From an uncultured Erythrobacter sp. (GTDB lineage: Bacteria; Pseudomonadota; Alphaproteobacteria; Sphingomonadales; Sphingomonadaceae), in NCBI GenBank assembly GCA_947503155.1, contig CANNCL010000002.1, positions 496,001 to 560,000 of the forward strand: a stretch of DNA of 64,000 nucleotides. The letters are read 5' to 3'. Position numbers and translations under genes: made by a program. Below, one piece after another: positions 1 through 64,000 of the stretch (its first letter is position 1; the number at the start of each line of letters is the position of its first letter). The notes under the pieces are model-generated. The model was not told where the DNA came from. It searched no databases and saw nothing but the letters and a program-made list of their open reading frames with translations.

Positions 1-45
1 CGGTGGTTGCGGCGGATAGTCGGCGCGTTTAGGGGGCGGGGATGA
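1..45 (+). CDS. Possible 3' end of an upstream gene (partial)
   Basis: Frame 1 is open from the window edge and ends in TGA at 43-45, giving a short basic tail (RWLRRIVGAFRGRG). The stop overlaps the ATG of the next gene as ATGA, a junction type used repeatedly in this window, which is the main reason to suspect a real gene end. Frame 3 is also open until a TAG at 30-32, so the frame is not certain. No family can be recognised from so few residues. Confidence 0.3.
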   Translation, partial: RWLRRIVGAFRGRG

Positions 46-368
46 TCTCTGTAATCTTGGTTCTCCTACTGCTTTTGGTTTACTTGTTGATGGCGACACT
101 CGGTAGTGTGCTGTTAGCGGCGTTCTTCATTTCGAATGCGTCACATTCGGAACGCATGTGGGCCGCAGCCTTTGGCGGCCCTGCTGCGCTATTGGTGCCG
201 ACTGGTGCGTTTGCGGTTTTCGACAGCCGAGCAGACACTGTGTCGGTTGTAATAGGGCTTGGGGTGATGGGTGTTATGATGTTTCTGGCCGTAGGTTGGC
301 CGGTCGCACATTTCGCCACCAAGCGGCTCGATAAATTGACACAGTTCGATCTGGAGACTTTCGAATGA
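42..368 (+). CDS. Small membrane protein, unknown function
   Basis: A 108-residue protein with about three hydrophobic segments: residues 1-30, a middle segment around 40-60, and one around 68-92 (IGLGVMGVMMFLAVGW). It ends in a charged cytoplasmic-looking tail. A GGGGCGGGG stretch just before the ATG can act as a ribosome-binding site. Its TGA overlaps the start of the nitrilase gene by four bases (ATGA), so the two are probably translated together. I recognise no family; the membrane location is inferred from hydrophobicity alone. Confidence 0.65.
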   Translation: MISVILVLLLLLVYLLMATLGSVLLAAFFISNASHSERMWAAAFGGPAALLVPTGAFAVFDSRADTVSVVIGLGVMGVMMFLAVGWPVAHFATKRLDKLTQFDLETFE

Positions 369-1321
369 CCCTGCTGCCCGTCGCCATTTGCCAAGCGGCC
401 CCGATCCCGCTCGATTTTACCGGCGGCATAGAGAAAGCGACCCGGCTCGCGCGTGAAGCCATCGAAGGCGGCGCGAAATTTGTGGCGTTTGGGGAGACGT
501 TTTTGGGCGGCTACCCGCTGTGGCTGGATGAGGCACCCGGCGCGGCCTTGTGGGATCATCCCGGTTCCAAGGCGCTCCATGCGATCATGCTGGAACAGGC
601 GATTGTGCCGAATGATGAACGGCTGCTGCCGTTGCAGGAATTGTGCGATGCCACCGGGGCGCTGATCTCGCTGGGCGCGCATGAGCGGGTGCGGCAGAGC
701 CTTTACAACAACCAATTGCTGTTCCGCCCCGGACAGGCTCCGCTGGACCACCGCAAATTGGTGCCGACGCATGGCGAGCGGCTGATCTGGATGCGCGGTG
801 ATGGATCGACCATCGGCGTGCATCAGGCGGAATGGGGCAATGCGGGCAATCTGATCTGCTGGGAACATTGGATGCCGCTGGCGCGTGCGGCGATGCACAA
901 TCTGGGCGAGGCGGTGCATGTCGCCGCTTGGCCAACCGTGCGCGAGGAATATGCGCTCGCCTCGCGGCATTACGCGATGGAGGGCCGGTGTTTCGTGCTG
1001 GCGGCGGGGTTGGTGCAGCACCGCGATGACCTGTTTGACGGGTTGGAGCGGGTGGGCGGCTCATCGGAGGCGCTGGAATTGTTCAATGCGATTGAAGGTG
1101 AGGAGCTTAACCGAGGCGGTTCGATGATCATCGCGCCCGATGCGAGGGTGTTAGCGCAGGCGGGCGAGGGCGAAGAAATCCTCCACTCCGAATTGGACTT
1201 AAGCGAGATCGGCGGTGGGCTGGCGAGTTTAGATACGGACGGCCATTATTCGCGGCCTGATGTGTTTGAATTGAGCGTGGATACGAGGGCTAAGGATGGG
1301 GTCAATTGGGGATCTCTCTGA
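365..1321 (+). CDS. Carbon-nitrogen hydrolase, nitrilase family
   Basis: A 318-residue enzyme of the nitrilase superfamily, which hydrolyses nitriles or amides through a Glu-Lys-Cys triad. All three residues are visible in order: the Glu in VAFGETFLGGYPLW, the Lys in HRKLVPTHGERLIW and the nucleophilic Cys in GNLICWEHWMPLARAAM. The ICWEHWMPLAR context matches the nitrilase branch better than amidases or N-carbamoylases, but the substrate cannot be deduced. Length is normal for the family. It is coupled by ATGA to the upstream membrane protein, and its last codons overlap a TTG-started small ORF that leads into trmD. Confidence 0.9.
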   Translation: MTLLPVAICQAAPIPLDFTGGIEKATRLAREAIEGGAKFVAFGETFLGGYPLWLDEAPGAALWDHPGSKALHAIMLEQAIVPNDERLLPLQELCDATGALISLGAHERVRQSLYNNQLLFRPGQAPLDHRKLVPTHGERLIWMRGDGSTIGVHQAEWGNAGNLICWEHWMPLARAAMHNLGEAVHVAAWPTVREEYALASRHYAMEGRCFVLAAGLVQHRDDLFDGLERVGGSSEALELFNAIEGEELNRGGSMIIAPDARVLAQAGEGEEILHSELDLSEIGGGLASLDTDGHYSRPDVFELSVDTRAKDGVNWGSL

Positions 1322-1593
1322 TCAATTTTTTAGTCATCGCTACGATTTGGTGTCTTGTCTCGATCATTTTTGGGCTTTGCTTGGATTTTTGGCGCGGTGG
1401 CGAAGCGAAATGGCGTAAGTCTATCGTCTCAGGTTTTATACCGTTAGGGCTTTCAGTTGCGTACTTTGCTTTGTTTGAAGGGTGGCTTCCGGCTTTCCCG
1501 AAAATCGACATTCTGCTAATCTTGGTTATCTCATTTTTCGGCGCGCTAGCTGCGCAATGCGCGCTAGTGATCAAAGCCAATTGGAAAAAATGA
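1306..1593 (+). CDS. Small membrane protein between nitrilase and trmD
   Basis: A 95-residue protein with three predicted membrane segments ([48 protein letters not shown]) and a basic C-terminus. The proposed start is TTG at 1306, inside the 3' end of the nitrilase gene; no better start was seen. The stop overlaps the trmD ATG as ATGA at 1590-1593. The stretch is visibly richer in A+T than its neighbours, which could mean weak constraint or recent acquisition. The coupled junction is the best evidence that it is translated. No family recognised. Confidence 0.6.
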
Positions 1594-2339
1594 CCTTCGC
1601 CGCCCAAATCCTCACCCTCTACCCAGAGATGTTCCCGGGCCAGCTCGGCCAATCGCTCGCGGGCAAGGCGCTCACGCGGGGCGATTGGACGTGTGACACT
1701 GTGCAAATGCGCGATTTTGCCTTCGACAAGCACAAAAATGTCGACAGTCCGCCAGCGGGCGGGGGCGCTGGTATGGTGCTGAAATGCGATGTGCTCGGCG
1801 GGGCAGTCGATCATGCCATCGCAGCCCAGCCAGACGCGCCAATCCTTGCCATGACCCCGCGCGGAAAACCGATCACTCAGGACCGTATTCGCGAGATCGC
1901 GGGCGGTCCCGGCGTCACGCTATTGTGCGGACGGTTTGAAGGGTTTGACGAACGTATTTTCGACGCCCGCCCGCAAATTGAACAAGTCAGCCTAGCCGAT
2001 ATCGTTTTATCGGGCGGAGAGACGGCGGCGATTGCCATACTCGACGCTTGCATTCGCCTGCTTCCCGGCGTAATGGGCGCGGCTTATTCGGGGACGGAAG
2101 AGTCGTTTGAGGACGGCCTGCTTGAGTACCCGCAATATACCCGCCCCCAGCAATGGGAAGGGCGCACGATCCCCGAAGTGCTGCGATCGGGGGATCATGC
2201 GAAGATCGCTGATTGGCGTAAAGCCATGTCAGAGGATCACACACGGTTACGCAGGCCGGACCTTTGGGAACGTCATATCGGCGTTCGGGACCAGTCTGCC
2301 TCTGGCGCGCGGCGAAAAAATAAGGATACGGACCAGTGA
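1590..2339 (+). CDS. trmD: tRNA (guanine-N1)-methyltransferase TrmD
   Basis: TrmD uses S-adenosylmethionine to methylate G37 of tRNAs, preventing +1 frameshifting. The 249-residue protein shows the SPOUT-family trefoil-knot motifs: [34 protein letters not shown] and [10 protein letters not shown] followed by PEVLRSGDH. The frame is open further upstream, but the start at 1590 is chosen because the mature TrmD N-terminus ([15 protein letters not shown]) begins there and it overlaps the preceding stop as ATGA. rplS follows with a GTGA overlap. The usual upstream partners rpsP and rimM are not seen directly before it. Confidence 0.97.
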
Positions 2340-2704
2340 ATCTGCTCCAGCAAATCGAAGCCGAAGAAATTGCTAAGGCTGACAAAGATATTCCAAACTT
2401 TCAGGCCGGTGACACCGTGCGTGTTGGCGTGAAAGTTATCGAAGGCACCCGCGAGCGTATTCAGAACTTTGAAGGCGTCGTGATCGCCCGTTCGAACCGC
2501 TCCATCAACAGCAACTTTACCGTTCGCAAAATGAGCTTTGGCGAAGGCGTAGAACGCGTTTTCCCAATCTACGCTCCTATCGTGGACAGCATCACCGTGG
2601 TCCGCCGCGGTGTCGTGCGCCGCGCGAAACTGTATTATCTGCGTGGCCGCACCGGTAAGCGTGCGCGTATCGCGGAACGCCGTGAGAATGCTCCTAAGAG
2701 CTAA
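2336..2704 (+). CDS. rplS: 50S ribosomal protein L19
   Basis: L19, 122 residues, lies at the 30S-50S interface. It begins with GTG overlapping the trmD stop (GTGA) and reads [14 protein letters not shown], followed by the conserved [21 protein letters not shown] and [11 protein letters not shown] segments and the C-terminal [15 protein letters not shown]. Length is typical. The trmD-rplS order is the normal bacterial one. A strong intrinsic terminator lies 24 bases after the stop. Confidence 0.98.
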
Positions 2705-2727
2705 ATTCTTGCAACATGCGAAATTCG

Positions 2728-2759
2728 AAAGGGCGGCCTTGCAAAGGGTCGCCCTTTTT
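2728..2759 (+). terminator. Rho-independent terminator after rplS
   Basis: The arms AAAGGGCG (2728-2735) and CGCCCTTT (2750-2757) form a perfect eight-pair stem followed directly by further T residues. It closes the nitrilase-trmD-rplS transcription unit. Confidence 0.9.
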
Positions 2760-2879
2760 CGTGCGTCGGCCCCTTTTTCCGTGAGCGCAGTGGTCTGCGC
2801 CTCTTGCCAATGCGCCGCGTGATTGCGAGGGATGCGTCAACCAAGACCAGACCAACATCATTGGGGGCCCGTCCTTGAA

Positions 2880-5141
2880 ATGCGCTTACCTTACCTCGCT
2901 GCCGCCGCTGCTTTGCTCCTGCCAACCCAAGCTATCGCGGATGGCCACATGAGTGACGATGCGTCTGAGGCCTCGCCAGAACTCACATTTGAGCGCGTGT
3001 TCGCCTCGCCCTCGCTAAACGGCCCCGCGCCGCGTCAGGCAAAGTTTTCGCCCGATGGCCGCTATCTTACGCTGCTGCGTAACCGCGATGATGACCTTCA
3101 GCGCTACGATCTGTGGGGCTTTGACCTCACGACGAGTGAATGGCGGATGTTGGTCGATAGCGAGGCAATCGGATCGGGCCGCGAATTGTCCGAAGATGAA
3201 AAGATGCAGCGCGAACGCGCGCGTGTCGGCGGGCTTTCCGGAATTATCTCTTACCAATGGGCCAGCGATGCCTCCGGTGTGTTGGTCCCGATTGATGGCG
3301 ATCTGTATTTTGCCCGCATTTCTGATGGCGGACCTGATGAAGAGGGCGACACTGTCACGCGCCTGACCGATACAGAGGAAAGCGAACTCAACCCCGCGCT
3401 TTCAAACAGTTCGGCTTACGTATCCTTCGTGCGCGACCGGCAATTGTGGGTCGGCGCTGTTGGGGGCGAGGCCGCTCCGATCACTCCGAAAGAAGCGGAC
3501 ACGATCCGCTGGGGCGAGGCGGAATTTGTTGCTCAGGAAGAAATGGGCCGCCTGACCGGATATTGGTGGTCGCCTGATGACAGCCGCTTGATCGTACAGC
3601 GGACCGATGAAAGCCCGGTCGGCATCGTCACCCGCGCCGCCATCGGCGCGACGGGAACGCGGGTGTTCGACCAACGCTATCCGGTCGCGGGCAGCGACAA
3701 TGCAATTGTCGAATTGTATGTGATGGACCCTGACGGCGGCAATCAGGTGAAGGTCGATCTGGGCGCAGAGACCGACATTTACATCGCCCGCGTCGATTGG
3801 GGCACGGATGGCCACATCTATGTTCAGCGCCAAAACCGCGCACAGACCGTGCTCGATATGCTCAAGGTCGATCCGGCCACGGGCGCAAGTACCGTGTGGT
3901 TCACAGAGACTGCCGCGCGGGACGAATATTGGATCAACCTGTCCGATAATTACCGGTTCTTAAAAGACGGATCGCTGCTGTGGTGGTCCGAACGCGGCGG
4001 CTACGGTAATTTCTACCGCTTCGACGGCGCGGAATGGAGCCAGCTCACCAGCTTAACCGAACCAGCCAGCCAGCTCGTCGGCGTGAATGAAGACAATGAT
4101 GAGTTTTTCTACCGCGCCGCAGAAGGCGTGCTGACGCAGCAAGTCTATGGCGCCAGCCTATCGGGCAATGCGGGATCAGAACGCATCACCGACCCCAATT
4201 ACACCAATTCCGCCAGCATGGACCCGCTGGGCCGGATGCTGCTGATCAGCCGTTCTGCATCCGATCAACCCACCCAAAGTTATCTTGCCTCCCGCACCGG
4301 GACACGGATCACATGGGTGGAGGAAAATGCGCTTTCTGAAGAGCATCCTTACACGCCGTATTTGCTGGGTCACACGATGCCCGAATACGGCACGATAGAC
4401 GCCGAAGACGGCACGCCGCTGCATTACATGATGCTGAGGCCGGATATGGAGCCGGGCAAGCAATATCCGGTGTTCTATTATCATTATTCCGGGCCGGGGC
4501 CGCAGATTGTGGACCGGGGCTGGGACGGCGCTCTGGCACAAGCTGTGGTGGATCGCGGCTATATCTGGTTTGCGCTCGACAATCGCGGCACAGCCAATCG
4601 CGGTGTTGATTTTGAACAGCCGATCTACCGCGCAATGGGCGGTGTTGAGGTCGAGGATCAGCGCAGGGGCGCGGAATTTCTGCAAACGCTAGAGTTTGTC
4701 GATGCGGATAAGATCGCGCTCTATGGCTGGTCTTATGGCGGTTACATGACGCTGAAACAGTTGGAGGCTGATCCCGGCCTATATGCGGCGGGCATTTCCG
4801 GCGCGCCGGTTACGCGGTGGGAATTGTATGACACGCATTACACAGAACGTTTCATGGGCGACCCGCGCGAAGTGCCAGAGGCTTACGAAACCGCAAGCGC
4901 CATTCCCGATGCAACAAAGATCGCTGATCCGCTATTGCTGATCCACGGCATGGCGGATGACAATGTGGTGTTTGAAAATTCGTCAGAGCTGATTTCGGTG
5001 CTGCAAGAAGGCAATGTGCCGTTCGAGATGATGCTCTATCCCGGATACACGCACCGCGTGGCGGGCGAGAATATCAGCCCGCATCTGTGGAACACGATCT
5101 TCCGCTTTTTAGAGGCGAACGGCGTTACGCCGCCGGAGTAA
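2880..5141 (+). CDS. Exported S9 prolyl oligopeptidase / dipeptidyl peptidase IV-like peptidase
   Basis: A 753-residue serine peptidase with an N-terminal beta-propeller (DPP IV N-terminal region, about residues 90-490) and a C-terminal alpha/beta-hydrolase domain. The catalytic Ser is in GWSYGGYMT, the Asp in LIHGMADDNVVF and the His in YPGYTHRV, so the triad is complete. DPP IV-like enzymes remove dipeptides after proline. The frame extends upstream to a TTG at 2823, but ATG 2880 is preferred because it starts a clean signal peptide (MRLPYLAAAAALLLPTQAIA) followed by an acidic linker. Location is probably periplasmic. It is convergent with the next gene, 13 bases apart. Confidence 0.92.
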   Translation: MRLPYLAAAAALLLPTQAIADGHMSDDASEASPELTFERVFASPSLNGPAPRQAKFSPDGRYLTLLRNRDDDLQRYDLWGFDLTTSEWRMLVDSEAIGSGRELSEDEKMQRERARVGGLSGIISYQWASDASGVLVPIDGDLYFARISDGGPDEEGDTVTRLTDTEESELNPALSNSSAYVSFVRDRQLWVGAVGGEAAPITPKEADTIRWGEAEFVAQEEMGRLTGYWWSPDDSRLIVQRTDESPVGIVTRAAIGATGTRVFDQRYPVAGSDNAIVELYVMDPDGGNQVKVDLGAETDIYIARVDWGTDGHIYVQRQNRAQTVLDMLKVDPATGASTVWFTETAARDEYWINLSDNYRFLKDGSLLWWSERGGYGNFYRFDGAEWSQLTSLTEPASQLVGVNEDNDEFFYRAAEGVLTQQVYGASLSGNAGSERITDPNYTNSASMDPLGRMLLISRSASDQPTQSYLASRTGTRITWVEENALSEEHPYTPYLLGHTMPEYGTIDAEDGTPLHYMMLRPDMEPGKQYPVFYYHYSGPGPQIVDRGWDGALAQAVVDRGYIWFALDNRGTANRGVDFEQPIYRAMGGVEVEDQRRGAEFLQTLEFVDADKIALYGWSYGGYMTLKQLEADPGLYAAGISGAPVTRWELYDTHYTERFMGDPREVPEAYETASAIPDATKIADPLLLIHGMADDNVVFENSSELISVLQEGNVPFEMMLYPGYTHRVAGENISPHLWNTIFRFLEANGVTPPE

Positions 5142-5154
5142 TCCGGCACCGCAA

Positions 5155-6057
5155 CTAGCCCGCTAGCCACGCCAACGCAGTCGCGGCGACCTCTTCTGGT
5201 GCCTCTACATGCGGGTAGTGGCCCACGCTCTCGATCAAATGGTGGCGCGCATCCGGCAGGGTGTCGCGCCACCTGTCATAGGCATGTTTGCCCGACACCG
5301 GATCGAGCGCGCCATTGATCAGGCCGATACGGTCCTGCGCGCCAACCAATGCCGCCTCCCATCGGTCTTTGTGGGTCATCCGGTCTGCGATATAATGCAG
5401 CAGTTTATGCGTGATCCGCCCGCCGGAATTATGCGCGATGAAGGTCCAGAACTCGTCCAATTCCGCTTCGCTCGGCTGCGTATCCGGGCCGAATACTTCA
5501 GAAAAACTCGCGCCGAAACTCTTGCGGCTCATCAGCAATCCGACAAGAAAACCGAGCGGTGACACGCCGAGTTTCTGGATTGGACGAGGGCGGTGCTGAT
5601 CCGGGAAAATACCGCCATTTAAGAAGACCGCCCGGCCTAAGCCTTGCGCGCCGGTTCCATCATGTTGCCGCGCTATCAATTCCTGACCCACCGACACGCC
5701 GTAATCATGCACCAGCGCATCAAAGCCGCCCACGCCGAGATGTGCGAGCAAAGCTTCTTGAATATCGGTTTGCAGATGGATCGAATACGGGCCGTTCCCA
5801 AACAAAGGGCGCGGCTTATCAGACAGGCCAAACCCCAGCATATCGCAAGCGATCAAGCGGTGGTTTGTGCGCAGAGCTTCCCACACGGGTACAAAGTCCC
5901 AAGCACAGGTTGGAAAGCCATGTACCAACAACAATGTGCGCGCATTCTCATCCCCGCGCACACCATCGCCGCCGTTATCATAGCTGGTCCAATAGGCAAT
6001 CTGGTGCCCCTGATAGTCGAAATAACTCGCTTTGCTGCGCCAGCTCTGCGTATCCAT
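5155..6057 (-). CDS. Alpha/beta-hydrolase, haloalkane dehalogenase/epoxide hydrolase-like
   Basis: A 300-residue alpha/beta-hydrolase. The oxyanion-hole motif HGFPT is followed by LVHDYGVSVGQE, where the nucleophile position is Asp, as in epoxide hydrolases and haloalkane dehalogenases rather than esterases. The acid (NGALDPVSG) and the catalytic His (SVGHYPHVEAPEE) are present. The substrate cannot be told from sequence. There is no signal peptide. It is divergent from asd, with a 79-base intergenic region holding both promoters. Confidence 0.85.
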   Translation of the reverse strand: MDTQSWRSKASYFDYQGHQIAYWTSYDNGGDGVRGDENARTLLLVHGFPTCAWDFVPVWEALRTNHRLIACDMLGFGLSDKPRPLFGNGPYSIHLQTDIQEALLAHLGVGGFDALVHDYGVSVGQELIARQHDGTGAQGLGRAVFLNGGIFPDQHRPRPIQKLGVSPLGFLVGLLMSRKSFGASFSEVFGPDTQPSEAELDEFWTFIAHNSGGRITHKLLHYIADRMTHKDRWEAALVGAQDRIGLINGALDPVSGKHAYDRWRDTLPDARHHLIESVGHYPHVEAPEEVAATALAWLAG

Positions 6058-6136
6058 ATTGTCACCTTATCGCTTGCCAAGATAGGCTAGCGGCGTCAGC
6101 GAGACGCGCAAAGAAAAACGAATTGGAGTACGCACA

Positions 6137-7162
6137 TTGGGTTACCGGGTGGCAGTTGTCGGCGCGACAGGGAATGTTGGGCGAGAGATCATGCAAGTGC
6201 TCTCTGAACGTGAATTTCCGTGCGATGAAGTGGCCGCAGTGGCCTCCTCGCGCTCGCATGGTTCAGAGGTTGAATTTGGCGACACGGGCAAAATGCTCAA
6301 ATGCAAGAATATCGAACACTTCGATTGGGCCGGCTGGGACATAGCTTTGTTTGCAGCAGGCAGCGGTCCGGCGAAGGAATATGCGCCGAAAGCCGCCGCG
6401 GCAGGATGCGTTGTGATCGACAATTCTTCGCTCTACCGGATGGACCCTGATGTCCCGTTGATCGTGCCGGAGGTGAACCCCGATGCGATCGACGGCTATG
6501 CACAGCGTAATATTATCGCCAATCCCAATTGCTCGACCGCTCAATTGGTGGTGGCGCTCAAACCGCTGCACGATGCCGCGACGATCAAGCGTGTGATCGT
6601 CTCGACCTACCAATCGGTTTCCGGTTCGGGCAAAGCGGGTATGGACGAATTGTTCCAGCAAAGCCGTGCGATCTTCGTTGGTGATCCTGTCGAACCCAGC
6701 CAATTCACCAAGCAGATTGCGTTCAACGTGATCCCGCACATTGATATTTTCTTGGACGACGGATCGACCAAGGAAGAGTGGAAGATGATGGTCGAGACAA
6801 AAAAGATCCTCGACCCCAAAATAAAACTCAACGCGACCTGTGTGCGTGTGCCGGTGTTTGTCGGCCATGCAGAGGCGGTGAATATCGAGTTTGAAAAGGA
6901 ATTGTCCGCCGAAGCAGCGCAGGATATTTTGCGTGAGGCGCCCGGCATTATGTTGGTCGATAAGCGCGAAGACGAAGGCTATATCACCCCAGTAGAAGCC
7001 GCCGGGGACAGCGCAACTTACGTCAGCCGAGTTCGCGAAGACCCAACGGTCGAAAACGGACTGACGCTGTGGTGTGTGTCCGATAATCTGCGCAAGGGCG
7101 CGGCATTGAACGCGGTTCAAATCGCTGAATTGCTGGGCCGCCGGCATTTGCAAAAAGGATAA
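6137..7162 (+). CDS. asd: Aspartate-semialdehyde dehydrogenase
   Basis: Asd reduces aspartyl-4-phosphate to aspartate semialdehyde with NADPH, the branch point to lysine/diaminopimelate, threonine and methionine. The protein (341 residues) has the nucleotide-binding GATGNVGREI at its N-terminus, the catalytic Cys in NPNCSTAQLVVALKPLH, the YQSVSGSGKAG segment and the RVPVFVGHAEA region with the active-site His. The start is TTG at 6137, supported by GGAG at 6124-6127 and by the N-terminus fitting the family exactly. A lipoprotein gene follows five bases after the stop, probably in the same transcript. Confidence 0.96.
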   Translation: MGYRVAVVGATGNVGREIMQVLSEREFPCDEVAAVASSRSHGSEVEFGDTGKMLKCKNIEHFDWAGWDIALFAAGSGPAKEYAPKAAAAGCVVIDNSSLYRMDPDVPLIVPEVNPDAIDGYAQRNIIANPNCSTAQLVVALKPLHDAATIKRVIVSTYQSVSGSGKAGMDELFQQSRAIFVGDPVEPSQFTKQIAFNVIPHIDIFLDDGSTKEEWKMMVETKKILDPKIKLNATCVRVPVFVGHAEAVNIEFEKELSAEAAQDILREAPGIMLVDKREDEGYITPVEAAGDSATYVSRVREDPTVENGLTLWCVSDNLRKGAALNAVQIAELLGRRHLQKG

Positions 7163-7167
7163 GATTT

Positions 7168-7761
7168 ATGCGTCTTTTGCCAATCGGAATGGCTGCATTG
7201 GCCGCATTGGGCGCATTAGCCCTGGCCGCCTGTGACAGCGGCGAAGTGCCATCGCCTGCTGATCGTCAGAATGCCGAAGCCCAAGGCGCGCCAGCCTGGG
7301 AGGTTGATCCTGGCCTTGTGACCGTGCGCGGTGATGGCCTGACGGCGGGCGCGCAATCGTTCTTTTTCGCCGCCGGTGAAAACGAAGTGAAAACCGCACT
7401 GACCGCATCTTTGGGTCAGCCGCTCATCAGCGGCGAATTGGCCGAATGCGGCGCAGGTCCGATGAATTTCACCAATTATCCCGGCGGGCTGGCAGTGAAT
7501 TTTCAGGATGGCAATTTGGTCGGCTGGACTTTGCATGGCCCATCGGAAAGTTCGCGGGAGGCCCAATCGGCAAATATCGAAGTGTCATCCGACGCCGCAA
7601 TCGGCACCCCGCGCGCAGAGGTCGAAGCGGTGCCGCGTTTCTCCGTCATCGAAGACAGCACTTTGGGCGAGGAATTTTTCATCTCTGGCCAAGTCGCTGG
7701 CTTTATCGAGGATGATGCAGTTTCGATGCTCTATTCCGGGGTGCAATGCTTCTTTCGTTAA
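7168..7761 (+). CDS. Putative lipoprotein, unknown function
   Basis: A 197-residue protein with a hydrophobic signal (MRLLPIGMAALAALGALALA) ending in a lipobox LAAC, so it should be lipid-anchored at Cys22. The mature part is acidic, with two further cysteines (ELAECGAG and GVQCFF) that could form a disulfide. It follows asd by five bases. I recognise no domain. Confidence 0.75.
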   Translation: MRLLPIGMAALAALGALALAACDSGEVPSPADRQNAEAQGAPAWEVDPGLVTVRGDGLTAGAQSFFFAAGENEVKTALTASLGQPLISGELAECGAGPMNFTNYPGGLAVNFQDGNLVGWTLHGPSESSREAQSANIEVSSDAAIGTPRAEVEAVPRFSVIEDSTLGEEFFISGQVAGFIEDDAVSMLYSGVQCFFR

Positions 7762-7792
7762 ACAACCCGCTCTGCCATTGAAGGAATAGGCC

Positions 7793-8443
7793 ATGACCCT
7801 GACCGCCGATCTGTTTTTCAGCTTTCGCTCGCCCTATTCCTACCTTGCCGCCGCGCGGTACCGGGCAATGGCGGAAGAATACGATCTGGACATCACATTG
7901 CGGACGGTATGGCCGATTGCGATTCGCGATCCTGATCTGTTGTTCTCCGGTAATCCCAATGTACCGCGTTATATCCTGATGGATTCGATGAGGAGCGCGC
8001 AGCAGCTTGGCATTCCGTTCCGCTGGCCGCGGCCTGATCCGATCGTGCAAAATTTGGCGACGCGCGAGATTGCTAAGGATCAGCCGCATATCTACCGGCT
8101 TTGCCGAACCGGGCAGGCGGCAACGCGGAGAGGCAAGGGCCTCGCTTTTGCTGACGAAGTGACGCGGGTGATTTTCTCAGGCGCGGTCGATGACTGGCAT
8201 GAGGGCGATCATTTGTCCGAGGCCGCATCGCGCGCAGGGCTGAATTTCGCAGAGCTTGAGGCCGAGGCGCAAAATGACGCCGAGGCGCTGGATGCGCAGA
8301 TAGCGGAGAACCAAGCGGCGCTGGATGCGGCGGGCCATTGGGGTGTGCCGACATTGGTGTTTGAGAATGAGCCATTCTTTGGCCAAGACCGGATCGAAAC
8401 GGCGCGATGGCGGATGGAGCAAAAGGGGCTCTTGAAGCGGTGA
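7793..8443 (+). CDS. DsbA-family 2-hydroxychromene-2-carboxylate isomerase-like protein
   Basis: A 216-residue thioredoxin-fold protein of the HCCA isomerase/kappa-class GST group. The N-terminus LFFSFRSPYSYLAAARY carries the serine that replaces the CXXC active site in this family; the C-terminal GHWGVPTLVFENEPFFGQDRI is also typical. Such isomerases act in naphthalene-type aromatic degradation with glutathione, but many homologues have unknown substrates, and no aromatic-degradation genes surround this one. AAGGAATAG gives a good ribosome-binding site. It overlaps the next gene through GTGA. Confidence 0.85.
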   Translation: MTLTADLFFSFRSPYSYLAAARYRAMAEEYDLDITLRTVWPIAIRDPDLLFSGNPNVPRYILMDSMRSAQQLGIPFRWPRPDPIVQNLATREIAKDQPHIYRLCRTGQAATRRGKGLAFADEVTRVIFSGAVDDWHEGDHLSEAASRAGLNFAELEAEAQNDAEALDAQIAENQAALDAAGHWGVPTLVFENEPFFGQDRIETARWRMEQKGLLKR

Positions 8444-8904
8444 GCGCCGCTGAGCGACAATCCCATTTTACTGGCGGGTGCCAATGCGGCGCGGTGCGTT
8501 ACCGGATCGCTACCGATGCGCTGATATCATATGCCTGCCACTGCCGCGAATGTCAGAAACAATCCGCCAGCGCCTTTGGCATTTCGGTGCCGGTGATGCG
8601 CGCCAACTTTGAAATCAAAGGCACAGTTAAGTCTTGGCAACGTCCGACCGACAGCGGGTCTGTTACCGATTGTCATTTTTGCCAGCAATGCGGCTCAAGG
8701 ATTTACCACGCAGGCGCAAACCGTCCGGGCATGGTGACAGTGAAGGGCGGTTCGCTTGACCGCGCCGATACGTTGGCACCAATCGCGCATATCTGGACCA
8801 GCAGCCGTCAAACATGGTTTGCACTCCCCGAAGGACTGCCGCAGTGGGAAACGCAGCCGGTTGGCGAAACGGAATGGATGGCAATGTTGGGATTGAACGT
8901 GTGA
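8440..8904 (+). CDS. GFA/CENP-V family zinc-binding protein
   Basis: A 154-residue protein of the family named after glutathione-dependent formaldehyde-activating enzyme. Zinc-ligand cysteines are visible as GGCQCGAVRYR near the N-terminus, ACHCRECQKQS, and CHFCQQCGSRIY. The true reaction of most family members is unknown, so a formaldehyde role should not be assumed. Start chosen at GTG 8440, overlapping the previous stop as GTGA; an in-frame ATG at 8407 would add 11 residues and lacks a ribosome-binding site. It is coupled downstream by a GTGATG junction. Confidence 0.85.
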   Translation: MSAAERQSHFTGGCQCGAVRYRIATDALISYACHCRECQKQSASAFGISVPVMRANFEIKGTVKSWQRPTDSGSVTDCHFCQQCGSRIYHAGANRPGMVTVKGGSLDRADTLAPIAHIWTSSRQTWFALPEGLPQWETQPVGETEWMAMLGLNV

Positions 8905-9659
8905 TGAGTGAGAATATTGCCTCTTTCGACGGCACCCGCCTTGCGGTTCATAAGACAGGCGCGGGTCGGCCAGTCATTTTGCTGCACGGCCTGTTTTCCT
9001 CCGCTCACATGAACTGGATAAAATGGGGGCACGATACGCGCCTCGCTGATGCCGGTTTTGAGGCGATCATGTTGGATTTTCGCGTCCACGGCGACAGCGA
9101 AGCCCCGCATGACCCCGCCTCTTATCCCGCAGGTGTGCTGGTGCGCGATGCGGCCGCTTTGGTCGGTCATCTTGGCCTTGCACCGGGCGAATATGATTTG
9201 GTCGGATTTTCGCTGGGCGCGCGAACGGCAATTCATGCCTGTGCAAACGGCGTGCTATCCCCGCGCAAGCTTATCGCCTGCGGCATGGGCGTTGCGGGCC
9301 TTGAAGATTGGGAACGGCGCGCGGCACATTTCAAGCGGGTGATCGACGAATTTGACACGATCAAGCCGGGCGACCCTGCTTATGTGGCGCGCACATTCCT
9401 GAAATCGCAAGGGGTGGACCGGGCGGCTGCGCGGCTGCTGCTGGATGCGATGGACCCGTTCGACTTGGCGACTTTGGCCAATATCACCATGCCAACTGGC
9501 GTGATTTGCGGCGTAGATGATCAAGACAATGGTTCCGCCGAAGATTTGGCAGCCAAGCTACCCAATGCGGAATATTTCGAAGTTCCCGGCACACATCTCA
9601 ACAGCGTCATAAAGCCCGAACTGGGCGAGGCCATCGTAGGGTTTTTGGACAGATCATGA
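8904..9659 (+). CDS. Alpha/beta-hydrolase (serine hydrolase)
   Basis: A 251-residue hydrolase with the oxyanion motif LLHGLFSS, nucleophile Ser in LVGFSLGARTA, acid Asp in CGVDDQDNG and His in VPGTHLNSV. The Ser nucleophile separates it from the Asp-type hydrolase at 5155-6057. The start is either ATG 8904 or the adjacent in-frame GTG 8901; the previous stop TGA lies inside this GTGATG. Substrate unknown. It sits in a coupled chain with the isomerase, the GFA protein and the next membrane protein. Confidence 0.85.
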   Translation: MSENIASFDGTRLAVHKTGAGRPVILLHGLFSSAHMNWIKWGHDTRLADAGFEAIMLDFRVHGDSEAPHDPASYPAGVLVRDAAALVGHLGLAPGEYDLVGFSLGARTAIHACANGVLSPRKLIACGMGVAGLEDWERRAAHFKRVIDEFDTIKPGDPAYVARTFLKSQGVDRAAARLLLDAMDPFDLATLANITMPTGVICGVDDQDNGSAEDLAAKLPNAEYFEVPGTHLNSVIKPELGEAIVGFLDRS

Positions 9660-10189
9660 GCATTTCAAAACGCACCGCAATCATCTGGTGGGCCGCTGGG
9701 CTATTTGCTTTTGCTGTCACGATCTATTTCCATATCCCGTTGATCACGGACGGTGTGCCCGGCGGTATTTCAGAACATCAAAGCGCCCCTGATGCCGCGG
9801 CAGTCGATGCGATTCAGAATTCGTGGGCGGCAGGCGGTCTGATGAGCGCAGCGAAAATCGCGATGGGCACGGACCTGATTTTCATCGGGATATACGGTAT
9901 CGGCTGCGTCTTGGCCGGGCTGCATTACCGGGCGCGCTCGGGGGGCGGCGGACAAGTATTTTTGCGGATCTTGGGCTGGGGCGCGCTGGTATCGGGAGTG
10001 GTTTTCCTAATCACCGATTATGGCGAAACTATCGCTCAATTTATCCAACTGACGCAGTTTGCCGGCGATGATGATTTGGCCGGTTTCGCGTCCACATTGC
10101 GCCCGATAAAGATGTTCACATGGAGCACCGGCTTCCTGACGGTTCTGGCGGCTCTGATCGTGGATCGTTTTTCGACGAAGGCGGCTTGA
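9656..10189 (+). CDS. Four-helix membrane protein, unknown function
   Basis: A 177-residue protein with four hydrophobic segments: AIIWWAAGLFAFAVTIYF, an IFIGIYGIGCVLAGL segment, ILGWGALVSGVVFLITDY and FLTVLAALIVDRF. It starts with ATG overlapping the hydrolase stop (ATGA). No family recognised; inner-membrane location is inferred. Confidence 0.75.
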   Translation: MSISKRTAIIWWAAGLFAFAVTIYFHIPLITDGVPGGISEHQSAPDAAAVDAIQNSWAAGGLMSAAKIAMGTDLIFIGIYGIGCVLAGLHYRARSGGGGQVFLRILGWGALVSGVVFLITDYGETIAQFIQLTQFAGDDDLAGFASTLRPIKMFTWSTGFLTVLAALIVDRFSTKAA

Positions 10190-10253
10190 TAAGCGCGGCG
10201 CTGCCGTTCAAACTGTCCTCAATCAAAACTTCTGATCAAGAGGATCGCCGCTC

Positions 10254-12152
10254 ATGAAATTTGTCCAATTCTCACTGAAAACCTCTGCTGCTGCGCTGGC
10301 AGTTTCGCTGGCCGCTGCATCTGTTCCTGCTTTGGCTGACGGGCATGTTGAGGCTGGCGCTTCCGACGAAATGGCCGAAGAAATGGCCGAAGAAACAGCT
10401 ACCCAATTCCCGCTGACACCCGAAGGCGCAGCTGAATTTATTGCGATGGTAGAGGCGGAGTTCGCCGATTTTTCGAAGACGAGCGCGCATGTCCAATGGC
10501 TGCAAGCGACCAATATCAATCACGATTCCAACACGCTCGCCTCGCAATATGGGGCAGAGGGCACGTTGATGAGCGTCGCATTCGCAACCGAAGCGGCGAA
10601 ATATGCCGAAGTCGCCGGGCTGGACCCGGTGGTTGAGCGCAAGCTGGGTATGCTGCGTTATGGCATCGGCCTGCCCGCACCGGGCCGCGACGGCGCAGCC
10701 GAAGAATTGTCGCAAATCGCCACCGATTTGGGCGCGCAATATGGCCAAGGGCGCGGCACGCTGAATGGCGAGGAAATCGGCGGCTCCGACATCGAAGCAG
10801 AGATGGGTAATCTGGAGCGGACGCCCGAAGAATTGTCCGAAATGTGGGCAAGCTGGCACGACAATGTCGGCGCGCCGATGCGCGAAGATTACACCCGCAT
10901 GGTGAATATCGCCAATGAAGGCGCGGGCGAGCTTGGCTTTGATGACCTCGGCACAATGTGGCGCTCTGGTTATGATATGAGCCCAGAGGAATTTGCCGCC
11001 GATACAGAGCGTATGTGGCAAGAAGTGCGCCCGCTTTACGTCGCGCTCCACACCTATGTCCGCCGCAAACTCAACGAACATTACGGCGATGATGTGCAAT
11101 CCGCGACCGGCCCGATCCGCGCCGATCTGCTCGGCAATATGTGGGCGCAGGAATGGGGCAATATCTACCCGCTCGTCGCGCCAGAGGGTGCCGGCGATAT
11201 CGGCTATGACCTAACCGACCTGATCGTAGAACGCGATTTGGACGCGGTAGAAATGACCCGTATTGGCGAACAATTCTTTAGCTCGCTCGGCTTTGAAGAA
11301 TTGCCGGAAACATTCTGGGAACGCTCGCAATTCATCAAACCGCGCGACCGCGAAGTTGTGTGCCATGCCAGCGCGTGGAACCTCGATAATGTCGACGATC
11401 TGCGGATCAAAATGTGCATCCGGCCCAATGCCGATGACTTCATCACGATCCATCACGAACTTGGCCATAATTACTATCAACGCGCCTATAATGATCAAGA
11501 CTTCCTGCATCTGACCGGCGCGAATGATGGTTTTCATGAAGCGATTGGCGACACGATCGCATTGTCGATCACGCCGCAATATCTCGTGCAAATCGGGATG
11601 CTGACACCGGATCAAGTGCCCGATGCGGACAAGGATATCGGCCTTTTGCTGCGTCAGGCGATGGATAAAGTCGCGTTCCTGCCGTTCGGCCTGCTGATTG
11701 ATCGGTACCGGTGGAGCCTGTTTGATGGCAGCGTCGCACCGGAAGATTACAACACTGCGTGGACGGAAGTCCGCCGCGAATATCAGGGTATTGTCCCGCC
11801 AGTTGAGCGCCCGGCGGACGGTTTTGATCCGGGCGCGAAATATCACGTGCCGGGCAATGTCAGCTACACGCGCTACTTCCTTGCGCGGCTGCTTCAATTC
11901 CAATTCTACAAAGCCGCTTGCGATCAGGCCGGGTGGGAAGGGCCGCTGCACCGCTGTTCCTTCTATGGCAGCGAAGAAGTTGGCGCGAACCTCAATGCGA
12001 TGCTGGAACTGGGCGCATCTGTGCCTTGGCCTGACGCGCTGGAGGCATTCACCGGAGAGCGTCAGATGAACGGCACCGCGATGGTAGAATATTTCGCGCC
12101 GCTCAAAGAATGGCTCGACGAACAGAATGAAGGGCAAGAAGCGGGCTGGTGA
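10254..12152 (+). CDS. Exported M2 family metallopeptidase (peptidyl-dipeptidase A / ACE homologue)
   Basis: A 632-residue zinc peptidase of the angiotensin-converting-enzyme family, which releases C-terminal dipeptides. The zinc site HELGH is at residues 401-405 with the third ligand Glu about 24 residues later (GFHEAIGDTIALS), as expected for M2. An N-terminal signal peptide ends near PALADGH and is followed by an acidic linker containing a short repeat, EMAEEMAEE. AAGAGGA lies eleven bases before the ATG. The next gene is coupled by GTGATG, so the two are probably co-expressed in the cell envelope. Confidence 0.95.
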   Translation: MKFVQFSLKTSAAALAVSLAAASVPALADGHVEAGASDEMAEEMAEETATQFPLTPEGAAEFIAMVEAEFADFSKTSAHVQWLQATNINHDSNTLASQYGAEGTLMSVAFATEAAKYAEVAGLDPVVERKLGMLRYGIGLPAPGRDGAAEELSQIATDLGAQYGQGRGTLNGEEIGGSDIEAEMGNLERTPEELSEMWASWHDNVGAPMREDYTRMVNIANEGAGELGFDDLGTMWRSGYDMSPEEFAADTERMWQEVRPLYVALHTYVRRKLNEHYGDDVQSATGPIRADLLGNMWAQEWGNIYPLVAPEGAGDIGYDLTDLIVERDLDAVEMTRIGEQFFSSLGFEELPETFWERSQFIKPRDREVVCHASAWNLDNVDDLRIKMCIRPNADDFITIHHELGHNYYQRAYNDQDFLHLTGANDGFHEAIGDTIALSITPQYLVQIGMLTPDQVPDADKDIGLLLRQAMDKVAFLPFGLLIDRYRWSLFDGSVAPEDYNTAWTEVRREYQGIVPPVERPADGFDPGAKYHVPGNVSYTRYFLARLLQFQFYKAACDQAGWEGPLHRCSFYGSEEVGANLNAMLELGASVPWPDALEAFTGERQMNGTAMVEYFAPLKEWLDEQNEGQEAGW

Positions 12153-13213
12153 TGTTCCGCACTCTTACGGCATCTTTGGCAACCTTCGCTCTTGGTGCAT
12201 GCGCACCTGGGCCGGATGCAGCGGGCGAAGCGAATGGGTGGACGGTCTACGCACCGCTCGAAGGCACTGCAGAAGAGGTCGCCAACACGCCTACTTTGTT
12301 TGTCGCTAATAAGCGCGGGAACACGCTGTCAAAGATAGATCTGGAGACCGGCGAAGAGGTTCTGCGTTTACCCAGCTGCGTCAATCCGCACGAATTGGCA
12401 ACGTCCCCAGATGGCTACTTCGTAGCGCTCGCGTGTTATGGTGGTCAAACGGTCGACATCTTCTTCGCCCAAAATTTGGTCAGGGCGGCGACCATCGATC
12501 TGGGCGAGAATGCTCGCCCGCATGGGATTGTTTGGCATGAGGCTGGCGCGATTTACGTCTCGGCCGAAGGACGGCAATCGATCTTCAAAATCGGCACTCC
12601 AGTCGTCGGCGATTTTTTTGACGACTTCCAATTGACCGAATTCCCGACCGGCAAACAAGGCAGCCACATGATCGCTGTCGCGCCGGATGAAAGCGCCGCG
12701 TGGACCACCGATCTCGGATCACGCACTGTTACCCGGATTGATCTAGTCGGAGATGCAGCGCCGGTGTCTGTAACAGTCGGCGAAGAACCAGAGGGCATTG
12801 CGCTGTCCCCCGATGGTGAAACGCTGTGGGTCTCTGCACGCGGGTCGAACCAAGCTTTTGCGCTTGACCCGGTAACGATGGAAGTGCGCGAAACCATTGC
12901 TGTGGGGCAATTCCCGCTGCGGCTCGCGATCCGTCCGCAAGGGGACGTCGCGGTCACGTCTGATTTGATGGATGGCGGGTTGACCGTGATCGACCTTGCC
13001 TCAGCACAGGTCACACGCAGCATCGCTGTGTCGTCCCCCGAAAACGCGCAAGACCGGTTTCAGGTCACGATCTTGTGGTCCGACGATGGTTCGAAAATCT
13101 ATGTCGCCGAAACCGCCAGCAACACCGTTGCTGAGGTTGACTATGCCACTGGCGTAGTCCTGCGCCGATTGCCTACGGGCGAGGGCGGGGACGGGCTTGC
13201 TATCCTACCATGA
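12152..13213 (+). CDS. YVTN-type beta-propeller lipoprotein
   Basis: A 353-residue protein with a lipoprotein signal (LATFALGACAPG; predicted acylated Cys) and repeated beta-propeller blades of the YVTN type, for example LFVANKRGNTLSKIDLETGE, ALSPDGETLWVSARGSN and IYVAETASNTVAEVDYATG. Such propellers are binding or scaffolding domains; no enzymatic residues stand out. The start is ATG 12152, or in-frame GTG 12149; the M2 peptidase stop lies inside this GTGATG. The coupling suggests a shared envelope function with the peptidase, but that is inference. Confidence 0.85.
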   Translation: MFRTLTASLATFALGACAPGPDAAGEANGWTVYAPLEGTAEEVANTPTLFVANKRGNTLSKIDLETGEEVLRLPSCVNPHELATSPDGYFVALACYGGQTVDIFFAQNLVRAATIDLGENARPHGIVWHEAGAIYVSAEGRQSIFKIGTPVVGDFFDDFQLTEFPTGKQGSHMIAVAPDESAAWTTDLGSRTVTRIDLVGDAAPVSVTVGEEPEGIALSPDGETLWVSARGSNQAFALDPVTMEVRETIAVGQFPLRLAIRPQGDVAVTSDLMDGGLTVIDLASAQVTRSIAVSSPENAQDRFQVTILWSDDGSKIYVAETASNTVAEVDYATGVVLRRLPTGEGGDGLAILP

Positions 13214-13313
13214 ATGCGAGTTCTTTGGGCTCGATCGCGCCAACCTGTTCGCACCCACCAGCTATTTTGCGGCTAGCCCTTCTGGATCTGCTGCGCCCTC
13301 AAAGGACACATTG

Positions 13314-13916
13314 ATGACAAGCCTCAAACTCACTGCTGCTGCTCTTTTCGCTGCGAGCGCCGTTTGCTCGCCGATGCTTCATGCGCCGGTATCAGCTCAG
13401 GCCCCAGCACAGGCGTCAGCTCAGGCGTCAGCTCAGACTGGCACCGCGACGATAACGGCTAAGAACCCAGCGGAATTGACCATTGTGTTGATGAATGCGG
13501 GCTATGAGGCCCAGCTTACAACAGACGGCGTTGGTGATCCGATGATTGCCTCGGTCCTCGCTGGGATGCCGCTGAGGATCTATTTCTATGGCTGCGATGC
13601 AGAAACCAATGATGGCTGCGATTCGCTCCAATTGTCGACCGGGTTTGACCGGGAGCAGCCATGGACGCGCGGGGAAGCATTGGAGATTAGCGAACGGTTC
13701 CGCTTTGCCTCTGTCCGGCTCGATGATGAAGGCGATCCGTTTATATCGTGGGATATCATCACTGGCGACGGCATCCCCGCCAGCGTTTTCTTGCAATCAA
13801 TCACGCAATTTGAACGCACGATTGAGCTGACCGCGGCGGTTGTCTTTGCCGACGAGGAAGCCGCAGACCCTGCGCCCCAAACCACACCGCAATCCGCCCC
13901 GCAAACCGCCCCGTAA
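13314..13916 (+). CDS. YbjN-like exported protein (first of a tandem pair)
   Basis: A 200-residue protein with a signal peptide (SLKLTAAALFAASAVCSP) and a YbjN-type domain: NPAELTIVLMNAGYEAQLT, then a YFYGCDAETNDGCDSLQLSTGF segment whose pattern recurs in the next gene. Two low-complexity stretches flank the domain: an AQASAQASAQ repeat after the signal and QTTPQSAPQTAP at the end. Start chosen at ATG 13314 (AAAGGA upstream, signal peptide), not the longer open frame from 13197. YbjN proteins are linked to stress and motility regulation in enterobacteria; an exported form has no firm role. Confidence 0.75.
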   Translation: MTSLKLTAAALFAASAVCSPMLHAPVSAQAPAQASAQASAQTGTATITAKNPAELTIVLMNAGYEAQLTTDGVGDPMIASVLAGMPLRIYFYGCDAETNDGCDSLQLSTGFDREQPWTRGEALEISERFRFASVRLDDEGDPFISWDIITGDGIPASVFLQSITQFERTIELTAAVVFADEEAADPAPQTTPQSAPQTAP

Positions 13917-13971
13917 ACCGCCCAATAAACACGCCCTTTCGGCTCGCGGTAAAAGAGATTATCTGATCGTC

Positions 13972-14511
13972 ATGCGTATTTTTCCTTTGATTTCGATCGG
14001 TCTTGCCGCGCTGGCTATGATGGCGGCGCCCGTCGCCGCGCAGCAAACCACAGGGCAGGGCAACCGATCTGCCGCTGCTCAGGTTGTGACCCAGTTTGAT
14101 GACCCGACAATAACGCGCCTTTTGACCGATATTCAGGCGACGTGGCGGGTTGAAGCGAGTGAACAGGGCACGATCAATTACCGGGCAAGCGCGGATGGCG
14201 GATTGAATTTCACCTTGGCGCCGCGCGCCTGTTCGCCAGAAACAGGGTGTTTGGGATTGATGATCCTCGCGGTGTTTACCGGCGTGGATACGTCAAATCA
14301 GGCGCAAATCGACGGCTTCCTCAACGATCTGAATGATCAAAGTGCGACCGCGAAAGTGTACCGCAGCGGCAATGGCGTGGTTATCCTCCAAGCTTATATC
14401 AACTCGTCCTATGGGATCAGTTACGGCAACGCTCTGGCGCAATTGCTCATCTTTGGCCAGAATATTGTTTCGGTCAGCCAAGCGTTATCCGCGTTTGAAA
14501 GCGGGACTTAA
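13972..14511 (+). CDS. YbjN-like exported protein (second of a tandem pair)
   Basis: A 179-residue protein with a signal peptide (ISIGLAALAMMAAPVAAQ). The mature part follows the YbjN pattern: strand-helix start (TRLLTDIQATWRVE), central FTLAPRACSPETGCLGLMILAVF with a Cys pair placed like that of the upstream gene, and a C-terminal VVILQAYINSSYGISYGNALAQLL helix. It lies 55 bases after its presumed paralogue. The frame is open from 13840 but that extension is proline/arginine shadow. Its TAA shares the palindrome TTAA with the stop of the convergent chemoreceptor gene. Confidence 0.75.
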   Translation: MRIFPLISIGLAALAMMAAPVAAQQTTGQGNRSAAAQVVTQFDDPTITRLLTDIQATWRVEASEQGTINYRASADGGLNFTLAPRACSPETGCLGLMILAVFTGVDTSNQAQIDGFLNDLNDQSATAKVYRSGNGVVILQAYINSSYGISYGNALAQLLIFGQNIVSVSQALSAFESGT

Positions 14512-16010
14512 CCGACCTTTAGATTGGTCATGAAATTGTCCGTTGATTGCTCAAGGTTTCGGACATTTTCTAAAAGCGCTTCAGCAGCGGTTTCAAGCTC
14601 CCTAGAAAGGGTCCCCGCCGCGCTAGCCCGGTCAAAAAGCGCCTTGGTGCGGCTGACCATCGCGTCGGCTTCTCCGGCTGCATTGCGCGCAAACCCTTCG
14701 ATTGTATCGGCGGATTGCTGTTGATTTTCAACGTCATAACGAATTGACCGCGCGGTTTCGGTCAATTCGGCAATTGTGCTGTCGATGGCCTTAAAGCTGT
14801 GTTCTGCTTCGACCGTTCCGGACCTGACGCCGGTCAAGAAGGCGTCAATCTCGGTTGCCGCTTCCCCGGCCTGGGTGGCGAGTGATTTCACTTCTTGAGC
14901 CACAATTGTAAAGCCCCGGCCCGCGACGCCAGCTGACGCGGCCTCTATTGCGGCGTTAAGTGACAGAAGGTTGGTGCGCTCCGCGATGCGGACGATTGCG
15001 CGGGTCGCCTCACCAATTGTGCGCGATTGCTGCGATAGCGATCCAATCGCCTGCCCCCCTCCGCCAGATCGTTCGGTCGCGCGTGCGGTCAGCTCGCTTT
15101 GCTGACCAACATTCGCGGCGATCGCAGAAATGGAAAGCGACATTTCCGCCACCCCGGCGGCGACAGTGTTCGCCGCTCGGCTCGCGGATTCGGCGGAACC
15201 TGCAACATCGCGTGCTTCGGTGCCTGCCTCTGTCGCCATATTTTTGAGCCCCCGTGCAGAGCGTCCGAGCATCTCAGCAGTTTGCGCGACCGCGTGTGTA
15301 ACCCCGCTAATGGAGCGTTCAAATTCGGCGGCGACATTGGCATATTCCGCTTTGCGATTTGCGATTGTCTCTGCTCGGTTTTGGGCGCTGACCTCGCGCT
15401 CCACTTCCACCGCGGCGAGCGCTTGTTGCAAAGACGCGCTGGTCTGTTTGAGTTCTTCTGCTTGGCTCACGCTAAGACGCCGCGCTTCCTCGATATTTGC
15501 CATCATTTTGGCAAGGCTGAGGCTGATCCAGCACATTACAGATCCAATGATTACAGTCGCCGCACCGTGGATTGCGACCCTGATAAAACCGCCGCCGCCC
15601 CAAAAAACCCAGCTGGGCGCGAAGATGGAAAGAAGTGTGTGATGCAAGAGAATTATGGTGCAGGCGGCGATGATCGGGCGGACATCCCAGAGCATCGTGA
15701 GCGAGGCGAGCGCGACAAAGATATAGAGATGCATATCGATTTGCCACAATGAACCTTGCATCGCGAACAGCATCAGCGACGGTTGCAGCGCCGCCATGAT
15801 GCCGATGGCCATGCGCGCATACCGGTCAGTTCTTCCTTTAATAACGCACAAGGTGGGGATGAGGTTGAGCAATGCGCTGGCGCAGGCCGCATAAACCGCA
15901 TTGCTGCCTTGTGTTAGCGCCATAAGGCTGATCGTCAGCACGATAGCCCAGCCGCCCAAAGTGACGAGAGTTATACCGCTTTGCCGTAAGGCGTGGATGT
16001 CCAAATTCAT
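14508..16010 (-). CDS. Orphan methyl-accepting chemotaxis protein with six membrane helices
   Basis: A 500-residue receptor. The first ~175 residues hold about six hydrophobic helices (from ITLVTLGGWAIVLTISL to VIIGSVMCWISLSLA) with no periplasmic sensor domain, so it probably senses within or near the membrane. A coiled-coil linker follows, then the signalling domain with the hairpin tip ERTNLLSLNAAIEAASAG and VAGRGFTIVAQEVKSLA, close to the family consensus that contacts CheA/CheW. No che genes lie in the window. The start overlaps the stop of the upstream small gene (ATGA). No CheR-binding pentapeptide is present at the C-terminus. Confidence 0.93.
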   Translation of the reverse strand: MNLDIHALRQSGITLVTLGGWAIVLTISLMALTQGSNAVYAACASALLNLIPTLCVIKGRTDRYARMAIGIMAALQPSLMLFAMQGSLWQIDMHLYIFVALASLTMLWDVRPIIAACTIILLHHTLLSIFAPSWVFWGGGGFIRVAIHGAATVIIGSVMCWISLSLAKMMANIEEARRLSVSQAEELKQTSASLQQALAAVEVEREVSAQNRAETIANRKAEYANVAAEFERSISGVTHAVAQTAEMLGRSARGLKNMATEAGTEARDVAGSAESASRAANTVAAGVAEMSLSISAIAANVGQQSELTARATERSGGGGQAIGSLSQQSRTIGEATRAIVRIAERTNLLSLNAAIEAASAGVAGRGFTIVAQEVKSLATQAGEAATEIDAFLTGVRSGTVEAEHSFKAIDSTIAELTETARSIRYDVENQQQSADTIEGFARNAAGEADAMVSRTKALFDRASAAGTLSRELETAAEALLENVRNLEQSTDNFMTNLKVG

Positions 16011-16369
16011 AAGAGCGCCCCCCCGACATTTGCGCGGGCGTTTGCGCTGTCAATTGGGCCGCAGCCGGGTGCTGATGCGTTAAGCACGATTATGCCGTCA
16101 CCAATCAGGCCCGCCGCAAAACCGGGGCGTGGTCCGCGAATGACGTAAGACCCTTCGAAACCGCCGCGCGCGACGATCAACGTGCCGGAACGGGAGAGAA
16201 CCTCAGGCAAACTCGCCGCGCCGTGGGCATTGATCGGATAGAGCAGGGCGGGCTGATCATCGCGCGGGGCGAAGGCGAAACCCGTCATGCCGATCACATC
16301 AAGCGCGACCTGACCGATCAATGCGGCAGGCGCGTATTGTGCAAATGATTGTTTTGTACCGAGCACCAT
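16007..16369 (-). CDS. Hypothetical protein coupled to the chemoreceptor
   Basis: A 120-residue protein with a Gly/Ala-rich composition (LIVARGGFEGSYVIRGPRPG, AAGLIGDGIIVLNASAPGCG). Its TGA overlaps the chemoreceptor ATG as ATGA. It may be a small roadblock/LC7-like or profilin-like sensor partner judging by its size and alternating strand/helix pattern, but I cannot assign a family. Confidence 0.55.
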   Translation of the reverse strand: MVLGTKQSFAQYAPAALIGQVALDVIGMTGFAFAPRDDQPALLYPINAHGAASLPEVLSRSGTLIVARGGFEGSYVIRGPRPGFAAGLIGDGIIVLNASAPGCGPIDSANARANVGGALL

Positions 16370-16438
16370 GACGCACGGTATCGCGGATTTTGGTTATCGG
16401 GCCGCACCCGGTCGCCTGCGTAACTTTACCGGGGAAGA

Positions 16439-17887
16439 TTACCTAAAGGGCGGTTCGTTAAACGCCCGCAATTTGCGCGAATGCAACCGGTCGCCTTCAT
16501 CGCGCAGGCTGGCGACAGCCTGCAACCCGATTTGTAGGTGAGCCGCGATGGCCTCTTCATAGAATTTGTTAGCTTGGCCCGGCAGCTTGATTTCCCCATG
16601 CAGCGGCTTGTCCGACACGCATAGCAACGTGCCGTAAGGGACGCGGAAACGGTATCCTTGGGCGGCAATCGTTGCGCTCTCCATCTCAACCGCGATTGCG
16701 CGTGATTGAGAGAAACGTTTTGCGCTGCTGGAATAATGCAATTCCCAATTGCGGTCGTCAGTGGTGACGACGGTGCCGGTGCGCATACGTTGTTTGAGAT
16801 TTGCGCCTTGGACGCCGCTTACCTGTTCCGCTGCGACTGCGAGCGCCTGTTGGACCTCTGCAATCGGAGGGATCGGGATTTCTGGCGGCAAGACATTGTC
16901 GAGCACATGGTCATCGCGCAAATAGGCATGAGCGAGCACGAAATCGCCGATCTTTTGACTGGAACGAACCCCGCCGCAATGCCCGATCATCATCCAAGCA
17001 TGTGGGCGCAGGACCGCCAAGTGGTCGCAAATCGTCTTTGCGTTTGAGGGGCCAACGCCGATATTCACCAAAGTAATTCCGCGATTATCCGCGCGTTTCA
17101 AGTGATAAGCGGGCATTTGGTGTTTGCGCCATGCCGTGTCGTTGAGCTGTTCCTCGGCGTTTTCAGCCGGGCCATTAATGTCCAAACCGCCCGCGCCGGT
17201 CAGGCCGGTATAGCCTGTGCCGCGGTCGTTCGGGCCGATCTGTTTTGCCCCCCAATTGACGAATTCATCGACATATCGGTGATAGTTGGTGAACAGGATA
17301 AAGTCCTGAAAATCCTCAACCTTCGTGCCGGTGTAATGCGCCAACCGCGCCAGTGAATAATCGGTGCGCAAACCATCGAACAGCGACAGCGGCATATCCG
17401 CGTCGCCATCAAATTCAATCCCGTCTGCCAATTCGTCGCCGATCAGCGCCAGATCAGTGGAGGGGAAATGTTTCGAAATTTCAGATGGCGCAATACCCTG
17501 CATCGCGGCGCCCGCTTCACCGTCGAGGACATAAGGGAAAGGAATTTCCTGACGCGAGCGGCTGACGCTCACATTCACCTCATATTCGCTGCTGATCAGT
17601 TCCAATTGCTCCGCCAAATAGCGCGTGAACAGGTCGGGCCGGGTGATCGTAGTCGTGTAAGTCCCTGCCATTTCGAGCCGCCCAAAAGCGCGGCTGCGGT
17701 CCAATGGTTCTCCCACCCCGGAATACTGCAAGGTCAGCTGCGGATAGGCATAGCTGCCATCATCGCGCTTTCGTGACGGCGGTATGGTGCCGTTTTGACC
17801 AAAGGCGATCACGTCTGCGCGAAGGGCGCTGACGGCGTCGCTGTAATGTTGCTGTAGTTGTTCGAGGATGGTTGAAATTGGGGTCAT
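16439..17887 (-). CDS. amn: AMP nucleosidase
   Basis: Amn hydrolyses AMP to adenine and ribose 5-phosphate, helping to control adenylate pools. The 482-residue protein has the two-part family layout: an N-terminal AMP-nucleosidase-specific domain (to about residue 180) and a C-terminal nucleoside-phosphorylase fold with NIGVGPSNAKTICDHLA, MMIGHCGGVR and the EMESATIAAQGYRFRVPYGTLLCVSDKPLHGE region containing the nucleobase-binding and catalytic residues. Length matches the family. It is probably monocistronic, downstream of the rplI terminator. Confidence 0.95.
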   Translation of the reverse strand: MTPISTILEQLQQHYSDAVSALRADVIAFGQNGTIPPSRKRDDGSYAYPQLTLQYSGVGEPLDRSRAFGRLEMAGTYTTTITRPDLFTRYLAEQLELISSEYEVNVSVSRSRQEIPFPYVLDGEAGAAMQGIAPSEISKHFPSTDLALIGDELADGIEFDGDADMPLSLFDGLRTDYSLARLAHYTGTKVEDFQDFILFTNYHRYVDEFVNWGAKQIGPNDRGTGYTGLTGAGGLDINGPAENAEEQLNDTAWRKHQMPAYHLKRADNRGITLVNIGVGPSNAKTICDHLAVLRPHAWMMIGHCGGVRSSQKIGDFVLAHAYLRDDHVLDNVLPPEIPIPPIAEVQQALAVAAEQVSGVQGANLKQRMRTGTVVTTDDRNWELHYSSSAKRFSQSRAIAVEMESATIAAQGYRFRVPYGTLLCVSDKPLHGEIKLPGQANKFYEEAIAAHLQIGLQAVASLRDEGDRLHSRKLRAFNEPPFR

Positions 17888-18002
17888 TCAGTTCGCCTAG
17901 CTGGTTAAGTACAAAGTTTCAAAGCGCGCCGAAATGGCGGCTTAATTGGTGTTAGTTGGGGCCTTAGATGCGTTTGAAATAGTGCATCTGCGGTCCTTTT
18001 AC

Positions 18003-18042
18003 AAAAAGGGCGCGGAGACCGAATGATCTCCGCGCCCTTTTT
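18003..18042 (-). terminator. Rho-independent terminator after rpsF-rpsR-rplI
   Basis: A perfect inverted repeat: AAAAAGGGCGCGGAGA (18003-18018) pairs with TCTCCGCGCCCTTTTT (18027-18042) around an eight-base loop. It lies about 20 bases after the rplI stop. Both strands end in T runs, so it could work in either direction. Confidence 0.93.
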
Positions 18043-18061
18043 AGACAGAAGGAAGAGGCGC

Positions 18062-18721
18062 TTACGCGTCGTCTTCGCTCTTTTCTTCGGTTGCGCCGGC
18101 TTCGTCGCCTTCACCAGCCGCTTCGGCCGCATCATCAAGCAATTCAGCAGGGATTTCGCCCGGCTCAAGGTTTGAATCAATGGCGTTTTCGCCGGCTGCT
18201 TCTTCGATCTCGCGTTGTTCGTCTTCGAACATTTGCGCGAGAACGTCGACGCCTTGCGATTGCAATTCAGCTTCGTCGTCCGAGCGGGCAACGTTGGCTT
18301 TGACGGTGACGTGCACTTCTGGGTGCAAAGCGACGGTCACTTCGTGGATGCCGATCAATTTAATCGGCGCGCCCAAAATGACCTGCTTCTTGTCAACTTC
18401 ATGGCCAAGTTCAGCAAGGCCAGCGACCATGTCGCGGACACTGACCGAACCATAGAGCTGACCAGCGTTGGAAGCTGCACGGATCAGAACAACTTCTGCG
18501 CCTGCAACCTTTTCGCCAGCGCCAGTCGCGATGGTCCGCTTTTCAGCGTTCTCTGTTTCGAGACGTTCACGGTTCGCTTCGAACACGGCTTTGTTGGCGT
18601 TGTTAGCGCGCAGAGCTTTTTTCTGCGGCAACAGGAAGTTACGGGCATAGCCGTCCTTCACTGTAACAACGTCGCCAATTGAACCAAGTTTCTCAACGCG
18701 CTCAAGGAGAATAATATCCAT
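18062..18721 (-). CDS. rplI: 50S ribosomal protein L9 with acidic C-terminal extension
   Basis: L9 (219 residues) binds 23S rRNA with its N-domain. [17 protein letters not shown] and [16 protein letters not shown] are the conserved N-terminal motif; the long helix and C-domain run to about residue 150 ([15 protein letters not shown]). A further ~65 residues are very acidic ([14 protein letters not shown], then a Glu/Asp/Ala-rich end), longer than the ~150-residue standard protein. A GAGGAGAAG ribosome-binding site lies in the short gap after rpsR. Last gene of the rpsF operon. Confidence 0.97.
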
Positions 18722-18735
18722 TGTGTCTTCTCCTC

Positions 18736-18960
18736 TTACTTAACGATGTACGGCAGAAGGCCGATGTGACGCGAACGCTTGATCGCTTTCGCTAGCTCAC
18801 GCTGTTTCTTTCCAGAAACGGCGGTGATGCGCGAAGGGACGATCTTACCACGCTCAGACATGAAACCTTGAAGAAGGCGTACGTCTTTGTAATCGATCTT
18901 GGGGGCGTCTTTACCCGAAAACGGGCATGACTTGCGGCGGCGGAAAAATGGACGTGCCAT
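18736..18960 (-). CDS. rpsR: 30S ribosomal protein S18
   Basis: S18, 74 residues, binds 16S rRNA as a heterodimer with S6. The sequence has the expected basic N-terminus ([14 protein letters not shown]), [19 protein letters not shown], and the conserved [14 protein letters not shown]-like helix with [15 protein letters not shown]. Its ATG overlaps the rpsF stop as TGATG, so S6 and S18 are translationally coupled at a fixed ratio. Confidence 0.98.
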
Positions 18961-19325
18961 CAGTCTCGGTCCTCCCGGTCTGAACGGCGCTTACGGTCGC
19001 GCTCGTTCTTACGCATCATTACGCTTGGACCTTCTTCGTGCTCTTCGACACGGATGGTCATGTAACGAATGACGTCTTCATTGATACGGGTCTGGCGCTC
19101 CAGCTCAGCTACGACGGCGCCAGGGCCTTCGATGTTGAGCATGACAAAGTGCGCTTTACGATTGCGTTCGATTTTATAGGCGAGACCTTTGAGGCCCCAT
19201 GTTTCGGTCTTTGTGACCTTGCCTTCGTTCGCTTCGACGATTTCGGTCGCCGCTGCCGCTAGCGCGTCAACTTGAGCTTGGCTCAAATCCTGACGCGCGA
19301 GGAAGATATGCTCATAAAGAGCCAT
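18960..19325 (-). CDS. rpsF: 30S ribosomal protein S6
   Basis: S6, 121 residues, starts [15 protein letters not shown] and has the conserved [24 protein letters not shown] and [11 protein letters not shown] strands; the C-terminal tail is highly charged. The open frame extends to 19628, but ATG 19325 is right because it matches the family and has AAGGAAG six bases upstream. First gene of rpsF-rpsR-rplI; divergent from the DUF808 gene. Confidence 0.97.
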
Positions 19326-19367
19326 CTTGCTTCCTTTCACATTAATGCCGATCGTTGGCTTGTCCGT

Positions 19368-19389
19368 CCGGATGACGGGGCCCCTCCGG
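19368..19389 (-). promoter_or_regulatory. Candidate leader hairpin upstream of rpsF
   Basis: In the rpsF transcript direction a CCGGA/TCCGG stem encloses a loop containing GGGGCCCC, about 43-64 bases before the rpsF start. rpsF leaders in other bacteria carry an S6:S18-binding element for autoregulation; whether this hairpin is the local form is inference from position only. Confidence 0.3.
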
Positions 19390-19522
19390 CTTTCTTGGGT
19401 TCCGCGCCACGAATGATGCGGATGCGCGCACATACCGGTTTTGATGGGGTTTGCAAGTCCTGTGATGCTTGCCAAAGGGCGGCCAACTCGCGATTGAGGT
19501 GCGGATATATAGGGGAAATTGA

Positions 19523-20464
19523 ATGCCATCAGGTTTGGTCGCACTTTTTGACGATGTCGCGGTGATTGCGCGCGCGGCGGCGGCGTCAGTGGACGATATT
19601 GCGGCGGCGGCCGGCCGGGCGGGGTCAAAGACCGCAGGCGTTGTGATCGACGATGCAGCGGTCACGCCCAGCTATGTCACCGGCCTGTCGCCTGCGCGCG
19701 AATTGCCGATTATCTGGGCGATCACAAAAGGCAGCCTGTTCAATAAGCTCATCATATTGTTGCCCGGTGCGATAATATTGTCCGAATTTCTGCCCGGTGC
19801 GATCATCTGGATATTGATGCTGGGCGGCGCTTTCCTTTGTTACGAAGGCGCGGAGAAAGTTCTGGAAAAACTGGGCGGGGCGAAACACGGCAAGACGGTC
19901 GAAGATGAAATCGCCGATCCGGTCGCGTTTGAGAAACAGCGGATAGCGGGCGCGGTGCGCACCGATTTGATCTTGTCGGCAGAAATTATGGCGATCACGC
20001 TCAATGAACTAGATCTGGCGGTGTGGTGGGAACGCGCGGTTGCTCTGGGGATCGTCGCGGTGGTGGTGACAGTCGCGGTTTATGGTGCGGTTGCGATCAT
20101 TGTGAAGATGGATGATGTTGGTCTCCACCTGACCAAACAAGACAGCAGCAGCGCGCAGAAGCTCGGTCAATTCCTAGTCAATTCCGTACCCAAATTGCTG
20201 ACCGCTTTGACAGTGATCGGGACCGTCGCGATGCTATGGGTCGGCGGCGGAATTATCGTTCACGGCACGCATGAAGTCGGCTTCCACTTGCTTTACAACA
20301 TCGCCCACGGCGCGGAATATGCGGTGGCGGGCGCGACCGGCGCATTGTCCGGCATTGCGGGGTGGTTCACCTATGCCGCGATTTCGGCGGCGGTTGGCTT
20401 AGTGCTGGGTGCGGTAATCGCCTTCGTTTTGCACAAAGTGATCGGATATGAGGGCGCGCATTAA
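19523..20464 (+). CDS. DUF808 family inner-membrane protein
   Basis: A 313-residue membrane protein matching the DUF808 (YedI-like) family from its first residues: [41 protein letters not shown] and the [16 protein letters not shown] segment. Several membrane helices follow, for example [19 protein letters not shown] and [20 protein letters not shown]. Function unknown for the family. AGGGGAAA is the ribosome-binding site. The TAA shares the palindrome TTAA with the stop of the convergent ligase gene. Confidence 0.9.
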
Positions 20465-21987
20465 GCCGCTTGTTCGGGACTAACAGGCCGAGCAGACAAT
20501 TCGCGGCGTTGTAATTTGCCAATCGGATCGCGCGGCAATTGATCGACAAATTCGATGTAGCGCGGGCGTTTGTATCCGGCGATCTTGCCCTTGAAACGCG
20601 TTGTAATTTCGGCGCGCGATAGCTGCGCACCGGGGGCCAAGACAACAAACGCCTTCACCGCCTCGCCCCATTGTTTATCCGGTACGCCGCAGCATCCCGC
20701 ATCGGCCACTTCGGGCATTTCGGCAAAGACCGCGTCGACCTCTGCCGGATAGACATTTTCGCCGCCGGTTTTGATCAATTCCTTTGCGCGGCCCAATAGG
20801 TACGCCAGCCCCCGATCGTCCATCGTGCCAAGATCACCGGTGCGCAGCCATCCGTGGCCCAGCGCCGCCTCGCTTGCCTCTGGATTGCGCCAATATCCCA
20901 GCATGACCGACGGGCCGCGCAGGCAAATCTCACCCTCTTCGCCGAGGGGCAGTTGATTGCCGTGCGGGTCTAGGATCGTCATTTCGACATGCGGCATGGT
21001 CCAGCCGATGGAACGGGGATGGTCCAGCATATCGTCATAATCGATGAAGGTCGCAAAGCCGCAAACCTCGGTCTGGCCGTACCCGCCGACCACGCGCGCA
21101 TCCCAATCCTTTTCGATGAATTCATACATTTGCGGTTTTCCCATGCCCGCACCGCCGGTGTAATTCGTGAGCGGCATGACCCCATCGCGGACCGGCTCCA
21201 TCCCCAGCCACGGGAAACAGATCGTGGGAAATGCGCTGGTCGTGGTGCAGCGTTCGCGGTGGAGCAGATCGAGCATCGCTGCATTGTCATCATCGCGGCC
21301 CGCAAACACGCTGCACCCCCCGCAGGCGAGTATCGCGGCAACTTGCTGCATCCCGACCACATGGAACATCGGATTAACGGACAGCAAGCGTTCGTTCTTC
21401 GTAAAACCCCGGCGCACGGCAAAACCCATGGCAGAAGAGGCAACCGCGCTGCCCGCTTGCAAACACCCTTTTGGCCGCCCGGTCGTGCCGCTGGTATACA
21501 TCATATAGAGCGGGCGTTCTGGCGACAGGTCTGGAATGGTTTGGGCGGGCTGGTCACTGGTCACAATTTGTTCAAATGTGCCGCGCGGATCATGCGTTTC
21601 ATCAACCTCAATCACGTCGCCCGCCGCCGCTTCGTTCAGCAAATCGGCAAAGCGCGGGTTTGCAAAGGTCACGCTGGGTTCGCAATTGCCCGCAATCCAT
21701 GCGATCTCTGCTGGGGCCAGCCGCCAATTCAGCAGCACCGCAATCGCCCCAATCCGCCCGCAAGCGAGCAGGACCGTGAGGTAAGGCGCGCCGTCGGTTA
21801 GCAAGATGGCCACACGGTCCCCTTCGCTTGTGCCTTTGGCGATCAGCCAATGGGCAAGGGCATCGACCCGCGCATTGAGGTCCGCATAGGTCAGCCGCTG
21901 CGTCCCATCGATGCTGGCTTCGCGAAAGGCGTGCTGCGCCGCGCAAGCGGTTAGCAATGTATCGAGCGAGAAATCACGTGGGGTCAT
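20461..21987 (-). CDS. AMP-dependent acyl-CoA synthetase/ligase
   Basis: A 508-residue member of the adenylate-forming superfamily, which activates carboxylic acids as acyl-AMP and then as CoA thioesters. Visible motifs: P-loop YTSGTTGRPKGC, GGYGQTEVCGF, GYWRNPEASEAALG, the hinge WLRTGDLG, GRAKELIKTGGENVYPAEVD and the C-terminal Lys motif PIGKLQRREL. The substrate cannot be named; crotonobetaine/medium-chain types are nearest in style. No export signal. No coupled genes. Confidence 0.9.
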   Translation of the reverse strand: MTPRDFSLDTLLTACAAQHAFREASIDGTQRLTYADLNARVDALAHWLIAKGTSEGDRVAILLTDGAPYLTVLLACGRIGAIAVLLNWRLAPAEIAWIAGNCEPSVTFANPRFADLLNEAAAGDVIEVDETHDPRGTFEQIVTSDQPAQTIPDLSPERPLYMMYTSGTTGRPKGCLQAGSAVASSAMGFAVRRGFTKNERLLSVNPMFHVVGMQQVAAILACGGCSVFAGRDDDNAAMLDLLHRERCTTTSAFPTICFPWLGMEPVRDGVMPLTNYTGGAGMGKPQMYEFIEKDWDARVVGGYGQTEVCGFATFIDYDDMLDHPRSIGWTMPHVEMTILDPHGNQLPLGEEGEICLRGPSVMLGYWRNPEASEAALGHGWLRTGDLGTMDDRGLAYLLGRAKELIKTGGENVYPAEVDAVFAEMPEVADAGCCGVPDKQWGEAVKAFVVLAPGAQLSRAEITTRFKGKIAGYKRPRYIEFVDQLPRDPIGKLQRRELSARPVSPEQAA

Positions 21988-22062
21988 GGAGCAAGAATAG
22001 CGGCAGGCGCGCGCTCACTCCATGAGCGTTTTTACCAAGGTCATGGCGCGGTTTTGACCCGC

Positions 22063-22344
22063 CTAATTCGAAGGCGGTTTGTCCAATTCAGTCCCGCATT
22101 TCCCGCAGGTCCGATTGGGCCACGGCACCACGAATATCCCGCGAAAAAACAGGTTCTTGCCGCAATTTGCGCAATCAAAACCCAACATCTGCCGATTGGC
22201 AAACACCAGCCCGACAATCGCAATGCCGAATGCGATCGCGGAATGACCAAAGAACCGGTCCACCACGAGGACAAACAAAATGGCGAGCACCAGTGCGCCT
22301 GCCATAAATTTGGCGTGTCGCTGCGCGCGATCAAATATCGTCAC
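22063..22344 (-). CDS. Small membrane protein with a zinc-ribbon-like Cys pattern
   Basis: A 93-residue protein: two hydrophobic segments (FMAGALVLAILFVLVVDRF and IAFGIAIVGLVFA), then CANCG and CGKCG separated by about 20 residues, a treble-clef/ribbon-like metal-binding arrangement. It starts with GTG overlapping the stop of the upstream ligase gene (GTGA), so it is coupled to that muropeptide ligase. No named family recognised. Confidence 0.7.
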   Translation of the reverse strand: MTIFDRAQRHAKFMAGALVLAILFVLVVDRFFGHSAIAFGIAIVGLVFANRQMLGFDCANCGKNLFFRGIFVVPWPNRTCGKCGTELDKPPSN

Positions 22345-23777
22345 GCCATTTGCTCTGCCACGCGCTCAAACACGCGCCGGGCAAAACTGCTCAGCGTATC
22401 GTCGCGCGCGCCCATGATCACGATCCGGTCGCCGGGCTTGGCGATCTCCACAATCCGGTCGCCGCAGGCGGCGCGTTCTGCAACATGCTGCGCGTTGCCG
22501 CCTTGGTCTGCGATCAGTTTGATGATCCGCTCGGTCCCTTCGCTGCGGTCGACTGTGCCGCCGTAATAGACGGGGTCGCACATGATCGTGACATCGCCGC
22601 TATCCAATTCCCGCGCAAAGGTTTCCGCCAATTCGCCGCCCATCTGTCGGAGCGGGCCATATCCGTGCGGCTGGAAAAACGCGATCACGCGTCCCGGTGT
22701 CGCTTTCAAAGTGCGCAAAGTTGCCGCGCATTTCTCTGGGTTATGACCGAAATCGTCGATGACAGTCGTTCCAGCGGGCGTGGTTCCCACCACATCGAAG
22801 CGCCGCCCAAGCCCATTAAACGATCCCAGAGCGGCGACCGCTTGTTGCACGTCAATTCCGGCCGCACTGACCGCTGCAATCGCGGCCAAAGCGTTGGAGA
22901 GATTGTGCATTCCGGGCATTGGCAGGGTCAGGGCGAATGCTTCCTTGCTGCGATTGTCGATCACCGCGGCGCGAATGCCAAAGGCGCTTTGTTCGATGCT
23001 GCTGGGTTCTACCGTCAGATCGGCGCTTTGTTCGTTGATGGCGAAACTGATCGCTTGCCCTGCCTGCGGGGCGAGGGCGCGTGCCTCTTCATTGTCGAAA
23101 TTGACGACGCCGCATCCCGCCTCGCTAAGGTAATTGCCGAACAAGCTGCGCAATTCTTCGATGCTTTTGTGATCGAGGCTGACATTGAGCAGCACGCCAA
23201 TAGTGGGCTTATACAGCGCGATAGAGCCGTCGCTCTCATCCACTTCGCTCACGAAAATGCGCGGGTTGCCAACGCGGGCGCTGGCGAAGGGATTATCGGC
23301 ATCGGCAAAATTCTTCATCACCGCGCCGTTCATCACGGTCGGGTCATGCTGAGCCTCTGACAATATCCATGCGATCATGCCGGTGACGGTGGATTTGCCC
23401 GAAGTGCCGCCGATGGCGATGGAATAGCCCGCCTCGTTAAACAGCGCCGATAGCAATTCCGCGCGGCTCATCCGCGCACACCCAAGCTCGCGCGCTTTGG
23501 CGACTTCGGGAACGGTGTCTTCGACCGCAGCAGAAGCGATCAGGATTTGATCGGCAGAGGCAATTCCGCTGCCGTCTTGGGGAAACAAATCAAACCCGTT
23601 TTCGGCAAGCCATGCGAATTTTTCCGGTGTGCGACCTTGGTCATAGGATCGGTCCGATCCCCCAACCTCGTGGCCTGTTCCCTTTGCGATCTGCGCAAGC
23701 GGCAACATCCCTGATCCGCCAATGCCGCAGAAGAATAAAGGGCGGCCTGAAAGCGCATTTGCATCAATATCTGACAT
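22341..23777 (-). CDS. mpl: Mur ligase family protein, probable murein tripeptide ligase Mpl
   Basis: A 478-residue ATP-dependent Mur ligase: N-terminal GIGGSGMLPLAQIAKGTGHEVGGSD (UDP-sugar-binding fold), central P-loop GGTSGKSTVTGM, SEVDESDGSIALY and NVSLDHKSIEEL, and the C-terminal domain with DDFGHNPEKCAATL. MurC has this layout too, but MurC normally lies in the dcw cluster, while this gene is divergent from an LD-carboxypeptidase that would make the tripeptide Mpl re-attaches to UDP-MurNAc. The Mpl call thus rests partly on context. Start chosen at ATG 23777; the longer frame to 23948 overlaps the divergent gene. Confidence 0.7.
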   Translation of the reverse strand: MSDIDANALSGRPLFFCGIGGSGMLPLAQIAKGTGHEVGGSDRSYDQGRTPEKFAWLAENGFDLFPQDGSGIASADQILIASAAVEDTVPEVAKARELGCARMSRAELLSALFNEAGYSIAIGGTSGKSTVTGMIAWILSEAQHDPTVMNGAVMKNFADADNPFASARVGNPRIFVSEVDESDGSIALYKPTIGVLLNVSLDHKSIEELRSLFGNYLSEAGCGVVNFDNEEARALAPQAGQAISFAINEQSADLTVEPSSIEQSAFGIRAAVIDNRSKEAFALTLPMPGMHNLSNALAAIAAVSAAGIDVQQAVAALGSFNGLGRRFDVVGTTPAGTTVIDDFGHNPEKCAATLRTLKATPGRVIAFFQPHGYGPLRQMGGELAETFARELDSGDVTIMCDPVYYGGTVDRSEGTERIIKLIADQGGNAQHVAERAACGDRIVEIAKPGDRIVIMGARDDTLSSFARRVFERVAEQMA

Positions 23778-23844
23778 ATCATTTGGCATGGATGGGATGG
23801 ATATTGGCTTGCAAGGACACTGACAAGCGCCATAGTCGGCACCT

Positions 23845-24675
23845 ATGACAAATATCGCGATTTGTGCCCCAGCAACTCCCATCACAAGCGACCATGCCGC
23901 CGCGTTAGAGGCGCTGGTCGCGGCGGAATTCCCCGCACATAAAGTCACTTTTCACGAACAATGTTTCGCCAGTCAGGGGCATTTTGCAGGCGATGATCTG
24001 ACCCGGCTGACCGCGTTGCTCGATTGCGCGAATGATCCGGCATTTGATGCAGTGTGGTTTGCGAAGGGCGGATATGGCTCAAACCGCATCGCAGAGGCTG
24101 CGGTCGCGCAAATGAACGCGTCGGCCCGGGCGAAGACCTATGTGGGTTTCTCCGATTGCGGCTATTTGCTGGCCGCGCTTTACCGCGCTGGGATTGGCCA
24201 ATGCGCGCATGGCTCCATGCCTGTCAGCGCGCGTTCCGAATCCGGGCGAGAGGCGGTGCGGCGCGTCCTGCGCTGGTTTGGCGGGGATAATTCGGGGCTT
24301 GAGCCGAGCCTTGACGGCGTCACGCCAGCCGCCGCATTCAACCTTATCACTTTGGCGATGTTGGCGAAGACACCGATCATGCCGGACCTGTCGGGCCATG
24401 TTCTGATGGTCGAAGAGGTCTCCGAGCATCTCTATTCTATCGACCGTATGTTCTTCGCGCTTGCGGGCAGTTTGCCGCGCCTCGCTGGATTGCGGCTGGG
24501 CGCGATTACGGCAGTGCCCGAAAACTATGTCGAATTTGGGCAAAGCGAAGAAGACATCGCGCGTTATTGGTGCAACCGGGCGGGGATTCCATATCTGGGG
24601 CGGGCCGAGATTGGCCATAATTCTGCCAACAGAGTTGTGCCGTTCGGACTTGCAGGACCAGCAGGCGCAGCTTAA
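23845..24675 (+). CDS. ldcA: LD-carboxypeptidase (S66 family)
   Basis: LdcA removes the terminal D-alanine from recycled murein tetrapeptides. The 276-residue protein shows the S66 motifs: FAKGGYGSNRIAEA, the nucleophile Ser in VGFSDCGYLLAAL, the Glu in MVEEVSEHLYSIDRMF and the His in AEIGHNSANRVVPFG. No signal peptide, consistent with a cytoplasmic recycling enzyme. It is divergent from the Mpl-like ligase across 67 bases. fabD follows 26 bases downstream. Confidence 0.9.
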   Translation: MTNIAICAPATPITSDHAAALEALVAAEFPAHKVTFHEQCFASQGHFAGDDLTRLTALLDCANDPAFDAVWFAKGGYGSNRIAEAAVAQMNASARAKTYVGFSDCGYLLAALYRAGIGQCAHGSMPVSARSESGREAVRRVLRWFGGDNSGLEPSLDGVTPAAAFNLITLAMLAKTPIMPDLSGHVLMVEEVSEHLYSIDRMFFALAGSLPRLAGLRLGAITAVPENYVEFGQSEEDIARYWCNRAGIPYLGRAEIGHNSANRVVPFGLAGPAGAA

Positions 24676-24701
24676 CCGCGCGCCGCAACAGGAGAATTAA
24701 C

Positions 24702-25655
24702 ATGCGAGCATTCGTTTTTCCGGGGCAGGGCAGTCAAAAAGTCGGCATGGGCACAGACCTATCCGCCGCCAGCAGTGCGGCCCGCGCGGTGTTTGAAGAG
24801 GTTGATGATGCGCTGGGGCTGAAACTGTCCGCGATCATGGCGGATGGGCCGGAAGATCAGCTGACCCTGACTGAGAATGCTCAGCCCGCGATTATGGCCA
24901 ATGCGATGGCGACTTTGCGCGTGCTTGAAAACGAATTTGGCGTGAAGCTGGCGGATAATGCGTCCTGTGTCGCGGGGCACTCGCTGGGCGAATATACGGC
25001 GCTTTGCGCGGTCGGCGCGTTTGATCTGGCGACTACGGCGCGGTTGCTCAAACTGCGGGGCGCGGCAATGCAAGCGGCGGTCCCGGTGGGCGTTGGCACG
25101 ATGGCGGCGTTGCTGGGCGCGGATATTGAGAAAGCTTCGGCGCTCGCGGCGGCGGCGGCAGAGGGCGAAGTTTGCGAAGTGGCGAACGACAATGATCCCG
25201 GCCAAGTCGTGATCTCTGGCCATAAAGGCGCGATTGAACGCGCGGTGGCCTTGGTCAAAGATCATGGGATCAAACGCGGCATCATCCTGCCTGTCTCCGC
25301 CCCGTTCCATTGTTCCCTGATGCAACCCGCCGCCGACCGCATGGCAGAGGCGCTGGCCGAAACGCCTCCAGGCGCAATGTCCGTACCGCTGTTCGCCAAT
25401 GTCACCGCCGCGAAGGTCACGGACCCTACCGAAGAACAAGCCTTGCTGGTTAGCCAAGTCACTGGCCGCGTGCGCTGGCGCGAAAGCGTTGCGGCGATGC
25501 ATGCAGACGGCGTCAGCAGTTTCGTCGAATTGGGCGGCAAAGTGCTGACCCCGATGATCAAGAAAATTGCCGCAGGGACAGAGCGCGAGGCGGAAACCGC
25601 GAGCCTGATCACGATGGAAGACTTGGAAGGTTTCGCCAAGGAAATCGGCGGTTAA
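24702..25655 (+). CDS. fabD: Malonyl-CoA:ACP transacylase FabD
   Basis: FabD loads malonyl groups onto acyl carrier protein for fatty-acid synthesis. The 317-residue protein begins with FVFPGQGSQKVGMG, has the nucleophile Ser in AGHSLGEYTAL and the His in VSAPFHCSLMQPA, plus the C-terminal VELGGKVLTPMIKK. AGGAGAA provides a strong ribosome-binding site. Its usual partner fabG is about 2 kb downstream, beyond an intervening lipoprotein gene. Confidence 0.97.
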   Translation: MRAFVFPGQGSQKVGMGTDLSAASSAARAVFEEVDDALGLKLSAIMADGPEDQLTLTENAQPAIMANAMATLRVLENEFGVKLADNASCVAGHSLGEYTALCAVGAFDLATTARLLKLRGAAMQAAVPVGVGTMAALLGADIEKASALAAAAAEGEVCEVANDNDPGQVVISGHKGAIERAVALVKDHGIKRGIILPVSAPFHCSLMQPAADRMAEALAETPPGAMSVPLFANVTAAKVTDPTEEQALLVSQVTGRVRWRESVAAMHADGVSSFVELGGKVLTPMIKKIAAGTEREAETASLITMEDLEGFAKEIGG

Positions 25656-25713
25656 TCCCCTTGGATGCGCTGCCTTTTTAAAGTAGCTTGGCTTCACCAA
25701 GGGGAGCGAGCAG

Positions 25714-27654
25714 ATGCGGGTTTTAAGCCAATTGGCGGTCACGGCGCTGGCGGTGATTTTGGGCGCATGTGCGACGGTGCCATCTTATGGCCCTGATCCT
25801 GCGCTGACACCCGGCCGGGTTCCCACCTTTACCAATGCCGCGCAGATTGATGCCTATGTCGAGGCGCAGGCCGAGGAGCGCGCCGCCATTCGGCAGCGCA
25901 AGGCAGCTGAGGGCTTCGAAGACTATATTGTGGTCACCGGAAGCCGGATTGCAGGCGACGTTTCCATCACCAACACCCAGGAAGCAGGGGTTGATGAAGG
26001 CGGCATCGTTAAAGCGACGAGTGAGCACCTCGTAATCCTGCGGCGCGGGCGGCTCCATGTGGTGCGGCACGGTGATGATGCATTAGAACCGGTGTCCAGC
26101 ATCGATGCCTTTGCGCCCGGAGACGAGAATCCCGGCGACACATGGTATGACGAAATGCTGATGCATCAGGGCATGGTTATCGTCATCGGTTATTCCTACG
26201 GCGAAGGCGGCACCGAAATATCGCGTTTCAACCTTTCTGAGGATGGGCAGCTAACCTACCGCGACACGCATTACCTTTCTTCATCGGACTATTATTCCTC
26301 CAGCAATTACGCATCGCGGATGATTGGCGGCACATTCTATACCTATACACCGACCCGGTTTCGGGAGGGGTGGAGAGACGATTTGCCGTTTCTGGAGCGC
26401 CGCAATCCCGATGGATCGCGCCAGCGCATCGGAGAAACTCTGGTTCCCGCATCAATGGGCCTTGCCGCTCCATTATTGACTGACCCGTCGCCGACCGCCG
26501 ATCTTATGCATGGGATCACCGCCTGCGATGTTGTGTCAGAGGATCTGACCTGCTCCACGCGCACGGTGCTCGGCACATATTCATCGGAATATTATTTCAG
26601 CCGCAATGCCGCCTATATCTGGACCGGGACAGGGCACAATGCGCGTTGGGGCCGGGCAAGCCGCGATTGGGGCTCTCTGCTGTACCGGATACCGTTCGAC
26701 AGCGATGACGACATCACCGCCATCGCCGCGAAAGGCGCGCCAGTCGATCAATTTTCTTTCCTAGAAGACAGCGAAACAGACAGCCTGTTTGTGATGACAA
26801 TGGGCGATTTCGTGTTCGAAGACAGCGGCGATTTTGGTCTGATGATGTGGGAGAGTGAGACTGCCTTTGGCGATGCCGCATTGTTGCAAATCCCTCTTGA
26901 TCGGATGGGCAACGGAGCGGTGCAATTGCCGGTTTCGCAATATCGTGCATTGCCGCAAATCAGCGGGCGCGTTCAAAACCGCTATGCCGGGCGCAACCTT
27001 ATGTATGGCAGCGGCCACGGCGCCTATTCCGAAGAACCTCCCGAACTTTTCGTGGTCCCGCTCGGCGAAAATTGGGTGCAGCGGCTTGATATACCGCACG
27101 GTGTTAGCCGTCTGGACCGCTTGGGCTCAGACGGGGTTGCGATTGGCACCGACAGCGAAGACGCGCTCGGTTTTACGTCGATCGAATTTTCGGAGAAGCG
27201 GCCCGGTGCCCGGATTGGATCGACCTATTTGTTGCCCGCCGCAGAAGAAGGCGAAAACCGGTCTCAGGCGTTTTATTGGCGCCCTGATGCGGACAATCCC
27301 GATAGCGGGGACGGCCTTATGGCATTGCCGGTCAACAAAGAGATCGAGGGCTATGATTTCTACTACCTCGGATCATCCACCGCGATGTTTTACCTTGAAC
27401 GCAGAGACGGCGCTCTGTTTCCTATGGGCGAACTTGGCACACAGCCCGATGAAGAGGTGATTGCCGCTGCGCAGCAGATGGAAGAGTTAGAAGATAAGGG
27501 CGAATGCCAAGCATCCTGCGTGGATTGGTACGGCAATTCGCGCCCGATCTTTATCGGCGACCGAATCTTTGCCCTGATGGGCGATCAGATTGTCGAAGGA
27601 AGTTTGGCCGGCGGCCGGATCACAGAAGAGCGGCGGATCAATTTTGCCCGGTGA
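25714..27654 (+). CDS. Lipoprotein with a beta-propeller domain
   Basis: A 646-residue protein with a lipoprotein signal (LAVTALAVILGACATV; lipobox GAC) and a secreted beta-propeller domain of the type with the opening motif NTQEAGVDEGGIVKATSEHL. A segment DYIVVTGSRIAGD around residues 68-80 resembles the plug-proximal motif of sphingomonad TonB receptors, although this is not a receptor. C-terminal cysteines (GECQASCVDWYG) may form a disulfide. It separates fabD from fabG without overlaps. Function unknown. Confidence 0.85.
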   Translation: MRVLSQLAVTALAVILGACATVPSYGPDPALTPGRVPTFTNAAQIDAYVEAQAEERAAIRQRKAAEGFEDYIVVTGSRIAGDVSITNTQEAGVDEGGIVKATSEHLVILRRGRLHVVRHGDDALEPVSSIDAFAPGDENPGDTWYDEMLMHQGMVIVIGYSYGEGGTEISRFNLSEDGQLTYRDTHYLSSSDYYSSSNYASRMIGGTFYTYTPTRFREGWRDDLPFLERRNPDGSRQRIGETLVPASMGLAAPLLTDPSPTADLMHGITACDVVSEDLTCSTRTVLGTYSSEYYFSRNAAYIWTGTGHNARWGRASRDWGSLLYRIPFDSDDDITAIAAKGAPVDQFSFLEDSETDSLFVMTMGDFVFEDSGDFGLMMWESETAFGDAALLQIPLDRMGNGAVQLPVSQYRALPQISGRVQNRYAGRNLMYGSGHGAYSEEPPELFVVPLGENWVQRLDIPHGVSRLDRLGSDGVAIGTDSEDALGFTSIEFSEKRPGARIGSTYLLPAAEEGENRSQAFYWRPDADNPDSGDGLMALPVNKEIEGYDFYYLGSSTAMFYLERRDGALFPMGELGTQPDEEVIAAAQQMEELEDKGECQASCVDWYGNSRPIFIGDRIFALMGDQIVEGSLAGGRITEERRINFAR

Positions 27655-27731
27655 TGCGCGTCTGATCGGTTGACCCGGCGCGCCCCGGTGCGCAACAGAG
27701 GCGCATATTTGGCTAACGGAGAGAGCCTCAC

Positions 27732-28496
27732 ATGTTTCAACTCAACGGAATGAACGCGCTGGTTACCGGCGCAAGTGGCGGGATCGGGTCGGCGATTGCG
27801 ATTGCGCTGGCAAAGCAAGGCGCGCGCGTCGCGTTGTCGGGATCGAATGGCGACAAATTGCGCGCCTTTCGCGAACAGCTGATGTCAGAGGTCGGATCAC
27901 CCGAACACGGCGATCACGTAGAGATCACGTGCAACCTATCGGACAGCAAACAGGTCGATGAATTGATCCCTGCCACGGTCGATACGCTGGGCGGGATTGA
28001 TATTCTGGTCAACAATGCCGGGATTACGCGCGACAATCTGGCGATGCGGATGAAGGATGATGAATGGGATCAGGTGATCTCCGTCAACCTAGAGGCGACG
28101 TTCCGTCTGATGCGCGCCAGCGCGCGCCCGATGATGAAGGCGCGTTTTGGCCGGATCATCAACATCACCAGCGTCGTGGGCAGCACCGGCAATCCGGGGC
28201 AAATGAACTATGCCGCGGCCAAAGCAGGCGTGACCGGCATGACCAAAAGCTTCGCGCAAGAGGTCGCATCGCGCGGGATCACCGCCAATTGCGTCGCGCC
28301 GGGCTTTATCCGCACGGCGATGACCGATCAGCTGCCTGATGCGCAGAAAGAGGTGCTGAATGCCCGTATTCCGGCGGGCAAAATGGGCGAAGGCGACGAT
28401 ATCGGCGCGGCGGTGAGCTATCTGGCGAGCCGCGAGGCGGGCTATGTCACTGGCGAAACATTGCATGTGAATGGCGGTATGGCGATGTTGGGGTAA
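27732..28496 (+). CDS. fabG: 3-oxoacyl-ACP reductase FabG
   Basis: FabG reduces 3-ketoacyl-ACP with NADPH. The 254-residue short-chain dehydrogenase has the cofactor motif TGASGGIGSAIA, NNAGITRDNL, the catalytic Ser in ITSVVGSTGN, YAAAK, and the FabG-style C-terminus VNGGMAML. The NNAGITRDNLAMRM stretch is characteristic of FabG rather than general SDRs. GGAGAG precedes the start. It probably had fabD as its original neighbour. Confidence 0.95.
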   Translation: MFQLNGMNALVTGASGGIGSAIAIALAKQGARVALSGSNGDKLRAFREQLMSEVGSPEHGDHVEITCNLSDSKQVDELIPATVDTLGGIDILVNNAGITRDNLAMRMKDDEWDQVISVNLEATFRLMRASARPMMKARFGRIINITSVVGSTGNPGQMNYAAAKAGVTGMTKSFAQEVASRGITANCVAPGFIRTAMTDQLPDAQKEVLNARIPAGKMGEGDDIGAAVSYLASREAGYVTGETLHVNGGMAMLG

Positions 28497-28662
28497 GGTT
28501 CTGCCCCTCCAAACCCCCTTATCCCCAAAGGAATCTCCCCTCGTAGCGCCGCGAACTTGCCCGTCTTGCTCGGTTCGCTAAGGTTTTTCTAAGACCATCG
28601 GCGCTGTGGGGGCGATTCCGTGCCCCTCTGCGCCATTTAGGCACACAAAGTAGGGTAAGCTG
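28497..28662 (+). promoter_or_regulatory. dnaN upstream region with two GANTC sites
   Basis: This 166-base gap between fabG and dnaN must hold the dnaN promoter. It contains GAATC at 28531-28535 and GATTC at 28614-28618, both matching the GANTC target of the alphaproteobacterial cell-cycle methylase CcrM. An inverted repeat GCGAAC/GTTCGC near 28551-28578 precedes a short T run and might weakly terminate fabG. Regulation by methylation is only a suggestion. Confidence 0.35.
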
Positions 28663-29790
28663 ATGAAGGCTACTATCGAACGTGCGACGCTCCTGCGTTG
28701 CCTCTCTCATGTTCAATCCGTGGTTGAACGCCGCAACACCATTCCGATCCTGTCCAACGTCCTGATCGACGCCAGCGATGGCGGCAATGTGAAGGTGATG
28801 GCGACCGATCTCGATCTGCAAGTCACCGAAACGATGGCGGCTGCGTCTGTTGATACGCCGGGTGCGATCACAGTGTCGGCGCATTTGCTGTTCGATATTG
28901 CGCGCAAATTGCCGGACGGAAGCCAGGTCAGCCTGGAAACGTCGGACAACCGGATGGAAGTCAAAGCGGGGCGCAGCCGATTTAAACTGCCGACCCTGCC
29001 GCGCGATGATTTCCCGGTGATCGTCGAAGGTGATCTGCCGACCAGTTTTGAGGTGCCCGCGCGGACATTGGCGCAGATGATTGATGCGACGCGGTTTGCG
29101 ATCTCTACCGAAGAAACACGCTATTACCTCAACGGCATATTCCTGCATGTTACCGATGAGGATGAACCCGTTTTGAAAGCGGCGGCGACTGACGGCCACC
29201 GGCTTGCTCGCTTTACGCTTGCCCGTCCCGATGGGGCCGAGGGAATGCCTGACGTGATCGTCCCGCGCAAAGCGGTGGCGGAACTTCGCAAGCTCCTCGA
29301 AGAGGCGATGGACGGTTCGGTGCAGATCGACCTGTCGGCCAGCAAGGTGCGCTTCACGCTGTCGGGCGAAGGCGGTGTGGTGCTGACCAGCAAGCTGATC
29401 GACGGGACATTCCCTGACTATAGCCGTGTCATTCCAACGGGTAATGACAAATTGCTCAAAGTTGATCCCAAGCTCTTCTTCCAAGGTGTTGATCGGGTTG
29501 CAACAATTGCGACCGAGAAAACGCGTGCGGTTAAGATGGGTCTGGATAAAGACCGCGTGACCTTGTCGGTTACATCGCCAGACAATGGCAATGCAGCAGA
29601 AGAGCTCGCGGCGACTTACGGTAGCGAAGGTTTCGAAATTGGCTTTAATGCCAATTACTTGAAAGATATCCTTGGCCAGTTTGATAGTGAAACGATTGAA
29701 CTTCACCTCGCCGATGCGGGCGCGCCGACATTGATCCGCGAAGACGAAAACAGCCCGGCGCTCTACGTCCTTATGCCGATGCGCGTATAA
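28663..29790 (+). CDS. dnaN: DNA polymerase III beta subunit (sliding clamp)
   Basis: The beta clamp, 375 residues, holds replicative polymerase on DNA and consists of three similar domains. Recognisable segments: VQSVVERRNTIPILSNVLI at the N-terminus, the middle VPARTLAQMIDATRFAIST and YYLNGIFLHV, and the C-terminal end ALYVLMPMRV. The gene is not next to dnaA or recF here. The next gene starts inside its stop (TAATG). Confidence 0.98.
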   Translation: MKATIERATLLRCLSHVQSVVERRNTIPILSNVLIDASDGGNVKVMATDLDLQVTETMAAASVDTPGAITVSAHLLFDIARKLPDGSQVSLETSDNRMEVKAGRSRFKLPTLPRDDFPVIVEGDLPTSFEVPARTLAQMIDATRFAISTEETRYYLNGIFLHVTDEDEPVLKAAATDGHRLARFTLARPDGAEGMPDVIVPRKAVAELRKLLEEAMDGSVQIDLSASKVRFTLSGEGGVVLTSKLIDGTFPDYSRVIPTGNDKLLKVDPKLFFQGVDRVATIATEKTRAVKMGLDKDRVTLSVTSPDNGNAAEELAATYGSEGFEIGFNANYLKDILGQFDSETIELHLADAGAPTLIREDENSPALYVLMPMRV

Positions 29791-30227
29791 TGCGGCGCTG
29801 GGCGGCAATAATGGGCGCGGCTTTGATGGTCGCTGCGCCTGTTCATGCGCAAGAGGCGGAACCATTTGTTCCGGCGTTCAATTCCGATTCCGACCTTGAT
29901 TGCGCGATCTTTATCGGCGCGCTGATGGCGGAAACAGAAGCGGAAATGACCCCGGACAATCGCCTTGGGCTGACATCGGCGTTCACCTATTTCGTTGGCC
30001 GTTACGAAGCGCAACGCGGGATTGAGATTACGGAAGCGTTTACAGAGCGTTATCCGATCTATCTAGAATTGAACCCGGTTGAAATTCAGCAAACATGCTC
30101 GGTGCGGATGCGGGCCTTTGGCGCGCGTTTGCAAGAAGCGGGGAGCGCATTATCGCGTCTGACGCCTCAACGCGATCCGGTTGCGGATGAAGCAGACGAT
30201 AGCGCCGAAGAAGCGCCCGCTGAGTAA
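29790..30227 (+). CDS. Small exported protein, unknown function
   Basis: A 145-residue protein with a signal peptide (RRWAAIMGAALMVAAPVHAQ) and a mature domain with two cysteines (SDLDCAIFIGAL and QQTCSVRM) in a helical context, ending in an acidic Asp/Glu/Ala tail. It is coupled to dnaN by TAATG. No family recognised; similar small helical exported proteins are common in sphingomonads. Confidence 0.7.
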   Translation: MRRWAAIMGAALMVAAPVHAQEAEPFVPAFNSDSDLDCAIFIGALMAETEAEMTPDNRLGLTSAFTYFVGRYEAQRGIEITEAFTERYPIYLELNPVEIQQTCSVRMRAFGARLQEAGSALSRLTPQRDPVADEADDSAEEAPAE

Positions 30228-30233
30228 TCGGGC

Positions 30234-30896
30234 ATGAGCGGCGCAAAGTCCGATCATGGCGCGCCGCAGGTTCGCATATTCGGCACGGTAATCTCTACCT
30301 ATACCCGCATCGTTCAGACCACCTGCGAAGAAGCGGGCCTGTCCCATGAGACAATCGCGACCGCAGCGCAGTCTCCGCAAAACCGCCACCCTTTTGGCAA
30401 AGTCCCGGTTGTGGAGGTCGATGGGCTTGAGCTGATCGAGAGCGTGGCGATTGCGCATTATCTCGACAATTCGCACAATGCCGCCGCGCTTCAGCCTGCT
30501 GACCACGCCGCGCGGGCGGTGATGGACAAATGGATTGCGGTTGCAAATAATTACCTGTTTCCGCTGTTTGAACGCGGGCTGGTTATGCCGTGGATCATGC
30601 ACCGGGTTGCGGGCTATCCGCTCGATCCAGAGAAAATCAACGCCGCCCTGCCGCAGATCAGCCGCGCCTTGGGCTTTTTAGAGGCAGAATTGCAGCAGGA
30701 TGGCGCTTGGGCCGCGCAGAATTTTGGCCATGATTTCACGCTGGCTGACGTGTTTCTTTACCCCATCGTCCGCTCGCTCGAACTCACGCCTCAGGGCGAA
30801 GTTGGGATCAGCCAATGCGATCATCTGGCCGCATGGCTACGAAGTTGTGAAAAGCGGCCCTCCATCGCCGCAACCCGCTGGGAAAGCGAGCCTTGA
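30234..30896 (+). CDS. Glutathione S-transferase family protein
   Basis: A 220-residue GST: N-terminal thioredoxin fold with a cis-Pro region NRHPFGKVPVVEVDG and glutathione-binding LIESVAIAHYLD, then an all-helical C-domain with the conserved FTLADVFLYPIV (N-capping/hydrophobic staple). It begins six bases after the preceding gene. Substrate unknown. Confidence 0.9.
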   Translation: MSGAKSDHGAPQVRIFGTVISTYTRIVQTTCEEAGLSHETIATAAQSPQNRHPFGKVPVVEVDGLELIESVAIAHYLDNSHNAAALQPADHAARAVMDKWIAVANNYLFPLFERGLVMPWIMHRVAGYPLDPEKINAALPQISRALGFLEAELQQDGAWAAQNFGHDFTLADVFLYPIVRSLELTPQGEVGISQCDHLAAWLRSCEKRPSIAATRWESEP

Positions 30897-30931
30897 TGGG
30901 GTAAGTGTTGCTCAACAAAGAGGAACTCCAA

Positions 30932-32023
30932 ATGACCCTATCCCAAGTCCACGTCCGCAAAGAAGAGCTCACCAATGCCGTCGTCGCCAGTGTCGATGCC
31001 GGCGAACTGGCCGAAGGCGCAGTGCGTCTCGCGGTGGAAAGCTTCTCCGTCACCGCTAACAACATCACCTATGCGGTGGTGGGCGACGGGTTTGGTTATT
31101 GGAACTTCTTCCCGCCCAAAAGCGACGAAGATGGTCTCGGCATTGTGCCGATGTGGGGCCACGCCAAAGTAACGCAGAGCAACCATGAAGACTTCGCCGT
31201 GGGTGAGCGGATCTATGGCTATTTGCCGATGGGCAGCGGTCTGGATGTGGTGCCGGGCAATGTCACTGCCGCAAGCTTTTCTGACATGACCGATTATCGC
31301 CAACCGATGAGCCCGGTCTACAACAATTACTCCCGCCTAGCTGCCGATCCAGAGCATGACGCCGCGCGTGAGAAAGAACGGATGATTTACGGCCCGCTGT
31401 TCAAAACCGGCTTTATCATCGATTATTTCATGCGGTCCGAAAACTGGTTCGGCGCGAACCAGGTGATCTTGACCAGCGCCTCTTCCAAAACTGCGATGGG
31501 GCTGGCGAGCGTCGCGAAACAAAACTCTCCGCAAATCAAACGCATCGGACTAACATCGGCCGGCAATGTCGAATTTGTCGAAAGTACAGGGCTTTACGAC
31601 AAGGTGCTCACATATGAAGCGATCGGAACGCTAGCGATCAATGACTGCGTTTCGGTTGATTTTGCGGGCAATGCCGATGTGCTGAAAAAGCTGCACAACC
31701 ATTTCGGTGATACGCTCAAATATTCTTGCCTAGTCGGGGCCACTCATATTGAGGAACGCGGCGCCTTTGGCGGCGGAGCAGACTTGCCGGGGCCAAAGCC
31801 CGCCTTGTTCTTCGCCCCCGATCACTTTGTTGCGTTCTTTAAAGAGCACGGCCCCGTCGATGGCGGCACCATGATCGCAAAGACGTGGCACGGATTCCTA
31901 AGCGCGGTCGAAGGCACCGTCGATATTGTGACGCTCAAAGGATTGGATGCGGCGCGTGAGACTTACCTGACCATGGTCGGCGGCACGGTTGACCCCGCCA
32001 AAGGGATCGTGATCGAGCCTTAA
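30932..32023 (+). CDS. DUF2855 family protein
   Basis: A 363-residue protein matching the DUF2855 family, with a medium-chain-dehydrogenase-like arrangement: an N-terminal GroES-like part (NITYAVVGDGFGYWNFFPP, VGERIYGYLPMG) and a C-terminal Rossmann-like part (VILTSASSKTAMGLASVAK, LVGATHIEERG). No reaction is established. Start chosen at ATG 30932 with GAGGA upstream rather than TTG 30905. Convergent with the amidohydrolase gene. Confidence 0.85.
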   Translation: MTLSQVHVRKEELTNAVVASVDAGELAEGAVRLAVESFSVTANNITYAVVGDGFGYWNFFPPKSDEDGLGIVPMWGHAKVTQSNHEDFAVGERIYGYLPMGSGLDVVPGNVTAASFSDMTDYRQPMSPVYNNYSRLAADPEHDAAREKERMIYGPLFKTGFIIDYFMRSENWFGANQVILTSASSKTAMGLASVAKQNSPQIKRIGLTSAGNVEFVESTGLYDKVLTYEAIGTLAINDCVSVDFAGNADVLKKLHNHFGDTLKYSCLVGATHIEERGAFGGGADLPGPKPALFFAPDHFVAFFKEHGPVDGGTMIAKTWHGFLSAVEGTVDIVTLKGLDAARETYLTMVGGTVDPAKGIVIEP

Positions 32024-32034
32024 GACGCAGCGAG

Positions 32035-32056
32035 GCGGCGGAGCTTACTCCGCCGC
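32035..32056. terminator. Hairpin between convergent genes, loop contains a stop codon
   Basis: GCGGCGGAG (32035-32043) pairs perfectly with CTCCGCCGC (32048-32056) around the loop CTTA, which holds the amidohydrolase stop codon (TAA on the minus strand). No clear T run follows, so it is either a weak terminator or an mRNA 3'-end stabiliser for both convergent genes. Confidence 0.5.
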
Positions 32057-33811
32057 TTCTGCTAGCTCCGCCCGCTGCGGCCCGCGGATCAAGCCGCCCG
32101 GCGTCTCTCCGGTCCATTTGCCATTTTCAAACGTCACCGCGCCGTTTTTGATCGTGCATGCGTAACCGTCCGCCTTTTGCAGCAAGCGTTTGCCGCCAGC
32201 GGGCAGGTCGAATGCCAGCCACGGACGGCCCAATTTCAACCGATCCATATCGATCACATTGATATCGGCCAGATAACCCGGCGCAATCACACCGCGATCT
32301 TCGAGGCCGTAAAGCACCGCCGTATCGCGGCACTGACGTTTCATCGCCTGTTCCAGAGTGATCCGGTCGCCGCGTTTCCGGTTTTTCACCCAATGTTCGA
32401 GCATAAAGGTGGGCGAGGCCGCATCGCAGATCGTCCCGCAATGCGCGCCGCCATCCGACAGGGAATTTACCGTGTCATCGCTATGTTGCAGCGGATGGAG
32501 GAAATCGAGATTGCCGTCGACATAGTTGAGGATCGGCAAATAGATAAACCCGGTGCCGTCCTGCGCGCACAGCATGTCGTAGGCATATTCCTGAGGGTCC
32601 ACACCGGCGGCCTGCGCGCGCGCATTCACACTGGCGGATGCTTCGGGTTCGTAATCGAAATCCGGGTCCATCTCATATTGTAAAGCCCAACCTTGCGAGA
32701 TGACCATCACGACTTCGATGATGTCCATCGGCGCTTCGGAATAGTCGTTTGCCTCTGACAATAGCTGTTTCTTAAACGCCGGATCGAGCAATTTTGCCTT
32801 TTGCTGCGGCCAGTCCAGATCTTTGATCGTCTGCCAACTGGGGCGGAAAGCGAAGGGGTTCACCGTCCCTTGCCACGCCATGATGATCCCGTTCCCGCGC
32901 AATGCGATTTGCGCGACGATATTGGCGCCATTGTCGTTTTCCGCGCGCATGCTGGAGATTTGTTCATCCAGCGTGATGTCTTTCTTGATCGATTGCAGCG
33001 CGGCGAAGGTGACCGGGACACCGGCCTCTCGGCTCAGCTTGCCCATCCATTCAAATTCGTTCCATTCGCGCATCAGGTCGCTGGCCATTTCAAACACGGC
33101 ATGACCGCCGGCATTTTGGGCGCGGCCCATGGCATGGCCGATGGCGACCAATTCTTCGGGCGTCGCGGTGGTGCCGGGGACAAGTTCGCCGTCCACCGAT
33201 TTGTGCAAGACCGTGCGTGAGGTCGAAAAGCCCAATGCGCCTGCGCGAACGCCTTCTTCAACGATGTCGGACATCGCCTTAATGTCGTCTTCGGTGGGAA
33301 CAGCGCCGGGTTGTTCGCGGTCGCCCAGCACATAAGCGCGCACCGCGCCGTGGGGCACATGGGTGCCGATATCGATGGCGCGCGGCATTTTTTCCAGCGC
33401 GTCGAGATATTCAGGGAATGTCTCCCAATCCCATGTAATCCCCTCTGCCAGCGCGGTTCCGGGAATGTCCTCCACACCCTCCATCAGGCTGATCAGCCAT
33501 TCGTGGCGGTCTGGTTTCGCCGGGGCAAAGCCGACGCCGCAATTGCCCATCACAACCGTCGTGACGCCGTGCCAACTCGACGGGGCCATTTCCTGATCCC
33601 ACGTCGCCTGACCATCGTAATGCGTGTGAATATCGACAAAACCGGGGGCGACGACCTTGCCGCTCGCATCAATTTCGCGCGCCGCATCGCCGGTGATTGT
33701 CCCGACTCCCGCGATCAATCCGTCTTTTACCGCCACGTCGCCGGTAAAGGCCGGTGCGCCGGTTCCGTCGACAATTGTGCCGCCCCGGATGATCAGATCG
33801 TAAATCGGCAT
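32045..33811 (-). CDS. Amidohydrolase, N-acyl-D-amino-acid deacylase (D-aminoacylase) type
   Basis: A 588-residue metal-dependent amidohydrolase. Visible are the first metal motif [11 protein letters not shown], the bridging-Cys region [12 protein letters not shown] typical of D-aminoacylases, and the late acid [14 protein letters not shown]. Length fits the long D-aminoacylase subgroup. It would hydrolyse N-acyl-D-amino acids or related cyclic amides; the natural substrate is uncertain. Divergent from the epoxide-hydrolase-like gene at 33881. Confidence 0.88.
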
Positions 33812-33880
33812 GATGTTCTCTCCCAGTCTTTATTTGATACTGGTTTAGCACAAGAACGGCACTGCTGCTATGGCGGGAAT

Positions 33881-34789
33881 ATGAGCAAAACAACCAGTTG
33901 GACGCCCGATTCCGATAGCGGGATCAAAGTGGATTTTGTGGAAACACGCGGGCTGACCTTTGAGGTCGCCCAGATGGAACCACAATCAGGGGAGGGTGAC
34001 CATCTCGCATTGTGCCTGCACGGTTTTCCAGAGCTGAATTATTCGTGGCGGCATCAAATGCCGTTATTGGCGGCGAAAGGTTACCGTGTCTGGGCGCCCA
34101 ATCTGCGCGGCTATGGCGCAACTGACCGGCCCGGCGAGATGCGCGAATATGCGCTAGACCGGCTGACGCAGGATGTCGCCGATCTGATCGATGCAAGCGG
34201 GGCAAAGAGTGTCACTTTGATCGCGCATGATTGGGGCGCGATTATTTCTTGGATGTTTGCGATCCTAAAATTGCGGCCATTGACGCGGCTGGTGATTATG
34301 AATGTGCCGCATCCGGGGCCTGCGCGGCGCGAAATGCGCAATTGGCGGCAGATGAAGAAGAGCTGGTACATGTTCTTCTTTCAATTGCCGCGCGTGCCGG
34401 AATGGTTCTTGGGCCGGAAAGGCGGCACTGTGATTGGCGGCTTGTTTGAGCGCACGTCGTGTAACCCGCAGAATTTTGGGAAGCCGGTACAGGCGGTCTA
34501 TAATTCCGCCGCGGCGCGGCCCGGCGCGCTAAAGGCGATGGTGGATTATTACCGCGCTTTGATGCGCCATGACGACACGGTCGATCCGGGCGATTTGACC
34601 GTCGATATTCCGACATTGATGGTGTGGGGAGAGGAGGATGTCGCGATCGATATTCATTGCACACAGGGTACAGAGCAATGGGTCAGCGATCTGACGCTCA
34701 AACGCCTGCCGGGTGTGTCGCATTGGGTGCAGCAAGATGCGCCCGATGAAGTGAACGCAATTTTGGCCGATTGGCTGCCCGCAGCTTAA
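33881..34789 (+). CDS. Alpha/beta-hydrolase, epoxide hydrolase-like
   Basis: A 302-residue hydrolase with HGFPELNYSWRHQ, the nucleophile Asp in LIAHDWGAIISW, the acid in WGEEDVAID and the His in LPGVSHWVQQDAP. HDWG with Asp is the hallmark of soluble epoxide hydrolases. The frame is open from 33311 but that part is antisense to the amidohydrolase; ATG 33881 gives the proper N-terminus. Substrate unknown. Confidence 0.88.
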   Translation: MSKTTSWTPDSDSGIKVDFVETRGLTFEVAQMEPQSGEGDHLALCLHGFPELNYSWRHQMPLLAAKGYRVWAPNLRGYGATDRPGEMREYALDRLTQDVADLIDASGAKSVTLIAHDWGAIISWMFAILKLRPLTRLVIMNVPHPGPARREMRNWRQMKKSWYMFFFQLPRVPEWFLGRKGGTVIGGLFERTSCNPQNFGKPVQAVYNSAAARPGALKAMVDYYRALMRHDDTVDPGDLTVDIPTLMVWGEEDVAIDIHCTQGTEQWVSDLTLKRLPGVSHWVQQDAPDEVNAILADWLPAA

Positions 34790-34799
34790 TCAGTGCAAT

Positions 34800-35237
34800 C
34801 TATGTCGTGACGTTGAACAAGATGACTTCGCTAAAGCGTTCGCGGGTCAATTCTGGGTCGCCTTCGACATAGGTGAAGCATATCGGATCGGGTTCATCCG
34901 GGTCGCTGACATACCAGCTGAAAACGCATCCTTCATGGCTGAAAAAGCACACAGTGCCGGGCGGGATTTCGTAATCGAGACCGTCATTTTCGACCACATC
35001 AGGCAGCATCGCGGTGAGGCGGGGCGTGTCGCTCAGCAGCCAATCATGGCTGGAGAGCACGCCGGTCGATTGATCGCCCGCCCACAGCGCGAATTCGCGG
35101 TGCGCGGCGCATAGCGGCACGCCGATCAGGTCTTCGGCGCGCGCAATTTTCTCCGGGCTCGAACCAGCAGGCTCGCCATTGGTGCGCGCCCAATGCTGTG
35201 CATAGGCCGCCTTTGCTTTGTTAAGATAGCCGGTCAC
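34800..35237 (-). CDS. SUKH/SMI1-KNR4-like protein
   Basis: A 145-residue protein with the SUKH-style pattern: EKIARAEDLIGVPLCAAHRE, then an FALWAGDQSTG loop, and later a central strand FFSHEGCVFSWYV. In bacteria SUKH proteins are often immunity proteins against polymorphic nuclease toxins. No toxin gene is seen nearby, so the immunity role is not supported by context. It starts 34 bases from the phaZ end. Confidence 0.65.
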   Translation of the reverse strand: MTGYLNKAKAAYAQHWARTNGEPAGSSPEKIARAEDLIGVPLCAAHREFALWAGDQSTGVLSSHDWLLSDTPRLTAMLPDVVENDGLDYEIPPGTVCFFSHEGCVFSWYVSDPDEPDPICFTYVEGDPELTRERFSEVILFNVTT

Positions 35238-35271
35238 GTTCAGCCTAAGTCTTGCAAATCAACCTGCGCGG

Positions 35272-36123
35272 TTAGGCGGCAAGCGTGTCCGCATCCGCCT
35301 CTGGCCGATCAAGGAACTCGCGCATCTTTGCGGTGCATTCTTCCTTGTGGCTGAGCAGGAAGAGATGCCCCCCGCCTTTCATCACCACCATTTCGCTATT
35401 GGGGATCAGCATGTCGAGGAATTTGCCATTGGCCAGCGGCACAATCGCATCATCATCGCCCATCATGATCAGCGTGTCTTGCTTTAGCAAAAACGGCAGA
35501 GCAGGCGCGCTGGTCCAACCGAGCATACACATCAGCTGATACATATATCCGCGCGGGGAGGGCGGTTTTAGGCGCGACATGTGCCCGCCTTTGCCTTGTG
35601 ATTTGCCCAGACCTTCGCCGTAAAGCGTCTCAAAGTTCTTCATCATGAACTCTGGATCGATATAGCGGCGCGGATTGGCCATTTTGGTCAGCGCTTTGGG
35701 GCTGCCCGGCATCATCAACATGCCTGCGCTGGTGGCGATTAAGACAACGCGGCGAACACGCGCGGCGTGTTGCATGGCGAAATGTTGCGCAATTCCGCCG
35801 CCCCAACTGATGCCCATGACATCCACGTCATCAACGCCCAATTTGTCGAGCAAGCGGGAGGCGGCCCAGCTGATCGTGAAGGGGGTATAGGGCACGAGCG
35901 GGTCAGGCGATTCGCCCACACCCGGCATGTCGAACATGATAAAAGGGCGCTCTGTCAAAGTTTCAGCGAGAGGCGCCACCGCTTCGATATTTGCGCCGAT
36001 CCCATTGAAGAACAAAACCGGCAGATGATCGGACTTTTCATTCAGCCGCCACGTAGCAACCCGTAACGTCCGTCCCGCCACTTTTTCCATCGTGACGACT
36101 GCGCCGTCCAGTACTTCGCTCAT
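35272..36123 (-). CDS. phaZ: Intracellular polyhydroxyalkanoate depolymerase-like hydrolase
   Basis: A 283-residue alpha/beta-hydrolase resembling the intracellular medium-chain PHA depolymerase of pseudomonads: FNGIGANIEAVAPLAETL, IMFDMPGVGESPDP, nucleophile Ser in VMGISWGGGIAQ, acid Asp in MGDDDAIVP and His in KGGGHLFLLSH. It lies directly downstream of phaC on the same strand, the Pseudomonas phaC1-phaZ order, although a terminator-like hairpin separates them. It would mobilise stored PHA. Confidence 0.8.
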   Translation of the reverse strand: MSEVLDGAVVTMEKVAGRTLRVATWRLNEKSDHLPVLFFNGIGANIEAVAPLAETLTERPFIMFDMPGVGESPDPLVPYTPFTISWAASRLLDKLGVDDVDVMGISWGGGIAQHFAMQHAARVRRVVLIATSAGMLMMPGSPKALTKMANPRRYIDPEFMMKNFETLYGEGLGKSQGKGGHMSRLKPPSPRGYMYQLMCMLGWTSAPALPFLLKQDTLIMMGDDDAIVPLANGKFLDMLIPNSEMVVMKGGGHLFLLSHKEECTAKMREFLDRPEADADTLAA

Positions 36124-36230
36124 GTATATTCCGTCCTGTCAGAGCTTAAATTCCCAGCCCGGTTTAACCCAAACTGGGGGCGAGGAACGTGTCGCAGATA
36201 TCTTGCGCCGCGTGCCTCGCCATAAGCTTT

Positions 36231-36252
36231 AAAAACTCTCTCAGGCGAGAGT
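36231..36252 (-). terminator. Rho-independent terminator after phaC
   Basis: In the minus direction ACTCTC pairs with GAGAGT around a six-base loop (GCCTGA), followed at once by TTTT. It lies four bases after the phaC stop and 108 bases before the phaZ start, so phaZ may be expressed from its own promoter or by partial read-through. Confidence 0.6.
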
Positions 36253-36255
36253 GTA

Positions 36256-37953
36256 TCAGACTTCTTCGACGACGTAGAGTCCGGGGGCGCTTTCTTGCGG
36301 GGGATGAGCCTTGCTGCCCAACGCCGCTGGCGCGGGCATTTTGTCACCCGAACGCGCCTGAATCCATTCCATCCAATAGGGCCACCAACTGCCATTGACT
36401 TCTTCGGTCCCTTGCAGCCATTCATCAGCCGTGGCTGGCAATTTGCCCTTTTTCTTCTGGACGAAATATTTTGCCTTGGGATTGGTTGGCGGGTTCAGGA
36501 TCGCCTGCATATGGCCTGATTGGCTGAGCACATAAGTGACGTTTTTCGCGCCAAATAGCTGTGTGGAACGATAGGTCGCTTTCCACGGGGTGATGTGGTC
36601 TGTGACCCCGCCCAGGATGAACATGTCGGATGTGACTTTCGACAGATCGACCTTGTGATCCGCCATTTCGACCGTTCCCGGCGTAGAGAAGGCGAGCTCC
36701 TCATAAAGCGTCAGGAAGTCGCCCATCAGGCTGGCGGACAAATTGGTCGCGTCGGAATTCCAGAACAGCACATCAAATGCCGGCGGGTCCATGCCGAGCA
36801 GGTAATTGTTGATGACATAGTTCCAGATCAAATCATTGGGCCTGAGCCAAGCAAAGCTGCGCGCCAAATCTTCGGCCTTGATCACACCCTTTTTTGCGGC
36901 GCGTTGCCGGGCGAGTTTCATGCCATTTTCGCTGACAAGCGATCCGGCCTCGATATCGGTCTGCTTCGGATGCAGGACGCACACCATCAATGTCAGTGAA
37001 CCGAGAATGTCGTTATTTTTTGCCGCCAATTTTGACGCCAGCACCGAGGCGGTTTGCCCGCCCGAACACCCGGCAGAAACGTTGACTTTATCCGACCCGG
37101 TAACCTCCGACACCACCGCCAGCGCCTCTTCGCAGCTGTCGATGTAATCGGCCATGTCCCAGTGGCCCTGATCCTTTGACGGGTTACGCCAAGAAATAAC
37201 GAATGTCTGAAGGCCGTTATCGACCTGCCATTTGATGATCGATTTTTCTGGCGACAGATCGTTGATATACATTTTGTTGATCTGCGGCGGGATCGTCAAC
37301 TGAGGGATCGCATAAACTTCGTCCGTCGTCGGGGCGTAGTGGATCAGCTCAAACATCTCCGTCCGGTGGACGACATTGCCTTTAGACGTTGCGACATTCT
37401 CGCCCAGTTTGAACGGGCGTTTATCAACTTGGCTCACCATGCCTTTATTGTGCACGATGTCGTTATAGGCGTTTTGCAGACCCTTGATCAGCGACAATCC
37501 GCCCGAATTGATCACCTGTTTTTGCGCGGAGGGATTGCCGATCAGAGTGTTGGTCGGGGCGATGCCGTCCAGAATGATGTTAGAGATGAAATTGGCGCGG
37601 TTGCGTTCCAATTCGTCCAGCTCCAGATCCTCCAGCCAATTGCGCATACCCTTTTGCACAGCGAGGTAATATTGCGCGCCCGCCTTGAAAAACGGATTGA
37701 ACTGCCATGCGGGGTCCATGAAGCGTTTGTCTTTGGGGTGGGGGGCAAGTTCGCTCTTGCCGGTCACGATCTTGACCATGTCCTCGCCCATGCTTTTCGC
37801 ATGACGGAATGTGCGGCTGGGGTCAGAAGTTGTCTCGCGCAGAAGCAACGCCACCGCGCTCACAAAATCCTCGCGCGCCACTCCGACGAGCGGGCCGAGC
37901 GCACTGGTCGATTGAGCCGCTTCGTTTTCGAGTTTTACCGTGCTGTCTGGCAT
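36256..37953 (-). CDS. phaC: Polyhydroxyalkanoate synthase, class II-like
   Basis: PhaC polymerises 3-hydroxyacyl-CoA into storage polyester. The 565-residue length, FAWLRPNDLIWNYVINNYLLG and LSQSGHMQAILNPP resemble Pseudomonas class II enzymes more than class I. The catalytic Cys is at residue 296 in VSAGCSGGQTAS, the Asp at 452 in VTDHITPWKA and the His near 481 in SGHMQ. The lipase-like box reads A-G-C-S-G-G, with Ala where the first Gly usually stands. GGGGAG precedes the start. No phasin or phaJ is seen nearby. Confidence 0.92.
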   Translation of the reverse strand: MPDSTVKLENEAAQSTSALGPLVGVAREDFVSAVALLLRETTSDPSRTFRHAKSMGEDMVKIVTGKSELAPHPKDKRFMDPAWQFNPFFKAGAQYYLAVQKGMRNWLEDLELDELERNRANFISNIILDGIAPTNTLIGNPSAQKQVINSGGLSLIKGLQNAYNDIVHNKGMVSQVDKRPFKLGENVATSKGNVVHRTEMFELIHYAPTTDEVYAIPQLTIPPQINKMYINDLSPEKSIIKWQVDNGLQTFVISWRNPSKDQGHWDMADYIDSCEEALAVVSEVTGSDKVNVSAGCSGGQTASVLASKLAAKNNDILGSLTLMVCVLHPKQTDIEAGSLVSENGMKLARQRAAKKGVIKAEDLARSFAWLRPNDLIWNYVINNYLLGMDPPAFDVLFWNSDATNLSASLMGDFLTLYEELAFSTPGTVEMADHKVDLSKVTSDMFILGGVTDHITPWKATYRSTQLFGAKNVTYVLSQSGHMQAILNPPTNPKAKYFVQKKKGKLPATADEWLQGTEEVNGSWWPYWMEWIQARSGDKMPAPAALGSKAHPPQESAPGLYVVEEV

Positions 37954-38173
37954 CTCAATTCTCCCCTAATGCAGTGAGCGAACTCTCATGGTTCGCAGCG
38001 CAATACGCACAGATGGCCTGCATTTCGTTCTGTGACAAGAAGAAGCGCCGCTCAGCCGCATTGTTCCGCGCGAACCGTCAAACTTTGTCATTGGTTAAGG
38101 CCGGTTATGCGTTTTTTTACCATTCCTACCCTACCGCTCGGTCTGATCTTTATTAAGCAGGGGCTGAGGCGTA

Positions 38174-40351
38174 ATGGCCGGTTTGTTTTCACGGTTAAAG
38201 AACGGGAATGACGGCGCCGATGGCGGCGTGCCTGTTCGTGCGTTCAACAATGCCAGCCGCGCCTCTTTGCTAGAAAGCCTGGAGAAATCCGATCTTGGCT
38301 GGTTCTGGGCGAGCGATGCGAAGGGGGTTCTGTCTTACATCTCGCCTCCGGCGGCGCAGCGCGCGGGAAAGCCGGTCGAAGACATTATTTCGATGCCGAT
38401 GACCGACGTGTTCCAGCCGGTCGAAGACAGCGATGATCGCGGCACTGAACGCCCGCTCAAATTCCAATTGGCCGCTCGCAATTCGATCAAGCCGGTCACG
38501 GTTGAGATCAATATGGGCGAAGGCCGTTCATGGTGGGAAATTGCCGCAGTTCCGCAAACCGATAATGCGGGCACATTCCTTGGTTATCACGGCATCGCGC
38601 GCGACGTATCCGACACGTATGAAAGCACGCGGGATGCGGAAAAACTCTCGCGTTACGATTCGCTCACCGGCCTATCCAACCGTCACCGCATGTCGCACCA
38701 ATTGGGCGCCACGCTGACGGCGTTTAGGGCGTCCAAACGATCCTGCGCGATCATGCTGCTCGATCTTGACCGGTTTAAACAGGTCAATGACACGATGGGG
38801 CATCCCGCCGGTGACGAACTGCTCAAACAAGTGGCCGCCAGGTTGCAGCGTGTGATGGGCGACAATATCGAAATTGGCCGGATCGGCGGGGACGAATTTC
38901 AGGTGATTATGCCTGATGAAGATGATCGCGGTGTGCTGGGTGAACTTGCAACGAGGATCATTCAGATGTTGTCGCAGCCTTATTCCATCAACGGAATGCG
39001 CGCGATTATCGGTTGTTCGGTCGGCGTTGCGGTTGCTCCGTTTGACGGGATCGAAGAAGACGAATTGGTGAAGGCCGCCGACCTTGCGCTCTATTCCGCC
39101 AAAGGCGGCGGGCGCGGAGCGTTTCGTTTCTATTCCAGCGATCTGCGCGATCAAGCCAGCTATCGCCATCAGATCGAATCCGACCTGCGCGATGCGATTG
39201 CCCGTGATGAGTTGGAAATGCATTACCAACCCATCGTTGATGCCAAGACGCACCGCGTCGCCTGTGTAGAGGCGCTGATGCGCTGGAACCACACAGACCG
39301 GGGCATGATCTCCCCTGCGGACTTTATCCCAGTAGCCGAAGATGTTGGGATTATCCGCGAACTTGGCGAATGGGCGCTGCACAAAGTGTGTACAACCATC
39401 CAAGAATGGCCGGGCGATATTCGCGCCGCGATCAATGTTTCAGCGGTGCAGTTTTCTTCCGACGATTTCATCGAAATTGTTACCCGCGTGCTCAAATCAA
39501 CCGGCGTTGACCCTGCGCGCGTAGAATTGGAAATTACCGAAAGCGTCTTTGTTGGCGATATGGACCGCGCGCTTAGCATGTTCCATGAGCTGAAAGGGTT
39601 GGGCGTTCGCCTTTCGCTCGATGATTTCGGCACCGGCTATTCCTCGCTCAGCTATTTGCGCGATGCGCCGTTCGACAAGATCAAGATCGATCAAAGCTTC
39701 GTTCGCGGCTGCACGGCTGAGGATAACAAAAATGACGCGATTATCGCCGCTGTTGTAAGCTTGGCTCGCGCGCTTGGCATGGAAACTGTCGCAGAAGGCG
39801 TGGAGTCGAAGGACGAGATGAGAGCCGTCACCGAAGAAGGCGCTACGCTCCTTCAAGGGATGCTGTTTTCGCGCGCCATTCCCGGCTCAGAGATAGTAGA
39901 GCGATTGGAATCGGGTGAACTTGAATTTGTCCCGCGCGGCCCGGAAAAATACCGCAGCGACCGGCGCACCGAATTCCGCAAGATCGGCCTGATCCACGAA
40001 AACGACCGCTACAATGTGTTCCTGCGCAATCTGTCCAAAACAGGCGCCAAGATCGAAGGGCTGCTTGATGTCCCGATCGGGACTGACGTTGTGGTCGATT
40101 TGGGCGGCGGTCAATTGGCGGTCGCCTGTGTTCGCCGTTCAGAAGGGTTCAGCCAGGGCGTTGAGTTTGAAACCCCGTTGATTAGCGATGGTGCAGAGGG
40201 GCTGTGTACCCGCCACCGCGTATCGCCTTATCAAATAGAGGCGGCTGGCCGTCCGCTGCGTGCGTTGAATGATGATGCGGTCGCCGCTGTGACCAGCACA
40301 ATGCACTCAAATACGAAGTCATTCGTTGAGGTCGAAATCTCAAAATTCTGA
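38174..40351 (+). CDS. PAS-GGDEF-EAL-PilZ protein with intact sites
   Basis: A 725-residue cyclic-di-GMP protein. Order: PAS (about 30-150, SDLGWFWASDAKGVLSYISP), GGDEF (intact GGDEF at 238-242), EAL (intact, residues 366-368, with ITESVF, LDDFGTGYSSLSYL, IKIDQSF and VAEGVES), and PilZ (about 595-690; FRKIGLIHENDR, RNLSKTGAKIEG). The I-site RxxD is absent before GGDEF. Both synthase and phosphodiesterase sites look usable, and PilZ would bind the product. No membrane segment. It is followed by a paralogue of the same length. Confidence 0.93.
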   Translation: MAGLFSRLKNGNDGADGGVPVRAFNNASRASLLESLEKSDLGWFWASDAKGVLSYISPPAAQRAGKPVEDIISMPMTDVFQPVEDSDDRGTERPLKFQLAARNSIKPVTVEINMGEGRSWWEIAAVPQTDNAGTFLGYHGIARDVSDTYESTRDAEKLSRYDSLTGLSNRHRMSHQLGATLTAFRASKRSCAIMLLDLDRFKQVNDTMGHPAGDELLKQVAARLQRVMGDNIEIGRIGGDEFQVIMPDEDDRGVLGELATRIIQMLSQPYSINGMRAIIGCSVGVAVAPFDGIEEDELVKAADLALYSAKGGGRGAFRFYSSDLRDQASYRHQIESDLRDAIARDELEMHYQPIVDAKTHRVACVEALMRWNHTDRGMISPADFIPVAEDVGIIRELGEWALHKVCTTIQEWPGDIRAAINVSAVQFSSDDFIEIVTRVLKSTGVDPARVELEITESVFVGDMDRALSMFHELKGLGVRLSLDDFGTGYSSLSYLRDAPFDKIKIDQSFVRGCTAEDNKNDAIIAAVVSLARALGMETVAEGVESKDEMRAVTEEGATLLQGMLFSRAIPGSEIVERLESGELEFVPRGPEKYRSDRRTEFRKIGLIHENDRYNVFLRNLSKTGAKIEGLLDVPIGTDVVVDLGGGQLAVACVRRSEGFSQGVEFETPLISDGAEGLCTRHRVSPYQIEAAGRPLRALNDDAVAAVTSTMHSNTKSFVEVEISKF

Positions 40352-40552
40352 TTGCTGGCTGTGTGCCGGCAATTTGCCGGGAGATTCTCGCCAAGCGTCA
40401 GGATTTTTTACACATTAACCCGCGGTCTTAGGCAAATAATAACCAACCGAATTTACGGATAGTGAAGGACGCGCAAAGCGTTCCTGTGAATTTGCGGCAT
40501 GTTCCAACGCCAAGCGGCCCGGAATATGCCTTTTTGGTAGAGGACGATCTGA

Positions 40553-42730
40553 GTGGCCCTGAAGGGTTTCTTGTCTAGAAGTGGATCGAAATCGGGCAAA
40601 GCGGCGAGCGCTTTGTCTGATAGCGAAAAGCTAGCCATGCTTGATGAGCTGGAACAGTCCGGCCTCGGCTGGTTCTGGGCGAGCGATGACCAAGGCAATC
40701 TGACCTATCTTAGCGCCGCGATTGCAGACCGGATCGAGGTTCCCCTCTCCAAAATTCTGGGACAGCCACTCGCCAGCGTTTTTGTCTCCGCCGATAGCGA
40801 TGGCCGGACCAAATCTCTGCCGCTGATGCTGGGCGCGCACAAGGCGTTTTCCGGCTTTGCTGTGCGCGCAGAGCAAGGATCGGCGCAGGCGGTTTTGCGC
40901 CTTGCGGGTCAGCCCGTTCGCGATGGCAAAAAATTCATCGGTTTCCGGGGCACGGGCGCCGACATTACCGACCAATATTTCCGCGAAGAAGAAACAGCTC
41001 GGCTGGCCAAATACGATTCGCTCACCGGCCTGTCGAACCGTCATCAGATGAAGCGCCGGATCGAGACGACCCTCACCGCTTTTAAAGCGGCGAAGCGCAA
41101 TTGCGCGATTATGATGCTTGATCTGGATAAGTTCAAACACGTCAATGATACGCTTGGCCACGCCGCCGGTGATGAGCTGCTCAAGCAGGTTTCTGACCGG
41201 TTGCAGCGTTCCATCGAAGTCGAATGCGAAATCGGCCGGCTGGGCGGCGATGAGTTTCAGGTGATGATCCCGGATAAGGATGATCGCGGCGAATTGGGCG
41301 AGATCGCGATGAAGGTCATCACGATGCTCAAACAGCCATATTCGTTGGAAGAGGGGCGCTGCGTGATCGGAGCGTCGATCGGTATCGCGATTGCTCCGCA
41401 TGACGGGGTGAGCGCGGATGACGTTGTGCGCTCCGCTGACCTTGCGCTTTATGCTGCGAAAAATGGCGGCCGCGGGCAATATCGGTTTTTCTCTGGAGAA
41501 CTGGAAAACGAAGCTCTGTTCCGCCGACGCCTAGAGGAAAATCTTGGCACTGCGGTGCAAGAAAAGCAGCTTTTTCTAAAATACGAACCGATCGTGACCG
41601 CCGAAAATGAAACGGTGCGCACGTTGGAGACACATATTTGCTGGCAACATGACCAGCGCGGCGAAATCGACGAAGAAGAGTTTGCGTCGATCTTAGATGG
41701 GTCCAGCCAAGTTATCGAAGTCGGCACTTGGGCCATCCGCGAAGCGTGCGCCCATGCGGCATCTTGGCCCGACACGGTGCGGGTCGCGGTGAATGTGCCG
41801 GTGGCTTTGTTTGCCGCTGACAGTTTTGTGGATGCCGTGTCGCAGGCGCTTAAAGACGCCGATATGCCCGCCCACCGGCTGGAGCTGGAGATCAGCGAGG
41901 CGGTGTTCTTTGGCGATACGAATGCGGTCGACCGGACGCTGGCGCAGCTGTTCAAACTGGGCGTGCGGCTGACGTTGGATGAATTTGGCAGCGGCTATTC
42001 CAGCCTCGCCTATCTGCGCCGGGCGCCGTTTGATTCGATCAAGATTGACGAGGCTCTGGTTACCGAGGCCGAGGCGCATGGCTCCAAAGATTTGGGCCTG
42101 ATCCGTGCGATTGTCGCGCTGGCTGGCGCGTTGGAAATGGATACGATTGCCAACGGTATTGAGACAACGGATCTGTTCGCGCGGCTCAAAGAATGCGGCG
42201 TCAAACGGATGCAAGGGCCGATCTATTCCGATCCTGTAAGCCGCGAAACCGTTGAAACTGAGCTGATCGGTGATGCGTGGAAAATCGCGCCCAGCGGCGA
42301 CCGCACAAAACGCGCGCGCCGCCGCACGGTGTTCCGCAAAATTCAGGTTATTCACGACGATCATTCCTACGAAGTGACCCTGCGCAATCTGTCCAAAACG
42401 GGCGCGCTGATCGTGGGGCTGAATGATGTGCCCAAGGATACGCAATTCGTGGTCGATTTGGGCGGCGGACAATTGGCGGTTGCTACCGTGATCCGCACCA
42501 ATGGCGACACGCAGGGCCTCGAATTTGAACAATCCTTGGTCGATGACGGTTCGGGCGGCCTATGCACCCGCAACCGCGTCAGCCCCTATGCGCTCAGCGC
42601 GGCTGGAGCGCCGCTGGCTGCGCTATCTCAGGGGGATTACAAAGGCATGGAAGGCGGATTGTTGGGGCAGGGCGGCAGCAGCGTCCCGCAATTCGCCTAT
42701 GCGGTGCAGCCAAAATATGAGGCCGCCTGA
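40553..42730 (+). CDS. PAS-GGDEF-EAL-PilZ paralogue with a degenerate EAL site
   Basis: A 725-residue paralogue of the preceding protein with the same domain order. GGDEF is intact (GRLGGDEFQVMIP) and lacks an I-site. In the EAL domain the signature reads ETH instead of EAL (from residue 359), DDFG is DEFGSG, and the first Glu of AEGVE is Asn (ANGIE), so phosphodiesterase activity is unlikely. The PilZ motif RNLSKTGALIVG remains. GTG start with GGTAGAGGA upstream. A separate promoter is likely in the 201-base gap. Confidence 0.92.
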   Translation: MALKGFLSRSGSKSGKAASALSDSEKLAMLDELEQSGLGWFWASDDQGNLTYLSAAIADRIEVPLSKILGQPLASVFVSADSDGRTKSLPLMLGAHKAFSGFAVRAEQGSAQAVLRLAGQPVRDGKKFIGFRGTGADITDQYFREEETARLAKYDSLTGLSNRHQMKRRIETTLTAFKAAKRNCAIMMLDLDKFKHVNDTLGHAAGDELLKQVSDRLQRSIEVECEIGRLGGDEFQVMIPDKDDRGELGEIAMKVITMLKQPYSLEEGRCVIGASIGIAIAPHDGVSADDVVRSADLALYAAKNGGRGQYRFFSGELENEALFRRRLEENLGTAVQEKQLFLKYEPIVTAENETVRTLETHICWQHDQRGEIDEEEFASILDGSSQVIEVGTWAIREACAHAASWPDTVRVAVNVPVALFAADSFVDAVSQALKDADMPAHRLELEISEAVFFGDTNAVDRTLAQLFKLGVRLTLDEFGSGYSSLAYLRRAPFDSIKIDEALVTEAEAHGSKDLGLIRAIVALAGALEMDTIANGIETTDLFARLKECGVKRMQGPIYSDPVSRETVETELIGDAWKIAPSGDRTKRARRRTVFRKIQVIHDDHSYEVTLRNLSKTGALIVGLNDVPKDTQFVVDLGGGQLAVATVIRTNGDTQGLEFEQSLVDDGSGGLCTRNRVSPYALSAAGAPLAALSQGDYKGMEGGLLGQGGSSVPQFAYAVQPKYEAA

Positions 42731-42820
42731 GGTTTAAATACACGCATCATGCGGCTTGGCAGTCAGTTGCATTTTTCTCGAATGACATAGGCGCAGCACC
42801 CGGCTAAACGCCTGCGGGAA

Positions 42821-44638
42821 ATGACTGAACTTTCCAAAATCCGTAACTTTTCGATTATCGCGCATATTGATCACGGTAAATCGACCCTGGCCGACCGGCT
42901 GATTCAATTCACCGGCGGGCTGACTGAACGCGAAATGTCCGCGCAAGTCCTTGATAATATGGACATTGAGAAAGAGCGCGGGATCACGATTAAGGCGCAA
43001 ACCGTGCGCCTCAATTACACCGCAAAAGATGGCGAGACCTATCAGCTCAACCTGATGGACACGCCCGGTCACGTGGATTTCGCTTACGAAGTGTCGCGCA
43101 GCCTTGCCGCTTGTGAAGGCGCGTTGCTGGTCGTGGACGCGGCGCAGGGGGTTGAGGCGCAGACGCTTGCGAATGTGTATCAGTCGATCGAACACGACCA
43201 CGAAATCGTTCCAGTCATCAACAAAATCGACTTGCCCGCCGCCGAACCTGAGCGCGTGCGTGCAGAAATCGAAGAAGTGATTGGCCTCGACGCATCAGAA
43301 GCCGTCATGGCGAGCGCGAAATCGGGTATCGGTATTGAAGAAGTTCTCGAAGCCGTCATCGCCAAAATCCCGCCGCCAAAAGGCGACCGGGACAAGCCGC
43401 TAAAGGCTAGCCTCGTTGACAGTTGGTACGACCCCTATCTCGGCGTCGTCATCCTTGTGCGTGTGATGGAGGGGGTCTTGAACAAGGGTCTCAACATCAA
43501 ATTCATGCAAGGCGGCACGCAGCATTTGATCGACCGTGTGGGTTGCTTCACACCAAAACGCACCGACCTCGATGAACTCGGCCCCGGCGAAATCGGCTTT
43601 ATCACCGCGCAGATCAAAGAGGTCGAACAGGCCCGCGTCGGTGATACGATTACGACGGTGAAGGGCGGAGCAACCGAAGCGCTTGCCGGGTATAAAGAAG
43701 TGCAGCCGGTGGTGTTCTGCGGGCTGTTCCCGGTCGACGCCGCTGAGTTTGAGAAATTGCGCGAAAGCATTGCGAAACTGCGGTTGAATGATGCGAGCTT
43801 TAGTTTTGAGATGGAATCCAGCGCCGCATTGGGCTTTGGTTTCCGCGCCGGTTTTCTGGGGCTGCTGCATTTGGAGATTATCCAAGAACGCCTCAGCCGC
43901 GAATATGATCTTGACCTGATTACGACCGCGCCTTCGGTGGTGTACCGGTTGCAATTGTCCAAATCGAAAACCGAAGACGCAAAGGAAATCCTGCTCCACA
44001 ACCCCGCCGATTGGCCCGATGTAAACCGCATCGACATGATCGAGGAACCGTGGATCAAGGCGGTGATTTACACGCCCGACGAATATCTCGGTGCGATCCT
44101 GAAACTGTGCCAAGATCGGCGCGGGGTGCAGACCGACCTGACGTATGTCGGCGGCCGCGCGCAGGTGACGTATGAATTGCCGCTCAACGAAGTGGTGTTC
44201 GATTTCTATGACCGGCTAAAGTCAATTTCGCGGGGCTATGCCTCCTTTGACTATGAACAGATCGGCCTGCGCGAAGGCGATTTGGTCAAGATGAACATTC
44301 TGGTGAACGCAGAGCCGGTCGATGCCCTGTCGTTGATCGTCCATGCCGGCGTCGCAGAAGAGCGCGGACGCGGCATGTGCGAACGTCTAAAAGACCTGAT
44401 CCCGCGCCACTTGTTCAAAATCCCTGTGCAAGCCGCCATCGGCGGCAAAATCATCGCCCGCGAAACGATTGCCGCGATGCGCAAAGACGTGACCGCCAAA
44501 TGTTACGGCGGCGACATCTCGCGTAAGAAAAAACTGCTGGAGAAGCAGAAAAAGGGCAAGGCGAAGATGCGCGAATACGGCAATGTCAGCATCCCGCAGG
44601 AGGCGTTTATCGCGGCCTTGCGGATGGGTGATGAATAA
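42821..44638 (+). CDS. lepA: Elongation factor 4 (LepA)
   Basis: LepA is a ribosome-associated translational GTPase. The 605-residue protein shows G1 [15 protein letters not shown]3 [11 protein letters not shown] and G4 [10 protein letters not shown], the EF-G-like domains, and the LepA-specific C-terminal region ([29 protein letters not shown]). Length is typical. Monocistronic by position. Confidence 0.98.
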
Positions 44639-44753
44639 CGTCGCGATTGGCGGTTCAAGACTTACTCTATCAGAGCACGTTTGATCTCAGGCTGCGTTTG
44701 CAGTCGTGACCTGACCTGCTACCCCTCGTAAGAATACTTAGGAGGGTGTGATT

Positions 44754-45416
44754 GTGCGGCGATCTAAAAACATAACTTGGTTGATTGTTGCTGGCGCGGT
44801 GTCAGCCGCGTCCATGACTGCGGCCAATCAACCAAATTCGAACCGATCATCGACAACCTCTCAAGAAGATCGTTGCAGAGCCGCGAGCGCTAGATTGTCA
44901 GAAACGCGCGGGCGCGATGAAGAAGCCGGGGAAATCGCGATGAGCAAACCCTGCGTTGCTCTTCGCAATGCCTCCGCTTTCGATGTTCGCGGCGGAATGG
45001 ATGAAATGACCCGGACGTTGCGGGATGAAGGCGTGGATATCGAAAGTTTCCTGCGTCCAAGATTGGCGGAATGTCCGCGTGCAGTAGACGCGCAAATGCG
45101 CGAGCCGGTCCCTGAAAATAGACCCAGACCTGTCCGATCCGAACTGCGCGAGCGGTGCGAAGAAAACGCCCGTGTTGCGGCCTATTCTGATGGGGTGAAT
45201 GAACTTTATCGGCTGCGGCAAGAGCGCTTTGCCAACGAAAACGCGGCATTCGAGGGCGAATTGCGCCGGATCGATAGAGAGACGAATGAGGCGCAAAAAG
45301 CCTATCAGCAACAAGTCGAACAAGACCGCGCCGATCATGAAGCTAGGATGGCCGATTGGCGCCGCAGGGTTGCCCTATGTGAGAGCGGCCAGACCGAATA
45401 TTGCCAGCAAAAATGA
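44754..45416 (+). CDS. Exported coiled-coil protein, unknown function
   Basis: A 220-residue protein with a signal peptide (SKNITWLIVAGAVSAASMTA) and a charged, Arg/Glu-rich mature part that should form a coiled coil near residues 140-200 (ELRRIDRETNEAQKAYQQQV). Four or more cysteines are scattered. A strong AGGAGG at 44740-44745 best suits the GTG at 44754; the in-frame GTG at 44748 would be only two bases away. No family recognised. Confidence 0.7.
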   Translation: MRRSKNITWLIVAGAVSAASMTAANQPNSNRSSTTSQEDRCRAASARLSETRGRDEEAGEIAMSKPCVALRNASAFDVRGGMDEMTRTLRDEGVDIESFLRPRLAECPRAVDAQMREPVPENRPRPVRSELRERCEENARVAAYSDGVNELYRLRQERFANENAAFEGELRRIDRETNEAQKAYQQQVEQDRADHEARMADWRRRVALCESGQTEYCQQK

Positions 45417-45746
45417 GCGCATCGCGCGGTATAGGAATTCGATTTTCCTACAAAACGCACGCCGCCTATAGTTCGTCGCATGGCCCGTCCAACACCAAGA
45501 CAAACTCATATTGATCGCCAACACCGATCACAGGGCGGCTTTGTGATCGATTGGTTTTCTCCCCTTGGACTGTGTGTCAGGTGTGTCAGGTGTGTCAGGT
45601 GTGTCAGGGGTCGGGCGTTGATGGGCGCGTGCAAGGGCGTGTTGATGGCCGCAAAACGCCGCTTTGCGCGGATAAGTGCGCTCTCTCCCCAAATCCCCTG
45701 CAAGCTTCACTTGGCGTTCACGCAGGCGCTGGTTATACGCGGGTCC
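45417..45746 (+). other. 330-base gap before bamD
   Basis: No convincing gene. The frame of bamD stays open to 45480, but the peptide (with a CVR repeat) looks non-coding. It contains the nine-base tandem repeat listed separately, and a promoter-like pair TTGGCG (45711-45716) and TTATAC (45733-45738), 16 bases apart and so close to the bamD ATG that the transcript would be nearly leaderless. Confidence 0.5.
45573..45608 (+). repeat. Four perfect copies of a 9-base tandem repeat
   Basis: TGTGTCAGG is repeated four times without change at 45573-45581, 45582-45590, 45591-45599 and 45600-45608. It lies in the gap upstream of bamD, about 140 bases before the start codon. Perfect short repeats of this kind can vary in copy number by slippage. 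Confidence 0.95.
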
Positions 45747-46541
45747 ATGAACACGACACTTCGCACCCATTTGACTCGTGCCGCCATCCTTGGTGCGGCG
45801 CTTACTGCCACTGCTGCCTGCTCGGGCGGCTCCGCGAATGAGGACGTTGCCTATGTCGCCCGCGATGTGGAAACGCTCTATGCAGAGGCGCAGCGGCGGC
45901 TCGATGGCGGCAATACGGTCTTAGCGGCGGCGCTGTTTGACGAAGTTGAACGGCAACACCCCTATTCGCCGTGGGCACGGCGCGCACAGCTGATGAGCGC
46001 GTTCAGCTACTACATCGCGCGCGATTACAACAAAGCGATCCAGAACTCTCAGCGGTTCCTGTCGATCCACCCGGGCAATAAGGATGCGCCTTATGCCTAT
46101 TACCTGATTGCGCTGTCCTATTACGAACAGATCAGCGACGTGAACCGCGATCAGTCGATCACCGAACAGGCGCAGATTGCTCTGCGCGAAGTGAACCGGC
46201 GTTTCCCTCAGACCGAATATGCCGCCGATGCGCGGTTGAAACTGGACCTGGTTTCCGATCACCTTGCGGGCAAGGAAATGGAAATTGGCCGGTATTACCA
46301 GCGATCAGGCCGGTGGCTTGCGGCGGCATTGCGGTTCCGCAATGTGGTCGAGGAATTTGAGACAACGAGCCACACGCCAGAGGCTCTGTACCGTCTGACC
46401 GAAAGCAGCCTTGCGCTGGGCATCCGTGATGAGGCGGTGAAATATGCCGCTGTTCTGGGTGCGAATTATCCGGGTACGGAATGGTATGAGAAGGCGTTCG
46501 AGCTGGTTGAAGACCATGCGAGCGATGTCACCCCCAGCTAA
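45747..46541 (+). CDS. bamD: Outer membrane assembly lipoprotein BamD
   Basis: BamD is the essential lipoprotein of the BAM complex that inserts beta-barrel proteins into the outer membrane. The 264-residue protein has a lipobox (TATAACSGG) and TPR repeats beginning DVETLYAEAQRRLDGGNTVLAAALFDEVERQHPYSPWA, through AYYLIALSYYEQI and ALREVNRRFPQTEYAADAR. Start chosen at ATG 45747 for the signal peptide. recN follows 52 bases downstream, a common order in alphaproteobacteria. Confidence 0.94.
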   Translation: MNTTLRTHLTRAAILGAALTATAACSGGSANEDVAYVARDVETLYAEAQRRLDGGNTVLAAALFDEVERQHPYSPWARRAQLMSAFSYYIARDYNKAIQNSQRFLSIHPGNKDAPYAYYLIALSYYEQISDVNRDQSITEQAQIALREVNRRFPQTEYAADARLKLDLVSDHLAGKEMEIGRYYQRSGRWLAAALRFRNVVEEFETTSHTPEALYRLTESSLALGIRDEAVKYAAVLGANYPGTEWYEKAFELVEDHASDVTPS

Positions 46542-46593
46542 GAGCCGCTGATGTGGTGACGCCGCGATGTGATTGGGTTAGTGCAGGTTTCCT

Positions 46594-48261
46594 ATGCTGA
46601 CCCGGCTTTCGATCCGTAACATTGTCCTTATCGAAGCGCTCGATCTCGACTTCGCGCGCGGGCTAGGCGTGCTGACGGGGGAGACGGGGGCAGGCAAGTC
46701 GATCCTGCTCGATGCGGTAGGCTTGATACTGGGCGACCGGGCGGAGACAGCTCTGGTGCGCGCGGGTGAGGCCAAGGCAAGCGTCACGGCGAGCTTCGAG
46801 TTTGCAGAGCTTCCCGCGGCAATTGCGCAAGCCTTGGATGATGCCGATATCGACATTGAGCCGGGCGAACCGCTGTTGATCCGGCGTCAGGTGAAGGCCG
46901 ATGGCGGGTCCAAAGCCTTCGTCAATGATCAGCCGACCAGCGCGGGCTTACTACGCGAACTGGCGCCCGCTTTGGTGGAGCTGCACGGGCAGCATGATGA
47001 TCGCGGTCTGGTGAACCCGCGCGGGCATCGGATGCTGCTCGACCGCTATGCCGGGATTGATCTGGGCGGGCTGGAGAAACGCTGGCGCAGTTGGGCGAAG
47101 ACCGAAGCGCAATTGTCAGAGGCCCGCGCTGCGCAAGAACAGGCGAAGCTCGACGAGGAACTGCTTACCGCGCATCTGGCGGAGTTGACGACGCTGGCCC
47201 CGATAGTGGGCGAGGAAGTGCAGCTCGCATCGGCGCGCTCTGACATGCAAAAGGGCGAGAAGCTTTCGGGCGAACTCGAAGACTTGCGCCATGTGTGGGA
47301 AGGGTCGGATTCGCCGCTGGCGTCGCTGCGCGTGGCGGCGCGTAAGCTGGACCGGATCGCGCCGGAACATGCGATGCTGGCCGATGCGCTGGCGTCCTTG
47401 GACCGCGCCGTGATCGAAGCGGGTGAGGCGGAGGATAAGCTGGAGGCGGCAGCGCGCGCATTGGTGCATGACCCGGCGGCGCTGGACGCGGCGGAGACGC
47501 GATTGTTCGAATTGCGAGCGATGGCGCGCAAGCATCGCTGCGACGTGGATGAGCTGCCTGAACTGATGATCGACATGCGCGGGAAACTGGACGCTATCGA
47601 GAGCGGCGATGCTGAGCTCAGCGCCTTGGAATCCGCCGCCAAGCAAGCGCGCGAAACCTATCTCAAGACCGCGGAAAAAGCCCATGCCGCGCGGGTCAAA
47701 GCGGCCAAGAGCCTCGACAAAGCGGTTGCTGCAGAGCTTGCGCCGCTTAAGCTGGACGCGGCGCGGTTCCTTACGTCGGTCGCCGTTCTTCCAGAGGACA
47801 AATGGGGCGCGTATGGCATGGACAGCGCCGAATTTCTGATCGCCACAAACCCCGGCGCAGACTTCGCGCCGCTGGCCAAAATCGCGTCCGGCGGGGAATT
47901 GTCGCGTTTCATCCTAGCGCTCAAAGTTGCGCTGGCGGAAAAGGGCGGGGCGGCGACGATCATCTTTGATGAGATCGATCGCGGCGTCGGCGGCGCGGTG
48001 GCGTCCGCTATCGGTGAACGCTTGGCACGCCTTGCCAGCGCGGAAGGGCAATTGCTGGCCGTAACGCATAGCCCGCAAGTCGCCGCGCGCGGGGGAATGC
48101 ATTACCTCATCGCCAAAGCGTCCAGCGGCACAGTGACCAAGACCAGCGTCGCCGCGCTAGACCAAGCCGGGCGGCAGGAAGAGATTGCACGGATGCTTTC
48201 TGGTGCCGAGGTCACGCCAGAGGCGCGGGCGCAGGCAGATCGATTGTTGGAGGGTGTGTGA
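46594..48261 (+). CDS. recN: DNA repair protein RecN
   Basis: RecN is an SMC-like ATPase for double-strand break repair. The 555-residue protein has Walker A GETGAGKSILLDAVG, central coiled-coil arms, signature ASGGELSRFILALK and Walker B IIFDEIDRGVGG, ending AEVTPEARAQADRLLEGV. Length is typical. The stop TGA is inside GTGATG, where the next gene begins. Its final 54 bases have a degenerate copy at the end of that next gene. Confidence 0.97.
   Translation: MLTRLSIRNIVLIEALDLDFARGLGVLTGETGAGKSILLDAVGLILGDRAETALVRAGEAKASVTASFEFAELPAAIAQALDDADIDIEPGEPLLIRRQVKADGGSKAFVNDQPTSAGLLRELAPALVELHGQHDDRGLVNPRGHRMLLDRYAGIDLGGLEKRWRSWAKTEAQLSEARAAQEQAKLDEELLTAHLAELTTLAPIVGEEVQLASARSDMQKGEKLSGELEDLRHVWEGSDSPLASLRVAARKLDRIAPEHAMLADALASLDRAVIEAGEAEDKLEAAARALVHDPAALDAAETRLFELRAMARKHRCDVDELPELMIDMRGKLDAIESGDAELSALESAAKQARETYLKTAEKAHAARVKAAKSLDKAVAAELAPLKLDAARFLTSVAVLPEDKWGAYGMDSAEFLIATNPGADFAPLAKIASGGELSRFILALKVALAEKGGAATIIFDEIDRGVGGAVASAIGERLARLASAEGQLLAVTHSPQVAARGGMHYLIAKASSGTVTKTSVAALDQAGRQEEIARMLSGAEVTPEARAQADRLLEGV
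48208..48261 (+). repeat. recN 3' tail, copy 1
   Basis: The last 18 codons of recN (E-V-T-P-E to stop). They align codon for codon without gaps with 48660-48713; I count 39 of 54 identical bases and 11 of 17 identical residues, and both copies end in a TGA inside a GTGATG/GTGATGA-type start overlap. Confidence 0.6.
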
Positions 48262-48712
48262 TGGAAATTCTAGGCGGCTTTTTTCTAACCACTATTTTGC
48301 TGTCACTGATTGGATCAGTGACCGTGTTGGCGCTCGCCAGCATGGCGGTGCTGGGCATCACCACCGAAATGAGTTTCAGGAGGCTGTTTTTCGTGTCCTT
48401 TGGGATCGGCTTGTTGGCACCAATCCTGCTCGCGGCGGGAGTTTCCTCTCTGTTCGATGACGAGAGCTTTAAGCAGCAATTTCTGACCGAATTGAGCGAG
48501 TTCGTAGCCGGATCGGAGAATGTGGTGCAAGCCCTTCCGCGCATCCGAGAGCTTCGCCAGCAATTGAGCGATGGCACGATCACTCCCGATCAATTTGAGG
48601 ACCAGCTAGAGCAACTCATCGAAGAAACGTCCGGCGCTCAGATTGAGTTAGAAGGTGTGGAGATTACGCCCGAGGTGGACGCGGAAGCGGATCGGTTGAT
48701 CGAGGGGGAGTG

Positions 48713-48713
<1 letters not shown>
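48261..48713 (+). CDS. Small membrane protein with a RecN-like C-terminal tail
   Basis: A 150-residue protein: two hydrophobic segments (TTILLSLIGSVTVLALASMAV and LFFVSFGIGLLAPILLAAG), then an acidic helical domain (FLTELSEFVAGSENVVQAL; QQLSDGTITPDQFEDQLEQL) and the tail GVEITPEVDAEADRLIEGE, strikingly like the RecN C-terminus. Start ATG 48261, or in-frame GTG 48258, overlapping the recN stop. Function unknown; the ITPDQFEDQLEQL segment looks like a short helix-loop-helix. Confidence 0.75.
48660..48713 (+). repeat. recN 3' tail, degenerate copy 2
   Basis: The last 18 codons of the small membrane-protein gene, matching the recN tail 452 bases upstream at about 72% of bases. The residue pattern E-(V/I)-T-P-E-x2-A-x-A-D-R-L-x-E-G is shared, and weaker similarity (L-x-G-x-E) extends a few codons further upstream. 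Confidence 0.6.
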
Positions 48714-51395
<2,682 letters not shown>

Positions 51396-51396
<1 letters not shown>

Positions 51397-51890
51397 TGGA
51401 TCTGTTGCGCGAACTTCACCCTCAGGCGGTCCGCATTGCGGAGCTTTTGCGCGCGCGCGAAGAGAAGATCGCGGTTGCCGATGGCGCGACCGGCGGGCTG
51501 ATCGCGGCGAGCTTGCTTACGGTACCGGGCGCCTTGGAATTCTATGTCGGCGGCGGCATCGTCTATTCGTTCAAAGCGCGCGACGTGTTGTTCGACCTAC
51601 CGCGAGAGGCTTACAAGGGAATGCGCTCTGTCACCCAGGAATATGCGGCGCTCCAAGCATCCGCGATCCGGGACCGATTGGGCGCGCAATGGGGCATTGC
51701 GGAGAGCGGCTCTGCCGGGGCGAGCAAACACCCATTGGGCGTTGCATCAGGGCAAAGCATTGCGGCAGTCATAGGGCCGCAAGGCGCGCAAACCCGGCTG
51801 ATCACCACTGAAAGCGATGATCGGATCGACAATATGGCGGCGTTCACGCGCAATGCTCTGGATCTGCTTGAAAGCGCGCTTTCCGCCTAA
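51396..51890 (+). CDS. CinA C-terminal/PncC-like protein with altered active-site motif
   Basis: A 164-residue CinA-family domain like nicotinamide-nucleotide amidase PncC, which recycles NMN, the by-product of LigA. The family motif AESCTGG reads ADGATGG here, so the Ser and Cys are lost; GGIVYSFKARDVLFDL, WGIAESGSAG and the end of the fold are kept. It overlaps the ligA stop (TAATG), a meaningful pairing for NMN recycling, but the altered motif makes catalytic activity doubtful. Confidence 0.8.
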
Positions 51891-51991
51891 AGCTTGAAAT
51901 AAATTTCGCGCGCTCTGTCGAATCCGCCTTGCGCGCTTCGTCACTGTATCAGAGCCTCGCTATATCGGCGCGGACCTGATGGAGAATGACG

Positions 51992-52348
51992 ATGCAATAT
52001 ATGCTGCTGATTACTGAGGATGAGAGCATTTATGGCGGCGATGATGGCGCCAAATTGATGGAGGCGACGCTGGCCGGTCACATGAAATTGATAGAGGCGC
52101 TATCGGTCAGTGGCCGCGAATGGTCGGGCAACCGGTTAAAGGGTGCGGACACCGCGACCACGATCAAATATACCGGCGGCGTAGGCGCTTTGCATGATGG
52201 CCCTTATTCCGAGACGCATGAAGAACTTGGCGGTTACTATATCGTCGAGGCGGATGATTTGGACGGCGCGATCGAATGGGCGCGGATGATCCCTCTGCCG
52301 GGTAATGGCGGCATCGAAGTGCGCCCGATCTGGCCAAACGACGAGTGA
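51992..52348 (+). CDS. DGPF/YCII-related protein paired with an ECF sigma factor
   Basis: A 118-residue dimeric alpha-beta barrel protein of the YCII family with the DGPF signature as LHDGPYSETHEELGGYYIVEA. Such proteins are regularly encoded next to ECF42-type sigma factors. TGGAGA favours the ATG at 51992 over 51986. The stop overlaps the sigma-factor GTG (GTGA), so the two are made together. Its exact role in signalling is unknown. Confidence 0.88.
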   Translation: MQYMLLITEDESIYGGDDGAKLMEATLAGHMKLIEALSVSGREWSGNRLKGADTATTIKYTGGVGALHDGPYSETHEELGGYYIVEADDLDGAIEWARMIPLPGNGGIEVRPIWPNDE

Positions 52349-53565
52349 TCGAACGCGCCCGGTCTATCGCAGAGGCACGGCCAAGAGTAATTGCTGCTCT
52401 GGCCGTGCATTTGCGAGACCTTGATCTGGCCGAAGACGCCTTTGCCGAGGCAGCGGCCAAATGCCTTGAACTGCCACAGACGCCGCGCAATGTTGGGGGC
52501 TGGTTGCTGACTGCGGCCAGACGCAAGGCGGTGGATGCGATCCGGCGGCGCGAGGCGGAGGCGCGTGCGGCCGCCGGATCTCTTGGGGTTGCGGAGCAGG
52601 CTGATGACATGGCCGACATTCTCAAACTTTCTGAACCGATTGCGGATGAACGGCTGCGGCTGATCTTTATCTGTTGTCATCCCGCGATTGCGCTGGAGGC
52701 GCGGGCGGCATTGGCGCTGAAGGTGATTTGCGGATTGCCGGTCAAAGAAATTGCGCGGGTTTTTGTCACCAGTCAGCAAACGATGTTTCAGCGGATCACG
52801 CGGGCCAAAGCCAAAGTTCAGGCGGCCGGGATCGCGTTTGAATTGCCGCCGCGCAAAGCGTGGGGTGAGCGGTTGGAGGCGGTGCTGCTGACCTTGGAGC
52901 TGGCTTACACGGCGGCATTTCAGGACGCAGCGGGAGAGCGTGACGATGAATTGTCCAGCGAGGTCGAGCGGCTTGCGCGGATGGTGGCAGAATTGCTGCC
53001 AGAGGAACCAGAGGCGTTGGGGCTAACCGCGCTTATCCTGCTGGCGCGGTCCCGCGAACGGGCGCGGGTGGACGGGGATGGCGCAATGGTGCCGCTGTCT
53101 CAGCAGGACACCGAAAAATGGGACTATCCGGCAATAGAGCAGGCGCGCCGTTGGATGGATAGCGCGGCGCAGCTGGGCGCGACGGGGCCGTATCAGGTTA
53201 TGGCGGCGATCCAATTGACCCATGCGCGGCGCGGTTTTGATGGGGATACCGATTGGGCGGCGATTGCGGCTCTATATGATGCGCTGATGGTGATGCGTCC
53301 GGGGGCAATGACGGCGATCAATCGCGCGGTTGCTTTGGCCAAAGTTCAAGGCGCGGCGTGCGGGTTGGAGGCGTTGGAGGGGATGGATGCAGAGGCCCTG
53401 CAAAATGCCCGGCCCTTTTACGCGGCGCGCGGCGAATTGCTGGCGCAGCTTGGCCAAAACGATGCGGCGGCGCAGGCGCTGGACCGGGCTATCGCTTTGG
53501 ACCCTGCGCGAGCGGAAATGTTGTTTTTGAAGGCAAAGCGTATGGAGGTTTTGGGTCAAAACTAA
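52345..53565 (+). CDS. ECF sigma factor, ECF42-type, with C-terminal TPR-like extension
   Basis: A 406-residue sigma-70 family protein. The short sigma2 region (LAEDAFAEAAAKCLELPQTP, GWLLTAARRKAVDAIRRRE) and sigma4 (LALKVICGLPVKEIARVF, QQTMFQRITRAKAKVQ) take the first ~180 residues. The remaining ~220 residues form helical repeats (MTAINRAVALAKVQGA, LAQLGQNDAAAQALDRAI) and contain QQDTEKWDYPAIEQ, comparable with the conserved DRSRWD region of ECF42 proteins. No anti-sigma gene is present; ECF42 proteins are thought to be controlled through the extension. GTG start. Confidence 0.9.
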   Translation: MIERARSIAEARPRVIAALAVHLRDLDLAEDAFAEAAAKCLELPQTPRNVGGWLLTAARRKAVDAIRRREAEARAAAGSLGVAEQADDMADILKLSEPIADERLRLIFICCHPAIALEARAALALKVICGLPVKEIARVFVTSQQTMFQRITRAKAKVQAAGIAFELPPRKAWGERLEAVLLTLELAYTAAFQDAAGERDDELSSEVERLARMVAELLPEEPEALGLTALILLARSRERARVDGDGAMVPLSQQDTEKWDYPAIEQARRWMDSAAQLGATGPYQVMAAIQLTHARRGFDGDTDWAAIAALYDALMVMRPGAMTAINRAVALAKVQGAACGLEALEGMDAEALQNARPFYAARGELLAQLGQNDAAAQALDRAIALDPARAEMLFLKAKRMEVLGQN

Positions 53566-54245
53566 TCGCCGGGCACGCTTGGCATGCTCGGCACCCATTT
53601 CATCACGCCGCCGGGAAACGGGGTCCAAGAACCGGTTTTGACCCCTGCTGCGGCCAGTTGATCACTTGTCCATTGATTGCAGGTGTTGCCGATATGATAG
53701 GTGCCGCGCGCGCTGTAGAATACATCATGGGCGCCGTATCCCGGTAAGGTTTCGCGGGTTTCGGCGGGGGTAAGATGGCCGGCAATGGCCGCCGCTAAAG
53801 CGCGATATTCGTCCGCTCTCAGGCGCAGCACGCGGTAATCATCGGCCGGGGCGGGGCGGACATAATGCGCAACATGCAGCACCGCTTCGCCGCCAGTCAG
53901 CGCGTTCACTGCGACGGGAATGCTGAGATCGGTCCAAGACGGCGTTTCGAGAAAGAATGCCCGTTCGCCCCAGCTAACCGCGACGTGGGTGTAAGCGCGG
54001 TCTGAGGCGCGAATGTCGCGGGCCGGGAAAGTCCCGCGCCAATCCATTTCCGGCGTAACCAACGGCATAGCGATTTCGGTGTGAATGCCGTTGGATCCAA
54101 TGAGGATTTCGACCGTGCGTTCATCGCCGGCGACAGGTTCCTGCCAATCGCTGGCGCGCGGGATCGAAGAACCGATCCATGCGGAAAGAGCGAATAATAG
54201 GACCGGAGCGAGCAAAATCGCGCCTATCCACCGCGCGGCCTTCAT
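53562..54245 (-). CDS. DUF2459 / TIGR02117 family protein
   Basis: A 227-residue protein with an N-terminal membrane anchor (IGAILLAPVLLFALSAWIGS) and the family features: EILIGSNGIHTEIAMPL, HVAVSWGERAFFLETPSW and YHIGNTCNQWTSDQLAAAG. The His and Cys could form a papain-like site as proposed for related families, but no activity is known. The start at 54245 suits the anchor; ATG 54293 is possible and would overlap prmA. Its stop shares CTAA with the convergent sigma-factor gene. Confidence 0.85.
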   Translation of the reverse strand: MKAARWIGAILLAPVLLFALSAWIGSSIPRASDWQEPVAGDERTVEILIGSNGIHTEIAMPLVTPEMDWRGTFPARDIRASDRAYTHVAVSWGERAFFLETPSWTDLSIPVAVNALTGGEAVLHVAHYVRPAPADDYRVLRLRADEYRALAAAIAGHLTPAETRETLPGYGAHDVFYSARGTYHIGNTCNQWTSDQLAAAGVKTGSWTPFPGGVMKWVPSMPSVPGD

Positions 54246-54282
54246 CGCGCCTGTTCTTGGCCCAGGCTGATCGTCTGCCCGA

Positions 54283-55191
54283 TCACCGCGCATTGCGCCG
54301 CCTTAGCCACAGGATCGCCCAATCGCCGCGCTGCAACCGGGCGATTTGGCGAAATCCGGAGAGCTTATAGGCGCGGCGCACCGCCGCCTCTTGATCCCCG
54401 GCGAGCAATCCGGCGAGCAGCACGCTGCCTCCCGGCACCACGCTGGCCGCAAAGTCCGAAGCCAGCTCCACCAGCGGCCCGGCAAGGATATTCGCGATCA
54501 GAATGTCATACGGCCCGCGCAATTGGAGCAGATCATCATCCATGCCCGGCGCAATCACCATCGTCATTGCACCCGGACTGGCACCCAATTTGATGTTATT
54601 CATCGCGGCATTATCCGCGACCACTTGCGCGCAAACCGCGTCAATATCAGACGCGGTCACTTCGGCGCGCGGCCACAATGCCATCCCCGCAAATCCAAGA
54701 AGGCCCGTGCCCGTGCCAATATCGGCGATGCGGCGTGCGGTTATGCCGCTGGCCTTCATCGTGCCCAGCATTTCGAGGCATCCGGCGGTGGTTTCGTGTT
54801 GGCCGGTGCCAAAGGCTTGCGCGGCGGGAATGACGAAATTGACCGCATCATCTGCCGGGGGGAAGTCGGGTGTGTGGACGTAGAATTGTCCAGCGCGGAT
54901 CGGCGGAGTGCCTTGCTGGCTCAGCGTGAGCCAGTCTTCGTCGGGCAATTCTTCGACGGTGATTTTGGGCGCAGTGCCTGCGAACAGACCGGCCAAAGCG
55001 CGCTCTTCCGCCGCGCCGGGTTTGCGCGGGAACCAGCCTTCTAACACCCAATCCTGAGGCCGATCTTCGCTGATTTCGCGGCCAGCGATCAAAAGGTCGA
55101 AATCCCAATCGTCGATTTCATCATGCGCCAACAATGCGGCGTGGACGGCGGGTTTGGGCGCGTGGGCGGTGAGTTTCCAAGAGGCACTCAT
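54283..55191 (-). CDS. prmA: Ribosomal protein L11 methyltransferase
   Basis: PrmA trimethylates ribosomal protein L11. The 302-residue protein has the N-terminal substrate-recognition part and the SAM-binding domain: VIPAQAFGTGQHETT, IADIGTGTGLLGFA, SDIDAVCAQVVADNA and ILIANILAGPLVELA, all typical. It overlaps the upstream beta-lactamase stop as ATGA and so is translated with it. Confidence 0.94.
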   Translation of the reverse strand: MSASWKLTAHAPKPAVHAALLAHDEIDDWDFDLLIAGREISEDRPQDWVLEGWFPRKPGAAEERALAGLFAGTAPKITVEELPDEDWLTLSQQGTPPIRAGQFYVHTPDFPPADDAVNFVIPAAQAFGTGQHETTAGCLEMLGTMKASGITARRIADIGTGTGLLGFAGMALWPRAEVTASDIDAVCAQVVADNAAMNNIKLGASPGAMTMVIAPGMDDDLLQLRGPYDILIANILAGPLVELASDFAASVVPGGSVLLAGLLAGDQEAAVRRAYKLSGFRQIARLQRGDWAILWLRRRNAR

Positions 55192-56135
55192 GGGTTTGTT
55201 CCTGCTTCGCGCGCTAGCCGCGCTTCAATATCTGCGAGCTTTCCATCCGCATATTCGGCGCAGGTCATGCCGCCCTCAAAAGTGCCCGCCGCGGCGCGTT
55301 CTATCATTTTACTATGAGAGGGATGCGGGGTCAGCAGAATGTCGCATTCGAGCGCGGCAATGTTTTCCAGCCCAGCGCGATAAGCGGCCAGATATTCAGG
55401 GTGCTCTGAAAATTTATATTCATCGCCGCTAACCGGAGAGAGGCTGTCGGCGTAAACGATGGTTTGGCAAACATCGTCGCCGCAGCTTTGCCAGCTCCAC
55501 GTCATCGCGCCGGGTGTATGGCCCGGTGTTGGGAGAGCGGTAATCTCGAATAATCTCAACACATCGCGTCCAGCTCCGTCATTATATGGCACGCCGTGTG
55601 CGATGGGCCGCATCGGTTCGTGTATACCGGCTTGCGGATCATCGGGGTGGTCTTCGCCGGTCAACATGACTTCAATCGCGATCTCAGAAGAGATGACCAA
55701 ACCGCCGGTTGCGTCCTGAACTTTTGCCATGCCGCCAACATGGTCAAAATGTTCGTGGCTGGCGAGCAGCAGGCCGATATCCGCTGGATCAAAACCCAGA
55801 GCAGCGATATTGGCGAGGACGACGTCTGCGCCATCTTCGGTGCCACTGTCGATCAGCGCGTGACCGCCAACTCCTGTAATCAGGATCGCCGCGATCCCGC
55901 ATGTGCCGACGTAATATGTGTTCGCGGAGATTTGGAATGGCCGCGCGGGCTTGTCCCAATCGTCCCATTTCTCGCAATCGGAAGTGAAGCGGACAATATC
56001 GCTGGAATGCAATTCTCGTTCGCCGCCAGTGCTTTCTGGTAGGCCGTCACTGGCTGGCATGCTTTCGCTGGGAACGCAGGCCGAAAGCGCGAGGAAGGCG
56101 GCGGGTAGGAATTTAGCGAACAAAGCTGGCTCCAT
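55188..56135 (-). CDS. Subclass B3 metallo-beta-lactamase-like lipoprotein
   Basis: A 315-residue metallo-beta-lactamase-fold protein with B3 features: QISANTYYVGTCGIAAILIT, zinc motif SHEHFDHVGG (His-x-His-x-Asp-His), TPGHTPGAMTWSW (third His), YADSLSPVSGDEYKFSEHP and the late His in CDILLTPHPSHSKM. All zinc ligands of active B3 enzymes are present, so beta-lactam hydrolysis is likely. A lipobox (LALSACVP) suggests membrane anchoring. It is translationally coupled to prmA and overlaps the SDR gene by 23 bases. Naturally occurring B3 enzymes are known from Erythrobacter. Confidence 0.88.
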   Translation of the reverse strand: MEPALFAKFLPAAFLALSACVPSESMPASDGLPESTGGERELHSSDIVRFTSDCEKWDDWDKPARPFQISANTYYVGTCGIAAILITGVGGHALIDSGTEDGADVVLANIAALGFDPADIGLLLASHEHFDHVGGMAKVQDATGGLVISSEIAIEVMLTGEDHPDDPQAGIHEPMRPIAHGVPYNDGAGRDVLRLFEITALPTPGHTPGAMTWSWQSCGDDVCQTIVYADSLSPVSGDEYKFSEHPEYLAAYRAGLENIAALECDILLTPHPSHSKMIERAAAGTFEGGMTCAEYADGKLADIEARLAREAGTNP

Positions 56136-56862
56136 TGGCGTCGATAACTGCGCCGGTCATGCTGGCAGGGGCGTCCAGCGCGCAAAAACTGATGATGCGC
56201 GCTATTTCTTCTGGCGTCGCGACTCGGCCCAGCGGAATATCGGCGAGCAAGTCAGCGCCGCCGCGGCTTTCTAAATAATCGCCCGCCATCGCGGTATCGG
56301 TAAATCCGGGGGTAATGGCGAAACTGACGATGCCTTGCGCACCATAAGCCCGCGCGATGGTTTTGTGCATCGCGACCATGCCGCCTTTTGCCGCTGCATA
56401 ATGCCAATGCGCCGGGGAATCGCCGCGATACGCGGCGCGGCTGGCGACATGGACTAAGCGTCCCCTAATTCCGTCCGCCGCAGGATCGCGTTTTTGCCAA
56501 TGCCGCACGGCGAACCGGCTCAATTGAGCCGCAGCGGTGAGGTTGATCCGCAAAGTGTCCTCCCACCGGTCCAGCCATTCAATATCGGACGAATCGAGCG
56601 GGTTCGCATCGAACAATCCGGCATTGTTGACGAGTGCGCAAATGTCTCCGCCGCTGCGGTCCATTGCTTCTTCCCACAGCAATTGTGCGGCGAGCGGGTC
56701 GGTGAAATCGGCGGCGATGCGCCCAATATCACCGGCGGGATCACCGGCGGGATCATTCGGGCCGGACTGGTGCCCGATCACCGTCACGCCCCGCGCGCAA
56801 AGCGCAGCCTGCGCCGCCTTGCCGATCCCGCGGCTTGATCCTGTAACGAGTATTGAGGTCAT
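56113..56862 (-). CDS. Short-chain dehydrogenase/reductase
   Basis: A 249-residue SDR with the cofactor motif GSSRGIGKAAQ, NNAGLFDANP, the catalytic Ser in VASRAAYRG, Tyr-Lys as HYAAAKGGM and the C-terminal ASMTGAVIDANGASFVR. A GDPAGDPAGD duplication lies near residue 37, encoded by a short DNA repeat. Substrate unknown. First gene of the SDR-lactamase-prmA-DUF2459 group and divergent from sdhC. Confidence 0.9.
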   Translation of the reverse strand: MTSILVTGSSRGIGKAAQAALCARGVTVIGHQSGPNDPAGDPAGDIGRIAADFTDPLAAQLLWEEAMDRSGGDICALVNNAGLFDANPLDSSDIEWLDRWEDTLRINLTAAAQLSRFAVRHWQKRDPAADGIRGRLVHVASRAAYRGDSPAHWHYAAAKGGMVAMHKTIARAYGAQGIVSFAITPGFTDTAMAGDYLESRGGADLLADIPLGRVATPEEIARIISFCALDAPASMTGAVIDANGASFVR

Positions 56863-56985
56863 GCGAATTTCAACTTCATCGAATGTCTATCTCAAAAATT
56901 GCAAGCTATGCCGAACGCGTCGCGCTTGCCTCCCGCTGCCATTGCGCTAAGTGTGAGTGGGGGCAATCAAAAACATGGGACTATC

Positions 56986-57372
56986 ATGAGCCAAAGACCG
57001 CTTTCTCCGCATCTCCAGATATGGCGGTGGGGGCCGCATATGTTGGTATCCATCCTGCACCGTGCGACCGGCGACGGTATGGCATTTGTTGGGCTGGGCG
57101 TTCTCGTCTGGTGGCTTGCCGCAATCGCCGGCGGACCGGCGTCCTACGAAACATTTACGGACCTCATGACGACGCCGATCGGCTGGATTGTCTTGGTCGG
57201 TCTGTCCTGGGCATTCTTCACCCATATGATGAGCGGCCTTCGCCATTTCGTCCTTGATATCGGCGCGGGCTATGAACTGAATACCAATCGGTTCTGGTCA
57301 ATGGCTGCGCCGATCATTGCGATCATTTTGACGGGTGTCTTCTGGGCCGTCATTCTTCGGGTCTGGGAGTAA
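56986..57372 (+). CDS. sdhC: Succinate dehydrogenase cytochrome b556 subunit
   Basis: Membrane anchor of complex II. The 128-residue protein has RPLSPHLQIWRW, the quinone-site SILHRATGDG and three membrane helices; the haem ligand His is in GLRHFVLDIGAG. Start ATG 56986 matches the family; the open frame upstream to 56899 is not coding. sdhD follows five bases after the stop. Confidence 0.95.
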   Translation: MSQRPLSPHLQIWRWGPHMLVSILHRATGDGMAFVGLGVLVWWLAAIAGGPASYETFTDLMTTPIGWIVLVGLSWAFFTHMMSGLRHFVLDIGAGYELNTNRFWSMAAPIIAIILTGVFWAVILRVWE

Positions 57373-57377
57373 AGAGC

Positions 57378-57764
57378 ATGGGTAACGGAACTTCCATCGG
57401 GAAGGTGCGCGGTCTGGGTTCTTCGCATCACGGCGCGCATCACTGGCTTTCGCACCGGTTCAGCGCGATCACCAATCTTATTTTGATGAGCTGGCTCGTC
57501 GTCAGTTTCGCGCTGATGGGTGATTACAGCCATGCTTCGGTGGCCGCTTGGCTCAAACACCCCGTTTCGGCGGTGGCGATGATCCTGTTGGTGGTCAGCC
57601 TGTTCTGGCACGCCAGAATGGGGCTCGGCGTCCTTGTCGAAGATTATGTTCACGAAGCCGGTTTGAAATTTGGGGTGCTTATGGCGCTCAACATTGCGGC
57701 AATTGGCGGCGGCGCGCTCGGCGTGTTTAGCATCGTCACGCTTGTATTTGGAGGTCAGGCCTGA
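57378..57764 (+). CDS. sdhD: Succinate dehydrogenase membrane anchor subunit
   Basis: The second membrane anchor of complex II, 128 residues, three helices. The helix [28 protein letters not shown] carries the haem-ligand His and the Asp-Tyr of the quinone pocket. Its stop overlaps the sdhA ATG as TGATG. Confidence 0.94.
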
Positions 57765-59620
57765 TGGCTACGGCAGCAGCTCAAGACAGCTATAAGATTA
57801 TCGACCACATCTATGACGTGGTCGTCGTTGGCGCAGGCGGTTCGGGCCTGCGCGCAACAACCGGTGCGGCCGAAGCGGGTTTGCGCACGGCCAATATTTC
57901 AAAAGTTTTCCCAACGCGTTCGCACACTGTTGCGGCGCAAGGCGGGATCGCGGCCAGCTTGGGCAACAACACGCCCGATCACTGGACGTGGCACATGTAT
58001 GACACCGTAAAGGGGTCAGATTGGCTGGGCGATCAGGACGCGATTGAATATCTCGTCCGCGAAGCTCCGCAGGCCGTTTATGAGCTGGAACATGCCGGTG
58101 TTCCGTTTTCGCGCAACGAAGACGGCACGATCTATCAGCGTCCGTTTGGCGGCCACATGCAGAATATGGGCGATGGCCCTCCTGTGCAGCGCACCTGCGC
58201 TGCGGCTGACCGGACGGGCCATGCGATGCTCCACGCTTTGTATCAACAGAGCTTGAAGCATGACGCGGATTTCTTCATCGAATATTTCGCGCTCGATCTG
58301 ATTATGGACGTGGTTGACGGCGTAAAACAATGCGTCGGCGTGATCGCAATGTGCCTTGATGATGGCACGATCCACCGGTTCCGCTCGCAAAGCGTTGTAC
58401 TGGCAACCGGCGGCTATGGCCGTTGCTATTACACTGCAACTTCCGCGCACACCTGCACCGGCGATGGCGGCGGCATGGTTCTGCGCGCTGGTTTGCCTTT
58501 GCAAGATATGGAATTTGTTCAATTCCACCCAACCGGCATTTACGGAGCGGGCGTTCTGATCACAGAAGGCGCACGGGGCGAGGGCGGTTATCTCACCAAT
58601 TCCGAAGGCGAACGCTTTATGGAGCGTTATGCTCCATCAGCGAAAGATCTCGCATCGCGCGATGTGGTCAGCCGTTCGATGGCGCTGGAAATGCGCGAAG
58701 GGCGCGGACACGGCGCGGATGGCGATCATATCCACCTGCACCTTGATCACATTGATGCAAAGGTTTTGGGTGAACGCCTGCCGGGCATCACCGAAAGTGG
58801 TAAGATTTTTGCAGGCGTCGATCTGACGCGGCAAGCTTTGCCTGTCACGCCGACGGTGCATTATAATATGGGCGGGATTCCGTGCAATTATCACGGCCAA
58901 GTAGTGACCATTGGCAAAGATGGCCCTGATACCGTTGTGCCGGGCCTGTATGCGGTTGGCGAAGCGGCGTGTGTTTCGGTCCACGGGGCGAACCGTTTGG
59001 GTTCGAATTCTCTGATCGATCTCGTCGTGTTTGGCCGGGCAACCGGTTTGCACCTCAAAGCCAACCTTCAGGCCGGTGCCGCTCAACCAGAATTGCCGCA
59101 GGATGGCACCGATTTCGCGCTCAGCCGTGTCGACCATTTCCGTTATGCGCAAGGCGGATCACCAACCGCCGCAATCCGCGCGGATATGCAAAAGGCGATG
59201 CAGGCGCATGCCGCAGTGTTCCGTGACACGGCACTGATGGAAGAAGGCGTCGCCAAACTGGCGGAACAGAACAAGCGGATGGCGGACATTCACGTCACCG
59301 ACCAATCACTGATCTGGAACAGCGATCTGATTGAGACGCTGGAGCTGGACAATTTGATGAGCCAAGCGAACGTCACCATCGCCTCTGCCGCAAACCGCAA
59401 GGAAAGCCGCGGAGCGCATGCTCACGAAGATTTCCCTGATCGGAATGACAAAGAGTGGATGAAGCACACTGCCACTTGGTTCGACGGTTGGGGCGGCGGC
59501 AAGCAGAACATCGGGGGCGGCAGCGGCAAGGGAGAGATGAAAATCGATTACCGTCCGGTGCATGAATACACGCTCACCGAAGACGCGACCTATATTGAGC
59601 CCAAAGCGCGGGTTTATTAA
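57764..59620 (+). CDS. sdhA: Succinate dehydrogenase flavoprotein subunit
   Basis: The catalytic flavoprotein of complex II, oxidising succinate to fumarate. The 618-residue protein has the FAD-binding [13 protein letters not shown], the covalent-FAD His in [35 protein letters not shown] and [15 protein letters not shown] with active-site residues. The sdhB iron-sulfur gene does not follow; a strong terminator ends the operon about 37 bases after the stop. Confidence 0.97.
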
Positions 59621-59657
59621 GACTGCGCTTTACGCAAATCCCATTAGCGGACAAAAA

Positions 59658-59697
59658 TGGCGGGTCAGAGCAATGCTCTGGCCCGCCAATTTTTTGC
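59658..59697. terminator. Bidirectional terminator between sdhA and a minus-strand small gene
   Basis: A long stem (about 13 pairs; GGCGGGTCAGAGC with GCTCTGGCCCGCC) is followed by a T run on the plus strand (59690-59695) and, on the minus strand, by TTTTT from the A run at 59653-59657. It should terminate sdhA and also any minus-strand transcript from the small gene at 59713-59856. Confidence 0.88.
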
Positions 59698-59712
59698 CAC
59701 GATCAGAAGAGC

Positions 59713-59856
59713 TTATGCGGCCTGAAGAGTGTCTTCGGCAGGTTCCGAGAGAGGCACACTGGCCCGGGCATTGCTGCGGCCGAACAGGCCCGCTGTAAGG
59801 TTCGCAGCGTTGTCGATGCGGCGCGGGGCTTTGCTATTTGCGGGTTGTTTGGTCAT
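59713..59856 (-). CDS. Candidate small protein of 47 residues
   Basis: ATG at 59856, TAA at 59713-59715: a hydrophilic 47-residue peptide beginning MTKQPANSKAPRRIDNAAN and containing TAGLFGRSNARASVPLSE. GGAG lies nine bases before the ATG, and the bidirectional hairpin sits 15 bases after the stop with a T run in this direction. A proper ribosome-binding site plus terminator makes it a plausible real gene rather than chance. No family recognised. Confidence 0.6.
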   Translation of the reverse strand: MTKQPANSKAPRRIDNAANLTAGLFGRSNARASVPLSEPAEDTLQAA

Positions 59857-60034
59857 GGAATTCTAACTCCGGCTAGGCGCGGCGTATGGGATATGCGGCG
59901 GGATTTGATAATCGCGTTGATAGTCGGCGCGCCGCGTTCGCTATTGTAGCCATCGGCCATTTCGAACAATTGCCGGTTCTGTACAATTGCGCGCGTCACT
60001 TGACCGGACGTGTATCAGAAGGCAGCTTCGCTTC

Positions 60035-61015
60035 ATGCTCAACCGCGTTGCCCTTGGTCTTGCCGCCCTATCGTTCCTGACCGCCCCGCTGGGTGCGCAA
60101 TCGAGTGATCAGTCCAACCAACCGCCCGAACACACCGCGCCGTTTCCCAATCTTGGCACCGGCGAAAACCGCGAGGAAATCGTCGACAGCTATAAGCTCG
60201 CGCCGCAATTGCGCCGGGGTGTTCCCGTGCGTGAGATGTTGGAGCAGCGCCGCCGGCTTACGCGGGCCTTGAACGATCTCTCTGCGCAGCGGCCCGGAAT
60301 TGTGGACGCCTATGTGGTCACGATCGCGCTCGACAGCGATCCGGTTTTTGCCCGCGAAGCTCGGGAGGCCGGGCGCGTGCTTTCGCGGCGTTATGACGGG
60401 GCGGGGCGGATGCTGACTTTGGCGGGGCCAGACGGTACGCAAGATGATCTGCCGCGCGGTTCGATTGAAAGCCTGCTGGTCAGCTTTGCCCATATTGCCG
60501 AGGTGATGGATACAGATGAGGACGTGCTCGTCCTTTACACAACCAGCCATGGCAACCGGTTGGGGCTGGCCTATCATTATGGTGACACCGGTTACGGCGT
60601 CCTGTCGCCAGCGCGGCTGAAAAGCGCGTTGGAGGAGGTGGGCATCACCCGGCGCATCCTGCTGATCAGCGCGTGTTATTCGGGTGTGTTCGTACCAGCC
60701 TTGGCCAGCGCCGATACCGCGATCCTGACCGCCGCCGCGGATCAGCGCAATTCATTCGGATGCGAGCCGCAAAATGATTGGACGTTCTACGGCGATGCTC
60801 TGATCAATCGCGCGATGCGTCAGCCGGTGCCTTTATCCGAGGTTGCACGGGCCGCGAACCGCACGGTTGCGGAGTGGGAAACTAGCCGCCGCCTGCTCGC
60901 ATCATTGCCCCAAACCGCCATCGGTGCCGGGGTCAGCTCATGGCTGCCGTCGCTAGAGGCGCGAATGCCGCAAGCCGCCAGCGCCCCCGTTGGACGGCCA
61001 GCAATCGGCGAATAA
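60035..61015 (+). CDS. Exported C13 (legumain-like) family peptidase
   Basis: A 326-residue protein with a signal peptide (NRVALGLAALSFLTAPLGAQ) and a caspase-fold cysteine peptidase domain of family C13: catalytic His in LYTTSHGNRLGLAYH and Cys in LLISACYSGVFVPALA. C13 contains legumain and GPI transamidase; bacterial members are poorly studied and the substrate is unknown. ATG 60035 gives the signal peptide; the frame is open from 59987. It abuts the convergent cyclophilin gene with no spacer. Confidence 0.85.
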   Translation: MLNRVALGLAALSFLTAPLGAQSSDQSNQPPEHTAPFPNLGTGENREEIVDSYKLAPQLRRGVPVREMLEQRRRLTRALNDLSAQRPGIVDAYVVTIALDSDPVFAREAREAGRVLSRRYDGAGRMLTLAGPDGTQDDLPRGSIESLLVSFAHIAEVMDTDEDVLVLYTTSHGNRLGLAYHYGDTGYGVLSPARLKSALEEVGITRRILLISACYSGVFVPALASADTAILTAAADQRNSFGCEPQNDWTFYGDALINRAMRQPVPLSEVARAANRTVAEWETSRRLLASLPQTAIGAGVSSWLPSLEARMPQAASAPVGRPAIGE

Positions 61016-62497
61016 TTATTCGGCAATCGGTTCCAAGCGGCGGGCATCCACCACCGTCACCGGATCGGCCAGCATTTGCCCCTTCATCCACCCTTCGCCC
61101 TTTTGCGGGTCAAGCGGCGCGGCGTGGATTGCCTCCACCACATCCATCCCGTCTGTGACATAACCAAACACGGCATAGCCATTTTGCCAAACTGGGTCTT
61201 CGGATGCGGGATTGGCGTCGAGGCCGGTCTGATCACCCAGCATGATCGAGAAATCGCCATTGGCTGTCCCCGGTTCGCCCATTGCCATCGACAGCGCGCC
61301 GCGCGTGTGGCTGAGGCCGGTCGTGGTCGTCGGTTCGTGCGGGATGCCCGGCAGAACGCGGTCCGGGTCCCATTGCGCGCCGCCTTGTAGCAAACCGTTG
61401 GGCTGATCGCCCCAATCCAGATGCATGGCGCGGTAAAACACGATCCCGTCAAAGCGCCCTTCATCGACATAACGCAGGAAATTGCCCGCCGTGATCGGAG
61501 CGCGCTGCGTTTCGAGCGCGATGGTGATGGTGCCCATTGATGTTTCGAGCAGGACGGTGGTGGTGGCGAATTCCGGCTCGGCCTGTTCGCCCGGCTCGGC
61601 CAGTTCGCCCTGCTGGCTGGTGTCGCCGCCGATTTCCTGAGCGGACATTTGCGGTGCGTTTGGCCCCAACCGGACGAAATCGAGCCACCCTTGCGGGACC
61701 GGCATGTCCCAATCTGGGGCCGTGTCGATGGCCTGTTGCATCATGTCTTCTGCGCCGGGACGTCCGGTGGTGCGCATTAAAATCGCGATGTTTGAATAAA
61801 TATCAGGCCCGGTAACCCCGGTCGCGCGGTAATCATTGAGCCGTTTCAGCGCGAGGTCATTGTCCCCGCGTGCGCGCGCCATATCCGACAGGGTCAACAT
61901 CGCAGGTCGGCGCCTAATTTCGTTCAATACATCGCCGTCCACCAACCGAATGAGCGCTTCCTCGCGCAGCACCGTATCACCGATCTCTCCCGCCAGATTG
62001 TAAAGCTCAGTTCCGCCAGTAAGCCGCTCTTCCCGGCCAAATTGCTGCGAACTGACGAGAAAGCGGTAAATGTCGATTGCCCCGGCAAGGTCATTTTCCG
62101 CGCGCGCCTCTTGCGCCTCCAACAATAAGCACGAGGCGCGCTCACCCACGGCATCATTGTCGCTGACGCAGGTTGTGGTGATGCGTTTGGTGACCGCGTT
62201 CGCGCCGCTGAATGGTTGCATCCCTGAACCCGGCGTCAGACCCGCGATCCCGGTCGATGTGGCGACATTGAGGTCGCGGTACAATGGCTCCCCCGGAATG
62301 CGTGAACCGGTCTGGGCGCGAACTTCGCGGGCCTCTGTGCTGCCTTCAACAATGATGGGTGTGCTCGCCGCCTCGGCCTCTGGCGTGGGTCTGTCAGTGT
62401 CTTCGGCCTGCGTTTGCGGCTCTGGTTGTGTTTGGGTTTGTGTGGCCGCCATTGTTAGCATTGCGGCAGAGATGAGGAGGGGCGCGGATAATGTCAT
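61016..62497 (-). CDS. Exported cyclophilin-type peptidyl-prolyl isomerase with helical N-domain
   Basis: A 493-residue protein. After a signal peptide comes a Gln/Thr/Pro-rich linker (TQTQTQPEPQTQAE), a helical repeat-like region (about 100-290) and a C-terminal cyclophilin domain (about 310-480): VLLETSMGTITIAL, APITAGNFLRYVD, FYRAMH, GGAQWDP and GDFSIMLGDQTGLD. Cyclophilins isomerise X-Pro bonds and help fold envelope proteins. It is divergent from blaI, and the operator-like dyads lie in the shared upstream region. Confidence 0.9.
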   Translation of the reverse strand: MTLSAPLLISAAMLTMAATQTQTQPEPQTQAEDTDRPTPEAEAASTPIIVEGSTEAREVRAQTGSRIPGEPLYRDLNVATSTGIAGLTPGSGMQPFSGANAVTKRITTTCVSDNDAVGERASCLLLEAQEARAENDLAGAIDIYRFLVSSQQFGREERLTGGTELYNLAGEIGDTVLREEALIRLVDGDVLNEIRRRPAMLTLSDMARARGDNDLALKRLNDYRATGVTGPDIYSNIAILMRTTGRPGAEDMMQQAIDTAPDWDMPVPQGWLDFVRLGPNAPQMSAQEIGGDTSQQGELAEPGEQAEPEFATTTVLLETSMGTITIALETQRAPITAGNFLRYVDEGRFDGIVFYRAMHLDWGDQPNGLLQGGAQWDPDRVLPGIPHEPTTTTGLSHTRGALSMAMGEPGTANGDFSIMLGDQTGLDANPASEDPVWQNGYAVFGYVTDGMDVVEAIHAAPLDPQKGEGWMKGQMLADPVTVVDARRLEPIAE

Positions 62498-62564
62498 TCG
62501 TCCTTAGATATCGGCTCTTTGCAGAAGAGCAAGCGGGGGGAATGTTCGTTCATCTAGGCGCAAT

Positions 62565-62601
62565 GTTTACAAGCGTAGTCGGTATGACTACAGACGTAAT
62601 C
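62565..62601 (+). promoter_or_regulatory. Two BlaI-type operator-like dyads upstream of blaI
   Basis: Two dyads with four-base spacers: GTTTAC-AAGC-GTAGTC (62565-62580) and GACTAC-AGAC-GTAATC (62586-62601). Between them GTAGTC and GACTAC also form a perfect inverted repeat around GGTAT. The pattern matches the TAC...GTA dyads bound by BlaI/MecI repressors. A TTTACA -35-like box (62566-62571) lies inside the first dyad. The region is shared with the divergent cyclophilin gene. Confidence 0.7.
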
Positions 62602-62625
62602 AAGCGAATGGAGGGCGCCTTAAAC

Positions 62626-63033
62626 ATGTCATCTGACCAGTCATCACAAAAACCCGAGCGGATCAGCCCTGATCGGATCAGCGAAGCGGAACATGCCGTC
62701 ATGGAGGTCCTATGGGACCGGGGCACTGCGACCGCCGCTGACGTGTGCGACGCGGTTGGCGAGAAACGTGATTGGAGCCTGGCGACTGTAAAGACGCTGC
62801 TTTCGCGCCTTGTGCAGAAGAACGCCATTGCGACGCGGCCCGATGGCCGGCGGTTTCTATATTCACCCCAAATCGCCCGCGCTGATTATGTCGGCGGGGA
62901 ATCGCGCCGATTGGTAGACCGCTTGTTTGGCGGGCGGGCGGCATCGTTGGTGGCGCATTTGGCAGAGACCGAAGCGCTGAGCGAGGATGATGTCTCTGAG
63001 ATTGAAGCTCTTTTGAAGGAGCTAAAACAATGA
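62626..63033 (+). CDS. blaI: BlaI/MecI/CopY family transcriptional repressor
   Basis: A 135-residue winged-helix repressor: ISEAEHAVMEVLWDRGTATAADVCDA, SLATVKTLLSRLVQKNAI (recognition helix) and FLYSPQIARADYVGGESRRLVDRLFGG, then a C-terminal dimerisation region. In the classical system BlaI is cleaved when BlaR1 senses a beta-lactam. Start ATG 62626 with GGAGGG ten bases upstream. Its stop overlaps the blaR1 ATG (ATGA). Confidence 0.92.
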   Translation: MSSDQSSQKPERISPDRISEAEHAVMEVLWDRGTATAADVCDAVGEKRDWSLATVKTLLSRLVQKNAIATRPDGRRFLYSPQIARADYVGGESRRLVDRLFGGRAASLVAHLAETEALSEDDVSEIEALLKELKQ

Positions 63034-64000
63034 CCAGCTGGCTGATCGAAACACTCATATGGACCGCGATTTTGATCGCCGCCGTCCTGATGCTTCGCCG
63101 CCCCGTGGCGCGGTGGTTCGGGCCTCAGTTTGCCTATGCTTTGTGGGCGATCCCGGCGCTGCGTTTGTTGTTACCACCCCTTGAATTGCCCGCATGGATG
63201 CGGCCTGCGGCAAATGCCGAAAACACGGCGCCCGCCGCAATATCTGCCGGCGACACCCAATTCCTAAACCTCGATTCTCTCGATCCAGTTGCGACAACAG
63301 ATGGGCCTGCGGGAACCGAGGCGGCGGCGCCCGATTTGTCAGCACCGATTACCCCGACGGCGAGTTTTGAGTTCGCATCTTTGATCGAACCCATGACCCA
63401 AATTGCCATCGCGGTCTGGCTGATCGGCGCCGCCATTTTTTTATATTTGCGCTTTTCAGCTTATTTTCAGCTTCGCGCACAATTGCTCGAAGGGGGCAGT
63501 GACGTGGGGCGGGATGGGAACATCCGTCTTGTGGAAACGCCCGGTACGTCTGCGCCGCTGGCCTTTGGTGTGATCGACAAAGTGATCGCCCTGCCAAGAG
63601 GGTTTCTGGCTCAACCAGATAAGACCGCCCGCGATTTGGCATTGGCGCATGAGATGCAGCACCATCAAGGCCGCGATCTGCTCATCAATGTCGCGGTGCA
63701 ACCTTTGTTCGCGATGCATTGGTTCAACCCGCTGGGCCGGTATGGCTGGCTCGCTTTGCGGCGCGATCAGGAGGCGGCGTGTGATGCCCGCGTGATCGCT
63801 GCGAAGCCTGCGAAACAACGCGAAGCTTACGCCAATCTCATTGTCAGCACAGCTGCTCGTTCGGCTGACTCGCCGGGCCTTTCGCCCAACCTCGCGCTGG
63901 CTGCGCCGATGGCGTGCCCTGTGCTGGGCGAAAAATCGATAATTCACCGTTTAAGGAGCCTGAATATGACCGACACTTCGCATAAACGCCGTATGGCCGC
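63030..64000 (+). CDS. blaR1: BlaR1/M56 family membrane metallopeptidase (partial, runs off window)
   Basis: At least 323 residues of an M56 membrane peptidase, truncated by the window edge. Hydrophobic helices at the N-terminus (LIETLIWTAILIAAVLML) and near residues 123-145, and the zinc motif HEMQHH in LALAHEMQHHQGRDLL, followed by WFNPLGRYGWLALRRDQEAACDARVI, are typical of BlaR1-like sensors. Whether a penicillin-binding sensor domain follows cannot be seen. Coupled to blaI by ATGA. Confidence 0.92.
   Translation, partial: MTSWLIETLIWTAILIAAVLMLRRPVARWFGPQFAYALWAIPALRLLLPPLELPAWMRPAANAENTAPAAISAGDTQFLNLDSLDPVATTDGPAGTEAAAPDLSAPITPTASFEFASLIEPMTQIAIAVWLIGAAIFLYLRFSAYFQLRAQLLEGGSDVGRDGNIRLVETPGTSAPLAFGVIDKVIALPRGFLAQPDKTARDLALAHEMQHHQGRDLLINVAVQPLFAMHWFNPLGRYGWLALRRDQEAACDARVIAAKPAKQREAYANLIVSTAARSADSPGLSPNLALAAPMACPVLGEKSIIHRLRSLNMTDTSHKRRMA

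Follow-up and report, generated by a model that had tools for sequence, protein, structure and literature searches.

A likely copy of the recN 3' end closes the neighbouring small gene of an Erythrobacter: a probable scar of gene insertion between recN and ligA

Why do recN and the gene that follows it end in nearly the same sequence in an uncultured Erythrobacter sp.? In the window (the whole stretch of 64,000 nucleotides that was analysed) recN (46594..48261, 555 aa, NCBIfam TIGR00634, 437 bits against a cutoff of 408), a small gene of 150 aa (48261..48713), gene 3 (48713..49216, 167 aa, without a match above a family cutoff) and ligA (49255..51396, NCBIfam NF005932, 824 bits), the right-hand core gene of the interval, follow one another on the + strand. 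A YfiO/BamD-like gene lies upstream of recN, with a short tandem repeat of gtgtgtcag units (around 45572-45608) further upstream. The first-pass annotation of this DNA had interpreted the shared gene ends as an old duplication of the recN tail that also copied the coupling junction.

The end of recN (48208-48261) and that of the small gene (48660-48713) align without gaps when anchored at the stop codons, with 39 of 54 bases (stop included) and 11 of 17 residues identical, and TGATG is found at both the recN/small gene and the small gene/gene 3 junctions; our recount agrees with the annotation in all of this. The latter had read the overlap as GTGATG, of which the TGATG part holds, but the GTG is probably not a start: the mechanical pick of the ORF list was GTG 48258, upstream of ATG 48261, and the 17 orthologues in our alignment begin with the Met of the latter. 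A local alignment widens the match to 45 of 62 bases, including the TG of TGATG, between the source sequence at 48202..48263 (+ strand), which holds GGAGG at 48249-48253, and the copy at 48654..48715 (+ strand), which ends the small gene in the frame of recN and whose TGATG starts gene 3. The copy is also matched by a profile of the recN end (G000:C2:544680-544715, E 4e-4).

As the fairer of two null distributions we have used the stop-anchored 17-codon tails of 398 ORFs in 464 kb (the window and a further 400 kb of its contig), called mechanically and therefore possibly including some that are not genes. The recN/small gene pair ranked first among the 79,003 tail pairs (36/51 nt; 11/17 aa, the next amino acid value being 9), only three pairs in all reached 29 nt, and the next best adjacent co-directional pair had 4 of 17 residues in common (n=219 such pairs). 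The shuffled null proposed with the annotation gave the same answer, as the observed score was attained by none of 200,000 codon shuffles and none of 200,000 residue shuffles of the small-gene tail. The match is beyond chance for two unrelated gene ends.

Which of the two tails is the source can be judged from their distribution. In the genus, 107 genomes have recN at E<=1e-50, and 100 of these loci were examined (the seven left out had mostly a cut recN or fragmented assemblies). The last 17 residues of RecN came in 13 variants, of which EVTPEARAQADRLLEGV, that of the window, was present in 70 loci; the other 30 differed from it at few positions and 10 of the 17 positions were invariant. Just ahead of this tail, EEIARMLSG aligns with a RecN in the PDB, which we take to be that of Deinococcus. 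A GGAGG-like motif stands just before the recN stop in 81 of the 100 loci and TGATG at the stop in 53, so that the likely ribosome-binding site and start of the neighbour are often contained within the last codons of recN. The small gene, on the other hand, is patchy. A protein search of 114 genus genomes at E<=0.01 found it in 20, that of the window being one of them, and a profile in 22, two of them only at E 0.03-0.1 over short stretches. In a family sample of 298 genomes, seven from the genus, it appeared in five at E<=0.01 (the three strong matches belong to the genus, and two at E 0.007 are weak and come from outside it); stricter filters apply in profile searches of more than 40 genomes. 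The 10 named loci found are all titled Erythrobacter, E. longus DSM 6997 among them. With one tail near-invariant and the other gene patchy, the recN end is old and the small gene young, and the RecN tail is the source of the match. That the tail of the small gene originated by duplication of the recN end is, in our estimation, very likely.

The interval in which this happened is a gene-content hotspot, with high turnover between two conserved genes. Its length ranges from -2 to 3,266 nt (median ca. 1,008, 96 loci), and in 86 of the 100 loci an ORF of at least 60 aa starts within 60 nt of the recN stop, these ORFs (called mechanically, and some possibly not genes) falling into 25 single-linkage blastp clusters. 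One of these clusters, with eight members, includes the homologue of gene 3 in L086. Some first genes recur. Gene A of genome G090, a member of the ABM monooxygenase family (PF03992), has homologues as the first genes of G267 and G413 (78/126 and 57/128 identical), and in three genera (L085, L185, L184) such a gene is the first one downstream of recN and is itself followed by a recN-end copy; in other loci, e.g., L064, L067 and L068, gene A-like DNA is also seen farther along the interval, in most cases close to ligA. Gene Y (91-103 aa) lies directly on recN in L104 (1668-1955), L132, L121 and L122. Its weak alignment to the small protein (probability 34% and E 4e-4 in hhalign) means that the two may be distant homologues, and their tails may for this reason be one event.

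Same-strand copies of the last 30-106 nt of recN were found within the interval in seven gene contexts, three of them in other genera: the small-gene clade, G090, G089 (with gene Y), G061, G267, G413 and G201. A scan for tail copies over the 100 genus loci, in 97 of which the two genes are 60 nt or more apart (for four loci without a ligA match a limit of 2,800 bases was set), gave six loci with scores of 38-59. Specifically, these are L085/G090 (score 59, 31/32 nt, in noncoding DNA, with its end in the ATG of the ORF that follows), L059 (54, 42/52 nt), L104/G089 (48, 30/34 nt, at the end of the 95-aa gene Y), L061 (46, 35/43 nt), the window (39) and L062 (38). The highest score among control pieces of recN (n=1,067) was 35, and two of them had at least 34; on the reverse strand the highest was 31 (97 loci). 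The window itself thus scores little above the control maximum; L065, with 32, falls below it. Genome G061 was missed because its interval had been taken to end at a ligA fragment (see below); over the whole interval its score is 85. The copies outside this ranking match recN over 75/80 nt (G413), 39/50 (G267), 77/104 (G201) and 56/65 (G061). In L132 and L121 the recN-end copy of gene Y is degenerate.

When all of recN and ligA was scanned in overlapping pieces against 99 intervals, matches of at least 40 came only from the last 106 nt of recN and the first 208 nt of ligA, with one exception. The latter, a control piece scoring 114 in L156, is a dispersed GC-rich repeat. This repeat (ACCACCCCCC...GGGGGTGGTG) occupies +10 to +96 after recN in L156 and apparently also ca. 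+513 to +600 of the ligA region, is also present near recN in L132, L121 and L192, and in L132 the recN-like end of gene Y seems to be broken up by DNA resembling it. Searched with a 44-nt profile built on the end of recN, the 114 genus genomes gave seven extra matches at E<=1e-3, six of which lie within ca. 1 kb behind recN and on its strand (at E<=0.01, 7 of 18 lie close behind recN). Within the family sample, 12 genomes besides that of the window had two matches at E<=1e-3; counting G061, there are 13 such genomes, and the second match lies behind recN in four of them (G413, G267, G201 and G061); in the remaining nine it lies elsewhere and is no better than E 1.8e-4.

The carriers that could be placed are scattered on the recN tree (G413 could not be placed; L069 and L184, whose recN is cut by a contig end, were not used), and the left ends of the copies vary between 30 and 106 nt before the end of recN. 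The gene itself is full-length and open in the copy-bearing genus genomes and in G267 and G201, the contig of G413 holding only its end. No integrase was found with Pfam or NCBIfam among the six interval proteins scanned. Some of the copies beside recN in other genomes are much younger than that of the window, and those of G090, G267 and G413 may stem from fewer than three events, since each of these genomes has a gene A homologue (57-78 identical of 126-130).

A way to understand what such copies represent is to look at the genes behind them. In five of the seven contexts (the window, G267, G201, G413 and G061) the copy is followed by a gene whose homologue elsewhere stands first after recN. 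Gene 3 of the window shares 81 of 164 residues with the gene directly on recN in L086/G130; the gene of G267 matches that of L083 (score 151 over 55 residues), that of G201 matches L094 (187/301), that of G413 matches L187 and L189 (124/266), where it lies 17 nt behind recN, and Y of G061 matches L084 (122/217). In G201 and G413 the displaced gene begins somewhat behind the copy. The next gene of G089, which starts ca. 110 nt past the copy and shares 231/297 with the L094 gene on recN, has been left out of the five. For the gene that follows the copy in G090, no convincing homologue was seen on recN (score 30); the second gene of L085 was compared with that of L083 as a candidate homologue and set aside, with a score of only 30. 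These observations suggest that the downstream copy is more likely the original recN junction of the resident gene, displaced by an insertion, and the duplication proposed by the first-pass annotation survives in this altered form: five of the ten near orthologues of the small gene keep a tail similar to their own recN and recN-end copies recur elsewhere, but a plain copying of the tail onto the next gene is probably not what took place.

The joins are resolved in two of the seven contexts. In G061 the order is recN, gene X (172 aa), a 5' fragment of ligA reaching to about codon 70, a recN end, Y and the complete ligA, and the fragment is joined to the recN end at TCGGGC, six nucleotides common to its own ligA and recN. 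In G413 about 20 codons of ligA are joined to the recN end at ATCGCGC (7 nt), equally common to its own ligA and recN, and the ligA and recN alignments overlap by 10. A homologue of X lies between recN and ligA in G379 (69/170). An incoming recN-X-ligA segment whose right end had been joined into the resident recN end would be expected to leave such marks. No donor of the G061 ligA fragment was found among the sampled relatives, which are distant, and its closest sequence is the ligA of G061 itself. For the copy in the window, neither a ligA fragment nor a clean empty site was seen; this copy is old and has kept no junction evidence, so the route proposed for it is taken from its relatives.

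The reading that we prefer, with a probability of roughly 0.7, is a homology-anchored illegitimate insertion of a recN-gene(-ligA) segment that left the old recN junction of the resident as a scar. DNA of a relative, carrying a recN end, another gene and the start of ligA, would recombine homologously through recN. Usually a second homologous crossover would swap the whole interval; occasionally the other end would be joined illegitimately within the 3' end of the resident recN, where a few bases are shared. Then recN would be completed by the incoming end, with the new gene next to it, and the old 3' end would remain as a scar before the displaced gene, which would retain its likely ribosome-binding site and TGATG start. 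In the lineage of the window, if its case is of this same type, the inserted small gene would read into the scar in the frame of recN and use its TGA, so that the C-terminus of the small protein would be a decaying piece of RecN. Entry of a circularised fragment by a single crossover would give a similar product.

It is tempting to go further and see in the recN 3' end more than a passive scar, namely a reused junction module, so that the locus would grow in the manner of a small cassette array in which recN ends separate the genes. Since the ribosome-binding site and start of the neighbour lie within the last codons of recN, every viable insertion would have to duplicate that stretch and, if this were true, new genes could draw their C-termini from recN ends. 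We consider this generalisation doubtful.

The main rival to the insertion reading needs no foreign DNA. A tandem duplication within one genome could have doubled the recN 3' end, the next gene and the ligA 5' end at a microhomology, one of the two middle genes being replaced later. The joins described above fit this too, and in G061 both pieces are nearest to their own genome: the ligA fragment to the resident ligA (179/191, the best other being 162/192) and the recN copy to the resident recN (56/65, next 55). On the other hand, X and Y of G061 are unrelated (score 29), so that an extra replacement is required each time, and the fragment of G413 is slightly closer to L191 (55/57) than to its own ligA (53/57), a small difference. 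Taken together, we regard an origin within the genome as unlikely.

Less probable still is that a charged helix capped by TPE and ending at a GGAGG/TGATG coupling site arose independently in the small gene. Along these lines one could mention that its tail weakly matches VbhA (E 1.4e-4, under the cutoff), that ITPD is present within the SHOCT-like part of the small protein, and that the frequency of GGAGG-like motifs (81/100) and TGATG (53/100) at the recN end may mean that the last bases are favoured for coupling. The codons, however, speak against this. Identical residues share the same codon at 7 of 11 positions in the window (4.3 expected from codon usage), 9 of 12 in L059 (4.4 expected) and 7 of 10 in both L061 and L062, the expectations ranging from 4.1 to 4.4 over these four cases, which are related and hence not independent. 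The position of the window pair as an outlier among the 79,003, the 42/52 nt of L059 and the near-identical noncoding copy of L085 (31/32 nt) also speak against convergence or chance, which we hold to be improbable.

What does the tail do in the small protein? The protein has two long N-terminal helices predicted by the model (hydrophobic by sequence), a SHOCT-like segment and a variable tail; no family was matched above cutoff by the window member (Pfam, NCBIfam). The SHOCT-like segment (residues 94-119, 48540..48617, + strand) matches Pfam PF09851 at E 0.003, with 17.6 bits against a gathering score of 27 that is not reached, and 11 of 17 members match at E<=0.01. A VbhA-like antitoxin tail was also considered and discarded (E 1.4e-4, below the Pfam cutoff; at E<=0.01 only 2 of the 17 members matched it). 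Of the five segments compared, residues 94-121 form the best conserved one. The mean pairwise identity is 0.84 in the SHOCT-like part and 0.37 in the tail, the lowest of the five, compared with 0.96 in the recN tail. In a model that is weak overall (mean pLDDT 65, pTM 0.27), residues 126-150 have pLDDT below 50 and no secondary structure. Similarity of the tail to the own recN, anchored at the stop, is present in five of ten near orthologues (12, 10, 10, 8 and 8 of 17, against 11 in the window) and little or none is left in the other five (5, 4, 4, 2 and 1), the lowest value, that of L060, being due to a one-codon deletion that shifts the register. The tail has been lost in L063 and replaced in L067/L068; the distant orthologues L069-L076 have 0-4 of 17, and the recN-like tail is absent by eye in L077, the ninth of them. 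A remnant in decay accounts for such a pattern better than a conserved signal does, and a variable, predicted disordered tail is unlikely to be a conserved tag or degron. The suggestion of the first-pass annotation that the copied tail was retained for binding a shared partner or as a degradation signal, for which a similar stretch does end both proteins in the window and in L059, is thus very hard to maintain for the least conserved, lost or replaced segment of the protein.

If the insertion reading is true, the locus offers a readable scar of the stacking of single genes between core genes (anchor end, insert, old anchor end and displaced resident). Such scars would let failed swaps be counted and roughly dated, and they would point to a route by which one gene obtains a C-terminus that already exists, the start signals of its neighbour being preserved. 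Among the matches listed by title in one open literature collection, we found no publication on this recN-ligA locus. In Helicobacter, restriction-modification genes insert with long target duplication, the new gene being flanked by a duplicated piece of the target. Here, in contrast, 30-106 nt of one gene end are duplicated, the same end repeatedly, and the interval proteins that were scanned included no recognised restriction-modification gene. Hotspots that have core genes on both flanks and in which mobile elements are not recognisable are known, as set out in the relevant part of PMC5635113; the recN-ligA interval shares with them the turnover of genes between two core genes and, beyond what is described there, adds junction-level scars.

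Among the closest known processes is homology-facilitated illegitimate recombination (HFIR). According to the portion of PMC3240628 that deals with it, HFIR junctions in transformable bacteria mostly have 3-10 bp of microhomology and are generally accompanied by deletion, while in E. coli partial duplications are formed instead from single crossovers of circularised DNA. Our case resembles HFIR in having one homologous end, a probable illegitimate end with a microhomology of a few bases (in G061 and G413), and new DNA beside a conserved gene. It differs from the deletion-bearing products in that portion (PMC3240628) in that a short part of the anchor gene is present twice and we saw no resident gene that had been lost from this locus. 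A mechanism akin to HFIR has been proposed for the stacking of genes in the T6SS effector-immunity displacement arrays of Vibrio cholerae, in the sections of PMC5361080 concerned with them. As in those arrays, an incoming module would be anchored in a conserved upstream region, the resident shifted downstream and genes stacked (PMC5361080). Unlike what those sections describe, no effector-immunity pairs were recognised at the recN-ligA locus, and its joins carry short recN 3' scars with coupling signals, one of which is used as coding sequence (PMC5361080). The insertion process is already known; what is new is the recN-ligA locus and the captured tail.
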